Part shown: piece after piece, positions 1 through 64,000 of the stretch
How the letters are laid out: each line of letters starts with the position of its first letter
Position numbering within the stretch: the first letter of the stretch is position 1
Source of the DNA: Wenjunlia tyrosinilytica
GTDB taxonomy: Bacteria; Actinomycetota; Actinomycetes; Streptomycetales; Streptomycetaceae
DNA length: 64,000 nt
Assembly (NCBI RefSeq): GCF_014646055.1
Contig: NZ_BMMS01000016.1
Location: forward strand, 62,001 to 126,000
Reading direction: 5' to 3'
Translations under genes and position numbers: made by a program
The notes under the pieces: model-generated
The model's input: the letters and a program-made list of their open reading frames with translations, nothing else
Databases searched by the model: none
Told to the model about the DNA's origin: nothing

Positions 1-2
1 CG

Positions 3-2462
3 CTGAGGATGTGGCCCGGCTCCGGCATCCGCGCCGAGGACTGGCAGGTGACGGTGCGCCAGGCCGGTTCGGCGAACGACACCTGGCAGGTGGCCGATCC
101 GGTGCTTCCGCCGGAGCTGGCGATGTTCGAGGGTGTCCCCGTTCCCGTGCTGGAGCCCGAGCCGTCCGCCGTGGCCTCCTGGGCGCGGCTGGTGGCCTCC
201 GAGGGGGACAGCGCCATGCTGCCCCTGCTGGCGCCGCCCGCCTCCGCGGGGCGGATCAGCGCCCAAGCGCCGGGCGTTTCAGCACCGCCCGTGCCCGTGC
301 CGTGCGCGCCCTCCGCGGACGCGTCGGCACCACGTTTGCCCGAGGCGGGCGCGTCCGGGGCGGGCCCGTGCGGGGCAGGCGGGTCCGGGGCGGCCGATCC
401 CGTGCTCCGCTTCCGTGACGTGGCCTCCCCCGAGGCGTACCGGCTGGCCTCCCATCTCGCCGCCGTCGCCCCGGTCTCGGTGCCCGTGATGCGCCTGGTT
501 CAGCTCTCGGTGCCGTGGCGGGCGCAGACCGCGCACCTGGCGGAGGTCTTCCTCGGCGGACTGATGCGCCGCAGCGACCACGACGGCCATGAACTGCCGC
601 CCCAGCACCGCAGCTTCGACTTCGACGAGTCGGCGCGGGCCGTCCTGCTCGACGCCGTACCCGCGGCGGAGCTGCTGAGCACCGGGCGGGCGATCGCGGA
701 CCGGCTGACCCGGCTGGTGGGCCGCTCCCCCGACTTCCCGGCATGGCTCGCCCACCCCGACGGCACCAGGGAACTCGACCCGGCGGCCCGCCCGTTCGCC
801 TGGGTCGGAGCGCCTCTGCTGGCCCATCTGGGAATAACGCCCGAGAAGCCGGAGCCGACGTCGGCGGAGGAGGCCGACGACGCCGACTCCCCTTTGATGT
901 CCCCGCGGGTGCTGCGCGGCGCCGCCACCTCCTGGCAGCCCCTGCGCGGATCGGACCCGCCCTCCGTCGGCCGGTACGGGCTGGTGGCCCGCAACGACGC
1001 GGGAGCGAACGCGCTGTCGTTCAGCGCTGTGACGCCCGGCTCGGCACGTGTGCTGGTCAAGCTCGCCCGCGCCCGCGGATACTCCGCCGCCTGGGCGATG
1101 CTGTCGACCGAGCAGCGGGCGCTGCGGCGGATGGCGGGCCGGCACGCACCGCGGCTCATGGACGCGGACTCGCACGGCGCACCGCCCTGGCTGGCCACCC
1201 GGCTGGTCAGGACCCGCGCCGGGTCGCCCGCGCCCACCCTGCGGGCCCTGGACCGGGTGCCCGACTGGCGCTGGCCCAAGCACTCCTTCACGCGGTTCGG
1301 CCATCAGCTGGCCGAGGCGGTGAGCGTCTGCCACCGGGAGCGGATGGTGCACCGGGCGCTGAGCCCGGACACGGTCCTGGTGACCGAGGACCAGGTGACC
1401 GTCGTGGGCTGGATGGCGGCGCTGATCGACGGCGAGGACAGGGACGGCGGGCAGGCGGTCCTGGGCGGCGGGCCGTACCGGGCCCCGGAGGTGGCGGACC
1501 CCGGCACGCACACCGAGGCGAGCGATGTGTACTCCCTCGGCGCGACGCTCCTCATGGCGTCACGGAACCGGCTGGCGCAGCCCCTGGACGCCGATCTCGA
1601 GTCGCTCCTGCGGCGCTGCGTCGATCCCGACCCTGCCCTTCGGCCGACCGCCCGGGCCGTCGCGGACGCCTTCGCTCTGCGCCTGCCGCCCGAGCGTGGA
1701 AAGGCCGCCCCGGCCCGCCCCGAGGCGAGCACACGCCGACCGGCCCGCCACATCACCGTCATCGACTTCTCCAGCAGGCAGGAGCGCGGAAGCACCACGG
1801 CGCTGCTGGGCATACTGCTCGCCGAGCGGGGAGACGGCGAGGTGCTGGTGATCAACGGGGCCTCGGCCGTCACGGCGCTGGACAACCGGATGCGCTACTC
1901 CGCGGACGGCCCCCGGCGCGCCCACCGCCTCGACTTCGCCGGAGCGCGGGCGTTCGTGTCGAGGCACCGCTCCGGGCTCGACGTCCTGACCTACTCCCCC
2001 AGGGCCTCCGCCCAGCTCGCCGCCGACGGCTACCGGCAGGTCTGCGAGGCCGCCGCCGAGCAGTACGGGACGGTGCTGGTGGAGCCGGGCGGGGGCGAGT
2101 ACGCCGCGCTGATGCGCCGAGGCGCCGTGGAGACGACCACTCAGGTGCTCCTCGTGGCCGACCAGAGCGCCCATGGCCTCCAGCAGGTGGAACGGGCCAC
2201 TCTCCGGCTGGCGGCCGAAGGCGGCGACGGGCTGGGCCGCAACGCGGTCGTGGCGATCAAGCAGGGCCACGACCGCCCGGTCTCGGTCTGGGGGGCGGAG
2301 GCACGGCTGCGCCAGCGGTGCCGCAGCGTGCACTTCCTCCCCCACGACCGCAGGCTCGCCGACGGCGGCGAGCTCGACAGCGCCCGCCTCGCCAAGGACA
2401 CCCTGCTGGAGTACCGCCTGCTCGCCAATGTCACGGCGGGGCCGGTGGGCGGCGCCATCTGA
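3..2462 (+). CDS. SAV_2336-like fusion protein with pseudokinase and MinD-like domains (5' partial)
   Basis: The frame is open to the left window edge, so the N-terminus is missing; the first Met (base 9) has no ribosome site in view. About 818 residues are visible. Residues 1-270 resemble, from memory, the N-terminal region of Streptomyces SAV_2336-type proteins, linked to large ATP-dependent signalling or conflict systems. Residues ~320-560 look like a Ser/Thr kinase fold, but the HRD motif reads HRALSPDTVL (catalytic Asp lost) and DFG is replaced by VGW, while the APE element (YRAPEV) remains. Residues ~575-815 look like a MinD/ParA fold whose P-loop is degenerate (QERGSTTALLG, no KGGxGKT). 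It is therefore likely a non-catalytic scaffold or sensor. It is convergent with the DUF3710 gene, with a strong hairpin between them. Function is inferred only from fold resemblance. Confidence 0.7.
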   Translation: MRMWPGSGIRAEDWQVTVRQAGSANDTWQVADPVLPPELAMFEGVPVPVLEPEPSAVASWARLVASEGDSAMLPLLAPPASAGRISAQAPGVSAPPVPVPCAPSADASAPRLPEAGASGAGPCGAGGSGAADPVLRFRDVASPEAYRLASHLAAVAPVSVPVMRLVQLSVPWRAQTAHLAEVFLGGLMRRSDHDGHELPPQHRSFDFDESARAVLLDAVPAAELLSTGRAIADRLTRLVGRSPDFPAWLAHPDGTRELDPAARPFAWVGAPLLAHLGITPEKPEPTSAEEADDADSPLMSPRVLRGAATSWQPLRGSDPPSVGRYGLVARNDAGANALSFSAVTPGSARVLVKLARARGYSAAWAMLSTEQRALRRMAGRHAPRLMDADSHGAPPWLATRLVRTRAGSPAPTLRALDRVPDWRWPKHSFTRFGHQLAEAVSVCHRERMVHRALSPDTVLVTEDQVTVVGWMAALIDGEDRDGGQAVLGGGPYRAPEVADPGTHTEASDVYSLGATLLMASRNRLAQPLDADLESLLRRCVDPDPALRPTARAVADAFALRLPPERGKAAPARPEASTRRPARHITVIDFSSRQERGSTTALLGILLAERGDGEVLVINGASAVTALDNRMRYSADGPRRAHRLDFAGARAFVSRHRSGLDVLTYSPRASAQLAADGYRQVCEAAAEQYGTVLVEPGGGEYAALMRRGAVETTTQVLLVADQSAHGLQQVERATLRLAAEGGDGLGRNAVVAIKQGHDRPVSVWGAEARLRQRCRSVHFLPHDRRLADGGELDSARLAKDTLLEYRLLANVTAGPVGGAI

Positions 2463-2492
2463 GCGGAGGCGGGCACGCGCCGTAGGCGAAAA

Positions 2493-2547
2493 CCGGCCGA
2501 AGGCAGAAAAGCCGGCCGAAGGCAGAAAAGCGGCCGAAGGCAGAGAG
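2493..2547. repeat. 19-bp tandem repeat, three copies
   Basis: Unit ccggccgaaggcagaaaag occurs at 2493-2511 and 2512-2530 identically, then as a truncated, slightly diverged copy at 2531-2547. It lies directly after the stop of the kinase-like gene and before a terminator hairpin. No coding frame is evident. Confidence 0.85.
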
Positions 2548-2620
2548 AGACAGCCAGAGGGACAGGCGGAGAGAAGGCGCCGCAGGCGGCCGGACAGCCG
2601 AGGGCAAGCCGGGCGGGAAA

Positions 2621-2657
2621 CGCCCGTGGGCGCCCTCGAACGGGGCGCCCACGGGCG
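2621..2657. terminator. Bidirectional hairpin between convergent genes
   Basis: A perfect 15-bp inverted repeat (2621-2635 with 2643-2657) has a 7-base loop. There is no strong T-tract, which is usual in Streptomyces. It sits between the kinase-like gene (+) and the DUF3710 gene (-). Just downstream an imperfect repeat of tgggaagaccttc occurs twice. Confidence 0.75.
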
Positions 2658-2759
2658 CAACGACGTCTGGGAAGACCTTCTGGGAAGACCTTCTGGGAGG
2701 AACGTCTCCGGAAACCGTCTCAGGTGACCGGGGACCTCCGTGTGCCCTGTCCGTGTGCC

Positions 2760-3527
2760 CTAGCGGACCTCGGTGATCTCCGGACCGCGGCGCAGTGGGT
2801 CGAGACCGTCGGCGCCGAAGCGCGAGTCGCCCTCGTCCTGCGCCACGCCCTCGGGCACCATCTGCGCGTCCTCGGGCAGCTTCAGCACGATCGGGTCGCG
2901 CGGTGCCATCGGGGCGTCACCGCGCAGCACGACGGTGTCACGGAAGATCTGCTCCAGCACCCCGGCGCTCTGCGGCTGGGCCGCGCCCTGACCGGAGATG
3001 ACACCGCGCAGGAACCAGCGCGGTCCGTCGACTCCGACGAAGCGCACGAGCTGCACCCCGTTGGTGCCGTCCGGCAGCTGCACGGGCACCTGGGCCCGCA
3101 GCTCCCAGCCGAGGGGGCCCTCGACCTCGTCGATGATGCCGCCCTGCTGGGTGATGCCGGAGGCGATCTCGTCCCTGACCTCGCTCCAGATGCCCTCGGA
3201 ACGGGGGGCGGCGAAGCCCTGCAGCTGGATGGCGCTGTTCTGCAGCACTACCGTGGCGGCCACGATGGCGTCGCCCGCGACCTCGACGCGCAGCTCCATG
3301 CCCTCGACACCGGGCACGAACAGTCCACCGAGGTCGACCCGGCCCTCGGCGGGGTCCTTGACCTCGCTCGCGTCCCACGGGCCCTCGGGCCGCGGCGCGG
3401 GCGGAAGGTTCACTCGGCCCGTCTCGGTGTCTGCCGACTCCTCCGAGTCGTCGGCCGACTCCTCCTGGCCGATCTTGCCATTGAGCTCGGCAGCGTCTTC
3501 GCTGTCCTTGCGGCGGCGACGGAACAC
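2760..3527 (-). CDS. DUF3710 family protein
   Basis: 255-residue soluble protein matching the actinobacterial DUF3710 family (homologue beside dut in mycobacteria, Rv2696c from memory). It begins with a basic stretch (FRRRRKD), then a long acidic linker (EESADDSEESADTE), then the conserved domain from about residue 60. The start is GTG at 3527: the upstream bases contain GGGAAGGA about 7 nt away, and the dut stop lies one base before it, so the two are translationally linked. An upstream Met in frame would overlap dut by 60 bases and is not needed. Biochemical role unknown. It ends the thioesterase-dut-DUF3710 operon. Confidence 0.85.
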   Translation of the reverse strand: MFRRRRKDSEDAAELNGKIGQEESADDSEESADTETGRVNLPPAPRPEGPWDASEVKDPAEGRVDLGGLFVPGVEGMELRVEVAGDAIVAATVVLQNSAIQLQGFAAPRSEGIWSEVRDEIASGITQQGGIIDEVEGPLGWELRAQVPVQLPDGTNGVQLVRFVGVDGPRWFLRGVISGQGAAQPQSAGVLEQIFRDTVVLRGDAPMAPRDPIVLKLPEDAQMVPEGVAQDEGDSRFGADGLDPLRRGPEITEVR

Positions 3528-3528
3528 G

Positions 3529-4065
3529 TCACTGTCCTTCCCGGTCTGCAACGACCGAAGAGTATCCATTCCCGCCCGTCCGGCCGCCACCCGCGCCGCT
3601 GCCGGCGCTCAAGCCCGCATGGCCACCGGTCGAACCGAAGCCACCCTCGGCCCTGGCCGACCCCGGCAGTTGCGCCACCTCGTGGAAGCGCACCTTCTCG
3701 ACCTGCTGGACGACCAGCTGGGCGATCCGGTCTCCCCGCTGGAAGACCACCCGCTCTCGCGGGTCCAGGTTGACCACGATCACCTTGATCTCACCACGGT
3801 ACCCGGCATCCACCGTTCCAGGCGCATTCCCCAGGGAGACGCCGCAGCGGGCGGCGAGCCCGGACCGGGGGTGAACGAACGCCGCGTAGCCGTCCGGCAG
3901 CGCGATGGCGATACCGGTGCGCAGCACCGCCCGCTCCCCCGGGGCGAGGGTCGCGCCCTCGGCGGTGAGCAGGTCGAGGCCGGCGTCGCCGGGGTGCTCG
4001 TAGGACGGCAGCGGCAGGTCCGGCTCCAGACGCCGGACGAGCACGTCGACGGGGACACGGGTCAC
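3529..4065 (-). CDS. dut: dUTP diphosphatase (dUTPase)
   Basis: Hydrolyses dUTP to dUMP and PPi, limiting uracil in DNA and feeding dTMP synthesis. All trimeric dUTPase motifs are seen: motif 1 PGDAGLDLL, motif 2 PRSGLA, motif 3 [15 protein letters not shown] with the catalytic Asp, motif 4 RGDRIAQLV, and the C-terminal P-loop-like motif 5 [11 protein letters not shown]. 178 residues; a Gly/Ser-rich tail of about 25 residues follows motif 5 and is longer than in many homologues. The GTG start overlaps the stop of the thioesterase gene (GTGA), indicating coupling. Thymidine kinase at 19663-20313 is functionally related. Confidence 0.97.
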
Positions 4066-4679
4066 GGGTTCACCTCGAAGGCGCGGGTGACCTTCATGCG
4101 GTCGGGGTTCTCCATGACGGCCTTGATGTCCTCGTCACGGCCGTTGTCGGTGAAGTGCGCGACCGGCACCTCGATGAACAGCGCGTCAGCGCGGACGGCC
4201 ACGGGGCCGTCGGGGGAGCCGATCCGGCCGACGGCCGAGGAGAAGATCTTGCGGCCGTGCACGGCGGTGCAGCGGGCGGACAGGTGCAGCACCGTGCCCA
4301 CCGGCACCGGGCGGACGAAGTCCGTCTCGAGGCGGCCGGTCACGGCGATGGTCTGCAGGAGCCAGCACAGCGAACCCAGGGTCTCGTCCAGCGCGGTGGC
4401 GAGGACCCCGCCGTGGGCCAGGCCCGGCGCGCCCTGGTGGGCGGGCTGCACCGTGAACTCGGCGGTGATGCTGACGCCCTCGCCCGCGGTCGCGTCGAGG
4501 CGCAGTCCGTGCGGCTGTTCATGTCCGCAGCCGAAGCACTGGTCGTAGTGCGCGCCGAGGAGGGTGCCGGGCTCAGGCGCGTCGGGGTGACGCACCGGTG
4601 GTCGGGCGTCCGGCGGCGGCACCAGGGACGCCCGCCCGGAAACGCTGGATGCTGTTGGTCCACTCACACCTGCTGACAC
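4062..4679 (-). CDS. PaaI/4HBT-type hotdog thioesterase
   Basis: 205-residue single hotdog-fold protein of the PaaI/DUF4442-like class that hydrolyses acyl-CoA thioesters; substrate not predictable. The core motif is [14 protein letters not shown] (His-Gly-Gly plus the acidic helix residue). An N-terminal Cys pair, [13 protein letters not shown], is typical of actinobacterial members and may bind metal. The GTG start at 4679 has a poor ribosome site; a second in-frame GTG four codons later is equally possible. First gene of the dut operon, overlapping dut by 4 bases. Divergent from the SDR gene. Confidence 0.85.
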
Positions 4680-4875
4680 TACCGTCGGTGGCTGCCGGGG
4701 GTGGCGGCAGGATCTTTTCGCGTCCCGCGTCCGTTGCCCCTATTCAGACGTCCGGCACCAGGCGCCCGGCTCCGCCCCGGCCGCTTTTCCGAGATCCCTG
4801 CCCGTGACCGAGGCCGAGGTCTCTGCCCGTGAACCCGACCGAGATCCCGACCGCACTCACGCTCCGGAGCGTTCC

Positions 4876-5757
4876 ATGACCAAGACCGTCGTCGTCACGG
4901 GTGCCAGTAGCGGCATCGGCCTGGCCACAGCGCTGGAGCTGGCGAGCGCGGGATTCGACGTGATCGGCACGGCCCGCACGGAGGAGAAGGCCCGGTCGCT
5001 GAGGGACAAGGCCGAGCGGATCGGTGCCGGGGTGCGCACGGTCCTGCTGGACGTCACCGACGCGACCTCGACGGTCTGCGCCTTCACCCACGTCGCGGAG
5101 CTGACCGACGGCGGCCCCTGGGCGGTGGTGAACAACGCCGGGATGGCCCAGCCGGGCGCGGTGGAGGATGTGGACGACGAGCAGGTGCGCCGCCAGCTCG
5201 AGACCAACCTCGTCGCACCAGCGCGGATCGCCCGCCTGGTGCTGCCCCGGATGCGGCAGCGGCGCAGCGGCCGGATCATCAACATCTCGTCGGTCTCGGG
5301 CCGTGTCCCTCTGCCCTTCCTGGGCTGGTACTGCGCGAGCAAGCAGGGGCTGGCGGCGATGTCCGACGCGCTGCGGATGGAGGTCGCGCCGTTCGGGATC
5401 CGGGTGTCGCTGATCGAGCCCGGCTCGTACGGCACGCAGATCTGGGAACGCGGCCTCGAGCTGCTGCCCGAGCGGCAGCAGTCCGCCTATCAGGACCAGT
5501 ACGACAGCGCCCACGAGATGCTGCGCGGGGTGAAGGACATGCCGTCCCCGCGCCCCGTGGCGAAGACGGTGCTGCGGGCCCTGCGGGCACGGCGGCCGCA
5601 GCCGCGCTACCTGGTGGGCAATGACGCCCGGGGGCACGTCCTCTTCGAGGCGCTGGCGCCGACGGCGGCCACGGACTGGGCGAAGTCCGTGGCGACGGGT
5701 CTGCGCACTCCCCCGCCGCACGTGGCGCGGATGCTGGAGCGCCTGCGCGGCCGGTGA
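4876..5757 (+). CDS. Short-chain dehydrogenase/reductase (SDR)
   Basis: 293-residue classical SDR, an NAD(P)-dependent oxidoreductase. It has the nucleotide-binding motif TGASSGIGLA at residues 8-17, NNAG near residue 90, the catalytic Ser (NISSVSG) and the YxxxK motif in YCASKQG. After the core comes a ~60-residue extension, longer than in minimal SDRs. The start is ATG 4876 with GGAG 7 nt upstream; an in-frame start 72 bases earlier would add a low-complexity peptide without homology. Substrate unknown. Transcribed away from the thioesterase-dut operon. Confidence 0.87.
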   Translation: MTKTVVVTGASSGIGLATALELASAGFDVIGTARTEEKARSLRDKAERIGAGVRTVLLDVTDATSTVCAFTHVAELTDGGPWAVVNNAGMAQPGAVEDVDDEQVRRQLETNLVAPARIARLVLPRMRQRRSGRIINISSVSGRVPLPFLGWYCASKQGLAAMSDALRMEVAPFGIRVSLIEPGSYGTQIWERGLELLPERQQSAYQDQYDSAHEMLRGVKDMPSPRPVAKTVLRALRARRPQPRYLVGNDARGHVLFEALAPTAATDWAKSVATGLRTPPPHVARMLERLRGR

Positions 5758-5795
5758 GCGGTGCGGGGGGCGCGGCCGAGCGGCGGGCCGACCGC

Positions 5796-5852
5796 GGATC
5801 GGGGGTGGATCGGGGCGGATCGGGGGCGGATCGGGGGCGGATCGGCGGTGGA
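5796..5852. repeat. 10-11-bp tandem repeats (gatcgggggcg), five copies
   Basis: Five head-to-tail copies of gatcgggg(g)(c/t)g lie between the SDR stop and the DUF3093 start. Copies vary by one or two bases. The array ends about 38 bases before the DUF3093 start codon, so it is probably in the leader or promoter. Confidence 0.8.
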
Positions 5853-5889
5853 TGCCGGGGGCTCCGCGGGGCGTGCCAAGCTTGTCCGC

Positions 5890-6342
5890 ATGCAGTCCTA
5901 CGACGAACGCCTCACCGCCCCGGTCAGCTGGTGGCTCATCGCCGCGGCGGCGGCGGTCTCCCTCGGCCTGATCGCGCTGCCGCTCGGCACGGTGCCGATG
6001 CTGGCGGCGCTGGTCGGCGGCGGGGCCCTCGCGGCGGCTGCGGTCAGCGCCTACGGCTCGGCCAGGATCCGGGTGGTGCAGGGCTCCCTGGTCGCTGGAG
6101 AGGCCCGTATCCCCGTGGAGGCCCTGGGGCAGGCCCATGCGCTGGACGCGCGGGAGGCGGCCGCGTGGCGGTCTTACCGGGCCGACCCCCGGGCCTTCAT
6201 GCTGCTGCGGGCGTACATTCCTACGGCGGTACGGGTCGAGGTGACCGACCCCGAGGACCCGACGCCCTATGTCTACCTGTCGACACGGCACCCGGAACGG
6301 CTGGCGCGGGCCCTGAAGCCGGCCCCGCCGGACGGCTCCTGA
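5890..6342 (+). CDS. DUF3093 membrane protein
   Basis: 150-residue protein with two membrane segments (residues ~11-30 and ~36-57), then a conserved soluble domain containing AWRSYRADPRAFMLLRAYI and YVYLSTRHPERLA, typical of DUF3093. A homologue sits beside dut in mycobacteria (Rv2698 from memory). ATG 5890 gives the family length; no clear Shine-Dalgarno is seen, and an upstream in-frame start would translate the tandem repeat. Function unknown. A strong terminator follows. Confidence 0.85.
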   Translation: MQSYDERLTAPVSWWLIAAAAAVSLGLIALPLGTVPMLAALVGGGALAAAAVSAYGSARIRVVQGSLVAGEARIPVEALGQAHALDAREAAAWRSYRADPRAFMLLRAYIPTAVRVEVTDPEDPTPYVYLSTRHPERLARALKPAPPDGS

Positions 6343-6378
6343 ACGGGTCGGGCGAGCTCCCGCGAGCCCGCTGACGCC

Positions 6379-6413
6379 CGTAGCCGCTCCCGAGGGAGCG
6401 GCTACGGCGTTTT
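6379..6413. terminator. Rho-independent terminator after the DUF3093 gene
   Basis: A 13-bp perfect inverted repeat (cgtagccgctccc at 6379-6391 with 6394-6406) and a tight loop are followed by TTTT at 6410-6413. It lies between convergent genes and probably acts in both directions. Confidence 0.85.
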
Positions 6414-6414
6414 C

Positions 6415-6466
6415 CTCTTCGTGCGCCTTCTTCGTGCGTCCTCTTCGTGCGCCTTCTTCGTGCGTT
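6415..6466. repeat. 26-bp tandem repeat, two copies
   Basis: ctcttcgtgcgccttcttcg plus 6 more bases is repeated at 6415-6440 and 6441-6466, itself built of two ~13-bp halves. It follows the terminator. The next ~100 bases hold further degenerate repeats (ttccgtttccac, cgcggttcc). Noncoding on both strands. Confidence 0.75.
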
Positions 6467-6571
6467 CTTCCCGCGTCGTTCCCGTGCGCCGCTTTCCCGC
6501 GACCCGTTTCCCGGCTTCCGTTTCCAGAGGCTTCCGTTTCCACAGGCCGCGGTTCCCGGGGCCCGCGGTTC

Positions 6572-7477
6572 CTACGTCCCGCGGTTCGGTCTCCACGGCT
6601 TCGGACGGGGGAGCGCGCTTCGCTCCGGCCGGGGGGAGTCGGCCGGTTCGAGCGCGTCGGGCGCCTCGAGCGGTGGAAGGTCGAGCTTGTCCCACGGGAC
6701 GGCACGGGTACGCAGGTCCGCGCGGACGAACAGGGCGAGTCTGAGGGTGTCACGCCGGTTGACCACGCCGCCGATGGTCGCGCCGACCATGTACGGGGTC
6801 AGCGTCGGCACATTGCGCAGGGTGCGCCTGAGCAGCTTCTGGCGGAGCTCACGCTTGAGCTGCCCGCTGAGCGCCGAGGTCAGGCTGCCCACCTTGAGGA
6901 CGTCGACTCCTCGGCGGTTCGCCCAGGAGCCGAGGTAGGCGTAGGCGCGCTGAGTGGCGTTCCCGGGCGCGCGCTGCCCGTAGACCTCGTGGAGCTCGGC
7001 GATGAGCTTGATCTCGACGGCGGCCACGGCGAGCGTCTCCGTGGTCAGCTCGACGATCATCGCCGGTGGCATCGGCAGTGCCGCCACCGCTCCGATGCTC
7101 GCGCCGACAGCGGCGCTGCTCTTCGCGGCTCCGGCGACCAGCTTGTCCGCCAGTTGTTCGGCGTCGAGCCCGGGGAATTGGGCCCGCAGGGTCGGCAGGT
7201 CGCGCACAGGGATGCGCGGCGCGTTCTCCGCGAGGCGCTCCGCGAGCGTGGCCAGGCCGACCATCGCGCCCTGGCCCACCTTCGTCGCGCCCCTGCCCGC
7301 GAGCCGGGCCATGCCCCGGCCGCGCCCGCCCGCTCGGCCCGCCGCAGCGGATTGCGCGGCGGTCGGCGGCCGCCACGCCTCGGAGCCGCCGGGGGCGGCA
7401 CCGTCGGCGGGCACGCCTGAGCCGTCCGCCGGGCTGCCGCCCTTGCGGTTGTTCCGGAACGGGCCCTCGCCGGCCAC
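6572..7477 (-). CDS. Conserved actinobacterial protein of unknown function
   Basis: 301 residues. A disordered Gly/Pro/Ala-rich first ~50 residues lead into a helical domain with two moderately hydrophobic stretches (ASIGAVAALPMPPAMIVEL; TLAVAAVEIKLIAELHEVYG) and a basic segment (GQLKRELRQKLLRRTLR), then a Pro-rich tail. It may associate with the membrane, but no signal peptide is seen. The GTG start lies 11 bases after the DUF4193 stop, so both form one operon. I recall a homologue at this place in other Streptomyces genomes but no assigned function. Confidence 0.7.
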   Translation of the reverse strand: MAGEGPFRNNRKGGSPADGSGVPADGAAPGGSEAWRPPTAAQSAAAGRAGGRGRGMARLAGRGATKVGQGAMVGLATLAERLAENAPRIPVRDLPTLRAQFPGLDAEQLADKLVAGAAKSSAAVGASIGAVAALPMPPAMIVELTTETLAVAAVEIKLIAELHEVYGQRAPGNATQRAYAYLGSWANRRGVDVLKVGSLTSALSGQLKRELRQKLLRRTLRNVPTLTPYMVGATIGGVVNRRDTLRLALFVRADLRTRAVPWDKLDLPPLEAPDALEPADSPRPERSALPRPKPWRPNRGT

Positions 7478-7488
7478 GGCTGGCCGGC

Positions 7489-7788
7489 TCAGGCCGCGCA
7501 GTCGCGGCAGATCGGCTGGCCGTTCTTCTCCTTGGCGAGCTGGCTGCGGTGGTGCACAAGGAAGCAGCTCATGCAGGTGAACTCATCCGCCTGCCGGGGA
7601 AGCACGCGGACCGAGAGCTCCTCGTTGGACAGGTCCGCACCGGGCAGTTCCAGGTTCTCGGCCTGCTCGAACTCGTCCACGTCGACGGTCGAGGTGGACT
7701 TGTCGTTCCGCCGGGCCTTCAGCTCCTCGATGCTGTCCTCATTGAGGTCGTCATCGGTCTTGCGTGGTGTGTCGTAGTCCGTTGCCAT
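7489..7788 (-). CDS. DUF4193 zinc-ribbon-like protein
   Basis: 99-residue acidic protein with a C-terminal Cys4 zinc ribbon: CMSC near residue 72 and CRDC near residue 95, with VHHRSQLA between. The N-terminal half is charged and probably flexible. The start ATG is preceded by GGAGGGGGAGAGGCGAC, an excellent ribosome site. DUF4193 is near-universal in actinobacteria and lies between suhB and dut in mycobacteria (Rv2699c from memory). Molecular role not established; a partner of transcription or translation machinery is only a guess. Confidence 0.9.
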   Translation of the reverse strand: MATDYDTPRKTDDDLNEDSIEELKARRNDKSTSTVDVDEFEQAENLELPGADLSNEELSVRVLPRQADEFTCMSCFLVHHRSQLAKEKNGQPICRDCAA

Positions 7789-8336
7789 GTCGCCTCTCCC
7801 CCTCCGGGTGTTTGCGATGTCTCCAGCGCACGTAACGCGTGAGAGGCCGGACTTGTGCCCGACCCGAAGCGGAGATTTTGCCTTACATCAAGGCCTGTTA
7901 CTCAATCGACACCCAACCGGCCCCCCGAAGAGGTGATCGGATTGGATTGCCGTCTTCCTCGAAGACCGTCCGACAGTCGCACCTTCGGAGTGCTTCATCG
8001 TGTACTTCCCGTGATCATGCCCCCCGGAAACGTCCCGCCCACCGTGGTCTTGACACAGAACCGCGAAGGGATGAACACCCCGGTGAACAGCAGGCTTCCG
8101 GAGCGCTTCCAGCGTAGGCGGCACCCTCCGCGGAGCACCGTACGCCTTCGGCATCGACCACGCTGAGTGATCTGCGGGCCGGGCACGGGGCCGGTTCCGA
8201 CCTGCGGGGGCCGGAACTCGGCGTCATCTTTACCACACCGTCAGTCACCATCCAGAATGACCAGAAACATGTGTGTGATCCATCACAGCTGAACGATCTT
8301 GTCCGAGAATCATGACATTCCCGGTATGGATACCCC
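7789..8336. other. 548-bp intergenic region, cutS 3' end to DUF4193 5' end
   Basis: No credible gene on either strand. It must hold the DUF4193 promoter (minus strand), but no convincing -10/-35 pair was identified. The one notable element is the dyad TGTGATCCATCACA at 8274-8287. The short frames here are GC-rich noise. Confidence 0.6.
8274..8287. promoter_or_regulatory. Dyad TGTGAT-CC-ATCACA
   Basis: Two 6-bp inverted half-sites TGTGAT/ATCACA are separated by two bases. TGTGA/TCACA half-sites are typical of CRP/FNR and some GntR proteins. It lies 50 bases after the cutS stop and about 490 bases before DUF4193. Regulator unknown. Confidence 0.35.
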
Positions 8337-9635
8337 TCACACGGGAATCGAGACACGCATGACCAGACCGCCTCCCTCGCGGGGGTGCGCCGTGATCGAG
8401 CCACCGTGGGCCCGTACGACCGAGCGGACGATGGAAAGTCCCAGGCCCACCCCCTTGTCGCTGCCGGTGCGCTCCGTGCGGAGCCTGCGGAACGGCTCAA
8501 AGAGGTTCTCCACCTCGTAGGCGGCGATCACCGGCCCGGTGTTCGACACGACCAGGACCGCCTCCCCGGGCTGGACGCCTGTGGAGATCTCCACCCAGCC
8601 GGCCTCGGGGACGTTGTACCGCACGGCGTTCTGCATGAGATTGAGCGCGATGCGCTCCAGCAGTACGCCATTTCCCTGGACAACGGCCTCCTTGAGCGTC
8701 GAGCGCACCTCCACACGCTTGGCCTCGGCCTCGGAGCGGGTCTGCTCCAGCGCCTGGGAGGCCACCTCGGCCAGATTCACGGCCTTGCGCTCGACCACCT
8801 CGTTGTCACTGCGGGCGAGCAGCAGCAGGCCCTCCACGAGCTGCTCGCTGCGTTCATTGGTGGCCAGCAGGGTCCTGCCGAGCTGCTGGAGATCCGCCGA
8901 GGCCTCCGGATCGGAGAGCTGGACCTCCAGCAGCGTGCGGTTGATCGCCAGCGGCGTACGCAGCTCGTGCGAGGCGTTGGCCACGAATCTGCGCTGGGAG
9001 TCGAAGGAGCGGTCGAGCCGGTCCAGCATGTCGTCGAAGGTGTCGGCGAGCTCCTTGAGCTCGTCGTCGGGGCCGTCCAGCTCGATCCGGCGATGCAGGT
9101 CCGAACCCGCGACGCTGCGCGCCATGCGGGTGATCCGGCCGAGCGGCTGGAGCACCCGCCCGGCCATCACGTAGCCGAAGGCGAAGGCGGCCACGGTCAG
9201 GCCCATCAGGGCGATCAGCGCCCGGCGCAGCAGGGAGTCCAGGGCCTCGTTGCGCTGCTTGGTCATGAAGGCCTGCAGGCAGCTGTAGAACTCGTCGGGG
9301 TCGATCTGCGGCCCGGCCGACGGGCAGAAACCCTGGGTGGTCTGCACACGGCTGCCGGGGACCAGGCGGAACGGCAGGGCCGTGCCCGTCTTGAGGCTCT
9401 GGGCAACCAGGAGGTAGATCAGCGAGACCAGGATGACGCCGGCCATGAGGAACATGCCGCCGTAGAGCACCGTGAGCCGGAAGCGGATCGTCGGCCGCAG
9501 CCACGGGAGCGGCCGCATCGGCGGGCGCGGGTCCCACGTGGGCTTGGGCGGCACCGGGCGGGTCCCGTTGGCACCCGGTCCGCCGGAGGGCGGGGGCGAG
9601 TGCCTGGGGGGCCTGGGAGGCGGGGATGTGGCCAT
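8337..9635 (-). CDS. cutS: CutS sensor histidine kinase
   Basis: 432-residue membrane sensor kinase of the CutRS system, first described in Streptomyces lividans. Pro-rich cytoplasmic tail (1-48), TM1 ~54-80, an extracellular sensor loop ~81-136, TM2 ~137-162, HAMP ~160-215, phospho-acceptor His223 in ASHELRTPLA, N box NLMQNAVRYN and the ATP lid (NTGP...GVGLGLSIV). The sensor loop has exactly two Cys, 104 and 119, consistent with reports of a redox or disulfide signal for CutS (from memory). The start lies 5 bases after the cutR stop; the pair is one operon. Confidence 0.95.
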   Translation of the reverse strand: MATSPPPRPPRHSPPPSGGPGANGTRPVPPKPTWDPRPPMRPLPWLRPTIRFRLTVLYGGMFLMAGVILVSLIYLLVAQSLKTGTALPFRLVPGSRVQTTQGFCPSAGPQIDPDEFYSCLQAFMTKQRNEALDSLLRRALIALMGLTVAAFAFGYVMAGRVLQPLGRITRMARSVAGSDLHRRIELDGPDDELKELADTFDDMLDRLDRSFDSQRRFVANASHELRTPLAINRTLLEVQLSDPEASADLQQLGRTLLATNERSEQLVEGLLLLARSDNEVVERKAVNLAEVASQALEQTRSEAEAKRVEVRSTLKEAVVQGNGVLLERIALNLMQNAVRYNVPEAGWVEISTGVQPGEAVLVVSNTGPVIAAYEVENLFEPFRRLRTERTGSDKGVGLGLSIVRSVVRAHGGSITAHPREGGGLVMRVSIPV

Positions 9636-9640
9636 GGAAC

Positions 9641-10294
9641 TCAGATCCGGTATCCGGAGCCGGGCACGGTCATGATCACCGCGGGCTCGCCGAGCTTGCG
9701 GCGCAGGGTCATGACCGTGACCCGCACGACATTGGTGAACGGGTCGGTGTTCTCGTCCCAGGCCTTCTCCAGCAGCTGCTCGGCGGAGACCACCGCCCCC
9801 TCACTGCGCATGAGCACCTCGAGGACGGCGAACTCCTTGGGAGCGAGCTGGACCGGCTTGCCGTCGCGGAAGACCTCGCGCCGGTTCGGATCGAGACGGA
9901 TCCCGGCACGCTCCAGGATCGGGGGCAGCGGGGCGGTGGTACGGCGGCCCAGCGCCCGTACTCGGGCGATGAGTTCGCTGAAGGCGAACGGCTTGGGGAG
10001 GTAGTCGTCGGCGCCGATCTCGAGGCCCTCGACCCGGTCGCTGACGTCCCCGGCGGCAGTGAGCATCAGCACACGGGTCGGCAACCCCTGCTCGACGAGC
10101 TCGCGGCACACCTCGTCCCCGTGGACCAGGGGGAGATCGCGGTCGAGGACGACGACGTCGTAGTCGTTGACCCCGATGCGCTCGAGGGCGGCGGCCCCGT
10201 CGTACACGACATCGACCGCCATGGCCTCGCGGCGCAGGCCAGTGGCCACAGCATCGGCGAGCAACTGCTCGTCCTCGACGACGAGAACCCGCAA
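9641..10294 (-). CDS. cutR: CutR response regulator (OmpR/PhoB family)
   Basis: 217 residues: receiver domain with the acidic pocket VEDE, phospho-acceptor Asp51 (VVVLDRDLP) and Lys of YLPKPF, then an OmpR-type winged helix (residues ~125-215; RVTVMTLRRKLGEP). The start is TTG at 10294, preceded by GAGGGAAGGACACCCCG. This gives the 217-residue length I recall for S. lividans CutR. A longer frame to 10405 would add 37 residues with no family match. CutRS is linked to antibiotic production and envelope protein quality control. Confidence 0.94.
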   Translation of the reverse strand: MRVLVVEDEQLLADAVATGLRREAMAVDVVYDGAAALERIGVNDYDVVVLDRDLPLVHGDEVCRELVEQGLPTRVLMLTAAGDVSDRVEGLEIGADDYLPKPFAFSELIARVRALGRRTTAPLPPILERAGIRLDPNRREVFRDGKPVQLAPKEFAVLEVLMRSEGAVVSAEQLLEKAWDENTDPFTNVVRVTVMTLRRKLGEPAVIMTVPGSGYRI

Positions 10295-10810
10295 CGGGGT
10301 GTCCTTCCCTCGGTTTCCTGCATGCTTGGACCGCCGGTGCCGCTCATGGGACGTCCGGGCTCGGAGCCCGGCGTGGCCGGACCCCCGTGCTACCTCCGTG
10401 TTCAAGGGTCTCCCCTGTCACAGAGGTGCGAAGGCCGAGCGGGACCGACGGTGGCTCCATCGTGCACCGAGGGTACGTAAAACGGCGGTAAGCCAGGGGA
10501 AACGGACTCCTGGCACCGGATGGACGCAGGATGGACACGAGCGGGACGGCGGGTGCGCCCCCGTCGTACGGCGATCGGCGTCGAGGCGGGCGGGAAGATT
10601 CCTCGACTCGATGAGGTTTCCCCCTCGAGCGTGCGGGGGAGGACGACTGCAACCCGCGATCACCCCCTGTATCCCGCACGCCACGGCACGCGGCTCGACG
10701 GACGAGGGACACGCCCGCACGGGGGGCGCGGCATCAAGCCACTGAAGCGGCACGTCCAGGACGGGCCTGAGAAGACGACTCATCGACGACTGACACATTG
10801 GGGGCGCCAT
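10295..10810. other. 516-bp divergent region, cutR / small ORF
   Basis: Holds the promoter of cutRS (minus) and of the 56-codon gene (plus). No clear promoter hexamers, no gene. A direct repeat ggatggac(g/a)c near 10519-10535 is the only visible pattern. Confidence 0.55.
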
Positions 10811-10981
10811 ATGGACGCGTTCACGGCAGGCATCCTGCAGCGCATACGCAGCACAGAGTCCGACCTCCACGACGCCCTTCGGTCGGGCGACGAGTTCCTG
10901 GCCGAGGTGGAGCAGGCCGAGCTCGACGACCTGCACCGCCTCGCGGCGGAGCACGGCGTACGGGTACCGCAGAGCGCCTGA
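10811..10981 (+). CDS. Small conserved helical protein, 56 aa
   Basis: Starts MDAFTAGILQRIRSTESDLH and is rich in Glu, Asp and Ala, suggesting two amphipathic helices. ATG 10811 is preceded by TTGGGGGCGCC (weak G-rich ribosome site). A strong hairpin follows about 75 bases after the stop, so it is a compact monocistronic unit. I recall similar short proteins beside cutR in other Streptomyces. No known function. Confidence 0.65.
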   Translation: MDAFTAGILQRIRSTESDLHDALRSGDEFLAEVEQAELDDLHRLAAEHGVRVPQSA

Positions 10982-11056
10982 CGCGGACCTCTCCCGGCCC
11001 AGGACCCAGGCCCGACGGACCACCCGCTCGACCGGTACGCCCCGGACACCGCTGAC

Positions 11057-11090
11057 CGCCCCGGACACCGCTGACGGTGCCGGGGCGTCT
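11057..11090. terminator. Terminator hairpin after the 56-aa gene
   Basis: Stem cgccccgg-(a)-caccg pairs with cggtg-ccggggcg, one bulged A and loop ctga (11057-11087), followed by TCTTTGCG. Confidence 0.8.
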
Positions 11091-11167
11091 TTGCGTCTAC
11101 GCGCGTCCGACGGGGCCTCTCCCGCGATGCGCCAGGGGGAGCGCCTTCGGCGTGGGTGGAGGTCCGG

Positions 11168-11968
11168 TCAGTCGTGCCAGGCGCCGAGGTCGTCGAGGAG
11201 GGTCTGGAGCGGCTCGAACACTCCGGGGACCCCGGCCACGGTGAGCTCCTCCGACGCCCCGTCGCCCGGCCGGCCTCCCACCAGTGCCCGTCCCTCCTGG
11301 GCGATCAGGCCGCCCGCGGAGTAGTCCCAGGGGTGCAGGCCGCGCTCGTAGTAGGCGTCGAGGCGCCCGCAGGCGACGTCGCACAGATCGATCGCGGCCG
11401 ACCCGGCGCGGCGGATGTCCCTCACCCGGGGCAGCAACTGCCGCGCCACCGCGGCCTGGTTGTCGCGGCGCTGGGTGAGATAGCCGAAGCCGGTGGCCAC
11501 CAGGGCCTGGGAGAACGGCGGCGCGGTCCGGCAGCGGACCCGCTCCCCGTTGCGGAAGGCGCCCTCCCCCTCGACGGCATGGAAGGTCTCGGCCCGCATG
11601 GGCACCTCCACCGCGCCGACCACCACGCGCCCGTCCTGCTCGGCGGCGATGCTCACCGACCACGCGGGCAGGCCGTAGAGGTAGTTGACCGTGCCGTCGA
11701 GCGGATCGATCACCCACCTCACCCCGCTGGTGCCCTCGACGCTGGCCCCCTCCTCACCGAGGAACCCGTCCTCGGGGCGGTGGCCCCCGATGAACTCGGT
11801 GATCAGCTTCTCCGCCGCGATGTCCATCTCGGTGACGACGTCGATGGGACTGCTCTTGGTCGCCGCCACACCGAGGTCGTCCGGCCTGCCGGTGCGCAGC
11901 AGCTCCCCCGCCCGTCGAGCGGCCTCCACCGCGATCGCCAGCAACTCGGTCCGGGGTGCTTCGGTCAC
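11168..11968 (-). CDS. Inositol monophosphatase family protein (SuhB-like)
   Basis: 266 residues, Mg2+-dependent sugar phosphatase fold. Metal-binding motifs: Asp near EKLITEF region (TEMDIAAEK), GEEG near residue 70, DPLDGTVNY near 88-96, and C-terminal HPWDYSAGGLIAQEGRALV. Likely acts on inositol-1-phosphate or a related sugar phosphate or bisphosphate. The GTG start at 11968 follows GGAAG; 166 codons of open frame further upstream are GC-rich noise through a tandem repeat. In mycobacteria suhB holds the matching place between sigA and the DUF4193/dut genes, supporting a SuhB-like role. Confidence 0.88.
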   Translation of the reverse strand: MTEAPRTELLAIAVEAARRAGELLRTGRPDDLGVAATKSSPIDVVTEMDIAAEKLITEFIGGHRPEDGFLGEEGASVEGTSGVRWVIDPLDGTVNYLYGLPAWSVSIAAEQDGRVVVGAVEVPMRAETFHAVEGEGAFRNGERVRCRTAPPFSQALVATGFGYLTQRRDNQAAVARQLLPRVRDIRRAGSAAIDLCDVACGRLDAYYERGLHPWDYSAGGLIAQEGRALVGGRPGDGASEELTVAGVPGVFEPLQTLLDDLGAWHD

Positions 11969-12266
11969 GGGCTTCCCTATCTGTCGAGATCTGTCGAGAT
12001 CTGTCGAGGCGTGTCGAGTCTGTCGGGGTCTGTGCGTGTCGAGGTCTGTCGAGGCGTGTGGAGATCTTCTGCCGAGTGTGCCGGGGAGTTCTGTCGAGAA
12101 CATGTCGCGGCCTGCTACCGGGATCCGCTGTGAGATGAACGCGTACCCGGCGCCGGGGGTCGGCGCCGGATCCACCCGTCGGGGACCGCCCGCCGAGAGG
12201 GCCGGCGAGGACCGGCGAGAACCGGTCGAATCCCGCGGGCCCCGCCGCCGGGCCCGTTCCCCTGCC
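11969..12266. other. Intergenic region before the inositol phosphatase gene, with repeat array
   Basis: 298 bases between the ferrochelatase stop and the phosphatase start, both on the minus strand. The proximal half is an array of ctgtcgag-type repeats; the distal half is unstructured GC-rich DNA with no gene. Confidence 0.6.
11981..12107. repeat. ctgtcgagat tandem/interspersed repeat array
   Basis: Ten-base units ctgtcgagat at 11981-11990, 11991-12000 and a variant at 12001-12010, then about six degenerate copies of (g)tgtcgag to 12107. The array ends 12 bases from the phosphatase start codon region, so it occupies the promoter or 5' leader. Confidence 0.85.
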
Positions 12267-13403
12267 TCAGTCCGTCCCCGCGGCCGCGGGCCGGTTCGCT
12301 CTCGGGTTGGGGCAGCAGCCCCTCGGGCAGACGTCGTGGCTGGGGAGCATGCTTCCCACCGCGCAGCGCCGCTCCACCTCCTCGCCCCGCTCGACGGCGG
12401 CCCGCTCCAGTACGAGGTCGCGCACGGCCGCAGCGAAGCGCGGGTCCGCGCCGACCGTTCCCGCACGGGTGACCGGCAGTCCCAGCTCGGCCGCCCTGGC
12501 CATGGCCTCGGTGTCGAGGTCGTACTTGACCTCCATGTGGTCGGAGACGAAGCCGATGGGCACCATCACCGCCCCTGCCGCCCCGGCGCGGTGAAGCGCC
12601 TCCAAATGGTCGCAGATGTCCGGCTCCAGCCACGGGATGTGCGGGGCGCCGCTGCGGCTCTGGTAGACGAGCTCCCAGCGCCGGTGCTCCACCCCGGTCG
12701 CCTCGGTCACCCCGGCGGCGATCCGCGCGGCCACCTCGAGGTGCTGGGGCACGTACGCCCCGCCCTTGCCGTGACCCTCGACCGGACCCGAGCCGTCGGC
12801 CGCCGTCGTGGGGATGGAATGCGTGGTGAACACCAGATGGGCGTGGTTGCGCACGGGCTCGGGCAGCTCGGCCAGGGCCGCGAGGGTGTTGTCCACCATC
12901 GGCTCCACGAAGCCGGGGTGGTTGTAGTAGTGCCGCAGCTTGTCCACCCGCATCCGGGGGGCGCCCTCGGCCTCGAGGACCGCGAGAGCGTCGGCGAGGT
13001 TCTCGCGGTACTGGCGGCAGCCCGAGTAGGAGGCGTAGGCGCTCGTGGTCAGGACGGCGACCCGGCGCACCCCGTCGCCGGCCATCTCCCGCATCGCGTC
13101 GACGAGGTGGGGGGCCCAGTTGCGGTTGCCCCAGTAGACCGGCAGGTCCAGCCCGTGCTCGGCGAAGTCCTTGCGCAGGACCGCGAGAAGCTCCCGGTTC
13201 TGCTCGTTGATGGGGCTGACGCCGCCGAAGAGGAAGTAGTGCTGCCCCACCTCGACCAGCCGCTCGCGGGGGATGCCCCGGCCCCGGGTGACGTTCTCCA
13301 GGAAGGGGACCACGTCCTCGGGTCCTTCCGGCCCGCCGAACGAGAGCAGGAGCAGGGCGTCGTAGGGGGCGGCCGAGCCGCCCGGAGCACGCAGATCGGG
13401 CAT
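12267..13403 (-). CDS. hemH: Ferrochelatase (coproporphyrin III type)
   Basis: 378 residues. Inserts Fe2+ into the tetrapyrrole; in Actinobacteria the substrate is coproporphyrin III, giving coproheme. Opens with [18 protein letters not shown], the typical N-terminus; it has [16 protein letters not shown], the metal-site FTTHSIP and an acidic patch near [11 protein letters not shown]. The C-terminus carries a Cys cluster (RC...VCPRGCCPN) that fits the [2Fe-2S] ligands of actinobacterial ferrochelatases. ATG 13403 is preceded by AGGATCAAAGGC. Soluble or peripheral. Divergent from an MFS gene. Confidence 0.95.
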
Positions 13404-13575
13404 GCCTTTGATCCTGCCACTGACCGGGGACGAGGGGGCAACGGCCCTTCGGCGAACGACCGGGAAATCCACTTGCCCCGCCCCGTAACCTGTGAGGACT
13501 TCGACACGCCTTACCTGCGCCGTCCTCCCGTAGCCGCGCGCGGTTCCGTTGCAAGCGCAAGCCGTGGAGTGCCCC

Positions 13576-14844
13576 GTGCTCACCCCCTATCGCGCGATAT
13601 TCGCCGCCCCCGGCACCAAGGGGTTCTCCTCGGCCGGCTTCGTCTCGCGCATGCCGCTGTCGATGCTCGGCATCGGGATCGTGACGATGGTCTCGCAGCT
13701 CACCGGCGAGTACGGGCTCGCCGGGGCCCTGTCCGCGACGCTGGCCCTGTCGGGGGGCGCGTTCGGACCCCAGGTCTCCCGGCTGGTCGACCGGTTCGGC
13801 CAGCGCCGGGTGCTGCGGCCCGCCGCCGCCGTCACCGTGGCGGCGATCCTCGGTCTGGTCGTGTGCGCCGGCGTCGGCGCCCCGACGTGGACCCTCTTCG
13901 CGTTCACCGTCGTCGCCGGGTGCACCCCCAGCATGGGGTCGATGGTGCGGGCCCGGTGGGCGCACCTGTACCGGAACACCCCCCGGCTCCACACCGCGTA
14001 CTCCTTCGAATCCGTCGTCGACGAGGTGTGCTTCATCATCGGGCCGGTGCTGTCCATCGGCCTGTCCACGATGCTCTTCCCTGCGGCGGGGCCGGTCCTG
14101 TCGGCGGGCTTCCTGGCGGTGGGCGTCTTCGCCGTCACCGCGCAGCGCTCGACGGAGCCGCCGCCGCATCCGCGCACCCACCACACCAAGGGCTCGGCGA
14201 TGCGCTCCCCCGGGCTCCAGGTGCTGGTCGCGACCTTCACCGCCATGGGCGCGATCTTCGGAGCCGTCGACGTCGTCACCGTGGCCTTCGCGGAGGAACA
14301 GGGGCACAAGGGCGCCGCCAGCCTGGTCCTGGCCGCCTACGCGCTGGGCTCGTGTCTGGCCGGAGTCGTGTTCGGGCTGGTCAGCCCCAAGGGCTCGGCC
14401 GGGCGTCGATTCCTGGTGGGGGTGGCCGTGATGGCCGTGAGTATGATCCCCCTCCTACTGGTCAGGAACCTTCCGTCCCTGGCGGTGGCGGTCTTCGTCG
14501 CGGGCCTGTCGATCGCGCCCACCATGGTCACCACCATGGCCCTGGTGGAGCAGATGGTCCCGGCGTCGAAGCTGACCGAGGGCATGACGTGGACCAGCAC
14601 CGGACTCGCCGCCGGGGTCGCGGTCGGGTCCTCGGCGAGCGGGTGGGTCGTGGACACGGCCGACGCGCGGACCGCCTTCGCGGTACCGGCTGTCGCCGGG
14701 GCCGCCGCCGCGGTGGTGGCGTTCCTCGGTTGGCGCAGGCTCCGGCCGGCGCAGGAGCGGGAGGGGCAACGTGAGCTCGACGAGCACCGGATCGAGCCGG
14801 GCGGGCAGACCGGCAAGCAGGACGTGGACCAACTGGGCGGGTAA
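13576..14844 (+). CDS. MFS transporter
   Basis: 422 residues with about 12 membrane segments; MFS-like loop [12 protein letters not shown] near residue 68. Substrate unknown. GTG 13576 has GGAG seven bases upstream. The C-terminal ~25 residues (after RRLRPAQE) are polar and overlap the start of the next gene by 74 bases, an unusually long same-strand overlap, so the tail may be dispensable. Co-transcribed with the FAD oxidase. Confidence 0.85.
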
Positions 14845-16111
14845 CGTCACCGCGCGGCCGCAACGCACCGCGCTCCCCTCCTGCGTCGAGGAGCTGGCCG
14901 AGGCCGTGCGCTCCGCCGGGGAGCAGGGCCTTCGGGTCAAGGCGGTGGGCACCGGGCACTCTTTCACGGCGGCGGCCGCCACCGACGGACTGCTGATCGG
15001 GCCTCACCGGCTCACGGCGGTACGCGAGATCGACCGCGCGGGCGGGACCGTCACCGTCGAGGCGGGGCTGCCGCTGAAGGACCTCAACCGCCTGCTCGCC
15101 GCCGAGGGACTCTCCCTGACGAACATGGGCGACATCATGGAGCAGACCGTGGCCGGGGCGACGAGCACCGGGACCCACGGCACCGGCCGGGACTCGGCCT
15201 CGGTCTCCGCGCAGATCCGCGCCCTGGAACTGGTGCTGGCGGACGGCTCGGTCGTGCGCGCGTCCGCCGAGCAGGACCCGGAGCTGTTCGCCGCGGCCCG
15301 GGTCGGCCTGGGGGCGCTGGGCGTCCTCAGCGCGATCACGTTCGCGGTCGAGCCCACGTTCCTCCTCACCGCGAGGGAGGAGCCGATGTCGTTCGATCGG
15401 GTGATAGCGGAGCTCGACGAGCTGACGGCGGAGAACGAGCACTTCGAGTTCTACTGGTTCCCGCACACCGACCGCTGCAACACCAAGCGGAACAACCGCA
15501 GCCACGGTCCCGCGGCGCCGCTGCCCAAGGTGCGCGGATGGGTGGACGACGAACTGCTGTCCAACGGGGCGTTCCAGGTGGCGTGCGCCCTGGGCCAGAC
15601 CCTTCCGGCGGCGATCCCGGGCATCGCCCGGGTCTCCAGCCGGGCGCTGTCCGCCCGCTCCTACACCGACACCGCCTACAAGGTGTTCACCAGTCCCCGG
15701 CGTGTGCGCTTCGTGGAGATGGAGTACGCGGTGCCGCGCGAGGCGGCGGAGGAGGTCGTGCGGGAGCTGAAGGCGCTGGTGGAGCGCTCGCCGTGGCGGA
15801 TCAGCTTCCCCGTGGAGGTGCGCTTCGCGCCCGCCGACGACATCGCGCTGTCCACGGCCTCGGGCAGGCAGACCGCCTATGTGGCGGTCCATATGTACCG
15901 GGGGACCTCGCACCAGGAGTACTTCACCGCGGTCGAGCGGATCATGACCGCCCATCAGGGGCGGCCGCACTGGGGCAAGCTGCACAGCCGCGACGCGGAG
16001 TACCTGGAGCAGGTGTATCCGCGGTTCGGGGAGTTCGCGAAGACACGCGACCGGGTCGATCCGCAGCGGCGGTTCGCCAATGACTACCTGCGGCGGGTCC
16101 TGGGGGAATGA
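14771..16111 (+). CDS. FAD-linked oxidase, D-arabinono-1,4-lactone oxidase/alditol oxidase family
   Basis: 446 residues: PCMH-type FAD domain (~25-200) then the ALO C-terminal domain ending QVYPRFGEFAKTRDRVDPQRRFANDY. His63 in VGTGHSFTAAA is at the place of the covalent flavin His of this family; GTHGTG also contacts FAD. Expected to oxidise a sugar lactone or polyol with O2. GTG 14771 is preceded by GGGAGGGGCAAC, a strong site inside the end of the MFS gene, so translation is coupled. Physiological substrate unknown. Confidence 0.88.
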   Translation: MSSTSTGSSRAGRPASRTWTNWAGNVTARPQRTALPSCVEELAEAVRSAGEQGLRVKAVGTGHSFTAAAATDGLLIGPHRLTAVREIDRAGGTVTVEAGLPLKDLNRLLAAEGLSLTNMGDIMEQTVAGATSTGTHGTGRDSASVSAQIRALELVLADGSVVRASAEQDPELFAAARVGLGALGVLSAITFAVEPTFLLTAREEPMSFDRVIAELDELTAENEHFEFYWFPHTDRCNTKRNNRSHGPAAPLPKVRGWVDDELLSNGAFQVACALGQTLPAAIPGIARVSSRALSARSYTDTAYKVFTSPRRVRFVEMEYAVPREAAEEVVRELKALVERSPWRISFPVEVRFAPADDIALSTASGRQTAYVAVHMYRGTSHQEYFTAVERIMTAHQGRPHWGKLHSRDAEYLEQVYPRFGEFAKTRDRVDPQRRFANDYLRRVLGE

Positions 16112-16577
16112 GGCACCGGACGGGGTGGGGCGCCGGCGAACGGACCGCCGAACACCGCCCGGTCGGCGCCGTAACCGTATCGGCACAAGAAACGACTGAC
16201 CGGCCGGAGAGAATCGTATGGAAAGATCCCGTTTCCGGGCGGATGAACACCGTTGCGGCCGATCGCCCGCGCGGGGCACGCTGTCAACTCCCGCTGCACC
16301 GCTCAACTTCGGCGGCGCGGCGGTCCACCCCTGTGGCCCGAATGGAGTACTGTGCCCAGGGTGCCGCTGTGCAGCACGGAGATGAGCGACGGAGGGTGAC
16401 GGAGATCGTCACGCAGTGTTGCAAATCGATTACCGTGCCATAACGGCGGGTCGTGGCACGCGCACGACACGCCGGGCGACTCTGCAAGGTAGTGGCAGGC
16501 TGCACCCGGGCAGGTCACATCGTTCAACGGGAGCAGCGGCGCACGTGACGTCGGCAGGCACCACCCGGGAGGTCCCC
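16112..16577. other. 466-bp intergenic region upstream of sepH
   Basis: No gene seen. It contains a short perfect hairpin gtgacg/cgtcac (16396-16412) and a possible promoter TTGCAA (16420-16425), 16-base spacer, TAACGG (16442-16447), about 130 bases before sepH. No terminator for the FAD oxidase gene was recognised. Confidence 0.5.
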
Positions 16578-17594
16578 ATGCCCGAACTGCGTGTCGTGGC
16601 CGTCAGCAACGACGGCACACGGCTGGTGCTCAAGGCTGCCGACAACACGGAGTACACGCTCGCGATCGACGAGCGTCTGCGCGCCGCTGTCCGCAACGAC
16701 CGCGCCCGCCTCGGCCAGATCGAGATCGAGGTCGAGAGCCATCTGCGTCCGCGGGACATCCAGGCGCGGATAAGGGCCGGCGCCAGCGCCGAGGAGGTCG
16801 CCCAGCTCGCGGGCATCCCCGTGGAGCGCGTCCGGCGCTTCGAGGGACCGGTTCTCGCCGAGCGCGCCTTCATGGCGGAGCGCGCCCGCAAGACCCCCGT
16901 ACGGCGCCAGGGCGAGAGCAATGGGCCCATGCTCGGTGACGCGGTGGCCGAGCGGCTGCTGCTGCGCGGCGCGGAGAAGGACACCGCCCAGTGGGACTCG
17001 TGGCGCCGTGACGACGGGACCTGGGAGGTCCTGCTCGTCTTCCGGGTCGCGGGCGAGCCGCACTCGGCGAGCTGGACCTACGACCCGCCGCGGCGTCTTG
17101 TCCAGGCGTGCGACGACGAGGCCAGGTCGCTGATCGGCGAGACGGCCGAGGCTCCGGAGCCGAGCTTCCCGTTCGTCCCGAGGATCGCCCGGCTGCCCCG
17201 GGACCGTCCGCTGGACCGGCCGGGCTCGGCGGACCGGCCCGACCGGGCGATGGCCGAGGACGAGCGCGACTCGCTGACGAGCCTGCTCGACGTGGTGCCG
17301 AACTTCCGCGGCGACATGGTGGTCCCGGAGACGGTGGCCGCCACCGAGGAGAAGGAACCGGAGGAGGACGAGGTAGCGGTACCCGAGGCGCCCGCCGCCC
17401 CGGCGGCGAGCGCGGGAGCGGGTTCCGCCTACGCCGACGTCCTGATGCCGCGTTCGGTGGCGGGCCACCGCGACCGGCTCGTCGGCAACACCGACCGCCA
17501 GGCGGAGGCCGACGGGGTGCGCCCCGGACGCCGGGCCACGGTGCCGAGTTGGGACGAGATCGTCTTCGGCAGCCGCCGCAAGAAACAGGACTGA
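16578..17594 (+). CDS. sepH: SepH cell-division protein
   Basis: 338 residues. SepH is an actinobacterial FtsZ-associated protein that promotes FtsZ assembly (known in Streptomyces). N-terminal DUF3071-type domain starting MPELRVVAVSNDGTRLVL, with a helix-turn-helix at ~62-95 (ASAEEVAQLAGIPVERVRRFE), a second conserved block (KDTAQWDSWRRDDGTWEVLLVF), a disordered acidic/Ala-Pro linker, and a conserved C-terminal peptide RATVPSWDEIVFGSRRK. ATG 16578 is preceded by GGGAGGT. Ends in a convergent pair with the sulfurtransferase. Confidence 0.93.
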   Translation: MPELRVVAVSNDGTRLVLKAADNTEYTLAIDERLRAAVRNDRARLGQIEIEVESHLRPRDIQARIRAGASAEEVAQLAGIPVERVRRFEGPVLAERAFMAERARKTPVRRQGESNGPMLGDAVAERLLLRGAEKDTAQWDSWRRDDGTWEVLLVFRVAGEPHSASWTYDPPRRLVQACDDEARSLIGETAEAPEPSFPFVPRIARLPRDRPLDRPGSADRPDRAMAEDERDSLTSLLDVVPNFRGDMVVPETVAATEEKEPEEDEVAVPEAPAAPAASAGAGSAYADVLMPRSVAGHRDRLVGNTDRQAEADGVRPGRRATVPSWDEIVFGSRRKKQD

Positions 17595-17600
17595 ACGGGA

Positions 17601-17630
17601 CAGCGGGCAGCGGGCAGCGGGCAGCGGGAC
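17601..17630. repeat. 8-bp repeat gcagcggg, about four copies
   Basis: Head-to-tail copies directly after the sepH stop, noncoding, before the terminator hairpin. Confidence 0.7.
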
Positions 17631-17679
17631 TGAACGGCACGCAGGACTGAACCGGGCAGCAGGTCCGAGCGGCACGTCC

Positions 17680-17719
17680 GACGGCGCCGGCACCGCGGGA
17701 AAGCGGTACCGGCGCCGTC
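17680..17719. terminator. Bidirectional terminator between sepH and sulfurtransferase
   Basis: 17-bp stem (17680-17696 with 17703-17719), one mismatch, loop gggaaa. Confidence 0.85.
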
Positions 17720-17735
17720 GGCGTCGAGCGCGGGA

Positions 17736-18572
17736 TCAGCCCCGTTCCGGGCCCTTGGCCACCGGCCGGGAGGGGTCCGCGGACCACTCGCTCCACGAGC
17801 CCACGTAGAGAGCGGCCTCCACCCCGGCGAGCTCCAGGGCGATCACCTGCTGGGCGGCGCTCACGCCGGAGCCGCAGTAGACGCCCACCTCGGCCGCCGG
17901 GGTGGCGCCCAGCGCGTGAAAGCGCTCCGCGAGCGCTTCCCGGGGCAGGAAGCGCCCGTCCTCGGTCATGTTGGCCGCGGTGGGCGCGCCGACGGCGCCA
18001 GGGATGTGGCCGGCCACGGAGTCGATGGGCTCCACCTCGCCGCGGTAGCGCTCCCCCGCGCGTGCGTCCAACAGCAGTCCCGAACGAGCAAGCGCTGCCG
18101 CCTCATCGGCGTCCAGCACCTTCATGCCGCCGGGGCGCACGGTGAAGTCGCCCTCCTCCCGCGCCACCGTCCCGCGCTCCAGCGGCAGTCCGGCCGCGCT
18201 CCACGCGCGCAGGCCACCGTCGAGCACCCGGACGCGGTCGTGTCCCGCCCAACGCAGCATCCACCAGGCACGAGCCGCGCCGATCGTGTCCCCGCCGTCG
18301 TAGACGACGACGTCGCGCCGCGCCGACACCCCGGCCCGGCGCATCGCCGTCTCGAAGACCTCGGGGGGCGGCAGCGGATGGCGCCCTTGCCTGCCGGGCG
18401 GGCCGGCCAGTTCGGTGGAGAGGTCGATGTAGTGCGCGCCCGGGATGTGGCCGGACTCGTACTCGGACCGCCCGGGCGGTCCACCCAACTTCCAGCGGGC
18501 GTCCAGCAGTACCGGTCGGCCCGAACCTTCGAGGTCACGGGAGAGCTCTGCGGTGGTGGTGATGGGTTCCAT
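17736..18572 (-). CDS. Sulfurtransferase, 3-mercaptopyruvate/thiosulfate type
   Basis: 278 residues, two rhodanese domains. The C-terminal active-site loop is CGSGVSA (Cys ~233), closer to the CG(S/A)GVTA of mercaptopyruvate sulfurtransferases than to the CRKGVTA of thiosulfate enzymes. The inactive N-terminal domain has GHIPGAHYIDLS. ATG 18572 begins the family homology (MEPITTTAELS); an in-frame ATG 33 bases upstream is possible, and neither has a strong ribosome site. Cytosolic sulfur transfer and detoxification. Confidence 0.9.
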   Translation of the reverse strand: MEPITTTAELSRDLEGSGRPVLLDARWKLGGPPGRSEYESGHIPGAHYIDLSTELAGPPGRQGRHPLPPPEVFETAMRRAGVSARRDVVVYDGGDTIGAARAWWMLRWAGHDRVRVLDGGLRAWSAAGLPLERGTVAREEGDFTVRPGGMKVLDADEAAALARSGLLLDARAGERYRGEVEPIDSVAGHIPGAVGAPTAANMTEDGRFLPREALAERFHALGATPAAEVGVYCGSGVSAAQQVIALELAGVEAALYVGSWSEWSADPSRPVAKGPERG

Positions 18573-18813
18573 GGCCCCATTGTGGTTCTCATTCGCCGGT
18601 GACATGGTCTTGGGGCGGGGTAGCAGAGATACGACAGATCATCACCGCTCGGCAACGGTCACGAAACCGGCAGGAAATGAGCGAGCGGGCATTCTCGTGC
18701 GAGAACGGCCCGAATGCGGCGCGGCCAGGGCGCGCGGTTCGGCAGGTGGTGGAAGCATCGGCACCGGGCACGTCCCCCATGCCCCCTGATCAAGGTCTCG
18801 AGGAGATTTACTG

Positions 18814-19590
18814 ATGAGCGAGGTAGTGGCCCGGCCCCAGGGCGCTCCCTGCCGGGTGAGCCTGCTGGTGCGCAACCTGCCCGCGGCCCAGGACTTCTAC
18901 GGCCGCCTGTTCGGGTGGGAGTTCAGGCCGGGCCCGCAGAATCTCGGACCCTACACGCGCGCGCTTCTCGACGGGCACCAGGTCGCGGGGCTCGGTGCGC
19001 TGCCCGAGGGCAGGGCGATTCCGGTCGCCTGGACCACGTACTTCTCCACCGAGAACGCCGATCGAACCGCCGAGCACATCCGCGAGAGCGGGGGAACCGT
19101 GGCGGTGGGCCCCCTCGACGCGGACGCGGCCGGGCGCATGGCCGTCGCCTCCGACCCCTCCGGCGCCGTCTTCGGCGTCTGGGAGCCGCATCATCACCCC
19201 GGAACGGACCTCACGGGGGACCCGGGGTCCCTCGCCTGGAACGAGCTGATCACGCGGGACCCTACGTGGGTGGACAAGTTCTACGCGGCGGTGTTCGGCT
19301 TCACCTCGGTCGAGGTGGAATCACCCTTCGAGAGCAGGGTCCTGCTGGAGCTGGAGGGCCGTCAGGTGGCGGGAATCACCGGTCTGGGCGACGAGTTGCC
19401 GCGCGACCGGGGTCCGCACTGGATGACGTACTTCGCGGTCGAGAGCACGGACGCCTCGGTGGCACGGGCCGGGGAACTGGGCGGCACGGTGGTACGTGAA
19501 CCCCAGGACTCCGCCTACGGCAGACAGGCAACGGTCGTTGACCCCGAGGGCGCCGCCTTCTCGGTCATCGAGGCGCCCCGGACAGCTTGA
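18814..19590 (+). CDS. VOC (glyoxalase/bleomycin-resistance fold) protein, two domains
   Basis: 258 residues, tandem glyoxalase-fold modules: module 1 from VSLLVRNLPAAQDFYGRLFGWEF, module 2 from NELITRDPTWVDKFYAAVFGF. Resembles the mycobacterial Cfp30B-type proteins. Substrate unknown. ATG 18814 has GAGGAGA upstream. Divergent from the sulfurtransferase, 240 bases apart. Confidence 0.85.
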   Translation: MSEVVARPQGAPCRVSLLVRNLPAAQDFYGRLFGWEFRPGPQNLGPYTRALLDGHQVAGLGALPEGRAIPVAWTTYFSTENADRTAEHIRESGGTVAVGPLDADAAGRMAVASDPSGAVFGVWEPHHHPGTDLTGDPGSLAWNELITRDPTWVDKFYAAVFGFTSVEVESPFESRVLLELEGRQVAGITGLGDELPRDRGPHWMTYFAVESTDASVARAGELGGTVVREPQDSAYGRQATVVDPEGAAFSVIEAPRTA

Positions 19591-19662
19591 GGAAACGGTC
19601 CGGCCCGAGATCCGCTCCCGCCCCGGGCGGGGAAGCGCTGCCTCACGGCGGACGCCGACGCG

Positions 19663-20313
19663 TCAGCGCGCGTCGACGGGCAGGACGTCCGGCGAGAGGA
19701 CTCCGGAACGACTGGACGCCGCGGTGGCCCGACGTCGGTAATGCCTGCGGCACAGCACCTCGTACCCGATCTCGCCCTCGTGGACATCCACGTCGCCGAT
19801 CACGACCTGGGCGCCCTCGACGACCATCCGGCCGCCCACCGTACGGGCGTTGTGGGTGGCGCGGGCGCCGCACCAGCACAGCGCCTCGACCTGGAGCACC
19901 TCGACCCTGTCGGCGAGCTCGACCAGCCGCTGGGAGCCGGGGAAGAGCTTGGTGCGGAAGTCGGTGGTGATGCCGAACGCGAAGACGTCGATGCCCAATT
20001 CATCCACCACCCGGGCGAGCTGGTCTATCTGACCGGGTGTGAAGAACTGGGCCTCGTCCGCGATCACATAGTCGGCCCGTCCTCCCGAGGACAAATGGCC
20101 GACCACGTGCCCGTAGAAGTCGAAGTCGTCGCTGACCTCGAGCGCCTCGGTACTGAGGCCGAGGCGGCTGGAGAGCACACCCTCCCCCGCCCGGTCGTCG
20201 CGGGTGAAGATCAGGCCCTGGCGGCCGCGAGCCGAGTGGTTGTGGTCCATCTGCAGAGCGAGCGTCGACTTCCCGCAGTCCATGGTTCCGGAGAAGAACA
20301 CAAGCTCGGGCAT
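19663..20313 (-). CDS. tdk: Thymidine kinase (type II)
   Basis: 216 residues. Salvage of thymidine to dTMP. P-loop GTMDCGKST at 9-17, catalytic Glu in IADEAQFF, and the Cys4-type zinc lasso CWCGARA ... CRRHYRRR. ATG 20313. The last ~20 residues are a Ser/Pro tail beyond the fold. Convergent with the VOC gene; no good terminator between them. Confidence 0.96.
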   Translation of the reverse strand: MPELVFFSGTMDCGKSTLALQMDHNHSARGRQGLIFTRDDRAGEGVLSSRLGLSTEALEVSDDFDFYGHVVGHLSSGGRADYVIADEAQFFTPGQIDQLARVVDELGIDVFAFGITTDFRTKLFPGSQRLVELADRVEVLQVEALCWCGARATHNARTVGGRMVVEGAQVVIGDVDVHEGEIGYEVLCRRHYRRRATAASSRSGVLSPDVLPVDAR

Positions 20314-20332
20314 CGGTGGGCGCGGCCTCTCT

Positions 20333-20403
20333 TTGCGTGTGTCTGCCTGCGTGTGTCTGCGTGTCTGCGTGTCTGCGTCGGTGTGTCTGTGTCTGCGTGT
20401 CCG
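20333..20403. repeat. tctgcgtg tandem repeat array
   Basis: About eight copies of the 8-bp unit tctgcgtg with variants (tctgcctgcg, tctgcgtcgg), located between the phosphodiesterase stop and the tdk start, i.e. in the tdk upstream region. Noncoding. Confidence 0.85.
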
Positions 20404-20471
20404 CGCCGGCTCCTGCGGAACGGAACGGGGCGGGCCGGTCCGGTCCGGCGGGTGGTCACGGGTGCGTGTGG

Positions 20472-21635
20472 TCAGGTGCGCACTTCGAGGAGCGGGACGA
20501 GTTGCTCCACGGGCGTCATCGAACCATGGAGCCCGACCATGGTGGACTCCCCCGGCTCATTGCGGGTGGCGATCACCGCGATGTCGTCGCGGGCCGCGGC
20601 CACCACGTCGCCGATCCTGCCGTGGACCCGGTCGTCCACGACCGGCCCGAACCAGCCGCCCGCTATCGCCTCCTCCCTGGTGGCGACCCACATCCGGTCA
20701 CCGAGCACCTCGCTCCAGACCGTGTACACATCGGCGGCCGCCCCCGGCACCGCGTACACATGGCGGGCGCGGGCCTCCCCGCCGAGCACCGCCACGCCCG
20801 CCCCGAGCTCCCAGTCGTCGTCGAAGTCGATCCTGTCCTCGTCGGCGATGTCGATCATCCCGTGGTCGGCGGTGATGTACAGGGCCGAACGCGGCGGCAG
20901 GAGTTCGGCGAGGCGCTGGGCGAGTCGGTCGACCCGCATGAGCTGGCCGCGCCACGCGTCGGAGTCCACACCGTGCCGGTGCCCCATGGAGTCCAGCTCG
21001 CTGTAGTAGGTGTAGACGAGGCTGCGGTCGGCCGCGGCCAGCCGCTCCGCCGCCAGGTCCATGCGGTCCTCGCCCGACAGCCTGCCGTAAAACGTTCCTC
21101 CGGACAGCGCGACCTTCGTCAGCGGCGTCTGCTCGAAAAGCGGCGAGGACACCTGGCAGGTCTCGATCCCGGCGGCGTGGGCGCGCTGGAAGACGGTCGG
21201 GTACGGCTGCCACACGTGCGGATCGGTGTAGGGCTGCCAGCGCAGCTGGTTCATCAGCGTGGCCGTACCCGGCACGGCAACGGTGTACCCGGCGAGCCCA
21301 TGGGCGCCCGGCGGCAGCCCCGTGCCCACCGAGGCGAGCGAGGTGGCGGTCGTCGAGGGGAATCCTGCGGTCAGCGGGCGGCCGGTGCCGCCGAGGGACG
21401 TGCCGAGCAGGGAGTTGAGGAACGGCGCCTCGTCGGGGTGGGCCCGCAGCTGCTCCCACCCCATCCCGTCCACGAGGAACAGGCAGGCGCGGTCGGCGGG
21501 CCGCAGGTCCAGCCCGTTCTCGCAGCCGGGCACCCCCAGACCGCGCGCCATCGCGGGCAGTACATCGCTGAGGGAAGCCGTGCCGTAGCGCGGCACGGGC
21601 GCGGTGGCCAGGTCGACGGGGGTGGGGTGGTTCAT
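20472..21635 (-). CDS. Alkaline-phosphatase-superfamily phosphodiesterase/nucleotide pyrophosphatase
   Basis: 387 residues. Conserved metal and nucleophile motifs: VDGMGWEQL, the nucleophile Thr in PSTTATSLASVGTG, DSMGHRHG, TADHGM and LHGSMTP near the C-terminus. No signal peptide, so probably cytosolic. Substrate unknown. 27 bases after DUF5998, likely the same operon. Start ATG 21635. Confidence 0.85.
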   Translation of the reverse strand: MNHPTPVDLATAPVPRYGTASLSDVLPAMARGLGVPGCENGLDLRPADRACLFLVDGMGWEQLRAHPDEAPFLNSLLGTSLGGTGRPLTAGFPSTTATSLASVGTGLPPGAHGLAGYTVAVPGTATLMNQLRWQPYTDPHVWQPYPTVFQRAHAAGIETCQVSSPLFEQTPLTKVALSGGTFYGRLSGEDRMDLAAERLAAADRSLVYTYYSELDSMGHRHGVDSDAWRGQLMRVDRLAQRLAELLPPRSALYITADHGMIDIADEDRIDFDDDWELGAGVAVLGGEARARHVYAVPGAAADVYTVWSEVLGDRMWVATREEAIAGGWFGPVVDDRVHGRIGDVVAAARDDIAVIATRNEPGESTMVGLHGSMTPVEQLVPLLEVRT

Positions 21636-21662
21636 CGTCTGCCGGTCGTCGCAGGGCAGGCT

Positions 21663-22250
21663 TCAGCCCGCGGAGCGGGCGGTGGCCTCGGAGAGTGCCT
21701 GCGCGAACGCGAGCGTCTGCGTGACCGTCTCCGGGCCGTCGCCCGCCTCGCTGACCCTCAGGCTCAGATCGTCGGAGGTGGAGGAGCCGGTGTAGCCGTG
21801 GTCGGCCTCGCAGTTGGGGTCGCCGCAGGCGGCGGGCTCGAGGTCGAGGCGGTTGACGGCGCCCCAGCCGATGGTGAGGACGACCTCGCGGGGCAGGGTG
21901 CCGGGGGTGTAGGACTCGGGGTTCGCGACGACCCGGCTGAGCACGACCGAGGAGATCCGGTCGAGCTTGACCGACTCGGTCGAGGTGGTCGCGTACGGGG
22001 AGGGCGAGGTGTCGTCGGCGGCCTGCTCGTCGGTGTGGCTGACGATGAACCGGGTGCCGGTCAGCACCAGGACGGTGACATGCCTGCGCACCTCGTTGGC
22101 GTCGAACGTCGTCTCCTGGTGGACCAGGAACGACACGACCGGCTCCGCGCCCACGGCGGACTCCACGGCCTCCGAGACGAGCGCGGGGTAGTAGCCGCTG
22201 CGCTCGATGGCCGTGCGCAGGCCTTGGGTCGGGGTACCGGTCTTCGCCAT
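21663..22250 (-). CDS. DUF5998 family protein
   Basis: 195 residues; conserved actinobacterial protein beginning MAKTGTPTQGLRTAIERSGYYP. It contains CGDPNCEADHGYTG, a possible metal-binding Cys pair, and a beta-rich fold. ATG 22250 has AGGATGG upstream; a Met three codons earlier would clash with that site. Upstream of and likely co-transcribed with the phosphodiesterase. Function unknown. Confidence 0.82.
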   Translation of the reverse strand: MAKTGTPTQGLRTAIERSGYYPALVSEAVESAVGAEPVVSFLVHQETTFDANEVRRHVTVLVLTGTRFIVSHTDEQAADDTSPSPYATTSTESVKLDRISSVVLSRVVANPESYTPGTLPREVVLTIGWGAVNRLDLEPAACGDPNCEADHGYTGSSTSDDLSLRVSEAGDGPETVTQTLAFAQALSEATARSAG

Positions 22251-22887
22251 GGGGACCATCCTAGGGCGTATCCAGCCTGCGGACAGACACAGACGCAAGG
22301 CCGCCGCCGGGCACGAGGGGGCTTCGGACACGGCGGCGGCCGTGGTGGGACCGCTACGAGCCGCAGGTGTTCCGGCCGGGCACCGCGGGGCAGATCCGTG
22401 CGGGGGAGCCGCCGTTGCGGGCGAGATCCGGGTCCGCGCGGTGTCCGCGGTGACCTCCGGGGTCCGGCTCACGATCTTCCCGTCGGGGCCCGTCGGTGCA
22501 GAGGTCGGCGAGCCGGTCGCCGTGCCCGAGGAAGGCCGGTTTATCTCTCAGGGTGCGCGGCGCGCCGGAGGTCACGGCATCCATGAACCAATCGTCCGCG
22601 GACCTCCGGGCGGCACCGCCCGGTCTCCGGGGTCGCCGTCGACCGGCTCGGTCTCGTCCGGGGCGGTGGGCACACCGTGCAGGAAACACCGGGTCAGGGG
22701 CAAGGCTCTCGTGGGACTCCACGCTGTCGGCGACCTGCCGCACTCCGGACTCGTGGACGACCGAGAGGGCGATCTCGGCGGCGTCGCTGGAGGGGCGCAC
22801 GCGGCGCCTTCAGTGGACGCCTTCAGCCGACGCCGTCAGTGGACGCCCTCCGTAGACGCCTTCAGCGGACGCCTTCAGCAGAAACCC
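22251..22887. other. 637-bp region without a confident gene; possible gene remnant
   Basis: Between the PatA-type gene stop and DUF5998. Minus-strand frames carry short protein-like stretches (VVHESGVRQVADSVESHE; DAVTSGAPRTLRDKPAFLGH) in different frames, which could be a decayed gene, but I recognise no family. The end adjoining the PatA-type gene is a 12-bp tandem repeat. Confidence 0.45.
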
Positions 22888-22890
22888 TCA
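22805..22890. repeat. 12-bp repeat (ttcagtggacgc), about seven degenerate copies
   Basis: Units such as cttcagtggacgc, cttcagccgacgc, cgtcagtggacgc and cttcagcggacgc repeat up to the stop codon of the PatA-type gene. Confidence 0.8.
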
Positions 22891-25686
22891 GTAGGAGGCG
22901 AGGCTTCGCGGACCCAGGTCGGTGCGGGCGGGCGGCCGGGCCAGGCGAACCTGTGCCCCCAGCACTGTCAGCCCCCGCGGCGCCACCACGACCGGTTCGA
23001 GGTCCACCGAGACGGCCTCGGGCAGGTCGTGGGCGAGCAGGGAGATCCTCAGCAGGAGTTCCTCCAGTGCCGCGGTGTCCACGGGCTCGGTCCCCCGGTA
23101 GCCGAAGAGCAGGGGCGCGGCCTTGATCGAGCGGACCAGCTCATGGGCGTCCCGGTCGGTGGCCGGGACGAGCCGGTGGGCGACGTCGCCGAGCAGTTCT
23201 GAGGCCGGACCGGCCAGGCCGAACGACAGGACGGCGCCCACCGCCGGGTCCACCGCGGCCCGTACGACCGTGTCCACTCCGCGCCTGGCCATCGACTGGA
23301 CGACCAGGCCGAGGTCTCGGGGGGCGCCGAGGCTCTGCGTGAGCTCACGGAAGGCCCGGCGCAGATCGTCCTCCTCGGCGAGGTCGAGCCGGACCCCGCC
23401 GAGGTCGGCGCGGTGCCGCAGCCGCTCGACCGTGGTCTTGAGCGCCACCGGGTAGCCGACGAGCCGGGCCGCCTCGGCGGCGGAGTCGGCGGTGGGGGCG
23501 GGCAGGGCGGTCCGCGGATGGATGCCGTAGCGGGCCAGCAGCCGGGAGGTGTCGGAGGCGCCGAGCAGATGGGGACCGGGGCCGCCGTCACGCTCCTCGT
23601 GGTCGGTCAGCAGGGCGGCCACCTGGGCACGGGCGGACGCCTCGTCGACGTCCTCGAACTGCGGCACCCGGCCGGGGTCGGCCTCCTGGCGGCGCCAGCG
23701 CGCGTAGTGCGCGGCCTCGGCCAGGGCGCGTACCGCCCGTTCGGCGGCCGGGTAGGCGGGCACGCGGGTGTCGGCGTCGAGGAGCGCCTGCGGCAGGTCG
23801 TCGAGGGCGAGGTGGGTGACGAGGACCGGCTTGCCCGCGCCCTTGGCCGCGTCGTGCAGGGCCCGGGCGAGTGCGGCGGAGTCCCAGGGAGCGCTTGCCC
23901 CGTCGGCGCCCACGGGCGGGATCGCGGTGACCAGGACGGCGTCCGCCTCGGGGTCGGCGAGGGCCGCGGTGACGGCGGCGCGGAAGTCGTCGGGGCCCGC
24001 GGCGGTGGTCAGGTCGCGGGGCGGACTCGGGCGCAGGGCGGCATTGAGGCAGGCGTCGTGGGCCAGGACCCCGAGGGACTCGGAGTTGCCGACGACGGCG
24101 ACCCGGTCGTCGGCGGGCAGCGGTTGCGTGCCCAGCAGGAGCCCCACGTCCAGGAGTTCGGTGACGGTGTCCACGCGGATGACCCCGGCCTGGCGGAAGA
24201 GGGCGTCGGCGGTGGCGTCGGGCACCCGGGTGGAGGGCACGGCGTGGCCGGCGGGGATGCCGCTGGCGGTGTGGCGGCCTCCCTTGACCACGACGACGGG
24301 CTTGGTCCGGGCGGTGCGGCGGGCGAGCCGGGTGAACTTGCGCGGATTGCCGAACGACTCGAGGTACATCAGCACCACGTCGGTGTCGGGGTCCTCGTGC
24401 CAGTACTGGAGCAGGTCGTTCCCGGAGACGTCGGCGCGGTTGCCGACGGAGACGAACGAGGAGAGCCCGATGCCCCTGCGGTGCAGCCCCGCGAGCAGGG
24501 CGATGCCGATGGCGCCCGACTGGGTGAACAGGCCGACCCGGCCGCAGAGCGGTGTCTCGGGGGCCAGGGAGGCGTTCAGCCGGATGTCCGGGGAGGCGTT
24601 GACGATGCCGAAGGCGTTGGGGCCGATCACGCGCATGCCGTCGGCGCGGGCGCGGCGGACGAGTTCGCGCTGGCGGTCGCGGCCCTCCTCGCCCGTCTCC
24701 GTGTATCCGGCGGCGACCACGACGAGGCCCTGGACCTCGTGCCGTCCGCAGTCGGCAACCGCTTCCAGAGCGCTTTGCGCGGGGACCGCGATGACGGCGA
24801 GGTCGACCGGCTCGGGGATCTCGGTGACCGACCGGTAGGCGGGCACCCCCTCCGGCTCGAGGGTCTCCCGGCCGGGTTCGAACGCCTTGTTGACGGCGTG
24901 GAGGCGCCCGGTGAAGCCGGACGCGAGGAGGTTGCCGAGGACGGTGCGGCCGACGCCTCCGGGCTGCCGGCCGGTGCCGACGACGGCGACCGAGCGGGGG
25001 CTGAGCAGACGCCGTACCGAGCGGGCCTCGGCCCGCAGTTCGCGGGCGCGCATGACCTCGACAGAGGCGTCGGTGGGTTCGAGGCCGAACTCGAGGTGGA
25101 CGACACCGTCCTCGAAGCTGCGCTTCTGGGTGTAGCCGGCGTCCGTGAATACCTTGATCATCCTGCGGTTGGCCGGGAGCACCTCGGCGACAAAGCGGCG
25201 GATACCGCGTTCCCGGGCGACGGCGGCGATGTGCTCCAGGAGCGCGGAGGCGACACCGCGCCCCTGGTGCGCGTCCTGCACGAGGAAGGCGACCTCGGCC
25301 TGCGCGGCGACACCCGGCCCCCGCCCCTCGTCCCTGAAAGCCGCGTCCTTGAAAGCCGCGTCCGTGGAGGCGGCCTGCCCCTGCGCGTCGACGCGGTCGT
25401 AGCGGACAGTGGCGATGAACTCGTCCCCGACCATCGCCGCGAGCCCCACCCGGTCGACGTAGTCGTGGTGGGTGAACCGGCGCACGTCCCGGTCGGACAG
25501 GCGCGGATAGGGTGCGAAGAACCGGTAGTACTTGGACTCGTCGGAGACCTCGGCGTAGAAGTCGACCAGGCGTTCCGCGTCGTCCGGCCGGATGGGGCGG
25601 ATGTGCGCGGTGCCTCCGTCGCGCAGCACCACGTCCGCCTCCCAGTGGACGGGGTATGCGGGCTCATGTGGCGTGCCGGCTGCCAT
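22888..25686 (-). CDS. PatA-like protein acetyltransferase: GNAT fused to NDP-forming acyl-CoA synthetase
   Basis: 932 residues. The N-terminal GNAT domain (~20-205) has the acetyl-CoA motif QDAHQGRGVASALL; residues ~230-930 are an ADP/NDP-forming acyl-CoA synthetase-like region (CoA-binding RSVAVVGTGRQPGGVG, GLFTQSGAIG, C-terminal ATP-grasp). This GNAT-first order is that described for S. lividans PatA, reversed relative to Salmonella Pat. Probably acetylates enzymes such as acetyl-CoA synthetase. Start ATG 25686; ribosome site weak. A ~30-residue Ala/Asp insert (DAAFKDAAFRDEG) lies inside the GNAT domain. Confidence 0.88.
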   Translation of the reverse strand: MAAGTPHEPAYPVHWEADVVLRDGGTAHIRPIRPDDAERLVDFYAEVSDESKYYRFFAPYPRLSDRDVRRFTHHDYVDRVGLAAMVGDEFIATVRYDRVDAQGQAASTDAAFKDAAFRDEGRGPGVAAQAEVAFLVQDAHQGRGVASALLEHIAAVARERGIRRFVAEVLPANRRMIKVFTDAGYTQKRSFEDGVVHLEFGLEPTDASVEVMRARELRAEARSVRRLLSPRSVAVVGTGRQPGGVGRTVLGNLLASGFTGRLHAVNKAFEPGRETLEPEGVPAYRSVTEIPEPVDLAVIAVPAQSALEAVADCGRHEVQGLVVVAAGYTETGEEGRDRQRELVRRARADGMRVIGPNAFGIVNASPDIRLNASLAPETPLCGRVGLFTQSGAIGIALLAGLHRRGIGLSSFVSVGNRADVSGNDLLQYWHEDPDTDVVLMYLESFGNPRKFTRLARRTARTKPVVVVKGGRHTASGIPAGHAVPSTRVPDATADALFRQAGVIRVDTVTELLDVGLLLGTQPLPADDRVAVVGNSESLGVLAHDACLNAALRPSPPRDLTTAAGPDDFRAAVTAALADPEADAVLVTAIPPVGADGASAPWDSAALARALHDAAKGAGKPVLVTHLALDDLPQALLDADTRVPAYPAAERAVRALAEAAHYARWRRQEADPGRVPQFEDVDEASARAQVAALLTDHEERDGGPGPHLLGASDTSRLLARYGIHPRTALPAPTADSAAEAARLVGYPVALKTTVERLRHRADLGGVRLDLAEEDDLRRAFRELTQSLGAPRDLGLVVQSMARRGVDTVVRAAVDPAVGAVLSFGLAGPASELLGDVAHRLVPATDRDAHELVRSIKAAPLLFGYRGTEPVDTAALEELLLRISLLAHDLPEAVSVDLEPVVVAPRGLTVLGAQVRLARPPARTDLGPRSLASY

Positions 25687-25828
25687 TGCGCCAGCGTATG
25701 CCGTCGCGAGGCCGGGGGGACCGTCCCCGCGGGCGCCGCCGGTGAGACAGTGGAGCGGAACCCGCGCTCCACCGGACCGCGGAGCGGTTCTCCACGGACC
25801 AGAGGGAGCACATCCGGGTCCGTGGTTA

Positions 25829-25844
25829 ACTGGTCTAGACAACG
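25829..25844. promoter_or_regulatory. DasR operator (dre) upstream of ptsH
   Basis: ACTGGTCTAGACAACG matches the 16-bp DasR site ACTGGTCTAGACCACT closely. It lies 24 bases before the ptsH start. In S. coelicolor DasR controls pts genes with GlcNAc-phosphates as inducers. Confidence 0.88.
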
Positions 25845-25867
25845 TGTACGACGCGAAGGGCAGCACC

Positions 25868-26149
25868 ATGGTTGAGCGCCGAGTCTCCGTCGGGTGGGCC
25901 GAAGGCCTGCACGCCCGCCCCGCCTCGATCTTCGTCCGCGCGGCGACCGCTGCCGGGGTCCCCGTGACGATCGCCAAGGCAGACGGCAACCCGGTCAACG
26001 CCGCCAGCATGCTGGCCGTGCTGGGCCTGGGCGCGGTCGGTGGCGACGAGGTCGTGCTGGCCTCCGACGCCGACGGCGCGCAGGAGGCGCTCGACCGCCT
26101 GGCGAAGCTGGTCTCCGAGGGACTGGACGAGCTCCCGCAGACCGTTTGA
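25868..26149 (+). CDS. ptsH: Phosphocarrier protein HPr
   Basis: 93 residues. Transfers phosphate from enzyme I to sugar-specific EIIA. Active-site His15 in GLHARPAS; Ser47 occupies the regulatory position but actinobacteria generally lack HPr kinase. ATG 25868 with AAGGG upstream. Preceded by a dre site and followed by a strong terminator; single-gene unit. Confidence 0.97.
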   Translation: MVERRVSVGWAEGLHARPASIFVRAATAAGVPVTIAKADGNPVNAASMLAVLGLGAVGGDEVVLASDADGAQEALDRLAKLVSEGLDELPQTV

Positions 26150-26188
26150 GCCGTCCTGCCGCACGGTCGGGTCGCATTCCCCGTGACG

Positions 26189-26228
26189 GAAGCGGCCGCG
26201 GTGTCCCCGGGGGCGCCGCGGCCGCTTC
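26189..26228. terminator. Bidirectional terminator between ptsH and gntR-type gene
   Basis: Perfect 13-bp stem gaagcggccgcgg/ccgcggccgcttc (26189-26201, 26216-26228), 14-base loop. Confidence 0.88.
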
Positions 26229-26306
26229 GGGTTTCCCGGCCAATTCCGGGTGGTGCCGACTGCCACCGGGGGCACCGCCGGGAATTTCCGCGGAATTACC
26301 GGGGGT

Positions 26307-26350
26307 TGTATACAGGACATCTGTTAAATCCGATGGCGCGCCATGTATAC
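26307..26350. promoter_or_regulatory. Two TGTATAC motifs in an A/T-rich pocket
   Basis: Palindrome TGTATACA at 26307-26314 and TGTATAC at 26344-26350, 37 bases apart, in a small low-GC pocket between the ptsH terminator and the 3' end of the GntR-type gene. FadR-type GntR proteins often bind TGTATAC-like sites, but the location is not a normal promoter position. Confidence 0.3.
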
Positions 26351-26361
26351 GGCGTGTTTCA

Positions 26362-27036
26362 TCATTCCCGCCGCGGGGTGGCCTTCGGCACCCGCCGCAG
26401 GCGGTGGGTCGCCGCCGCGCGCTCCACATGCAGGGCCGCGAGCCGGCGGGCGCGGTCCGCGTCACCGCGCACCACCGCGTCCGCGATCGCCGCGTGCTCG
26501 CCCCAGGACTCCTCCGCCCGCAGCGGCAGCTCCACCGAGTAGACCCAGGCGAGCTTGTAGCGCAGCTGGGTGAGCAACTGCGCCAGGCTGGCGCTGCCGG
26601 AAGCCTGGGCGAGCGTCTCGTGGAACCAGCTGTTCAGCGACGGCAGATCCGACAACTGCCGCTGCGCCGCCCGCTCCTGACCCAGCCTGACCAGCCCTCG
26701 GAGCACCTTGATGTGCGCCTGGGTGCGGCGCTGGGCGGCCCTGGCGGCCCCCAGCGGCTCCAGCAGGCCCCGGATCTCCAGCAGGTCGGCGGCCTCCCGC
26801 TCATTGAGCTCGGCGACACTGGCGCCCGCGTGCCTGCGGGTACGCACGAAGCCCTCCGACTCCAGCGTGCGCAGCGCCTCGCGGACGGGGACCCGTGAGA
26901 CCCCGTACCGCTTGGCCAGCAGCTCCTCCGCGAGGCGGCTGCCCGGCGGGTAGTAGCCGCCAACGATGTCGTCCCGAATCGCCGCGCAGACCGCTTGCGC
27001 GGAAATGCGCCCGCCCGGCGCGCCCGCCCCGTTCAC
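26362..27036 (-). CDS. GntR-family transcriptional regulator (FadR/FCD type)
   Basis: 224 residues. Winged helix ~15-80 (GGYYPPGSRLAEELLAKRYGVSRVPVREALRTLESEGFVRT), then an all-helical FCD effector domain with metal-site His residues (SWFHETL, SWGEHAAIADAV, LAALHVER). GTG 27036 is the only plausible start: the preceding in-frame codons contain no start before the promoter dyad at 27116-27130. Ligand unknown. Confidence 0.88.
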   Translation of the reverse strand: MNGAGAPGGRISAQAVCAAIRDDIVGGYYPPGSRLAEELLAKRYGVSRVPVREALRTLESEGFVRTRRHAGASVAELNEREAADLLEIRGLLEPLGAARAAQRRTQAHIKVLRGLVRLGQERAAQRQLSDLPSLNSWFHETLAQASGSASLAQLLTQLRYKLAWVYSVELPLRAEESWGEHAAIADAVVRGDADRARRLAALHVERAAATHRLRRVPKATPRRE

Positions 27037-27313
27037 GCCCGTCCCCGCATGACCGCCCTTTGTCCTGAAGACCGCCGCCTCGATGACCGCCGCCCCGATG
27101 GCCGATGACTTAATGACCGCGTAACGCGGTGTACCGCCTTTATTTCGCGACTCTATTGCAGGCGGACTCCCGGCAGGTAAAAGGCAGGAAATATCGGCGA
27201 CGGTTTCCTGACAGCGAACACGCCGGCAAGGAAGGTTTCGGGCCCTTCCCGCCGAATGATCGGGATGCTTTGCCGGGAATGCCGGATAATTACTCTTCGC
27301 AGGGAAATGTCCG
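27037..27313. other. Intergenic region upstream of the GntR-type gene
   Basis: 277 bases, relatively A/T-rich. It carries the perfect dyad accgcg-taa-cgcggt (27116-27130), placed 80 bases before the start and a candidate autoregulatory operator. No gene. No terminator for the M23 gene was recognised. Confidence 0.5.
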
Positions 27314-28201
27314 TCAGATGCCGACGCCGTGCGAGCGCAGATAGGCCAGCGGGTCGGTGTCGGAGCCGTATTCCGGCGTGGTGCGCGCCTCAAAGTGGAC
27401 ATGCGGACCCGTGACATTGCCGGTGGCGCCGGACAGGCCGATCCGCTGCCCCGCGGTGACGGTCCGGCCCACCGAGACGGAGAGGGAGGACAAGTGCCCG
27501 TACTGGGTGTACATGCCGTCGGGGTGGCGGATGACGACGTTGTTCCCGTAGGAGCCGCCCCATCCGGCGGTGACGACGGTGCCGGGGCCCACGGAGTGGA
27601 CCGGGGTACCGACGGGGGCGACGAAGTCGGTGCCGGTGTGATGGCCGGAGGACCACGGGCCGGGCCGGCCGTAGCGGGCGGACAGGGCGACATGGGAGAC
27701 CGGTGCGGTCCAGCCGAAGGCCGTGGCGGAACCGGGAGCCGCGCCGAGCCGGGTGCGGGCCTCACCGCGGGAGGCGCGCTCGTGCGCCGCCTCGGCCGCC
27801 TCGCGCCGCTTCTCCTCCCGTGCCTTCCTCTCCCGTGCGCTCTTCTCGGCCTCGGCCGCCTTCCTGGCCTCGTCGGCGGACTTCTTCTGAGCGTCGGCCT
27901 GCGCGGCGATGCCGGTGTGCAGCCGCTCGCCGCCGCGGGCGATGGAGGCGAAGGCGGTCGGCGCGTGGGCGCCGGACACCGGCGCGGCCGACGAAGGTGC
28001 CGCCGAAGACGGGGCCGCCGAAGAAGGGGCCGCGGACGAGGGGACCGCCGAAGACGGGGCCGCGGACGAAGGTGCCGCGGACGAGGATGCCGCGGCGCCG
28101 ACACCGGCGACCGCGACCGCGGCGAGACCGAGGAAGCCGGACGTACCGCGGGCCGGGCTGCGGCGGACACGGCGGCGCGAGCCGCGGGTGCTGTTCGCCA
28201 T
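27314..28201 (-). CDS. Secreted M23 peptidase (LytM-type)
   Basis: 295 residues. Signal peptide with basic n-region (RGSRRRVRRSPARG) and hydrophobic core GFLGLAAVAVAGVGAA; then a low-complexity SSAAP repeat (~7 copies, 15-bp DNA period), a charged coiled-coil (~100-150, KKSADEARKAAEAEKSAR), and a C-terminal M23 domain with metal ligands HHTGTDF and HVHFEAR, plus GNNVVIRH. Expected to cut peptidoglycan cross-links. ATG 28201 lies 12 bases after AAAGGA, a little far. A c-di-AMP riboswitch candidate occupies the leader, as in other Streptomyces cell-wall hydrolase genes. Confidence 0.88.
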   Translation of the reverse strand: MANSTRGSRRRVRRSPARGTSGFLGLAAVAVAGVGAAASSSAAPSSAAPSSAVPSSAAPSSAAPSSAAPSSAAPVSGAHAPTAFASIARGGERLHTGIAAQADAQKKSADEARKAAEAEKSARERKAREEKRREAAEAAHERASRGEARTRLGAAPGSATAFGWTAPVSHVALSARYGRPGPWSSGHHTGTDFVAPVGTPVHSVGPGTVVTAGWGGSYGNNVVIRHPDGMYTQYGHLSSLSVSVGRTVTAGQRIGLSGATGNVTGPHVHFEARTTPEYGSDTDPLAYLRSHGVGI

Positions 28202-28228
28202 GGGCAGGCGTGATCCTTTCCTTCCTTC

Positions 28229-28464
28229 GCCTACCGATGCCGGAGGGCCCTCCTGTCCGGACGCGGGCGACGCGGACGGCGGAGGCCGGGTGCGGAGCCT
28301 CGCAGGGCCCCCGACGAGCCGCGGCAGGCCCGTTCCACCCGGTCCGGCGACAGGCCCTCGGCGGGAAAACGCTCCCTGCCGACAGAAACCCTCCCCGGCC
28401 CGGCGACGGGCGAGGAGGGCGGGCCCTCGGCTCCCCTGGCTCTCGCTCCGGGGGGACTCGGCGA
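28229..28464 (-). ncRNA. Candidate c-di-AMP (ydaO-type) riboswitch leader
   Basis: Read on the minus strand the leader starts CGCCGAGTC, has GAGCCAGGGGAGCC, GGGTGGAACGG and ends CCGGACAG...ATCGGTAGGCG followed by GAAGGAAGGAAAGGA. These resemble, in order, the P1 5' strand, the GGGGAACC and GGGGTGAATC blocks and the CAGCTAAC-CGGTAGGCG 3' block of Streptomyces ydaO riboswitches. CGCC...GGCG ends can pair. The second block is diverged (GGGTGGAA), so a covariance-model hit may be weak. Confidence 0.42.
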
Positions 28465-28666
28465 TGGTGCGTGGTGCCGCGGATGCGGCTGATTGCTTCC
28501 ACGCAACGGGGCCCGACGCTAAAACGATGTTCCGGGTTTCACCAAACCCACGACGGGATTTGTCGCACAGGACACATCCCGGCCCCGGCGGATCACCCCG
28601 GATCACCTCGGATCACCCAGGAGGGCATTTATGGACAAAATATCCACAAGGGGGGCGGAAAACGAC
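28465..28666. other. Promoter region of the M23 gene
   Basis: No gene. Contains a perfect inverted repeat gggttt-cacc-aaaccc (28534-28549) and three spaced copies of gatcac (28591-28616). Promoter hexamers not certain. Confidence 0.45.
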
Positions 28667-28702
28667 GAGAGACCGGTATCCGCCGCCGGATACCGGTCTC
28701 TC
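28667..28702. terminator. Terminator after the M16 operon
   Basis: Perfect 16-bp stem gagagaccggtatccg with its complement at 28687-28702; loop ccgc. It stops minus-strand transcription of the M16 pair, whose last stop is at 28728. Confidence 0.85.
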
Positions 28703-28727
28703 GCGGCGTCCGCGAGGACGGCGCGGC

Positions 28728-30113
28728 CTAATTCACCACGGTGACGGGGCCGATCCCCAGTTCCTTCACCGGCTCCACGATGGCCGAGGCGTCCCCGACC
28801 AGCACCGACACCAGCCGGTCCGGCGGGAAGGCGCGCACCACCGCCGCCGTGGCCTCCACCGTGCCCACATCGGCGAGCCGGGCGTACAACTGCGCCTGGT
28901 AGTCGTCCGGCAACTCCTGCTCCACCTGGTCGGCGAGGGTGCCCGCCACCGCGGCGGCGGTCTCGAACTTCAGCGGTGCCACACCCACGAGGTTCTGGAC
29001 GGCGACCTCACGCTCGTCGTCGGTCAGCCCCTCCTCGGCAAGCGTGCGCAGCACCTGCCACAGGTCGGCGAGCGCGGGGCCGGTGACCTCGGTCGCCACG
29101 GAGCCGGAGATCGCCAGCATCGACGCCCCGCCGCCGTCCGCCGACGAGCGGAGCACCTGGCCGAAGGCACGCACCCCGTAGGTGTAGCCCTTCTCCTCGC
29201 GCAGCACCCGGTCCAGGCGCGAGGTCAGGGTGCCGCCGAGGCAGTAGGTGCCGAGCACCTGGGCCGGCCAGACCGGGTCGTGCCGGTCGCTGCCGATCCG
29301 GCCCATCAGCAACTGGGTCTGCACGGCGCCCGGACGGTCGACGACGATCACGCGGCCGGTGTCGTCGGCGCTGATCGCGGGGTGGGAGCGCGGCTTGGCC
29401 TGGTCCCCGGTCCACTCCCCCAGCGTGCTGCCGAGCACGCCTTCGAGGCCCACGCCGGTCAGGTCGCCCACGACGACCACGGTCGCCGTGGAGGGGCGCA
29501 CATGGGTGGCGTAGAAGGCGCGCACGGCGTCCGCGTCGATCCGGCGGACCGTCTCCTCGCTGCCCTGGCGCGGCCGGGAGATGCGCTGGTCGGCGTCGAA
29601 CAGGTCGGCGTACAGCGCCACCGCCGCGCGACGGACCGGGTTGGCCAGCTCGTGCGGGATCTCGTCCAGGCGGTTGGCGACCAGCCGCTCGATCTCGTCG
29701 TCGGGGAACGCCGGGGCGCGCAGGGCGTCCGCGAGCAGCCCCAGGCCCCGCTCCAGGCGGGATGCGGGGACCTCCAGGGACACGCGCACCCCGGGGTGGT
29801 CGGCGTGCGCGTCCAAAGTCGCCCCGCAGCGCTCCAGCTCGGCCGCGAACTCCTCCGCGGTGTGCTTGTCGGTGCCCTCCGACAGCGCCCTGGCCATGAT
29901 CGTGGCCACCCCGTCCAGCCCCTCGGGCTCGGCGTACAGGGGCGCGTCGAGGCTCACCTCGACCGCCACGACCTTCTGGCCCGGGCGGTGGCAGTGCAGC
30001 ACGGTCAGGCCGTTGTCCAGCGCCGAGCGCTCCGGCGCCGGGAAGTCCCACGGCCTGGCGGGGCCCGCCTCCGGCTTGGGATGGAAGGTCATCGTCGCTG
30101 CGCCTTCAGTCAC
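28728..30113 (-). CDS. M16 peptidase family protein, inactive partner
   Basis: 461 residues with the two-lobed M16 fold but no HxxEH zinc motif: the aligned place reads GVATIMARALSEGT. The C-terminal lobe keeps the RxxxY-like element (REEKGYTYGVRA). Such subunits pair with an active M16 subunit (next gene upstream) to form a heterodimer. GTG start overlaps the partner's stop (GTGA). Cytosolic, no signal peptide. Located beside parC as in other Streptomyces. Confidence 0.9.
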   Translation of the reverse strand: MTEGAATMTFHPKPEAGPARPWDFPAPERSALDNGLTVLHCHRPGQKVVAVEVSLDAPLYAEPEGLDGVATIMARALSEGTDKHTAEEFAAELERCGATLDAHADHPGVRVSLEVPASRLERGLGLLADALRAPAFPDDEIERLVANRLDEIPHELANPVRRAAVALYADLFDADQRISRPRQGSEETVRRIDADAVRAFYATHVRPSTATVVVVGDLTGVGLEGVLGSTLGEWTGDQAKPRSHPAISADDTGRVIVVDRPGAVQTQLLMGRIGSDRHDPVWPAQVLGTYCLGGTLTSRLDRVLREEKGYTYGVRAFGQVLRSSADGGGASMLAISGSVATEVTGPALADLWQVLRTLAEEGLTDDEREVAVQNLVGVAPLKFETAAAVAGTLADQVEQELPDDYQAQLYARLADVGTVEATAAVVRAFPPDRLVSVLVGDASAIVEPVKELGIGPVTVVN

Positions 30114-31528
30114 TGCTCGTCCCCTGCTTCCTCACTGGACCCCTCGGCGTTCCCGCCATCGGCTGCGTTCCCGGCATCGGCCGCGTTCCCCGGGTCCTGG
30201 GCGTCCTCGGCCTGCGGCCCCGTGGGCTCGTACACGAGCACCGCCCGGTTGTCCGGGCGCAGCCGCGCCGCGGCGACCGCGCGCACCTCCTCGGCGGTGA
30301 CCTCCAGCACCCGGGAAACCGCTCCCAGGGCCAGCTGCGGGTCGCCGAAGAGCACGGAGTAGCGGCACAGCTCGTCGGCGCGCCCGCCGACAGTGGCCAG
30401 TCGGTCCAGCCACTCCCGCTCGATCTGGGCCTGCGCGCGCTCCAGCTCCTCGGGGGTGGGGCCCTCCTCGGCGAAGCGGGCCAGCTCCTCGTCGACCGCG
30501 GCCTCGATGGCGTCGGCGTCGACCCCGCTGGAGGCCTTGATGTCCAGCCAGCCCAGCGAGGGCGCCTGCGCCAGGCGCAGGAGGCCGAAGCCCGCGCCGA
30601 CCGCGAGGCGGTCGCGGCGCACCAGGCGGTTGTGCAGGCGGGAGGACTCCCCGCCGCCGAGGACGGTCAGTGCCAGGTCCGCGGCGTCCGCCTCACGCGT
30701 GCCGTCCTGCGGCAGCCGGTAGGCGGCCATGAGGGCCCGCGAGGGCACGTCCTCGTGGACGACCTCGCGCAGCTGCTCGCCGATGACGCCCGGCAGCGAG
30801 CCGTCGCGGGGGGCGGGCTTGCCGTTGTGGCCCGGGATGGAGCCGAAGTACTTCTCCGCCCAGGCGAGCGTCTGCTCGGGGTCGATGTCGCCGACCACGG
30901 CCAGGACCGCGTTGTTCGGGGCGTAGTAGGTGCGGAAGAAGGCGCGGGCGTCCTCGAGCGAGGCCGCGTCCAGGTCCGCCATGGAGCCGATCGGCGTGTG
31001 GTGGTACGGGTGGCCTTCGGGGAAGGCCATGGCCACCAGGCGCTCGAACGCGGTGCCGTACGGCACGTTGTCGTAGCGCTGGCGGCGCTCGTTCTTCACC
31101 ACGTCCCGCTGGTTGTCCAGGCTCTCGAGGTCCAGGGCGGTGAGCAGGCTGCCCATCCGGTCGGCCTCGAGCCACAGCGCCAGCTCCAACTGGTGGGCCG
31201 GCATGGTCTCGAAGTAGTTGGTGCGCTCGAAGCTCGTGGTGCCGTTCAGGGAGCCGCCGGCGCTCTGGACGAGCTCGAAGTGCCCGTTGCCGGGGACGTT
31301 CGCCGAGCCCTGGAACATCAAGTGCTCGAAGAGGTGGGCGAGTCCGGTGCGCCCCTTGACCTCGTGCCGCGAGCCGACGTCGTACCAGAGGCAGACGGCG
31401 GCGACCGGCGTGAGGGAGTCCTGGGAGAGCACCACTCGCAGACCGTTGGCGAGGCGGTGTTCGGTGGCGGTCAACCCGACCTGCGGGGTTGCCGCCGAGC
31501 CGGTGTCCGGCGTGGCCGTGTGGCCCAT
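30110..31528 (-). CDS. M16 zinc metallopeptidase, active subunit
   Basis: 472 residues. Zinc motif HLFEH in GLAHLFEHLMFQGSANV (~residue 60), with the distal Glu region downstream. C-terminal extension rich in Gly/Asn/Ala/Glu repeats (GNAADAGNAADGGNAEG). ATG 31528 preceded by GGAAGGACC. Likely heterodimeric peptidase with the next gene; natural substrates unknown. Divergent from parC. Confidence 0.92.
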   Translation of the reverse strand: MGHTATPDTGSAATPQVGLTATEHRLANGLRVVLSQDSLTPVAAVCLWYDVGSRHEVKGRTGLAHLFEHLMFQGSANVPGNGHFELVQSAGGSLNGTTSFERTNYFETMPAHQLELALWLEADRMGSLLTALDLESLDNQRDVVKNERRQRYDNVPYGTAFERLVAMAFPEGHPYHHTPIGSMADLDAASLEDARAFFRTYYAPNNAVLAVVGDIDPEQTLAWAEKYFGSIPGHNGKPAPRDGSLPGVIGEQLREVVHEDVPSRALMAAYRLPQDGTREADAADLALTVLGGGESSRLHNRLVRRDRLAVGAGFGLLRLAQAPSLGWLDIKASSGVDADAIEAAVDEELARFAEEGPTPEELERAQAQIEREWLDRLATVGGRADELCRYSVLFGDPQLALGAVSRVLEVTAEEVRAVAAARLRPDNRAVLVYEPTGPQAEDAQDPGNAADAGNAADGGNAEGSSEEAGDEQ

Positions 31529-31713
31529 GGGCAAGGGTCCTTCCGATGCGCTGCTTGACGGGCGTCTTTGAACCCTACTGCGATACGGTCGCTACCCGCC
31601 TTGACCTGGATGAACCGGCAGCCTTCGCCGGGTCGGGGACCGCGGTGTCGGTCACTGGGTCCACAATGGAGCCCGCCAGAGCCAGCGCACACGACAAGGG
31701 AGCACCGGGACCG

Positions 31714-34164
<2,451 letters not shown>

Positions 34165-34295
34165 GTCACTGGCCCGCACGGCCCGCCAGCCCGGCGGGCG
34201 CCCTCGGGTGCTCGCCCCCGCGCGTCCCTCGTCCCCGCGCGTGCTCGCCTCCTCGCGTCGAGCCGGTGTCCTGCCCCGCGGGCTACGCTCACGAC

Positions 34296-35210
34296 GTGAG
34301 CACTTGCGCTACCGCTGCCCGGGAACTGCACGAACCACTCGCCGCGACGGCGGCCACGGCACGCACGTGGCTGCTCGTCGAGCAGCCGGGTCCCTGGGGC
34401 GCCAAGGCGCTCACCTCCAGCCACCTCGACCGTGCCGTCGGCCGACGCCTCGAGACGTCGGCCGACGGCACGGGGACCAGGGTCGCCCTGGTGCGCCGGC
34501 CCGGACGGCACGCCGATGTCCACCGGCCGGACCGCCATGAGGTGATCGTCGCCCACACCGTTCCGGGCCGTGCCTGGGTGCGCCGCGCCACGGTCGCCGA
34601 TCCCGAGCAGCTCACGTCCCTCGATCTCGCGGCCCTCGGCCGGGGCGATCACGGCGGCTTCGGGCGCGAGCACCGGGGCGATCCGCTTGCTCTGGTGTGC
34701 ACCAATGGCAAACGGGACCGCTGCTGCGCCCTGCTGGGCCGTCCCCTCGCCGCGGAGCTGGCGGCCATGGGCGGTGCGGAGGTCTGGGAGATCACCCACA
34801 TCGGCGGTCACCGCTTCGCTCCCACGATGCTCGCCCTCCCCCACGGCTACGCCTACGGAAGGCTCTCGGCGCACGCCGCCAAGGATGTGCTGCTGGCCAC
34901 CCGCGAGGGCAGGGTCGTCCTGGAGCGGTGCCGGGGCCGCTCGGCCTGGGACCGGCCGGGGCAGGCCGCGGAGCTGGTGGTGCGCGAGCGCACGGGCGAG
35001 GACCGGGCCGACACGCTGGCGGTGGAGGAGACAGCCGCCGAGGACGGCCGTTGGACGGTGGCGGTGCGGCACGAGGACGGCCGGCGCTGGAGCGTCGTGG
35101 TGGAGCAGCGGGCGCAGGAGCCGCCCCGTCCGGAAAGCTGCGGAAAGGCCCCCGGCCGACCGGGCCGGATGGTGGTCCGGTCGGTGGCCGAGGGCCGGTC
35201 GAGTCCCTGA
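34296..35210 (+). CDS. Sucrase/ferredoxin-like protein
   Basis: 304 residues. Thioredoxin-like ferredoxin domain: LVCTNGKRDRCCALLGRPLA carries the cluster Cys pair, followed by EITHIGGHRFAPTML, the family signature. A third Cys is at residue 4. Role in electron transfer unclear. GTG 34296 has no ribosome site, but TACGCT lies 7 bases before it, so the mRNA may be leaderless. The C-terminal ~45 residues are Arg/Pro-rich and variable. Confidence 0.85.
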   Translation: MSTCATAARELHEPLAATAATARTWLLVEQPGPWGAKALTSSHLDRAVGRRLETSADGTGTRVALVRRPGRHADVHRPDRHEVIVAHTVPGRAWVRRATVADPEQLTSLDLAALGRGDHGGFGREHRGDPLALVCTNGKRDRCCALLGRPLAAELAAMGGAEVWEITHIGGHRFAPTMLALPHGYAYGRLSAHAAKDVLLATREGRVVLERCRGRSAWDRPGQAAELVVRERTGEDRADTLAVEETAAEDGRWTVAVRHEDGRRWSVVVEQRAQEPPRPESCGKAPGRPGRMVVRSVAEGRSSP

Positions 35211-35228
35211 GCGTGGGTGGGGCCGGGG

Positions 35229-36266
35229 TCAGCCGGCCGCCTTCTTCACGAACTCCGTGGTGTAGGTCTTGGCCAGGTCGATCCTGGCGTTCTTCAGGTT
35301 CGGGTTGAACGCCTTGAGGACGTCGTTGACCGTCCGGGGACCGTCGGCCGGCATCACACCGTCCTTGGTGAACATCGGCAGCGTGTCCTTGATCGCCTTG
35401 GCGTAGAGCTCCTTGCCGCCCTGCTGGTAGTCGGCCGGCATCTTGGCGGCGATCTCCTCCGGCGAGTGGGTCGACATCCAGTCGAGGGTCTTGACGAAGG
35501 CGTTGGCCAGCTTCTGGACCGTCTCCTTGTGCCCGTTGACCCAGTCGGTGTTCATGTACAGGCTCGACGACGGGTAGAGGCCGCCGAGCGCCGCCTTGGA
35601 GCCCTCGGGGGTGCGCATGTCGACGAGCACCTTGCCGAGTTTCTGCTCCAGGATCTGGGCGACGGTCGGGTCGGTCGTCATACCGCCCTGGATGGAGCCC
35701 TGCTTCAGCGCGGAGATGAAGGTCTGTCCGGCCCCGACGGCGACGGGGGTGAACTCGCTGACCTTCACCGCGTTCTTCACCGCCAGGTACTTGGTGAGGA
35801 AGTCGGTGGAGGAACCGAGGCCGGTCACGCCGAGCTTCTTGCCCTTGAAGTCGGCGGGCGACGTCAGGTCGCCGGACGCCTTGTTGGAGACGACCTCGAC
35901 CTCGCCCGGAGCCTGGGCGAACTGCACGACCGACTCGACCTGCTTGCCCTTCACCTGGAGGTCCAGGGTGTGGTCGTAGAAGCCGACGACGCCCTGAACG
36001 TCACCGGAGACCAGCGAGGTGGTGGCCTGCACACCGGCCGGCTCGGTCAGGAGCTGGACGTCGACGCCCTCCGCCTTGAAGTAGCCGAGCTTCTGCGTGA
36101 GCATCGCCGGCAGGTAGATGACCTTGTCCAGGCCGCCCACCATGATCTTCACCTTGCCGCCGCTCTTGCCGGAGCTGTCCGCCGAGGAGTCCCCGCCGCA
36201 GGCGCTGAGGGTGAAGGCCATCGCACCCGCCACCGCGGCCGCCGAGATCTTGCTGAAAGTACGCAT
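35229..36266 (-). CDS. ABC transporter substrate-binding lipoprotein (SsuA/NMT1 type)
   Basis: 345 residues. Lipoprotein signal peptide with lipobox LSAC at residue ~23, Gly/Ser linker, then a type II binding fold (KVKIMVGGLDKVIYLPAMLTQ; GLGSSTDFLTKYL). The family carries nitrate, sulfonates, taurine or thiamine precursors; substrate unknown here. Third gene of an ATPase-permease-binding-protein operon. Confidence 0.9.
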   Translation of the reverse strand: MRTFSKISAAAVAGAMAFTLSACGGDSSADSSGKSGGKVKIMVGGLDKVIYLPAMLTQKLGYFKAEGVDVQLLTEPAGVQATTSLVSGDVQGVVGFYDHTLDLQVKGKQVESVVQFAQAPGEVEVVSNKASGDLTSPADFKGKKLGVTGLGSSTDFLTKYLAVKNAVKVSEFTPVAVGAGQTFISALKQGSIQGGMTTDPTVAQILEQKLGKVLVDMRTPEGSKAALGGLYPSSSLYMNTDWVNGHKETVQKLANAFVKTLDWMSTHSPEEIAAKMPADYQQGGKELYAKAIKDTLPMFTKDGVMPADGPRTVNDVLKAFNPNLKNARIDLAKTYTTEFVKKAAG

Positions 36267-36294
36267 GGTTGGTTCCTTGAGGGTGAGAGGGGGT

Positions 36295-37362
36295 TCAGCG
36301 GTCGGCGCCGGGCTCGGCCGGCTTCCAGCGGAACAGGCGCTTCTCCGCGAAGGTCAGCAGCCCTTCCGCGAGCAGTGCGACGACGGCGAGGATGACCATC
36401 GCCGCGTACACACCGGCGGCGTTGAAGGTGCCCTGCGAGGCGGAGACCAGCAGGCCGAGGCCCTTGGTCGCGCCGATGTACTCGCCGACGATCGCGCCGA
36501 TCAGCGCGAAGCCGAAGCTGACGTGCAGGCTGGTGAAGATCCACGAGGTCGCGGACGGGATGACGACCTGCAAGGTGACACGGCGGTTGCCGGCGCCGAG
36601 GATCCGGGCGTTGGCCACGAGGTTGCGGTCCACCTCGCGGGCGCCCTGGAAGGCGTTGAAGAACACCGGGAAGAAGACGAGGACCACGGCCGAGGCGACC
36701 TTGGACGCCGGTCCCAGACCGAACCAGATCAGGAAGATCGGTGCGAGGACGATACGCGGCAGCGCGTTGAGGACCTTGATGTAGGGCCCGAGGACATCGG
36801 CGAGGAAGCGGACGCGGCCGAGCGCGATACCGAGCACCACACCGCCGATGACACCGATGATCCAGCCGAACAGCGCCTCGTAGAGGGTGTACCAGATCTG
36901 CTCCCACAGCGAGCCCTGCGCCGTGCCGTGCAGCGCCCACTGGGTGATCTGGTCCCAGATCTTCGAGGGCATCGAGAAGTTGAACGGGTCGATCGTCTTG
37001 GTGCGGGCCAGGACCTCCCACAGCGCGAGCACGGCGATGAGCAGGAGGACTCGGGTGGCGTAGACGACCAGTCTGCGGTTGCGGGCCGCCCTGGCCCTGG
37101 CCTGGGTGCGCCCGCCCCGGGCTGGGTCCGCGGGGCGCTCGGCGCCCTTGGTCCCCTGGCCTCGTCCGGCTCCCCCGGCTTCGTTCGCCTGCTCGGCGCG
37201 CTTCGTCTGCTCGGCGCGCTTCGTCTGCTCGGCGTGCTTCGTCTGCTCGGCGCGCTCCGTCTGCTCGGCGTGCTTCGTCTGCTCGGCCTGATGGATGTCC
37301 ATGGCGTCCTCGGCGTCCTTGGTCTGGGAGGCCGCCGCGGCGGCCGCGTTCTCAGGCGGCAC
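36295..37362 (-). CDS. ABC transporter permease (SsuC/TauC type)
   Basis: 355 residues, six membrane segments from residue ~97 on; EAA loop VDRNLVANARILGAGNRRVT. The first ~95 residues are a cytoplasmic extension unusual for the family, with 5-6 copies of the hexapeptide AEQTK(R/H). GTG 37362 is well spaced from GAGAGGGG; a GTG 9 bases earlier is too close to it. Overlaps the ATPase gene end by 11 bases. Confidence 0.88.
   Translation of the reverse strand: MPPENAAAAAASQTKDAEDAMDIHQAEQTKHAEQTERAEQTKHAEQTKRAEQTKRAEQANEAGGAGRGQGTKGAERPADPARGGRTQARARAARNRRLVVYATRVLLLIAVLALWEVLARTKTIDPFNFSMPSKIWDQITQWALHGTAQGSLWEQIWYTLYEALFGWIIGVIGGVVLGIALGRVRFLADVLGPYIKVLNALPRIVLAPIFLIWFGLGPASKVASAVVLVFFPVFFNAFQGAREVDRNLVANARILGAGNRRVTLQVVIPSATSWIFTSLHVSFGFALIGAIVGEYIGATKGLGLLVSASQGTFNAAGVYAAMVILAVVALLAEGLLTFAEKRLFRWKPAEPGADR
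37189..37290. repeat. 18-bp coding tandem repeat, 5.7 copies
   Basis: Unit ctgctcggcgcgcttcgt at 37189, 37207, 37225, 37243 and 37261 plus a partial copy; differences are one base each. On the minus strand it encodes (K/E)(R/H)AEQT repeats in the permease N-terminal extension. Confidence 0.95.
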
Positions 37363-38182
37363 TGGCGGCACCCCTCTCGCGGGTGATCCGGACCTCTTCG
37401 CCGAGGGAGGACCAGATCTCCCGGTAGATCTCGACGAACCTCGGCTCCAGCCGCACGGATTCGACCTTGCGCGGCCGCGGCAGGTCGATCGGGAAGGTCT
37501 GCTTGACGGTGGCGGGACCGGCGGTCATCACCACGACCTTGTCGGCGAGGGCAATGGCCTCCTCCAGGTCGTGCGTGACGAACACGACGGAGGAGCCGGT
37601 GCCGCCCCACAGCTCCAGCAACTCGTCCGACATCAGGGCCCGGGTCTGCACGTCGAGCGCCGAGAAGGGCTCGTCCATGAGAAGGATCGACGGGTCGTTG
37701 ACGAAGGTCTGGGCCAGCGCGACGCGCTTGCGCATACCGCCGGAGAGCTGGTGGGGGTAGCGGTCCTCGAACGAGGCCAGGCCCACCCGGGCCAGCCACT
37801 CACGGGCGCGCTCCTTGGCCTGGGCCGTGGGCACCCCCCGAAAGCGCGGGCCCGCCATGACGTTCGACAGCACGGTCCGCCAGGGGAAGACGGCGTCCTG
37901 CTGGAAGACGAAGCCCACCTCGGGGCCGATGCCCTCCACCGGCACGCCGCCGACCAGGACTTCGCCCTCGGTCGGCTCCTCGAGACCGCTGACCAGGGTC
38001 AGCGTGGTCGACTTCCCGCATCCCGTGGGTCCTACGACGGCCACGAACTCACCCTGCTCGACCGTCAGATCGAGATCGCGCACGGCGGTGTGCAGCCCGC
38101 CCGACGGGGTGCGGAACACCTTGCTGGCGCCTCGCAGCTCAATGGCGGGGGCGTCGCTGTGCCTCTTCCCGCTGGTGATCAT
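37352..38182 (-). CDS. ABC transporter ATPase (SsuB/TauB type)
   Basis: 276 residues. Walker A GPTGCGKST, Q-loop FQQDAVFPWRTV, signature LSGGMRKRVALAQ, Walker B ILLMDEPFSALD, H-loop THDLEEA. First gene of the transporter operon; ATG 38182 has GGGAGGTACAG upstream. Divergent from a sensor kinase. Confidence 0.95.
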   Translation of the reverse strand: MITSGKRHSDAPAIELRGASKVFRTPSGGLHTAVRDLDLTVEQGEFVAVVGPTGCGKSTTLTLVSGLEEPTEGEVLVGGVPVEGIGPEVGFVFQQDAVFPWRTVLSNVMAGPRFRGVPTAQAKERAREWLARVGLASFEDRYPHQLSGGMRKRVALAQTFVNDPSILLMDEPFSALDVQTRALMSDELLELWGGTGSSVVFVTHDLEEAIALADKVVVMTAGPATVKQTFPIDLPRPRKVESVRLEPRFVEIYREIWSSLGEEVRITRERGAASAA

Positions 38183-38523
38183 CTGTACCTCCCTGCCCCT
38201 GCTGTCCCGCTCGGGGCGACTGGGGATGGAGGCTAGGTGTGGCCCGGACCACAGCGGCAGCCTTGTGAGCGCAATGCGACTTCAGCGCACAGGGCCTGTT
38301 GTGCTCGTTTTGCTCGCGCTACAACAACGGAAGCGCAACAGCACTGGGCACCGGGACATACGGCGGATACGTTGCGTTGACCGGCCTGAAATGGACGTAC
38401 GCATTCCGGTCCGCCCGCGCGGAAGGCTTCGTTGAGAGGGCTTCGCTGAGACGGCGTCGCTGAGTCGGCTTCGTCGAGACGGCTTCGTCGAGACGGTTTC
38501 GCTGAGGGGAGAGGACGGGACGT
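38183..38523. other. 341-bp divergent promoter region, ABC operon / sensor kinase
   Basis: No gene. The middle holds gttgtgctcgttttgctcgc and tacaacaacgg (38297-38331), with short inverted and direct repeats (ttgt/acaa, gctcg) that could bind the neighbouring response regulator. The kinase-proximal part is a 14-bp tandem repeat array. Confidence 0.5.
38425..38508. repeat. 14-bp tandem repeat, six copies
   Basis: Copies of ggcttcg(t/c)(t/c)gaga(c/g) at 38425, 38439, 38453, 38467, 38481 and 38495; the 4th and 5th are identical. The array ends 15 bases before the kinase start codon and merges into its ribosome site region. Confidence 0.95.
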
Positions 38524-40245
38524 ATGCGACTTCGCTGGCCCACTCGCGTCTTCTCCCAGGTCCTGGTCGTCCAGCTCGCCATCACCACCGGAGTGATCAT
38601 GCTGGCGGCGGGGCTGTTCCTCGCGCCGCTGAGCTCCCAGCTCGACAAGCAGGCGATGGCGCGCGCCAAGGCCATCGCCCAGACCACGGCCGTCGAGCCG
38701 GGAATCGCCCGTGACCTGCTCAGCAGCCGGCCGACGCCCGACGGCCCGGTGCAGGCCGCGGCCGAGCGCATCCGGCTGGCCACGGGGGCGAGCTACGTCG
38801 TGGTGATGGACATCCACGGCATCCGGTACTCGCACACCACCCTCGCCGAGATCGGCAGGCATGTGAGCACCGACCCCGGAGAGGCGCTGGCCGGGCACGA
38901 GTGGACGGGCATCGACGAGGGCACCCTCGGCCGCTCCGCCCGGGGAAAGGTCCCGCTCCACGACTCCGAGGGCGCCATCGTCGGCGCGGTCTCGGTCGGT
39001 ATCGCCTACGACAGCGTGCGGGATGTCCTGCTGCACGCCATCCCCGGGATCCTCATGTACGCCGGGGCCGCCCTCGGTGTCGGCGCGGTCGCCGCGTTCG
39101 CCGTCTCCCGCAGGCTCCGGCGCAGCACGCACGGCATCGAGCTGTCCGAGATCTCCGCGCTCCTGGACGAACGCGAGGCGATGCTCCACAGCATCCGCGA
39201 GGGCGTGGTGGCGCTCGACCGGCGCGGCAGGGTGCGCCTGGTCAACGACGAGGCGCAGCGCCTCCTGGGCGTGAGCGGCGACATGGCGGGCAGGCCGCTG
39301 GCCGAGGTCGTGCCGCCGGGGCGAACCGCCGATGTACTGGAGGGGCGGGTCGAGGGCAAGGACCTGCTCACGGTGTGCGGAGGGCGGGTGCTCGTCACCA
39401 ACCGGATGCCCACGGCCGACGGCGGGGCGGTGGCGACCTTGCGTGACCGCACGGAGCTGGAGCACCTGGGCCGCGAACTGGACAGCACCCGCGGGCTGAC
39501 CGAGGCCCTGCGGGCCCAGGACCACGAGCACGCCAACCGCTTGCACACGCTGGTGGGCCTGCTGGAGCTGGGGATGCACGAGGAGGCGGTGGAGTTCATC
39601 GCCGAGGTGGCCCATGCCCACCGGGCGACGGCCGAGGAGGTCACCGAGCGGGTGCACGACCCGCTGGTGGCGGCGCTGCTGGTGGGCAAGGGGGCCATCG
39701 CGGCGGAGCGCGGGGTGGCGCTGCGGGTCAGCGAGGCGACCCTGCTGCCGGACCGGGTGGTGGACGCCCGTGACCTGGTCACGGTGGTGGGCAATCTCCT
39801 CGACAACGCCCTGGACGCCGCCGGTACCGGCACCTGCCGGGAGCCTTTCGTCGAGGTGGAGCTGCGGGCCGACGGCAGCACGGTGGTGCTGAAGGTCTCG
39901 GACAGCGGTCCCGGGGTTCCCGTGCTCGCCCGGGAGCTGGTGTTCACGGAGGGCTGGTCCACCAAGGTGCCGGCCGCGTTCCCGAGCGTCTCCCGGCGCC
40001 CTTCCCCCGCCTCTTCCCCGGACTGTTCCCAGGACGCCCCCTCCGCGGCCGTCCCGGAGGTCGCCCGCGACGCACCCGTGCGCTCCCGGGGCATCGGACT
40101 GTCGCTGGTGCGCAGGCTGGCGGAGCGGTACGGGGGCACCGCCCGGGTGTCGAACGGGGAAGGCGGTGGCGCGGTGTTCACGGTCGTGCTGCCCGAGGCG
40201 CTGCGCGACGAGCCGTTGCGCGAACTGGAAGGGGCGGCACGGTGA
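38524..40245 (+). CDS. CitA/DcuS-type sensor histidine kinase
   Basis: 573 residues. TM1 ~15-33, periplasmic-type PAS sensor ~35-170 (SYVVVMDIHGIRYSHTT), TM2 ~175-195, cytoplasmic PAS ~218-290, DcuS-like phospho-acceptor in LRAQDHEHANRLHTLVGLLEL, N box NLLDNALDAA and lid GIGLSLVRRLAE. A ~45-residue Ser/Pro insert (ASSPDCSQDAPSAA) sits in the ATP domain between G1 and G2, unusual. This class senses C4-dicarboxylates or citrate. GGGGAGAGGACGGG precedes ATG 38524. Overlaps the regulator gene by 4 bases. Confidence 0.9.
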   Translation: MRLRWPTRVFSQVLVVQLAITTGVIMLAAGLFLAPLSSQLDKQAMARAKAIAQTTAVEPGIARDLLSSRPTPDGPVQAAAERIRLATGASYVVVMDIHGIRYSHTTLAEIGRHVSTDPGEALAGHEWTGIDEGTLGRSARGKVPLHDSEGAIVGAVSVGIAYDSVRDVLLHAIPGILMYAGAALGVGAVAAFAVSRRLRRSTHGIELSEISALLDEREAMLHSIREGVVALDRRGRVRLVNDEAQRLLGVSGDMAGRPLAEVVPPGRTADVLEGRVEGKDLLTVCGGRVLVTNRMPTADGGAVATLRDRTELEHLGRELDSTRGLTEALRAQDHEHANRLHTLVGLLELGMHEEAVEFIAEVAHAHRATAEEVTERVHDPLVAALLVGKGAIAAERGVALRVSEATLLPDRVVDARDLVTVVGNLLDNALDAAGTGTCREPFVEVELRADGSTVVLKVSDSGPGVPVLARELVFTEGWSTKVPAAFPSVSRRPSPASSPDCSQDAPSAAVPEVARDAPVRSRGIGLSLVRRLAERYGGTARVSNGEGGGAVFTVVLPEALRDEPLRELEGAAR

Positions 40246-40928
40246 TCGATGTCCTGGTCGTGGACGACGACTTCCGGGTGGCGGAGATCAACGCCGCCTA
40301 TGTCGCCAAGGTCCCCGGCTTCCGGGTGGCCGGCCGCGCCCACAACGCGGCACAGGCGCTGGCACTGCTGGAGCGCGGGTCCATCGACCTGGTCCTGCTC
40401 GACCACTACCTGCCGGACGAGACGGGGCTGACGCTCGTGCGCCGGATGCGCCAGCTCGGGCACCGCACCGATGTGATCATGGTGACGGCCGCCCGCGACG
40501 TGGCCACGATCCAGGCGGCGATGCGCTTCGGGGCTCTGCAGTACCTGGTCAAGCCGTTCGGCTTCCCGGACCTGCGGGGCAAGCTGGACGCCTATGCCCA
40601 GTTGCGGCGCACGCTGGACGGGGTGAGCGAGGCGGGGCAGGAGCAGGTGGACCGGATCTTCGGGGCGCTGCGCACCGCCGACACGGCCTCGCCGCTGCCC
40701 AAGGGGCACTCGGCGCCGACGGCGGAGCTGATCCGGCGGGTGCTGTCGGGATCGCCGGAGCCGCTGTCGGCGCACGAGGTCGCGGAGCGCACGGGCCTGA
40801 GCCGGTCGACGGCGCAGCGCTATCTGAAGTATCTGGAGCGCGCGGGGCGGCTGCGGCTGACCCTGAAGTACGGGGACACCGGCCGTCCCGAGCACCGTTA
40901 CGCCTGGGCGGCGCCCGCGGACCTGTAG
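40242..40928 (+). CDS. CitB/DcuR-type response regulator
   Basis: 228 residues. Receiver domain with VDDD and phospho-Asp in LVLLDHYLPDETG, Lys in YLVKPFGF; C-terminal helix-turn-helix ~165-215 (SAHEVAERTGLSRSTAQRYL). GTG start overlaps the kinase stop (GTGA). Likely regulates the adjacent ABC operon and/or the acetate-type symporter downstream, inferred from position only. Confidence 0.92.
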   Translation: MIDVLVVDDDFRVAEINAAYVAKVPGFRVAGRAHNAAQALALLERGSIDLVLLDHYLPDETGLTLVRRMRQLGHRTDVIMVTAARDVATIQAAMRFGALQYLVKPFGFPDLRGKLDAYAQLRRTLDGVSEAGQEQVDRIFGALRTADTASPLPKGHSAPTAELIRRVLSGSPEPLSAHEVAERTGLSRSTAQRYLKYLERAGRLRLTLKYGDTGRPEHRYAWAAPADL

Positions 40929-40957
40929 CCGCGGATCGGTGGCTGCCGATCCGCGGC
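40928..40957. terminator. Terminator between response regulator and symporter
   Basis: Perfect 12-bp stem gccgcggatcgg/ccgatccgcggc, loop tggctg. It overlaps the last base of the regulator's stop codon and serves convergent genes. Confidence 0.85.
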
Positions 40958-41014
40958 GGTCCGCAGACGGCGCCCCCTGGACGTGGGCGCACCCCTCCTG
41001 GGCGTGGGGCAGCG

Positions 41015-42739
41015 CTAGGCGGCTCCCGCACCTGTCAGCGCGCGGACCTCCATCTCGGCGTGCTTGGCGGGGTCGGCCTCCTCACGGGAGGTGAGGGTGC
41101 CCAGCCAGCCGGCGAGGAAGCCCAGCGGGATGGAGACGACGCCGGGGTTCTCCAGCGGGAACCAGTGGAAGTCGGCACCGGTGAAGATCGCTTCCGGGCC
41201 ACCGGAGACGACGGGTGAGAAGACCACCAGGACGATGGCCGGGACCAGGCCGCCGTAGATCGCCCAGACCGTGCCCCGAGTGGTGAACCTTCGCCAGAAC
41301 AGCGTGTACAGCAGCGCGGGAAGGTTCGCCGAGGCGGCGACGGCGAAGGCCAGGCTGACCAGGAAGGCGACATTGAGCTCCTGGGCGAACAGGCTCAGCG
41401 CGATGGCCACGGCGCCGATGACGACGGCGGAGACCCGGGCGGCGCCGACCTCCTCGCTCTCGCTCGCCTTCCCCTTGCGGGCGACGGTGGCCCACAGGTC
41501 ATGGGCGAAGGAGGCCGAGGAGGCGAGCGTGAGCCCGGCGACGACGGCGAGGATCGTGGCGAAGGCGATGGCGGAGACGACGGCGAACAGCACCGTGCCG
41601 CCGGTGGATCCGGCGCCTCCTCCGAGGTCGCGGGCGAGCAGTGGGACGGCGGTGTTCCCGGAGGCGCTGGACGAGCGCACCTCGCCGGAGCCGACGACCG
41701 CGGCGGCGCCGAAGCCGAGCACCACCGTCATCAGGTAGAACGAGCCGATGAGGCCGATCGACCAGACCACCGAGCGCCGGGCGGAGCGGGCGGTCGGCAC
41801 GGTGTAGAAGCGGGACAGGATGTGCGGCAGCCCCGCGGTGCCCAGCACCAGCGCCAGGGCCAGGCTGATGAAGTCCACCCGCGAGGTCCACGACTGGCCG
41901 TAGCGCAGGCCGGGGCCGAGGAACGAGGCGCCGTGGCCGGAGCCTCCCGCGGCGGCGTTCAGCAGGTCGTTGACATTGCCGTGGAAGCGCGCCAGGACGA
42001 GCGCGGTGAGGGTCAGGGCGCCGCCCATCAGCAGGACCGCCTTGACGATCTGGATCCAGGTGGTCGCGCGCATGCCGCCGACGGTCACGTAGACGACCAT
42101 CAGTGCGCCGACGCCGACGACCGTCCAGGTCATGGCCCGGCCGCCGGACTGGCCGAGCAGGAGCCCCACGAGGGTGCCCGCGCCGACCATCTGCGCGACC
42201 AGGTAGAGGATCGAGACGGCGATGGAGGAGGCCCCCGCCGCCAGCCGTACCGGGCGCTGGCGCATCCGGGTGCTGAGCACGTCGGCCATGGTGTAGCGGC
42301 CGCAGTTGCGGACGAGTTCGGCGACGAGCATGAGCACGACGAGCCAGGCGACGAAGAACCCCACGGCGTACAGCAGCCCGTCGTAGCCGAAGAGGGCGAT
42401 GATCCCGGAGATGCCGAGGAACGAGGCGGCGGACATGTAGTCGCCCGCGATGGCGAAGCCGTTCTGCAGGGGCGAGAACAGCCGTCCGCCTGTGTAGAAC
42501 TCCACCGTGCCGCGGCGTCTGCGCCCGGCCCAGGCGGTGATGCCGAGGGTGACCGCGACGAAGACGGTGAACAGGACCAGGGCGAGGCCCTGATGGTCCT
42601 GGGACGCCGCTTCGGCGGCGAGCCGGGGATCGGCCGGGAGGGCGGCCGACGGGAGGGTGGTCGGCCGGAGGGTGGTCGGCGGCAGGCCGGTCAGCGGGAG
42701 CGCCGCCGGCGGGAGGGCGGTCAGGGAGAGAGCGGTCAC
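41015..42739 (-). CDS. Sodium:solute symporter, acetate permease (ActP) type
   Basis: 574 residues, ~13 membrane segments. Family motifs: FYTGGRLFSPLQNGFAIAGDYMSAASFLG and GTAGLPHILSRFYTVP. Co-encoded DUF485 protein is the usual ActP partner, so uptake of acetate or a short monocarboxylate is likely. The first ~45 residues are a Leu/Pro/Thr repeat (LPP(T/A)xLP, about seven copies), unusual. GTG 42739 with CAGGAGCGC upstream overlaps the DUF485 stop (GTGA). Confidence 0.9.
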   Translation of the reverse strand: MTALSLTALPPAALPLTGLPPTTLRPTTLPSAALPADPRLAAEAASQDHQGLALVLFTVFVAVTLGITAWAGRRRRGTVEFYTGGRLFSPLQNGFAIAGDYMSAASFLGISGIIALFGYDGLLYAVGFFVAWLVVLMLVAELVRNCGRYTMADVLSTRMRQRPVRLAAGASSIAVSILYLVAQMVGAGTLVGLLLGQSGGRAMTWTVVGVGALMVVYVTVGGMRATTWIQIVKAVLLMGGALTLTALVLARFHGNVNDLLNAAAGGSGHGASFLGPGLRYGQSWTSRVDFISLALALVLGTAGLPHILSRFYTVPTARSARRSVVWSIGLIGSFYLMTVVLGFGAAAVVGSGEVRSSSASGNTAVPLLARDLGGGAGSTGGTVLFAVVSAIAFATILAVVAGLTLASSASFAHDLWATVARKGKASESEEVGAARVSAVVIGAVAIALSLFAQELNVAFLVSLAFAVAASANLPALLYTLFWRRFTTRGTVWAIYGGLVPAIVLVVFSPVVSGGPEAIFTGADFHWFPLENPGVVSIPLGFLAGWLGTLTSREEADPAKHAEMEVRALTGAGAA

Positions 42740-43212
42740 CGGATGCGCTCCTGGGTGTCCCAGCGCAGATCGAGCGCGGTTCGGTCCCGGTGCAGCCGGG
42801 CGTTGCGCGCGTACGCCCAGGTCAGCAGGAATGTCGAGGCGAACTGGGCCAGACCCGCGAGCAGTGCGACATTGACGGCGCCGAAGACCTGGCGCCCCAT
42901 CAGCTCGGGGGCGGCGGTGGCGGCGACGACGTAGGCGAGATACCAGCCGAGGAAGACCGTCGTGGCGGGCATCACGAAGCGGCGGTAGCCGCGGCGCATC
43001 CGCTGGAAGGCGTCGCTCTGCTGGACGTCGAGGTACACCGCTTCCGCGCCCTGCCGGTTGCCGGAGCCCCGCTCGGGCTCGTGGGCGGGCGCTGGGGCGG
43101 GCGCCCGCGAGGGTGGAGGCGCCTCCCGCTCCCACTCCTGCGTGGCCGCGCCTGCGTACCACGGATCGTCCACCTGGAGCGTGCCCGGTTCCATCCGGTC
43201 GTGCTCGTCCAC
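42736..43212 (-). CDS. DUF485 membrane protein (YjcH-like)
   Basis: 158 residues. Pro/Ala-rich cytoplasmic N-terminal half, then two membrane helices (~85-105; ~115-138) with FQRMRRGYRRFVMPATTVFLG typical of DUF485. GTG 43212 follows GAGGAGACGCG. Partner of the downstream symporter by translational coupling. Confidence 0.88.
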   Translation of the reverse strand: MDEHDRMEPGTLQVDDPWYAGAATQEWEREAPPPSRAPAPAPAHEPERGSGNRQGAEAVYLDVQQSDAFQRMRRGYRRFVMPATTVFLGWYLAYVVAATAAPELMGRQVFGAVNVALLAGLAQFASTFLLTWAYARNARLHRDRTALDLRWDTQERIR

Positions 43213-43390
43213 CGCGTCTCCTCAAGCCGGTCGGGCCCGGTATGGGCCCGACCCAGCGTGCGGAAGGCACGGCGGTGCCGGGGCAACTCCCGGCAACGTT
43301 CATTCCTTCAGGTGGAGTATGAGATGTTTTATCGGCTGATGGCGATTTGTCGGGCGCCGCTGAACCGGGGCGCCGACTCGGGCGCTGACG

Positions 43391-45511
43391 TCAGGTGTCG
43401 ATACGGGAGAGGTCCAGCGTCGAGGCGGAGTTGACGATGAACTCCTTGCGGGGGGCCACCTCATTGCCCATCAGCAGGTCGAAGACCTGCTCGGCGCCCT
43501 CGAGGTCGCCGAGGTTGATCCGGCGCAGGGTGCGGTGGCGCGGGTCCATCGTGGTCTCCGCGAGCTGGTCGGCGTCCATCTCGCCGAGGCCCTTGTACCG
43601 CTGGATGGAGTCCTTGTACTTCACACCCTTGCGCTGGAGCTCGAGCAGCGTCGAGCGCAACTCGTTGTCCGAGTAGGTGTAGATGTACTTGTCCTGCCCC
43701 TTCCTGGGGTTGGACAGCTCGATGCGGTGCAGCGGGGGAACCGCCGCGAAGACCCTTCCGGCCTCGACCATCGGCCGCATGTAGCGCTGGAAGAGCGTCA
43801 GCAGAAGGCAGCGGATGTGGGCGCCGTCGACGTCGGCGTCGACCAGCAGGATGATCTTGCCGTAGCGGGCCGCGTCGATGTCGAAGGTCCGCCCCGACCC
43901 GGCCCCTATCACCTGGATGATCGCGCCGCACTCGGCGTTCTTGAGCATGTCCGAGATGGACGACTTCTGCACGTTGAGGATCTTGCCCCGGATGGGCAGC
44001 AGCGCCTGGAACTCGGAGTTGCGGGCGAGCTTGGCCGTGCCGAGCGCGGAGTCCCCCTCGACGATGAACAGCTCGCTGCGCTCGACGTCGTCACTGCGGC
44101 AGTCGGCGAGCTTGGCCGGCAGCGAGGACGACTCCAGCGCGGTCTTGCGGCGCTGCGCCTCCTTGTGCTGGCGGGCCGCGATACGGGTCCGGGCCGCCGC
44201 GACGACCTTCTCCAGGACCGAGCGGGCCTGCTGTTTGTGATCGCGCTTGGTGGAGGTCAGGAACGCCTTGAGCTCCTTGGACACCACCGCGGCCACGATC
44301 CGGGAGGCCGCGGAGGTACCCAGCACCTCCTTGGTCTGGCCCTCGAACTGAGGCTCCGCCAGGCGGACGGTCACCACGGCGGTCAGGCCCTCCATCGCGT
44401 CGTCCTTGACGACGTCGTCCTCGGCGACCCGCAGGAGCTTCGCTCCCCGTAGCGCCTCGTTCACCGTCCTGGTGATGGCACGTTCGAAACCGGTGAGGTG
44501 GGTGCCGCCCTTGGGGGTGGCGATGATGTTGACGAACGAGCGCACGGTGGTGTCGTAGCCCGCGCCCCAGCGCAGGGCGATGTCCACGCCGAGTTCGCGG
44601 GTGACCTCGGTCGGGGTCATGTGGCCGAGCTCGTCCAGCACCGGGACGGTCTCCTTGAAGGTGCCCTGGCCGGTCAGCCTCAGCACGTCGCACACGGCCT
44701 TGTCGGGGGCCAGGTACTCGCAGAACTCGCTGATGCCGCCGTCGTAGCGGTAGACCTCCTCGGTCGGCTCCGCCCCGTCGATCCCGCGCTCGTCGCGCAG
44801 GACGATGGTCAGGCCCGGCACGAGAAAGGCGGTCTGGCGGGCGCGGCCCTGGAGGTTCGCGAAGTCGAGCTTGGCGTCCTTGAGGAAGATCTGGCGGTCG
44901 GCCCAGTAGCGCACCCGCGTGCCCGTGCGGTTCTTCGGCACCTTGCGGGCCTTGCGCAGGCCGTTGGCGGGCTCGAACGGGCTGTCGGGGCCGTCCTCGA
45001 CGAAGATCCCGGGCACCCCTCGGCGGAAGCTGATGGCGTGGGTGTGCCCACCGCGGTCCACCTCGACGTCGAGCCTGGCCGACAGCGCGTTGACCACGGA
45101 GGCGCCGACGCCGTGCAGGCCGCCGGAGGCCGCGTAGGAGCCGCCGCCGAACTTTCCTCCGGCGTGCAGCTTGGTCATGACGACCTCGACCCCGGACAGG
45201 CCGGTCTTGGGCTCGACGTCCACGGGGATGCCGCGGCCGTTGTCCCGGACCTCGACCGACCCGTCGGCGTGCAGGAGCACCTCGATGCGGTCGCAGTAGC
45301 CGGCCAGGGCCTCGTCGACGGAGTTGTCGATGATCTCCCACAGGCAGTGGATGAGACCGCGGCTGTCGGTCGAGCCGATGTACATGCCAGGGCGCTTGCG
45401 GACCGCCTCCAGACCCTCGAGGACGAGCAGGTGCCGCGCGGTGTAGTTGGAGCCGTCACGGTCCGCGCCGGTCAGCAGCGCGGTGGACGACACGGAGGTT
45501 TCGGCGGTCAC
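43391..45511 (-). CDS. parE: DNA topoisomerase IV subunit B (ParE, second GyrB-like)
   Basis: 706 residues. GHKL ATPase (EIIDNSVDEALAG, DNGRGIPVD, GGLHGVGASVVNAL), transducer domain, and TOPRIM (LFIVEGDSALGTAK; LLVDADVDGAHIRCL). C-terminal GMGEMDADQLAETTMDP-like element (YKGLGEMDADQLAETTMDP). GTG 45511 is preceded by GAGGAGCTGTACCCGC; longer in-frame extension lacks homology. Pairs with ParC at 31714-34164. Confidence 0.95.
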   Translation of the reverse strand: MTAETSVSSTALLTGADRDGSNYTARHLLVLEGLEAVRKRPGMYIGSTDSRGLIHCLWEIIDNSVDEALAGYCDRIEVLLHADGSVEVRDNGRGIPVDVEPKTGLSGVEVVMTKLHAGGKFGGGSYAASGGLHGVGASVVNALSARLDVEVDRGGHTHAISFRRGVPGIFVEDGPDSPFEPANGLRKARKVPKNRTGTRVRYWADRQIFLKDAKLDFANLQGRARQTAFLVPGLTIVLRDERGIDGAEPTEEVYRYDGGISEFCEYLAPDKAVCDVLRLTGQGTFKETVPVLDELGHMTPTEVTRELGVDIALRWGAGYDTTVRSFVNIIATPKGGTHLTGFERAITRTVNEALRGAKLLRVAEDDVVKDDAMEGLTAVVTVRLAEPQFEGQTKEVLGTSAASRIVAAVVSKELKAFLTSTKRDHKQQARSVLEKVVAAARTRIAARQHKEAQRRKTALESSSLPAKLADCRSDDVERSELFIVEGDSALGTAKLARNSEFQALLPIRGKILNVQKSSISDMLKNAECGAIIQVIGAGSGRTFDIDAARYGKIILLVDADVDGAHIRCLLLTLFQRYMRPMVEAGRVFAAVPPLHRIELSNPRKGQDKYIYTYSDNELRSTLLELQRKGVKYKDSIQRYKGLGEMDADQLAETTMDPRHRTLRRINLGDLEGAEQVFDLLMGNEVAPRKEFIVNSASTLDLSRIDT

Positions 45512-45986
45512 GCGGGTACAGCTCCTCGTCTCGTTCAGGTGTGTTCGCCTACCCCTGGGGGTACGCGGGCGGGCGAATGAGTCGCCCTGAAACAGGGGTT
45601 CTTGCGCGTCCGCCGGTGAGCAGGGTACCGAGGCCGGGTCGAGTGCTTCCGCCGCGACCCGATATCCGTTGATGCTACGCCCACATCGCACGCACGTTCG
45701 ATCCCACGTTCGGGTGATGGAAATATCACGTTCCCCGAGACGCATGAACCATTTAGGGTGCGGGCACGTCCTCCTCAACACGATGGAGACCCCATCGGGG
45801 GAGAAGAAGCCGGACAACTCCATAGAAATCTGACAACTAGAGCATTACGGCCCTACCCGCCGCCACCTGGCAGCATCCGTCCTCCTCAGACAGCCACTTT
45901 GAGGAAAAGCCACGAGCGGGAACGTTTTCGGCCTGGTTGGATGTTGACCCTGGTACGACAGCTCGTCGAGCTAGAGAAGAGGCGAC
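45512..45986. other. 475-bp divergent region, parE / DUF7455 gene
   Basis: Promoters of both genes expected. A TAGGGT box at 45755-45760 could be a plus-strand -10, and TAGCAT (minus) near 45673-45678 a minus-strand one; neither has a good -35. Direct repeat acgttcg at 45694-45700 and 45706-45712. No gene. Confidence 0.45.
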
Positions 45987-46217
45987 GTGACTACAGTTCT
46001 GACCCCCGCAAGCCCGCTGACCGCAGCGGACCGCTGCGACCGCTGCGGCGCCCAGGCCTACCTGCGTGTCGTTCTCATCAGCGGTGGCGAGCTGCTCTTC
46101 TGCGCTCACCACGGGCGGAAGTTCGAGCCCGAACTGAAGAAGATCGCAGCGGAAATACAGGACGAGACCGGCCGGCTGTCCGCCACCTCGGCGGTAGCCA
46201 GCGAGGAAGAGCGCTGA
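45987..46217 (+). CDS. DUF7455 small zinc-ribbon-like protein
   Basis: 76 residues; CDRCGAQAYLRV near residue 17 and LLFCAHHGRKFEPEL near 38 suggest a Cys3-His zinc site. Highly conserved small protein between hrdB and parE in Streptomyces. GTG 45987 follows AGAAGAGGCGAC. Function unknown. Confidence 0.88.
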   Translation: MTTVLTPASPLTAADRCDRCGAQAYLRVVLISGGELLFCAHHGRKFEPELKKIAAEIQDETGRLSATSAVASEEER

Positions 46218-46265
46218 TTCCTGGACCCCACGACGAGCTCTGGGCCGGCGCCTGAGGCCGGCGGT

Positions 46266-46300
46266 CGAGCGGCCACTCACTCACGCTGAGTGGCCGCTCG
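46266..46300. terminator. Bidirectional terminator between DUF7455 and protease genes
   Basis: 14-bp perfect stem cgagcggccactca/tgagtggccgctcg with a 7-base loop ctcacgc, followed by gcatttctct. Confidence 0.88.
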
Positions 46301-46354
46301 GCATTTCTCTGTGCCGTTTCCGTAGTCGAAGCGGAGCGGCTTCCCTGATTTCGC

Positions 46355-47413
46355 TCAGAGCTGATCTGCCAGCAGACGCGCCAGAGCGGCGATCCTCACA
46401 TAGACACCGGGATGGTCCGCCCGGGCGCAGCCGCTGCCCCACGACACCACGCCCACCAGCCGCCCGCCGGCCACGAGCGGGCCCCCACTGTCCCCCTGGC
46501 ACGCGTCACGGCCGCCCTGGGGCTCTCCCGCGCAGACCATGGACCGGGACAGGAACCTGCCCTCCGAGTCCCCGGGGTAGGCGCGCTCACAGGCCTCGTT
46601 GCCCAGCATCTCCACCTCGGCCGACCGCAGCGTGTCGCTGAGGTCGCGCCGCCCCGTGGTGTCGCCCCAGCCGTAGACCTCGGCGCGGGCGCCGCTGCGG
46701 TACAGCGTCGTGTTGGACGGGGCCGCCATCCGGATCGCGTAATCCGCCGGCACGGGCTCCTCGAGGGTGACGACGGCGATGTCCCCCTCGTTCGTCCAGC
46801 CGTCGTACGCCGGGTTGACCCAGACGTCCTTCACATCGATCCGCCGTCCGGCGTCCGTACGCAGGTCCGTGCGTCCGACCAGCACGCTCAGGTCGGCGTC
46901 CACGTCGGCCACGCCGAGCATGTCCCGGCCGAAGCAGTGGGCCGCGGTGACGACCTTGGTCGAGGAGACCAGCGCCCCTCCGCAGAACTGCCCGGAGCGC
47001 TCCTCCCCGAAGCGTTCGCGGCTCGCCAGGGCCACGACCCAGGGATGCGTCTCGGTCGCGGCGGGACCTCCGCCAACCACCGTGGGCGCCGCGGAGGCCG
47101 AAGGGGCCAGGGCGAGGGCCGCGGCGGCGAAGACGCCGGTGGCCAGCGACGCGCGCAGGCACGCGGGCACTGTCCGGGTCCGCCCGGTAGGGGGGCGGTC
47201 GGCCTGCGTCCCTTCCGTCGGAGCATGTCCGGCCAGGGGGCCGGAGCCCGGGGACCGGCCGACGGCCGATGCTTGCGCCGGGGACCGGTCGAACGCGGTT
47301 CGTCCTGTGGCGAGTCGTTGGGTCAGGTGTCGCTCGGTCGGGGGCCGGTCGGTGGGGGGCCGGTCGGACGGGGTCTCCGGGATCCCGCCGAGGGCCGCGG
47401 CCTCAGTGCGCAA
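46355..47413 (-). CDS. Secreted trypsin-like serine protease (S1A)
   Basis: 352 residues. Catalytic triad seen: His in VVTAAHCFG, Asp in EGDIAVVTL, Ser in DACQGDSGGPLV; paired Cys typical of trypsins. The export signal lies internally (CLRASLATGVFAAAALALAPSASA, ~88-110) behind an ~85-residue Pro/Thr/Arg-rich N-terminus with DRPPT repeats, so the true start may be later. TTG 47413 has GAGGAGG close by. Immediately downstream of hrdB before the island inserted. Confidence 0.87.
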   Translation of the reverse strand: MRTEAAALGGIPETPSDRPPTDRPPTERHLTQRLATGRTAFDRSPAQASAVGRSPGSGPLAGHAPTEGTQADRPPTGRTRTVPACLRASLATGVFAAAALALAPSASAAPTVVGGGPAATETHPWVVALASRERFGEERSGQFCGGALVSSTKVVTAAHCFGRDMLGVADVDADLSVLVGRTDLRTDAGRRIDVKDVWVNPAYDGWTNEGDIAVVTLEEPVPADYAIRMAAPSNTTLYRSGARAEVYGWGDTTGRRDLSDTLRSAEVEMLGNEACERAYPGDSEGRFLSRSMVCAGEPQGGRDACQGDSGGPLVAGGRLVGVVSWGSGCARADHPGVYVRIAALARLLADQL

Positions 47414-47512
47414 AACGCCTCCTCGCCCATGTCACGACAGATCCACTCAGCGTAACAAGGCGAACGCGGATCGTGATGCTGTGATGATCGCGCAATCGGC
47501 TGAGACGACAAA

Positions 47513-47551
47513 CGCCGGGGCCCGGAAGCGCATCGCTCCCGGGCCCCGGCG
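47513..47551. terminator. Native hrdB terminator, now displaced
   Basis: 18-bp stem with one mismatch and loop cat (core arms cgccggggcccgg 47513-47525 and ccgggccccggcg 47539-47551). It lies just beyond the displaced hrdB 3' end at 47600-47620, so it originally terminated hrdB; the island now separates it from hrdB by 13 kb. Confidence 0.85.
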
Positions 47552-47605
47552 TTCTCGGCTTCTCAACCCCGCTCGCGGGATGTGCTCAGCCCAGCGGCCT
47601 AGTCG

Positions 47606-47619
47606 AGGTAGTCGCGCAG
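47606..47619. other. att site, left junction
   Basis: 14-bp core aggtagtcgcgcag. The outward flank encodes (minus strand) the original last codons of hrdB (LRDYLD stop). The inward flank has a hairpin gacctgc/gcaggtc (47643-47662) that may be a recombinase arm region. Confidence 0.88.
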
Positions 47620-47696
47620 CATGAGCGGCTGAACGCTGTGCTTGACCTGCATAGACGCAGGTCGGAGCCGAGCGAGAGAGCCGAAATATCCTGGAT

Positions 47697-48044
47697 TCAC
47701 GTTCGCTCTCGGCGGTTGAGCCGGTAGATGCCGTACGTGATGCCCAGGATGATGTCCACGGCTGCCCATAGGCCGATCACGAGGCCAACGCCGATCGCGG
47801 TCCCGGCATCCCCGGCGTCCTTACACAGCTGAAGTGCGTCTCCGGTCAAGCCCTCGCAGGAGGGGTCATCGCTGCCGCTGTTCACGCCCACGATGATCCA
47901 GATCAAGAACAGCACCTGCACCGCAAGGAAGATCCAGAGGAAGATCCTGCGGGGCTTCTTCCTCTTAGCAACCGGGGCGGGGCCTAGGGGGTTCCCAGCC
48001 CCAGGGGGTGGCCGACCCCACTGTGGGGGCGGGGTGTCGGTCAT
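47697..48044 (-). CDS. Small membrane protein, 115 aa
   Basis: Pro/Gly-rich N-terminus, basic KRKKPRRIF, TM1 (~35-53) and TM2 (~80-103), with a short external loop holding a Cys pair (DPSCEGLTGDALQLCKDAG) that may form a disulfide. ATG 48044 has GGAGGAGG upstream. No recognised family; island cargo next to the left att. Confidence 0.75.
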   Translation of the reverse strand: MTDTPPPQWGRPPPGAGNPLGPAPVAKRKKPRRIFLWIFLAVQVLFLIWIIVGVNSGSDDPSCEGLTGDALQLCKDAGDAGTAIGVGLVIGLWAAVDIILGITYGIYRLNRRERT

Positions 48045-48381
48045 CAGTTAGGCCTCCTCCACGAGCAAGGCGGGGGCATACGATTTCACTGCGTAATCAA
48101 AACATTACGCCGGTGCCCTATCGCAAGCCTGATCGAGGACTGGCGGGACCTGTCGGAGGAAGATCGTCATGAAGCACAAGACCGCAAAGATTCGCTGTCC
48201 TCGGGGGCTCGTCATCCCCCGGTCAGACAGAGTGGGACTGTGACCATCGGGCGCACGCTGCCCCAGACGCTTTCGGGGAGGCGGAGACCGGCCAGGGGCG
48301 CCCGGGTTGCCTTCGGGCACTGTCAGAGCAAACACATGCGGCCCCACACGCGACTTCACGCATACGGGGCCGCATGTGCGC
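48045..48381. other. 337-bp region upstream of the small membrane gene
   Basis: Noncoding on both strands apart from meaningless short frames. Holds the hsdM terminator and presumably the membrane-protein promoter; gcgtaatcaaaacattacgc (48091-48110) has inverted ends gcgtaat/attacgc and may be an operator. Confidence 0.5.
48333..48378 (-). terminator. Terminator of the hsd operon
   Basis: Perfect 13-bp stem cacatgcggcccc/ggggccgcatgtg, 20-base loop, followed on the minus strand by TTTGCTCT. It lies 3 bases beyond the hsdM stop. Confidence 0.88.
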
Positions 48382-49935
48382 TCAGTCCGTGACGTGCGCT
48401 TCCTCCGCCGCCACGCTCAGCGCCTCGCCGCGGGCCTGTTGCAGCGTCTCTGCGATCGCGGCGAACTCCTCCAAGGCGGCCTGGAGGTCCTCGACGATCT
48501 CGGCGGCCAGCACCTCGGGCGTGGGAAGGTTGGCCGCGTCGTCGAGGCTCGGGTCGCGGAGCCAGGTGATGTCGAGGTTCGCCTTGTCGCGGGCCATCAC
48601 TTCCTCGTACGTGTACGCCTTGAAGCGTTCCGTCTCCACGCGCTTGGAGCGGTCCTCGTCAGCGCGGTAGCTCTGCACGAAGTCCTCAAGGTGGGTCCGG
48701 GTGAGCGGGTTCTGCTTGAGGGTGAAGTGCTGGGCCGTACGGAAGTCGTAGACCCACAGCTTCTCGGTCCACGGCTGGTTAGGCCGGGCCGGCTTGCGTT
48801 CGAAGAACAGGACGTTGGCCTTGACGCCGCCCGCGTAGAAGATGCCGGTGGGCAGGCGAAGCAGCGTGTGGACGTCGTACTCGTTCAGCAGACGCCGGCG
48901 GATGGTCTCACCCGCGCCGCCCTCGAAGAGCACGTTGTCGGGAACGACGACCGCAGCACGGCCGTGGATCTCCAGGAGCGAGGCGATGTGCTGCACGAAG
49001 TTGAGCTGCTTGTTGGTCGTGGTTACCCAGAAGTCGCGCCGTTCGTAGGCGATCGCCTCGCGGGCGGCGGAACCGTCGTCGCCGTAGACGGTGATGGACG
49101 ACTTCTTGCCGAACGGCGGGTTGGCCAAGACCAGGCTTGCCCGCTTGTCGGGCGGAGCGGCGAGGGCGTCCTTGGTACGAACCAAAGCAGGTCCGGTGGG
49201 CTGACCGATGCCGTGCAGGAAGAGGTTCATCGCAGCGAGACGGGCGGTGTTCTTGACCAGCTCAGTGCCCCAGATGCCGCCGCTGCTGAGGTGCTTGCGC
49301 TGCTCGGGGGTGAGCTGGTTGCCGTACTCGTGGAGGATGTACTCGGCCGCGGCCAGCAGGAAGCCGCCGGTTCCGCAGGCGGGGTCGGTAATGGTGTCGT
49401 CCGGGGTCGGGCGGACGCAGTCGATAATCGCCTGGATCAGCGGACGCGGGGTGAAGTACTGCCCTGCACCCGACTTGATGTCCTCCGCGCCCCGGGACAG
49501 CAGCTCCTCGTAGGCGTCGCCCTTGATGTCGGTCTTCTGTCCCGACCAGTTCTCCTTGTCGATCAGGTCCTTGACCAGGCGCTTGAGCTTGGCGGGGTCG
49601 TGGATGCGGTTCCGGGCCCCGTTGAAGATCAGGTGGAAGGTGGTGTCCTTGCGCTGGGCGCCGAGGTCTTCGAGGAGTTCGGTGTACGCGGCTTCGAGCG
49701 CGGCGCCGTTGTTGTTCAGCAGCTCGGGCCAGCCGCGGCCCTCCCAGACCGACCCCTCGGGCATGATCTGCTCGCGGAACATCGGCGGGCGGGACTGCGC
49801 CTCGTGCGCCATCTTGAGGAACACGAGCAGCGTCAACTGCTCGACGTAGTCAATGGTGGAGACGCCGTCGTCGCGCAGGACGTGGCAGTAGCTCCAAAGC
49901 TTGTCGACGAGCCGACGGGCCTCGGTCGTGGTCAC
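48382..49935 (-). CDS. hsdM: Type I restriction enzyme modification subunit HsdM
   Basis: 517 residues. N6-adenine methyltransferase: SAM motif DPACGTGGFLLAA, catalytic NPPFG. N-terminal HsdM_N helical domain (EARRLVDKLWSYCHVLRDDGV). C-terminal coiled helix (VEDLQAALEEFAAIAETLQQAR) for HsdS contact. Last gene of the R-S-M operon, overlapping hsdS by 4 bases. Methylates the host site and is required for restriction. Confidence 0.96.
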   Translation of the reverse strand: MTTTEARRLVDKLWSYCHVLRDDGVSTIDYVEQLTLLVFLKMAHEAQSRPPMFREQIMPEGSVWEGRGWPELLNNNGAALEAAYTELLEDLGAQRKDTTFHLIFNGARNRIHDPAKLKRLVKDLIDKENWSGQKTDIKGDAYEELLSRGAEDIKSGAGQYFTPRPLIQAIIDCVRPTPDDTITDPACGTGGFLLAAAEYILHEYGNQLTPEQRKHLSSGGIWGTELVKNTARLAAMNLFLHGIGQPTGPALVRTKDALAAPPDKRASLVLANPPFGKKSSITVYGDDGSAAREAIAYERRDFWVTTTNKQLNFVQHIASLLEIHGRAAVVVPDNVLFEGGAGETIRRRLLNEYDVHTLLRLPTGIFYAGGVKANVLFFERKPARPNQPWTEKLWVYDFRTAQHFTLKQNPLTRTHLEDFVQSYRADEDRSKRVETERFKAYTYEEVMARDKANLDITWLRDPSLDDAANLPTPEVLAAEIVEDLQAALEEFAAIAETLQQARGEALSVAAEEAHVTD

Positions 49936-51365
49936 GAGGGAATCTCCAGGTCAAGGGTGGGCTGAGTGGCGGCGGCCAGGGCGGATGTGTCGGTCGAGGG
50001 TGGCGGGGGTGCCAGTTCCGACGTGTGCGCGCGCTGAGCGGGTGCCCGTCGGGGGCTTCGGCGTCGGAACTTGCTCACTCCAGCCGCCTCGCGCTCGGCG
50101 CGGATACGGTCGAGCAGCGCATCGGCCGGCTCATTGGCGGGGTCCTGGGGGACCAGACGGCCAGCGAAGGCTTCCGCGAGGAGCGAGTGGCGGAGAGTGG
50201 CGCTTCGCCGTTTGCTGACGGACACAGTATGAGTGAGATGCCCGGCTTGTTGTTCGATGCTCGACCATTGAGTGCATAGCACTCGCTGAGTCGACAAGTC
50301 CGGCAACGGGAACTCAATCGAGCCGAGAATCTTCTGATTCACCTTGTAGATGCCCGCTGTGGTACGCGCCCGGCTTTCAATCTGACGCCTCACCGCAAGG
50401 GAAGACCAGATAGTGCGTAGATACTCGGGAAGGATCTTTTCGGTGTCGGGGCACGCTCGAATTACGGTGTCCGGGTAGGCGACCGGAATGGGAGCATTAA
50501 TAACGAGCGACCCCCGACCGACCAGAGAAAGCGAACCATTGCCGCGAGCGATGAGGAAGTCCCCTTGCCTAACTAGGAACGGCTCAGCATCGCTCGCCTC
50601 CCAGTCACCGTCTTTGTGTTGCGAAACGTCGACGTAGGTTTTAGATAGAGCTGTGAGGCGGAGCACAGGGAAGCCACCCTCGCGGGTCGGGACAGAGCGG
50701 CCATTCGTCAGACCGGAAGTCAAAACCTCACGCAGTTGGACAGGGGCATAGTCAGACGTCATCCTGTGGAGCGTTGCCTGGAGGTACCGATCAATACGAC
50801 GTCCCGTGATCTGAAGGGTTCCGCTGGCGGTGTCAAGCCGTGACAGCTGCTCGTCGAGCGCGGCAACGATGCGCCGCTGTTCCTCCAGGGGGGGCACTGG
50901 CACTAGCTGATTCAGAATGTCCTTGGATTTCGCGCGCGTATGGCTGCCGGTGGCACCCGACACGGCCCCGGTGATCCACTCGCGAAATGCAGGAGACGAC
51001 AGGTAGCGGCGAACGTATGGCGCCATCACAGCCTTGACCGATTCCGGAAAGCGCAAGACCAGCCACTCAGAGGATGCGATCTTAGGCCGTCTAGAGACCC
51101 CTGGCTTAGTTAGCCATACACGATTAATCCTTGGATTGATCTTGCAGACAAGCACGTCGTCCACAGCGGTCCGGAGTTTAGTACTTCCGATCTCTGCACC
51201 GTCGAGAATTTCTGGACGGCCCGTTGCAAAAGACGGCACACTCCAGAGCTCATACCTGGTGCCACCCTCTGGCGCCACTGCCTCCCGGCACTCGGTACCG
51301 AGGTCACCCAGGCGTACCCAAGCCCACCCCTTCGGCAGTTCCGAAGGAACACCGCCCTCACTCAC
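49932..51365 (-). CDS. hsdS: Type I restriction enzyme specificity subunit HsdS
   Basis: 477 residues, two target-recognition domains joined by helical spacers (first spacer PVPPLEEQRRIVAALDEQLSRL). Starts LPKGWAWVRLGDLG, a typical TRD opening. The DNA (50.2-51.3 kb) is clearly less GC-rich than its neighbours, as often for exchanged specificity modules. The C-terminal ~45 residues are a low-complexity tail. Recognition sequence not predictable. Overlaps hsdR by 4 bases. Confidence 0.93.
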   Translation of the reverse strand: MSEGGVPSELPKGWAWVRLGDLGTECREAVAPEGGTRYELWSVPSFATGRPEILDGAEIGSTKLRTAVDDVLVCKINPRINRVWLTKPGVSRRPKIASSEWLVLRFPESVKAVMAPYVRRYLSSPAFREWITGAVSGATGSHTRAKSKDILNQLVPVPPLEEQRRIVAALDEQLSRLDTASGTLQITGRRIDRYLQATLHRMTSDYAPVQLREVLTSGLTNGRSVPTREGGFPVLRLTALSKTYVDVSQHKDGDWEASDAEPFLVRQGDFLIARGNGSLSLVGRGSLVINAPIPVAYPDTVIRACPDTEKILPEYLRTIWSSLAVRRQIESRARTTAGIYKVNQKILGSIEFPLPDLSTQRVLCTQWSSIEQQAGHLTHTVSVSKRRSATLRHSLLAEAFAGRLVPQDPANEPADALLDRIRAEREAAGVSKFRRRSPRRAPAQRAHTSELAPPPPSTDTSALAAATQPTLDLEIPS

Positions 51366-54300
51366 GCGCCCAACTCCCGTCCCAGCTCATCCAAAATCTC
51401 AGCCCCTCGCTCGGCCCCGAACTCCCGAAGGAATCCATCCACACCCCCACGCTCGATGAAGGGTACGTCCTTCAAATGCTCGGGCTCGATCGCTGCATCT
51501 GTCGCTATCACATCCACGACCCGGTCGAGCCACCACACCTGATCCTCGGTGAACACCGCCCCCGCCTGTTCCTGCCGGGCCCGCCACGCCGCGTACCGTT
51601 CCTCTACCAGCGCCCGGTACGGCCGTACCTCCTCGTCCAGCCCCAACTCGAACCGCAGCAAGCCGATCAGGTCGACGACACCAGCTGCCCCCCGCGGATG
51701 CTGAGCTGCCTTACCCAGCTGCACGTACGCGTCGTACAGCCGCGCCGGAGTCCACTGGAACGGAGGACGCTCGATCTTCCGCGCGAGATCCCGCAGCCGC
51801 CGGTAGACCTCCTTCGGGTCACGCCGCTCACTGAACGCGATGCTGAACGCGGCGATCTCGTCCCGGTTGTCCTTCAGGTACTGCTGCCAGGAGGACACGC
51901 GCCGCATCGCCAGCTCGTCCGCCGTGATGCCGCGCGCCTCTTTCACCTCGTCCACGCTGACCTCGTCTATGACGATGTCGTGGGCGCGGCGCATCGACAT
52001 CAGCCGGTCGCGCAACTCACGGTTGGCGGCGATCGGCTTCAATGCCTCCAACATGTCCTGCCGGATCTGCTCCTGGCCGCCGATCCGCCGAGCCCTCTCC
52101 TGCTGGTCAGGGTCGACGGATCGGACCAGCCCGCCGACGATCTCCTGGAGCGGCTGGCCGGCGAGTTCCTGGACCTCCTCGCGCTCCTCGGGAGTGAGCT
52201 GCCGGTCGAGGCGCGCCAAGCGGCCCGCCAGCGTGGCGACCTCGTCCTCCGTCAGCGCCAGTCCGGCCGTCTTGGCCATCAGCCGCTCCAGCGGGATCTT
52301 CCGCTCGGAGACACGGTTGAGCGGGCGCGCGTCCACACGCGGCGAGTCCGTGACACCGACCGCGTCGACGATCACGAACCGCTCCTTGACCTCGGCGTCG
52401 GGCGTGACCGCCTGAAACTCCGCGGGGTCGATCGTCCGCGAACCCCGGCCCTTCATCTGCTCGAAGTAGGCCCAGCTCTTGACGTCCCGCAGAAAGAAGA
52501 CACACTCCAGCGGCGGGATGTCAGTGCCCGTGGCGATCATGTCCACGGTCACCGCGACACGCAGCTCGGGGCTGTTGCGGAATGCCTTGATGAGTTCGGC
52601 GGGGCGCTTCGCGGCGTGGGTGATCTTCATGCAGAAGTCGTCGCTCTCACCGAAGACCTGCCGCACCATCTGGACGATCTCGTCGGCGTGGTTGTCGTCC
52701 GCCGCGAAGATCAGCGTCTTGGGCACATGCGTACGCGACCGTTGGACCTCACCCTCGCCCACCGGCGGGAAGATGTCCGTGTAAAGGTGCTGGCGGAAGG
52801 TCTCGATGACGAGCTTCAGTTGGCCCTTGCTGATGACCTGGCGGCCCAACTGGGACGCCTTCCACTCCAGGTCCTCCTCCAACTCCTGGTACCGCTCCCG
52901 CCGGGTCTTCCGCTCCCGCATCGGCACTACCGTCTCGGCGGGGATCGTTCCGCCGTTCTCCCCCAGTTCCGTACGGATCCGGAAGACGTCGAAGTCGACG
53001 TTGACTCCGTCGGCGACGGCCTGCTCGTACGGGTACTCGCTGACCAGGTTCTGGAAGAAGAACCCAAAGGTCTGCATGACCGGAGTGGCGGTCAGGCCGA
53101 TCAGGTGGGCGTCGAAGTACTCAAGAACCGCTCGCCACTTGCCGTAGATGGAGCGGTGGCACTCGTCGACGACGATGAGGTCGAAGGACTCCGGCGGCAG
53201 GGCCGGATTATAGCCGACCCCCACCGGCTCGTCAACGAGGTCGTAGCGGTCTAGCGCCTCGGTGTTGTCGTCAGCGCTCGGCACCGCCTGGCCGGTCAGC
53301 GCGAGCCACAGCCGCTGCACGGTGGACACCACCACGTGTGCGGAACCGAGGACGGTGTCGCCAGCGAGGCGCTGCACGACGTATAGCTCGGTGAACTTCC
53401 GGCCGTCGTCCGGAGTGTCGAAGTTCTCGAACTCGGTGGCGGCCTGGCTGCCCAAGTTGTTGCGGTCGACGAGGAACAGCACACGCTTTGCGCCCGCGTG
53501 CTTGAGCAGCCGGTAGCTCTCGCTAACCACCGTGTACGTCTTCCCGGCGCCGGTTGCCATCTGGATCAGGGCGCGCGGGTCGTCCTTGGCCAGGGAGCGC
53601 TCCAGGCCGGTGATAGCCGTCCTCTGAGCCGGGCGCAGCGGGTCCGGGTCGAGGAAGGTCTGCGGCAGGCGGCGCATCCGGGCGCGCAGGGTCGGCGCGG
53701 CGGGGTCGGCCTCAGCCTCGTCGATCCAGCGGGCGATCGTCTCCGGCCGGTGCACGGCGAACACTTCACGCGTGCGCGGAGAGGGGTCGAGCGCGTTGTG
53801 GAAGCGGACGGTGTTGCCGTCGGCCACGTATCGGAAGGGCAGGCTGGCACGCCAGGCGCTGAGCTGCTGGCTGCGGGTCAGCCCCGTGGCATAGCGCGCG
53901 GCCTGCTGCATGGCGGCCTCGAGGTCGGCGCCCTCCCGCTTGGCCTCTATGACCCCGACCAGGCGCTGGTCTACGTAGAGCAGGTAGTCGGCGCGGCCGA
54001 CGGCTGTGGAGACCTCCCGGACGGCGACGCCGCGCTCCTCCGCGAAGAGGTTCTTGGCGCTGTCGTCCTGGACGGCCCAGCCCGCCTTCTCCAGGATGCG
54101 GTCCAGCTCGGTACGGACCTGCGCCTCGCTCATCGGCGGACGGGCCGCCTTCTGCGCGTAGGCGATGAACTCGTCGCGCTGCGACGCTCCGTCCAGCGGC
54201 CGGGCGGTGGTACGCGAGTCCAGGACCGGGGCGGTCAACTCGGTGATTTTGTCGCTCAGTTCAGCGATCACGTCGCGCAGAGCAGCCCGCTCTGCCTCGG

Positions 54301-54952
54301 CACGAGCCAGTTCCGCCTCGGCCTGAGCGCGGGCGGCCTGCTCGCGCTCCAGCCGGCTCTGCTTGCCGTCGTAACGGAGCCGGGCCACCTCCAGCTTCTG
54401 GCGGTAGGCATCGAGTTCGGCGCGAAGCTGCTCCAACTCCTGTGCGTCGGCGGCCGTCTCGGGGTCGGGCAAGGCGGACGGGGGCGCGGGCGCCAGGAAG
54501 ACGCGGTGCATGGTGTCGGACTGGTCGAGGGAGCGGTGCAACCAGTCGCCGAGTCGGAAGCACGCCTCCACAGCCTGGAGCGCGGCGCGCACGTTGGCGT
54601 AGTACTCGTGGACCGCCCGGTTGCCCGTCGTGCGGATCCCCTCGAACCACGCACGCACCTGGGGAACGAGAACATCCGCCCCGGTCAGGGCATTGATGCG
54701 GTCAACCTGCCTGTTGCCGGGAACGGTGACATTGACCAGGGTGACGAGGTGCTTTGCCATGATCTCGCCGAAGAGGCGAGCCTTCACCATGGCCGCATGA
54801 GGATCGGTGTGGACGTACGACTCCGCTGCGCAGCCCAGCGTCACCAGTAATGGCTCGTGGCCGAGCAGGTGGCCAAAGTTGGACGATCCCGCGGCCAACC
54901 GCGCGACCTGCTCGTCGTCCCCACCGAACGGGCCAACCGCCGCCGTCACCAT
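51362..54952 (-). CDS. hsdR: Type I restriction enzyme endonuclease/translocase subunit HsdR
   Basis: 1196 residues. N-terminal ~1-130 DUF4145-like domain, coiled coil ~175-245 (RLEREQAARAQAEAELARAEAERA), HSDR_N nuclease with ADYLLYVDQRLVGVIEAKREG, SF2 helicase motifs: QMATGAGKTYT (Walker A), VVDECHRSIYGKW (DECH), motif VI region MKGRGSRTIDP. C-terminal EcoEI-type domain. ATG 54952 after GAGGGGAAACGC. First gene of the operon; it must be controlled so that methylation precedes restriction. Confidence 0.95.
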   Translation of the reverse strand: MVTAAVGPFGGDDEQVARLAAGSSNFGHLLGHEPLLVTLGCAAESYVHTDPHAAMVKARLFGEIMAKHLVTLVNVTVPGNRQVDRINALTGADVLVPQVRAWFEGIRTTGNRAVHEYYANVRAALQAVEACFRLGDWLHRSLDQSDTMHRVFLAPAPPSALPDPETAADAQELEQLRAELDAYRQKLEVARLRYDGKQSRLEREQAARAQAEAELARAEAERAALRDVIAELSDKITELTAPVLDSRTTARPLDGASQRDEFIAYAQKAARPPMSEAQVRTELDRILEKAGWAVQDDSAKNLFAEERGVAVREVSTAVGRADYLLYVDQRLVGVIEAKREGADLEAAMQQAARYATGLTRSQQLSAWRASLPFRYVADGNTVRFHNALDPSPRTREVFAVHRPETIARWIDEAEADPAAPTLRARMRRLPQTFLDPDPLRPAQRTAITGLERSLAKDDPRALIQMATGAGKTYTVVSESYRLLKHAGAKRVLFLVDRNNLGSQAATEFENFDTPDDGRKFTELYVVQRLAGDTVLGSAHVVVSTVQRLWLALTGQAVPSADDNTEALDRYDLVDEPVGVGYNPALPPESFDLIVVDECHRSIYGKWRAVLEYFDAHLIGLTATPVMQTFGFFFQNLVSEYPYEQAVADGVNVDFDVFRIRTELGENGGTIPAETVVPMRERKTRRERYQELEEDLEWKASQLGRQVISKGQLKLVIETFRQHLYTDIFPPVGEGEVQRSRTHVPKTLIFAADDNHADEIVQMVRQVFGESDDFCMKITHAAKRPAELIKAFRNSPELRVAVTVDMIATGTDIPPLECVFFLRDVKSWAYFEQMKGRGSRTIDPAEFQAVTPDAEVKERFVIVDAVGVTDSPRVDARPLNRVSERKIPLERLMAKTAGLALTEDEVATLAGRLARLDRQLTPEEREEVQELAGQPLQEIVGGLVRSVDPDQQERARRIGGQEQIRQDMLEALKPIAANRELRDRLMSMRRAHDIVIDEVSVDEVKEARGITADELAMRRVSSWQQYLKDNRDEIAAFSIAFSERRDPKEVYRRLRDLARKIERPPFQWTPARLYDAYVQLGKAAQHPRGAAGVVDLIGLLRFELGLDEEVRPYRALVEERYAAWRARQEQAGAVFTEDQVWWLDRVVDVIATDAAIEPEHLKDVPFIERGGVDGFLREFGAERGAEILDELGRELGA

Positions 54953-55445
54953 GCGTTTCCCCTCAAAGTGCTGGTCGATATGTCAGTGCAAAGCCTTACA
55001 GGATGACATGAACAGGCAGCGCTGACAAGGACGTTAGGCGATGCAGCGTGTTCGGCGGGTTCAGTGCGTCCTGGAAGGAGACTCATCGGGCATGTGTCAG
55101 CACGACCGAGTAGCACTGCAAAGGGCACTCCGTCGGGTCCTCATGCACATCTTTGGGCTCGCCTTTCGGAGCTGGACGTCAGGCTGATGCGGTACCACTC
55201 CCGCGAGACCATCCAACGCACGAGGGCCCCTACGGCTGCGCGCCCATATTCACGGCAGCGGAACCGCGGATCGGTGGCGGCCGGGTTGATCTCGCCGGTG
55301 AACGGCTGCCGATGTCATGGCCTGACAGCCGGGGCAGAAGAAGCCCTCCGCGTCAGCAGCTTGGCGTGACGCGGCATTGGCCACGACCACCGCCGGTCGC
55401 GGGCCACTCACGGCAGGGTCTCCCATCGACGAATGAGTTTCTTGA
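54953..55445. other. Divergent region, hsdR / T-box-aspS
   Basis: About 490 bases with no credible gene. hsdR promoter must lie here (minus); TTGTCA/CATCCT at 54995-55035 is a weak candidate. Fragments of protein-like frames on both strands match nothing I recognise. Confidence 0.45.
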
Positions 55446-55475
55446 TTGCCACAGTCACCACACGCTCCGTATTCT
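55446..55475 (+). promoter_or_regulatory. Promoter of the T-box-aspS transcript
   Basis: TTGCCA (55446-55451), 18-base spacer, TATTCT (55470-55475): a good sigma-70-like (HrdB) promoter. Predicted start about 55482, right at the 5' side of T-box stem I. Confidence 0.6.
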
Positions 55476-55481
55476 GCTGGG

Positions 55482-55749
55482 CAACGCGTTGACGGAGACG
55501 AGTAGCCACGGAACACGCGAGCCGAGAGAGCCGCCGGAAGCTGGGAAGGCGGTCTCGCGTCCCGAGGCGAAGACCCTCCTGAGCGCGGGGAGGAACGACC
55601 CCGCCTGGTGGTCCAATGCCCTGCCGGCTGGCCCCCGTCACCGGGCCCGAATGAGGCCGCCACCATGTGGCGGCGAAAGTGCGGTGGTACCGCGAGTTGC
55701 CCTTCTCGCCCGCACTCCCAAGGGATCATGACGACGTCCTTCGGAGGAC
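55482..55749 (+). ncRNA. T-box leader sensing tRNA-Asp
   Basis: Stem I: base ggag/ctcc (55494-55497, 55576-55579), S-turn AGTA (55501-55504) opposite GAA (55569-55571), then specifier GAC (55572-55574, Asp). Upper stems gcc/ggc, cgcgag/ctcgcg, ccgcc/ggcgg and an AGAGAG bulge (55525-55530) are all present. The T-box GGTGGTACCGCG is at 55683-55694 inside an arm agtgcgg/ccgcact (55678-55684, 55710-55716). It ends in a small hairpin gtcct-tcgg-aggac that covers part of the ribosome site, pointing to translational control as in actinobacterial ileS T-boxes. Confidence 0.9.
55736..55749 (+). promoter_or_regulatory. UUCG hairpin masking the aspS ribosome site
   Basis: GTCCT-UCGG-AGGAC, a 5-bp stem with a cUUCGg-type loop; AGGA of the Shine-Dalgarno GGAGGA is in the 3' arm, 5-9 bases before ATG 55754. 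Likely the sequestering element of the T-box switch. Confidence 0.6.
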
Positions 55750-55753
55750 CGAA

Positions 55754-57064
55754 ATGATCCACAGCCGCGTACACGTCTCCGACCTGCGAGAACACGTCGG
55801 CCGTACCGTTTCTGTCTGCGGGTGGGTGAACACACTCCGCCTGCAGCGCAAGATGCAGTTCGTCATCGTTCGGGACAACACCGGCATGGTGCAGGTGACC
55901 CATAAGCGTGACTACGGGCCGTTGGAGGCTCAGCTCGAATCCCTCACTCCCGAGTCCGCAGTCAAGATCACCGGCCGTGTCGTCGACGCCGCTCAGGTCA
56001 AACTCGGCGGCCTGGAGATCGTCCCCGAGGCGGTTGAGGTCTTGAACCTGGCCGCTTCGCCGCTGCCGATCGACGAGCACACCGGCCTGGAGCAGCGGCT
56101 GGACTGGCGGTTCCTGGACGTGCGCCGCCGTCCCGCCACCCAGCTGATGTTCGCCGTGCAGACCACCCTGGAGCAGGGAATGCGCGAGTACGCCTATGCG
56201 CAGCGCGCCACGGAGATGCACACTCCCAAGCTGATGGGTACCGCCTCGGAATCCGGCGCGGAGGTCTTCGAGCTGGGCTACTTCGACCGCAGCGCCTATC
56301 TGGCGCAGTCGCCTCAGTTCTACAAGCAGATGGCGATCTCGGCCGGGATCGAGAAGGTCTTCGAGATCGGCCCCGTCTTCCGCGCCGAACCGTCGTTCAC
56401 CTCCCGGCACGCCACCGAATTCACCGGCGTCGACGTGGAGTTGGCCTGGATCGGCGGCGTCGAGGACGTGATGGCGTTCGAGGAGCAGATGCTCGCCCAT
56501 GCGATCGCCAAGGTCACCGACGCGCACGGCGAGGCAATCCGTGAGCACTTCGGCGTCGAGGTCACCGTCCCCACGACGTCCTTCCCTCGCATCACGATGG
56601 CCGAGGCGCACGAGATCCTGTGCAAGGGCGGCTGGGACCCGGAGGGGGTGAAGGAGGACCTGGACCCGGAGGGCGAGCGGAGTATCTCGGCTCACATCAA
56701 GGAGGCCACCGGCCACGAGTTCGTGTTCATCACGCACTACCCGGTCGGCATCCGGCCCTTCTATCACATGCGGCCAGCCGATGACCCGAGCGTGACCTTG
56801 AGCTTCGACCTGCTGTGGAAGGGGCTGGAGGTAACCACCGGCGCCCAGCGTGAGCACCGGTACGACGTGCTGCTGAAGCAGGCCGCCGAGAAGGACATGA
56901 GCACCGAGCCGCTGCAGGACTACCTGAACGCGTTCCGATACGGGTGCCCGCCGCACGGTGGGCTCGGCATGGGCCTCGGCCGGGTGCTGATGGTGATGCT
57001 CGGCCTGGACTCCATCCGCGAGGCCACCTTCCTCTTCCGCGGGCCGAACCGGCTCACCCCGTAA
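55754..57064 (+). CDS. aspS: Aspartyl-tRNA synthetase, archaeal/eukaryal type (second AspRS)
   Basis: 436 residues, shorter than the ~590-residue bacterial AspRS because it lacks the GAD insertion. N-terminal OB anticodon domain (VSVCGWVNTLR...FVIVRDNTGMVQVT), class II motif 2 (FRAEPSFTSRHATEF), flipping-loop-like QSPQFYKQ, motif 3 GLGMGLGRVLMVML. By eye the position of the Trp linked with strict Asp specificity in archaeal enzymes is Asn (GWVN), while the KLG Lys is kept; tRNA-Asn mischarging is therefore open. ATG 55754 with GGAGG. Horizontally acquired cargo. Confidence 0.92.
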   Translation: MIHSRVHVSDLREHVGRTVSVCGWVNTLRLQRKMQFVIVRDNTGMVQVTHKRDYGPLEAQLESLTPESAVKITGRVVDAAQVKLGGLEIVPEAVEVLNLAASPLPIDEHTGLEQRLDWRFLDVRRRPATQLMFAVQTTLEQGMREYAYAQRATEMHTPKLMGTASESGAEVFELGYFDRSAYLAQSPQFYKQMAISAGIEKVFEIGPVFRAEPSFTSRHATEFTGVDVELAWIGGVEDVMAFEEQMLAHAIAKVTDAHGEAIREHFGVEVTVPTTSFPRITMAEAHEILCKGGWDPEGVKEDLDPEGERSISAHIKEATGHEFVFITHYPVGIRPFYHMRPADDPSVTLSFDLLWKGLEVTTGAQREHRYDVLLKQAAEKDMSTEPLQDYLNAFRYGCPPHGGLGMGLGRVLMVMLGLDSIREATFLFRGPNRLTP

Positions 57065-57075
57065 CCGGCCGCGCG

Positions 57076-57124
57076 GGCTGCGTCCCACGACACGGGCCAG
57101 TGCCTCGTGTCGTGGGACGCAGCC
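57076..57124. terminator. Bidirectional terminator, aspS / JmjC gene
   Basis: Perfect 19-bp stem (57076-57094 with 57106-57124), 11-base loop. It fills the whole gap between the two convergent genes, ending at the JmjC stop codon. Confidence 0.92.
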
Positions 57125-57934
57125 TCAGTAGCGGACATTGCGCAGGTCATGCGTCCACGCCTCGGCGGGGTTCCTATCCCAGTAGGCCCGCAGCGCCAGC
57201 TCCCGCTCGGAGAAGCCGCCCTGGTGGCACAGGCCACCGTGGGAGAGGGTGACGCTCATGGCGAGAGTCGACTCGGTGGTGACCCAGTGGGGTGTCAGCG
57301 CGTGGCTCCAGAGCTGGTCCCCGGGCTGCATGGTGACGGACTGGCGGTCGCCCGCATCGTGCTCGGGCGGGTCCTCGCCAGTGGTCTCGCCGATGACCGC
57401 CGCTTCGGCCGGCAGGTGCTTGTCGGGGTCGAGGTAGCCGTGGAAGGTCTTGGTGCCGTGGACCTGCCAGACAAAGCCGTGCGAGTTGTCGTTGTGGTAG
57501 GTCGAGGCGGCACCCTCGGTGGACAGGAACAGGATCGGCGCCAGGCGCTGCCAGGCGAAGCCCTGGGCGGACAGGTGGGTGCGCCAGGGGATCATGACCT
57601 CTTCCTGGAAGCCGTGCAGAAGGTCGTCGTAGAAGCGGCTGAGGTTGAAGTGCACCAGCCGGAACGGCCAGGTGACGACCTCCTCGATCGGCGCGGTGCG
57701 GAGGGCAGCGGTGCGATCCATGCGCACCTGCCAGTCGTCGTCCCCGAGGATCGTGAACCGGACCTCCTCATCGCTACGGATGTGGTCGAGGATGTCGATG
57801 GCGGGCAGGAACGTGTAGTCGAAGCCGGCCTCCATCGGGAAGTTCGGCGGCTGCCGCCACCGCTGGGTGAAGTCTTCGGGTGTCGTGATCGTCATAGATC
57901 GGTCCATGGGGTCGTGTGCGCTGGGCCGCTTCAT
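57125..57934 (-). CDS. JmjC/cupin-type Fe(II)/2-oxoglutarate oxygenase
   Basis: 269 residues. Metal facial triad: HxD in STYHNDNSHGFVWQVHG with the distal His in DQLWSHALTPHWV; FHGY Lys/Tyr region for 2-oxoglutarate. Such enzymes hydroxylate peptides, proteins or small molecules. ATG 57934 overlaps the radical-SAM stop (ATGA), but later Met (MDRSMTITT) are also possible. Last gene of a SPASM-radicalSAM-JmjC operon. Confidence 0.78.
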   Translation of the reverse strand: MKRPSAHDPMDRSMTITTPEDFTQRWRQPPNFPMEAGFDYTFLPAIDILDHIRSDEEVRFTILGDDDWQVRMDRTAALRTAPIEEVVTWPFRLVHFNLSRFYDDLLHGFQEEVMIPWRTHLSAQGFAWQRLAPILFLSTEGAASTYHNDNSHGFVWQVHGTKTFHGYLDPDKHLPAEAAVIGETTGEDPPEHDAGDRQSVTMQPGDQLWSHALTPHWVTTESTLAMSVTLSHGGLCHQGGFSERELALRAYWDRNPAEAWTHDLRNVRY

Positions 57935-58838
57935 GCCGGTGCGGTACACGAAGCACTGCGGTCGTCGGATGTGGTGGAGGGGCGGCAGATGGCAGCGCAG
58001 TCCGGGGTCACCCGGTCCTGTGCCGGGGCGGTCAGGAAATGTCTGATCGCGGCCCGGGGAGCGTGGACGCTGACGGATGCCTGGCCGTAGGGGCAGCGCC
58101 GTATGGAGCCGTCTGCGGATACGTACGCGGTCGCCGAACGGCATGGCCACCGCTCTCCCCCATCCGATGGGGACTGAAGGTCCTTAAGCTCGCCGAGGTA
58201 GGTGCTGTATCGGTCGGACAGGTTGAAGTAGCGGTCCAGCCGATCGGCGTCGAGGTGGTGCTGCATCAGGTAGTCCTGGACCGACTTGCCCTCGCGGCGT
58301 AGGTCGCGCTCGTCGAGGACGACGGGGCTGAACTGGACCTCCACCCCGGCCTCGGACACGAGGCCGGCCAGCTCCTGACACTCGCCATCGCGCAGGCCCC
58401 AACAGGTGACGTGAAGGATCTTCGTCTCGGTGCCGATGGCGCTCAGCGTGTCGAGGCCCGAGGTCGCGGTGCGAGTGGTGCGGCCCAGCAGCATCGCGCC
58501 TTGCGAGTCGGCAGAGACGGTCACGTTGGCCAGCAGATGCGCCACCTCGGAGAGGGCGACGACCTCCGCGACGGTGCGGGCTGAGGTCACCATCGACACC
58601 GATATGCCGAACTGGTGGGCCAGTCGGATGAGTTGCCGGAGCTGCGGGTGATGGGTCGGCTCGCCGCCAGTCAGGCACACCCCCTCCCCCCCCCCGCCTC
58701 CTTCAGCCGCGACAGGAGGCGGGCGTAGGTCGCGGTATCCAGGAAGCCGTGAGCGCGGTCGGCTCGGAAGCAGAACCCGCAGGCCACCTTGCAGTGCCCG
58801 GCCGTGGACACCAGCGCGGTGCGTACATGGGTGTTCAT
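57931..58838 (-). pseudogene. Radical SAM enzyme, reading frame broken at a 10-C run
   Basis: Frame 1 (from ATG 58838) gives MNTHVRTALVSTAGHCKVAC then GFC (CxxxCxxC) and runs to RLKEAGGGRGCA-stop. Frame 2 continues the fold with VCLTGGEPTHHPQLRQLI and an Fe-S-type C-terminus (RRCPYGQ; PDCAAIC). They meet at ten C (58686-58695); one more base restores a 302-residue protein with AGGGEGVCLTGGEP. Either a sequence error, a phase-variable tract or a true mutation. Start overlaps the upstream gene's stop (ATGA). Confidence 0.82.
58686..58695. repeat. 10-C homopolymer in the radical-SAM gene
   Basis: Ten consecutive C, preceded by CCCCT. Adding one base restores the reading frame. Confidence 0.95.
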
Positions 58839-59341
58839 TGCACTCCCGTGTTGTCCCACACCGCGATCTCCACGGTGCTCGTGTAGAACGCGCACATCTC
58901 CGGATCCGGGGTGCTGCCGCCGATGAGGACCTGCTCGTTGCGGGACGGCCCGCCGCAGATGGCGAGTGCCGGGCAGTTCCCGCACTCGGGGATGGGTGCA
59001 ACCCTCTTCGCCACGCTGGCCAGGAGGCCGGGATTGGCCCGCAACTCGTCGAGAGTGTGCAGGAACGTCGGCTCGGTGAAGTTGATGTCGCACAGGCTGA
59101 CCCGATTGCCAGGCAGCAGGGCGGCGTTCAGGCTGCGGTCGCCCTGCATGTGGTCGAACAGCATCGGCCGCCGAGTGTCGAGGCCCTGGAACGCGCGGTC
59201 CAGGGCGGAGTCGGGGATGGTCGGCTGGACGACTAGGGCGGCTTCACCATCAAACATGGTTAGACTGATGTCGAAGTTCTCTTGGTGGCCCCCGGTATTC
59301 GCGTCCCGGGGGTCGCTGCTGTTATGCGGCACCGCAACCAC
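58835..59341 (-). CDS. SPASM-like Cys protein of the radical-SAM operon
   Basis: 168 residues. C-terminal Cys motif CGNCPALAICGGPSRN then MCAFYTS resembles the auxiliary Fe-S region of SPASM proteins, but no radical SAM core is present. The N-terminal part (SLTMFDGEAALVVQPTIP; FDHMQGDRSLNAALLPGNRV) is not recognised. GTG 59341 overlaps the preceding gene by 20 bases; ATG 59257 is an alternative, since a hairpin cccccgg/ccggggg (59289-59312) precedes it. Probably a substrate-binding partner, or a split remnant of a larger maturase. Confidence 0.6.
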   Translation of the reverse strand: MVAVPHNSSDPRDANTGGHQENFDISLTMFDGEAALVVQPTIPDSALDRAFQGLDTRRPMLFDHMQGDRSLNAALLPGNRVSLCDINFTEPTFLHTLDELRANPGLLASVAKRVAPIPECGNCPALAICGGPSRNEQVLIGGSTPDPEMCAFYTSTVEIAVWDNTGVQ

Positions 59342-59600
59342 CGCCGTTCCGGTCGGCAGCTTTGGCGGCGCGGGCCTTGCTGGAGGCCAGGGCGAGGCGC
59401 TGGAAGTACGCCTTCCGTGCGTGTTCTGCGCGGCGTGAGCGCTCGCCAGGGGTAAGTACGCCGTCCGGGTCCACCTCGCGCTCGAAGCGGCTCAGGAAGG
59501 CCGTGCGGGCCGGGCAGGTGTGCGCAGTGGGGTCGTCGACCTTGGACCAGAGGGAATGCGCGCCGAGTGTCGCACGGATACGTCGCTGTTCGGGGGTCAC
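59322..59600 (-). CDS. Small basic protein, 92 aa
   Basis: Starts MTPEQRRIRATLGAHSLWSK and has FEREVDPDGVLTPGERSRRAEHARKAYF, a helical pattern common in small proteins of Streptomyces integrative elements. GTG 59600 has AGGAGGCTGCCC. Function unknown; possibly DNA binding. Leads the radical-SAM operon. Confidence 0.75.
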   Translation of the reverse strand: MTPEQRRIRATLGAHSLWSKVDDPTAHTCPARTAFLSRFEREVDPDGVLTPGERSRRAEHARKAYFQRLALASSKARAAKAADRNGGGCGAA

Positions 59601-59646
59601 GGGCAGCCTCCTGGCTACCCGGTATGCCCTTACCGGAAGTTCGACG

Positions 59647-59982
59647 CTACGTCGTGGCGATCATAGAAAGCACAGCGTTGTTGACCCTACCACGAAGCGC
59701 CTCTTGAACATCGGCAGTGGTCACGCGCCCCCAGCCGTGTATCTCGCATAGCGCCCGGAGCGTGTCAGGCACGTCCACGGCGGAGCGGGTCCGGTGCGTG
59801 AGGTATACCCCGCCGAGATCTTTGCGGTCGCGTCCCAGCCTCCTGCCGCCGCGCCGGTCGGTCACAACCCACCGGACCGACCCCGGTTCGGTGCGCTCCA
59901 GGCGACCGAGCTTATTGGGGCGGGAAAGTCCCTCGGCGGTGCACTCGCCGCACCAAATAGTGCACAGGACAACGGGTTCCAT
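59647..59982 (-). CDS. Small protein with CxxC, 111 aa
   Basis: MEPVVLCTIWCGECTAEGLS: Cys7 and CGEC may bind metal; the rest is basic (TDRRGGRRLGRDRK), ending in a helical segment (TTADVQEALRGRVNNAVLS). ATG 59982 overlaps the integrase stop and has GGGGGACC upstream. Could be a recombination directionality or regulatory factor by position, without sequence proof. Confidence 0.65.
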   Translation of the reverse strand: MEPVVLCTIWCGECTAEGLSRPNKLGRLERTEPGSVRWVVTDRRGGRRLGRDRKDLGGVYLTHRTRSAVDVPDTLRALCEIHGWGRVTTADVQEALRGRVNNAVLSMIATT

Positions 59983-60878
59983 CACAGGTCCCCCAGGTTC
60001 AACCGCCGTGCCTCTTCGACAGCCCGGCGCTCAGACGACGCACGGGTGTACCTGTCCAGCATGTCGCGCCGCGTCCATCCGGCAACGGCCATTAGCCCGC
60101 CCTCGCTGCCGCCGGCCGCCAGCCACCTGGACGCCGCCGTGTGGCGCATCCGGTGAGGGTGAAAGCCATCGATACCGGCCCGCTCCGCCCGGCCCTTCAG
60201 GGCGACGTACAGGCCGTCATAGCTGAAGCCCTTGCCCCGGTCGCCGAGCCACAGGGCGGGCGTGGCGGCGAGTTGGTGCGAACGCCGGAGCCTGAGGTAC
60301 CGGTCGATGGCGCGGCCGGTCTGCGCGCCGAAAGGCACCGTGCGCCCATTGCCGCCCTTGCCCTTCCGGATGACCGCGGCGCCCGCCCTCAGATCCACGT
60401 CGGCCACGGCCATCGCCACGACCTCTCCGGCACGTGCCCCGGTCTCGATCATGAGCCGGACGAGCGCCTCGTCCCGCCGGTCGCGGAAGTCCTTCCCGCC
60501 GCACGCCTTGATCAGAGCCCGGAGCTGGTCGTCGTCCAGCTCGTTGATCACCTTCACGTCCAGCTTCGGCGGCTTGAGACCGACGAGTTCATCGTTGTCG
60601 GTCTCGCCCTCCTCGGCCAGCCATGCCGAGAACCGACGGACGGCGAGCTGGCGTGACCTGCCCGTCGCGGGCTCGGCCCCGCTGTCCAGCAGTGCAGATA
60701 CGAAGGCGTTCACCGTAGGCCGGTCGAGGGTGGGTGCAGTGCCGGTCGCCTCGCACCAGCGCAGGAAGGCGCGGACACCGTCGCCATAGGTCTTGAGCGT
60801 CTGGGCGCTCTTTCGCTCGGCTGCCAAGTGCAGAGTCCAGGAGTCCAGAAGCGCATATATATCCGAATATCCATTCAT
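59982..60878 (-). CDS. Tyrosine recombinase (integrase)
   Basis: 298 residues. SAM-like N-terminal domain (~10-95; TLKTYGDGVRAFLRWCEATG) and catalytic domain with Arg in ETGARAGEVV, Lys in RKGKGGNGRTVP, HRMRHTAASRWL (His-x-x-Arg-His), and nucleophile Tyr in RRDMLDRYTRA. Reads away from hrdB, 117 bases from its stop. It should catalyse recombination at the hrdB 14-bp core. Confidence 0.95.
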   Translation of the reverse strand: MNGYSDIYALLDSWTLHLAAERKSAQTLKTYGDGVRAFLRWCEATGTAPTLDRPTVNAFVSALLDSGAEPATGRSRQLAVRRFSAWLAEEGETDNDELVGLKPPKLDVKVINELDDDQLRALIKACGGKDFRDRRDEALVRLMIETGARAGEVVAMAVADVDLRAGAAVIRKGKGGNGRTVPFGAQTGRAIDRYLRLRRSHQLAATPALWLGDRGKGFSYDGLYVALKGRAERAGIDGFHPHRMRHTAASRWLAAGGSEGGLMAVAGWTRRDMLDRYTRASSERRAVEEARRLNLGDL

Positions 60879-60943
60879 ATCGCCCGAGGGTACCCACGGT
60901 CGAATGAAATATCTCGACTAGGAGCGCTGTGCAGGCAACAGAA

Positions 60944-60980
60944 ACGCCCCCGACCCGCAAGGTTCGCAGGTCAGGGGCGT
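60944..60980 (-). terminator. Island-borne terminator replacing that of hrdB
   Basis: acgcccc-c-gacc pairs with ggtc-a-ggggcgt, loop ccgcaaggttcgca; read on the minus strand it is followed by TTTCTGTT. It lies 15 bases after the hrdB stop, inside the island. Confidence 0.8.
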
Positions 60981-60995
60981 CGGTAGAGGTTTGAC

Positions 60996-62570
60996 TTAAT
61001 CCAGGTAGTCGCGCAGAACCTGCGACCGGGAGGGGTGGCGCAGCTTCGACATGGTCTTGGACTCGATCTGGCGGATCCGCTCGCGGGTGACCCCGTAGAC
61101 CTTGCCGATCTCGTCCAGTGTCTTCGGCTGGCCGTCGGTGAGGCCGAAGCGCATGGAGACCACGCCCGCCTCACGCTCGGAGAGGGTGTCGAGCACCGAG
61201 TGCAGCTGCTCCTGAAGGAGCGTGAAGCTCACCGCGTCGGCCGGGACGACCGCCTCGGAGTCCTCGATCAGGTCGCCGAACTCGCTGTCGCCGTCCTCGC
61301 CGAGCGGGGTGTGCAGCGAAATCGGCTCGCGGCCGTACTTCTGGACCTCGATGACCTTCTCCGGGGTCATGTCGAGCTCCTTGGCCAGTTCCTCCGGGGT
61401 GGGCTCGCGGCCCAGGTCCTGGAGCATCTGGCGCTGGACGCGGGCCAGCTTGTTGATGACCTCGACCATGTGCACCGGAATACGGATGGTGCGGGCCTGG
61501 TCGGCCATGGCGCGGGTGATCGCCTGGCGGATCCACCACGTGGCGTACGTGGAGAACTTGTAGCCCTTGGTGTAGTCGAACTTCTCCACCGCGCGGATCA
61601 GGCCGAGGTTGCCCTCCTGGATCAGGTCCAGGAAGAGCATGCCGCGGCCGGTGTAGCGCTTGGCCAGGGAGACCACAAGCCGGAGGTTGGCCTCCAGCAG
61701 GTGGTTCTTGGCGCGGCGGCCGTCCTCGGCGATGATCTCCAGCTCACGCTTGAGCTTGGGGGCGAGCTTGTCGGCACTGGAGAGCTTGTCCTCAGCGAAC
61801 AGGCCTGCCTCGATGCGCTTGGCGAGCTCCACCTCCTGCTCGGCGTTGAGCAGCGGGACCTTGCCGATCTGCTTGAGGTAGTCCTTCACCGGGTCGGCGG
61901 TGGCGCCGGCCGCGGCGACCTGCTGCGCGGGGGCGTCGTCCTCGTCCTCGTCGGACAGCACGAAACCCTCGGACTCGGGGCCCTCCGGCTGACCCTCCTC
62001 ACCGGGCTTGCCCGGCGCGGCGGCCTCCTCGAGCGCCTCCTCGCCCTCGACGGGCTCCTCGCCCTTCTTGGCGGTGGCCTTTTTGGCGGTCTTCTTGGCC
62101 GCGGTCTTCTTCACGGCGGTCTTCTTCGCAGCAGCGGCGGCCTTGACCGGCGCCTCGGGCGCGGCGGTCTCCTCCGCCTCGGTGTCGACCGGTGCCTCGA
62201 CGACAGCGGTCTTCGGAGCGGCCACGGTCTTCGCGGCCGCGGTCTTCTTGGTCGCGGCGGTCTTCGCGGCAACTGTCTTGGTGGCGGTGCGCTTCGCCGG
62301 GCTCTTGGCTGCGACGCTCTTACGGGTGCGCTTCGGAGCCGCCGAATCCGCGGCACTGACCATCAGCGTCACACCCTCCTCGTCGAGGACCTGGTTGAGG
62401 CTGCGCAGAACGTTCTTCCACTGGGTTGCCGGGATCTGGTCCGCTTCGAAGGCCTGGCGCACGTCATCGCCGGCGATCTGGCCCTGCGCCTTGCCCCGCT
62501 CGATGAGAGCCTGCAGATGCACGGACTCGGCGATCTCCGGCGGGAGCGTACGGGATGTGCTGGCCGACAC
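60996..62570 (-). CDS. hrdB: Principal sigma factor HrdB
   Basis: 524 residues, group 1 sigma70. Region 1.1-like N-terminus ([16 protein letters not shown]), long Lys/Ala repeats ([12 protein letters not shown]) and acidic linker, then regions 1.2-4.2: [16 protein letters not shown], region 2 [20 protein letters not shown], 4.2 [23 protein letters not shown] 62570 is preceded by GAGAGGTTGTTC. The last codons (LRDYLD) come from the inserted island: CTG GAT TAA instead of the displaced CTC GAC TAG. Protein unchanged. Confidence 0.97.
61003..61016. other. att site, right junction inside hrdB
   Basis: 14-bp core aggtagtcgcgcag within the last hrdB codons; identical to 47606-47619, while both flanks differ. 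Confidence 0.9.
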
Positions 62571-62927
62571 GAACAACCTCTCGGAACGATGGGAACGACA
62601 TCCGACCTCACTTGCACTCTGTGGCAGCCGTTCGCGACCGGTGCACCCGGCATGCGAACGACCTCGATGAGCTTCCCCCCGCTGACACCACATGTCGTCG
62701 CGTCCGGGAACGGCCGGTCTTGGACTTGCCCGCGGCACACTGGCGCACCACTGGCACGGGTGGAGCCGCATAGCAACACAGCATTGTGACACTCACCTGT
62801 ATTCCTGGAGCGACTACCACCTCTTACGTCATCGCGCTCTACGGACAAGTGTTACGCCTGCCCCAAGTGGCTCGGGTCACACCCCTTTTACCCCCAAAAC
62901 ATTGCCCATTGGACAAATGACCGCACA
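62571..62927. other. hrdB promoter and leader region
   Basis: No gene. GGAAT at 62812-62816 (minus) recalls a sigma-R -35, but GTT is 23 bases away, not 18-19. TTGTCC-16-TAAGAG (minus, ~62826-62853) is a weak HrdB-type candidate. Promoters not assigned. Confidence 0.45.
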
Positions 62928-62967
62928 AACGCCGCTGCCCGGTCCCTGGGAACCCGGCAGCGGCGTT
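62928..62967. terminator. Terminator after the FadR-type gene
   Basis: Perfect 12-bp stem aacgccgctgcc/ggcagcggcgtt, with a further partly paired inner part. It separates the regulator from the hrdB promoter. Confidence 0.88.
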
Positions 62968-62986
62968 GGCGGGGGCCGCTGGGCAG

Positions 62987-63874
62987 TCAGTGCTCTCGGG
63001 GAGCGGGGACGACGTGGTCCACCTCGGGCTGGACGGTGAGGAGGGACCGCGTGGCGCTCTCGGCGGCGGCCCCGTCGCCGGAACCGAGGGCCTCGACGAG
63101 GCGGGCGTGGATGCCGACCGAGGACTCCGAGGGGCGCTCGCAGCCGGTGGCCGGGCCGCCGGAGACCTGGAGGGCGGCGACGACGATGCCGGACAGGTGC
63201 TCGAGCATGCGGTTTCCGGCGAGCTGGAGGAGCAGGGCGTGGAACTCGGCGTCGGCGCGCGAGAACGTGATGGCGTCGCCCTGCCCGGCCGCGTGGCCCA
63301 TGATCTCCACCATGTCGATCAGGCGCTGCTGTACGTCGTCGCGGCCGTGGCCGGCGGCCAGGCGGGCGGCGAGGGGCTCGATCGACCAGCGCAGCTCGAA
63401 CAGCTCGCGGCGCTGATCCTCTCGCTGCGGGCCGAAGGCACGCCACTCGATGATGTCCGGGTCGAGGAGGTTCCAGTCGCTGACGGGGCGGACCCGGGTG
63501 CCAACGTTGGGGCGGGCGCTGACGAGGCCCTTGGCCTCCAGCACGCGCAGGGACTCGCGCACCACGGTGCGGGAGACCTCGAAACGCTGCCCGATCTCCT
63601 CGGGCACCAGGGGGCGGTCGGCACCCAGGTCGCCGGAGACGATCATCTGCCCGAGTTGCTGGACGAGCTGGCCGTGCAGGCCGCGGCCACGGCTGCCGCC
63701 CGCCCTGCGGCCGACCCGGCCCATCTCCGAGTCCACGCCGTCCCAGGCGGCGGGGCCGGTGCGCTCGTGGTGCGGAGCGTCGGCGATCGGGAAACGGTCG
63801 AGCTCGCCCGAGCCGGACAGGCTGGGATCGGCGGGGCGAGCCGCGGTCATCATGGTGTGCGCAAGGGTACTCAC
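62987..63874 (-). CDS. GntR-family regulator (FadR/FCD type)
   Basis: 295 residues. Disordered ~60-residue N-terminus, winged helix ~65-130 (SRTVVRESLRVLEAKGLVSARPNVGTRV), FCD domain with metal-site His/Asp residues (DAEFHALLLQLAGN; HARLVEAL). The gene upstream of hrdB is conserved in Streptomyces. GTG 63874 (MSTLAHTMM) lacks a ribosome site; ATG 63853 is an alternative. Target unknown. Confidence 0.88.
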   Translation of the reverse strand: MSTLAHTMMTAARPADPSLSGSGELDRFPIADAPHHERTGPAAWDGVDSEMGRVGRRAGGSRGRGLHGQLVQQLGQMIVSGDLGADRPLVPEEIGQRFEVSRTVVRESLRVLEAKGLVSARPNVGTRVRPVSDWNLLDPDIIEWRAFGPQREDQRRELFELRWSIEPLAARLAAGHGRDDVQQRLIDMVEIMGHAAGQGDAITFSRADAEFHALLLQLAGNRMLEHLSGIVVAALQVSGGPATGCERPSESSVGIHARLVEALGSGDGAAAESATRSLLTVQPEVDHVVPAPREH

Positions 63875-63946
63875 GCATCATTTGTCGGCGACGCCCCCGG
63901 ACCCCTTGAGGGCTTTGCAGAAAAGCACACGAAAGGGTGATCGCCC

Positions 63947-63956
63947 ATCACGTGAT
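63947..63956. promoter_or_regulatory. Palindrome ATCACGTGAT
   Basis: Perfect 10-bp dyad 73 bases upstream of the FadR-type start; a candidate autoregulatory operator. A gatcgccc nearby extends partial symmetry. Confidence 0.4.
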
Positions 63957-64000
63957 AATTGACGCCTTATCAGTAGGAAACGGGCTATCCCTCAAATCAT

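Follow-up and report, generated by a model that had tools for sequence, protein, structure and literature searches.

What role does a T-box riboswitch play before an additional aspartyl-tRNA synthetase (AspRS) gene on a mobile element of Wenjunlia tyrosinilytica, and which tRNA does it read? The T-box landmarks named in an earlier note (AGUA, GAA, GAC, AGAGAG and the T-box sequence) are all present in the window, the 64,000-nucleotide stretch of DNA analysed here (Table 1). The comparison with Rfam model RF00230 that the note proposed gave a full-length match (model positions 1-219 of 219, 76.1 bits, E 8.3e-17; cmscan of 55300-55800, 501 nt) and upheld the T-box claim, although not at the curated level: the leader falls 17 bits short of the gathering score of 93, and because of this a gathering-level Rfam scan of the entire window returned no match at all. 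All model elements are aligned, as in other RF00230 leaders, whereas the low score, the GC-rich leader and the sequestrator set it apart from typical ones. Chance is further excluded by conservation of the leader before the same gene and by covariation, and on comparison with the family model the leader before AspRS2 is a genuine T-box. As the sequestrator takes in the start codon, the functional leader should extend past 55749 to about 55760. Across the whole genome, RF00230 finds two T-boxes, the AspRS leader and one (59.4 bits) at locus L002, where the gene 3' of it, cut off, has ileS (TIGR00392) as its best model.

Table 1 Features of the T-box locus and the surrounding island (positions in the window)
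Feature	Position	Strand	Basis or remark
Genomic island, 3' end of sigma-factor gene	47600..61016	.	20-nt repeat 18/20; uninterrupted site in G001
Type I restriction-modification genes (methyltransferase, specificity, endonuclease)	48382..54952	-	Pfam N6_Mtase, HsdM_N, Methylase_S, HSDR_N, EcoEI_R_C over cut-off
T-box leader, full-length Stem I to antisequestrator	55480..55716	+	RF00230
AGUA, 5' strand of specifier-loop S-turn	55501..55504	+	sequence and RF00230 alignment
AGAGAG, distal Stem I elbow-binding module	55525..55530	+	RF00230 alignment
GAA directly 5' of specifier	55569-55571	+	sequence and RF00230 alignment
Specifier GAC (Asp), supported	55572..55574	+	GAAGAC in 59/60 aligned leaders; SerRS leaders fix register
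F-box hexamer	55635..55640	+	RF00230 alignment; identical to the N. farcinica F-box quoted in the accessible part of PMC7583486
Stem III	55656..55674	+	8 pairs, double changes at 7
Antisequestrator	55678..55716	+	A1 55678-55684/55710-55716; A2 55692-55696/55705-55709; 3/7 A1 pairs double-changed
UGGUACC bulge, inside GGUGGUACCGCG	55685-55691	+	sequence and RF00230 alignment
CCCUU, antisequestrator loop, candidate pseudoknot strand 1	55700..55704	+	identical in 26/26
AAGGG, linker, candidate pseudoknot strand 2	55720..55724	+	identical in 26/26; overlaps sequestrator foot
Sequestrator hairpin	55723..55760	+	pairs SD GGAGGA 55743-55748 and start codon 55754-55756; -15.5 kcal/mol alone
AspRS2, archaeal-type aspartate--tRNA(Asn) ligase, 436 aa	55754..57064	+	NF003483 471.9 bits, TIGR00458 377.6 bits
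JmjC/cupin-like protein	57125..57895	-	85-89% identical over 256 aa in closest loci
Radical-SAM protein, frame interrupted	57934..58895	-	two tblastn pieces, 58895-58692 and 58677-57934
Radical-SAM/SPASM RiPP-maturase-like protein, C-terminal fragment	58838..59272	-	residues 289-433 of L013 protein only
Tyrosine integrase	59982..60878	-	PF00589

The amino acid that is sensed depends on the reading register. In the genome's ileS leader (GAA-G-AUC-A) one base separates GAA from the specifier, and since the corresponding strand of the Asp leaders is one base shorter, a Thr register (GAA-G-ACC) was considered, in which the reading is shifted one base downstream and the specifier would be ACC or ACA. 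In 59 of 60 aligned leaders (59 T-box loci and the window) the sequence is GAA-GAC-(C/A)-CU(C/U), the exception being L045, which is without its 5' half; divergent Asp leaders with GAA-GAC-A-CUC number five in this alignment, with more beyond it. At the same place, leaders before seryl-tRNA synthetase (SerRS) genes read GAA-UCC-C-CUC (L038, L074) or GAA-UCC-A-CUC (L100), and the gene that follows in L038 passes the serS model TIGR00414. Together, the SerRS leaders and the Asp leaders with GAC-A fix the register and support GAC (Asp) as the specifier, as had been assigned earlier. Shifting the SerRS leaders by one base would instead give Pro codons, and all downstream genes checked are AspRS-like or SerRS, so a Thr specifier is hardly credible and was ruled out by the SerRS leaders reading GAA-UCC. 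The specifier codon agrees with the downstream gene in both cases (GAC/AspRS here, UCC/SerRS in relatives). The variable base of UGGN is C in 35, U in 21 and A in 4 of the 60 leaders. The discriminator of tRNA-Thr is A73, for which UGGC is unfit. By contrast, the tRNA-Asp (GUC) of this genome has G73, read from its sequence, with which UGGC would pair and the UGGU of the window would wobble, while UGGA is unpaired; the prevalence of C and U is fitting for tRNA-Asp.

The gene product, AspRS2, scores over cut-off with both NF003483 and TIGR00458 and is by model a predicted archaeal-type nondiscriminating AspRS. It is a second AspRS, because the genome also has a canonical bacterial one on contig C3 (TIGR00459, 710.6 bits), and the description of an extra AspRS holds in this sense. 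Neither of the two RF00230 matches in this genome lies at the canonical gene. A bacterial AspRS over cut-off was found in 22 of the 23 genomes searched, including all 11 with a T-box AspRS.

For the mode of control, 26 leaders picked for spread were aligned, and Stem III, antisequestrator and sequestrator were scored for covariation. Of all cells, 97.7% are paired and double changes occur at 11 of 32 pairs, a level that none of 500 shuffles reached, and slid versions of the alignment gave only 0-5 double-changed pairs. Both the antisequestrator and the inner sequestrator helix covary, one inner sequestrator pair occurring as U-A in 14 leaders and as C-G in 9. The outer sequestrator helix shows no double change among the 26, partly because it overlaps codons 1-3. 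As in translational T-boxes, the SD lies within the sequestrator and there is no terminator; inspection of the sequence 3' of the hairpin found no U-run, which makes translational control likely. Control is probably translational, with a conserved hairpin that buries the SD and the start codon. The long Stem I could speak for transcriptional control, as transcriptional T-boxes require one and few translational T-boxes have one according to the accessible part of PMC7583486. However, not only does the hairpin lack a U-run, it also spans SD and AUG with pairs kept across the 26 leaders, and the ileS T-box of the same genome, also with a long Stem I, pairs its SD, which leaves transcriptional control very improbable.

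Translational control raises the matter of how the two folds exclude each other. The partition-function calculations cover nested folds only, to which pseudoknots are invisible, and in these folds the antisequestrator of the window costs 0.0-0.1 kcal/mol while SD pairing stays at 0.57. In contrast, the antisequestrator of the ileS control leader costs 5.5 kcal/mol and CCUCCG pairs with its SD, although even there SD pairing drops merely from 1.00 to 0.85. In nested folds of the window the antisequestrator does not open the sequestrator and no classical strand exchange is seen, whereas the ileS control shows exchange by energy. The cost has a median of 0.2 kcal/mol among 98 leaders and is at most 2 kcal/mol in 75 of them and above 2 in 23. 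Some relatives seem to keep part of the classical exchange, since forcing the antisequestrator gives an SD pairing that is lower by at least 0.1 than blocking the T-box strand does in 10 of 26 leaders (L038, L041, L043, L049, L053, L055, L057, L059, L060 and L066). Five relatives before AspRS-like genes (L102-L104, L106 and L107), in which the long Stem I motif was not seen, have antisequestrator costs of 5.4-11.0 kcal/mol and combine classical strand exchange by energy with loop-linker complementarity; RF00230 gives no match to L102, L103 or L106.

With so small an energy cost, window-type leaders should need a further link between antisequestrator and sequestrator. Pairing of CCCUU in the antisequestrator loop with AAGGG in the linker may provide it: this pseudoknot shares two G's with the sequestrator foot and would in this way couple the states. 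At least four contiguous Watson-Crick pairs between loop and linker are possible in all 98 parsed leaders (99 matches, L045 being unparsed), including the variants CCCUG:CAGGG (L101), CCCG:CGGG (L103), AGCCC:GGGCU (L104), GGCCC:GGGCC (L106) and CCCC:GGGG (L105). When 47 unique loop-linker pairs were permuted, 0 of 2000 permutations were as high (4.96 observed vs 4.64), and with one representative for each of 11 classes 50 of 5000 were (4.45 vs 3.90). Crossed combinations of 10 divergent pairs also reach four in 57 of 90 cases, and as the GGG core hardly varies, the support, though real, is modest. The geometry is tight, with a linker of 3-4 nt that must span about 12 base pairs. The single ileS leader examined showed no such candidate pseudoknot. 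The accessible part of PMC7583486 describes a Stem IIA/B pseudoknot and contains no loop-linker pseudoknot. Another candidate, anti-SD pairing of CCCUUC with the SD of the window (-7.0 kcal/mol), was set aside as it leaves the invariant linker AAG unexplained. Since the antisequestrator leaves the sequestrator closed in nested folds, switching in the window would depend on the candidate pseudoknot or on some different tertiary interaction.

The T-box family is widespread in Actinobacteria and reaches beyond the island of W. tyrosinilytica. A search of genome contigs gave 295 AspRS loci, and of the best 80 (L007-L086), 59 carry UGGNACC just 5' of the AspRS gene. A covariance model built on the T-box 3' domain (E 1e-6, strict filters) detected it in 53 of 297 genomes of the family and 19 of 394 of the class, own genome counted. 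This model was run on 98 sources, comprising the window, the ileS locus L002, 45 of the 47 loci that the family and class scans had given (all but L089 and L114) and 51 of the 59 T-box loci (all but eight). It gave 99 matches, all 5' of synthetase genes (96 AspRS-like, 3 SerRS), and none in L002. These rows are not independent, as some loci look like the same genomes (e.g. L109 and L032). On an AspRS tree of 97 rows (FastTree; without L064, which was excluded deliberately, without L084, which has no called ORF, and without one of 19 added relatives because of its length) the T-box label changes 2 times, compared with 17.7 when shuffled. The same T-box and gene, 80.7% identical, are found on a 790-kb Streptomyces plasmid. 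The SerRS T-boxes with specifier UCC lie at L038:3043-3158, L074:3042-3157 and L100:1501-1626; in L038 and L074 a T-box AspRS lies about 3 kb away. Several AspRS relatives among L063-L085 lack a T-box (e.g. L067, L071, L078, L079 and L082); in some of them a short GCAAC...GUUGC inverted repeat, seen by eye, surrounds the SD and might be another control element.

The setting of the locus agrees with its description as a mobile element. The sequence TAGTCGAGGTAGTCGCGCAG at 47600 recurs with 18 of 20 positions at 60997, 13,397 bp apart, and corresponds to the 3' end of a sigma-70 gene, which we take to be hrdB. In the sibling genome G001, relatives of the flanking serine protease and sigma factor stand about 0.3 kb apart and represent the uninterrupted site. 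Based on the integrase, the restriction genes, the repeat and these close flanks, a 13.4-kb island is well supported.

Within the island, AspRS2 is followed by the remains of a gene cluster that elsewhere lies 3' of the AspRS gene in convergent orientation and encodes a JmjC/cupin-like protein, a radical-SAM protein, a 433-aa radical-SAM/SPASM protein and a 119-aa protein. The L013 homologue of the JmjC/cupin-like protein matches Cupin_8 and JmjC_2 below their cut-offs. In the window the N-terminal part of the SPASM protein is absent, and tblastn found no relative of the 119-aa protein (best E 0.55). A long C-run near 58690 breaks the radical-SAM frame, either as an assembly error or as real inactivation. 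Among the best 80 of 295 loci, the SPASM protein lies beside 27 of 59 T-box loci vs 0 of 21 loci without a T-box (Fisher 3.5e-5, relatedness ignored). At the other 32 it was not seen in the stretch examined, and 3 of these have a JmjC fragment only; loci ending less than 2.4 kb after the gene are uninformative for the cluster (T-box loci L027, L038, L047, L059 and L066, and others L069 and L083). The SPASM protein occurs in 7 of 297 family genomes, in five of which (G000, G414, G418, G494 and G496) a T-box lies within about 8 kb. In G414 and G418 the T-box AspRS near the cluster belongs to another subfamily and shares only 37-39% identity with AspRS2. G416 and G625 each show three of the four cluster genes and no AspRS in the 20 kb examined; in G625 a fused glycyl-tRNA synthetase (GlyRS) lies about 3.5 kb upstream with YcaO/TfuA genes nearby, and RF00230, which also misses L102, L103 and L106, finds no T-box there. 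The stretch L138:4324-19568 has relatives of the radical-SAM, SPASM and 119-aa proteins together with YcaO, TfuA and a fused alpha-beta glycyl-tRNA synthetase, and no AspRS in the 20 kb examined. Biphenomycin clusters, which also combine JmjC and radical SAM, were rejected as a counterpart in a comparison by description only; the term 'tRNA synthetase' is absent from the accessible text of PMC12707348.

We favour, with a probability of roughly 0.6, the reading that AspRS2 is an inducible, inhibitor-tolerant spare AspRS under a translational T-box that reads tRNA-Asp via GAC. Uncharged tRNA-Asp would accumulate and bind the specifier with its anticodon and the UGGU bulge with its free 3' end, locking the antisequestrator and freeing SD and start codon of AspRS2, whereas charged tRNA would be unable to lock it. 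The coupling would come about as loop CCCUU takes, with linker AAGGG, two G's from the sequestrator foot. An inhibitor of the normal AspRS, originating from the radical-SAM/JmjC cluster or from neighbours, would lower Asp-tRNA charging and induce AspRS2, which would tolerate the inhibitor that blocks the normal enzyme. What is observed of this purpose is the linkage to the cluster; an inhibitor with a tolerant target seems favoured because the cluster recurs with different synthetases. As the cluster is truncated in this genome, the AspRS2 gene would act here as a carried resistance gene. Such an arrangement would resemble the indolmycin-resistant TrpRS1 of Streptomyces, an inducible spare enzyme that tolerates the inhibitor and is expressed in response to the charging of tRNA. 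To our knowledge, TrpRS1 (Trp) is not under a T-box. A Streptomyces nucleoside acts on Plasmodium AspRS, as stated in the accessible part of PMC12262901, so AspRS inhibitors from Streptomyces exist. Against a role in resistance stand that no inhibitor is known for the cluster, that the SPASM protein is not visible at the 32 T-box loci mentioned and that the G416 and G625 clusters have no AspRS nearby.

The same 32 loci, together with the broken cluster in the window, would agree with a plain reserve role of AspRS2 when aspartate or asparagine runs short, free of any antibiotic link and with the cluster as a passenger, and the accessible part of PMC7583486 presents T-boxes as regulating amino-acid metabolism. 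This is rather unlikely, however, given that the canonical AspRS of this genome has no RF00230 match, that the T-box is mobile and patchy (the 53 of 297 family genomes) and that two AspRS subfamilies, and also GlyRS, are found with the cluster. Alternatively, the physical linkage to the radical-SAM, JmjC-like and conserved 119-aa proteins could mean that AspRS2 does not confer resistance but provides the Asp-tRNA that a tRNA-dependent reaction of the cluster would consume. This is quite improbable: none of the four conserved cluster members was recognised as belonging to a tRNA-dependent ligase family, GlyRS can stand near the cluster instead, and a T-box response to uncharged tRNA fits a shortage better. 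Extending the inhibitor-tolerant spare AspRS to the whole family, mobile Asp- and Ser-reading translational T-boxes might open their sequestrators through the loop-linker pseudoknot without strand exchange and drive inhibitor-tolerant spare synthetases as protection from radical-SAM/JmjC antibiotics of ribosomal origin that target aminoacyl-tRNA synthetases, a possible but tentative generalisation.

Translational ileS T-boxes of Actinobacteria were reportedly treated by Sherwood in 2015. According to the accessible part of PMC1262725, actinobacterial T-boxes before ileS sequester the SD, and the leader described here is like these translational T-boxes, of which the same genome has one, in its sequestered SD without a terminator. 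It is unlike them in its Asp (in relatives Ser) specifier and its accessory AspRS or SerRS. The class I LysRS T-box of Bacillus cereus (accessible part of PMC2916919) likewise precedes a second, non-canonical synthetase, but belongs to Firmicutes and to Lys. A survey that reports 32 T-boxes, spread over 12 of the 19 actinobacterial genomes considered, names ileS in its accessible part (PMC2494555), and Actinobacteria were scanned with a class II model for TBDB, as far as the accessible text of PMC7778990 tells. In a limited, mostly open-access literature no description of Asp or Ser T-boxes of Actinobacteria was found, and TBDB may list one. The earlier impression that such an element seems undescribed thus stands for the publications searched, TBDB entries aside, but not as a peculiarity of this island, as the element belongs to a common actinobacterial family.

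For Actinobacteria, Ile is the published case of a translational T-box that we found; the present leaders add Asp and Ser, and their specifier changes in step with the synthetase (GAC/AspRS, UCC/SerRS). They also provide a test case for how a translational T-box switches when its two folds hardly compete. If AspRS2 indeed confers resistance, T-box-driven spare synthetases would serve genome mining as a pointer to antibiotics that act on aminoacyl-tRNA synthetases, and the radical-SAM/JmjC cluster would be the first candidate for such mining.
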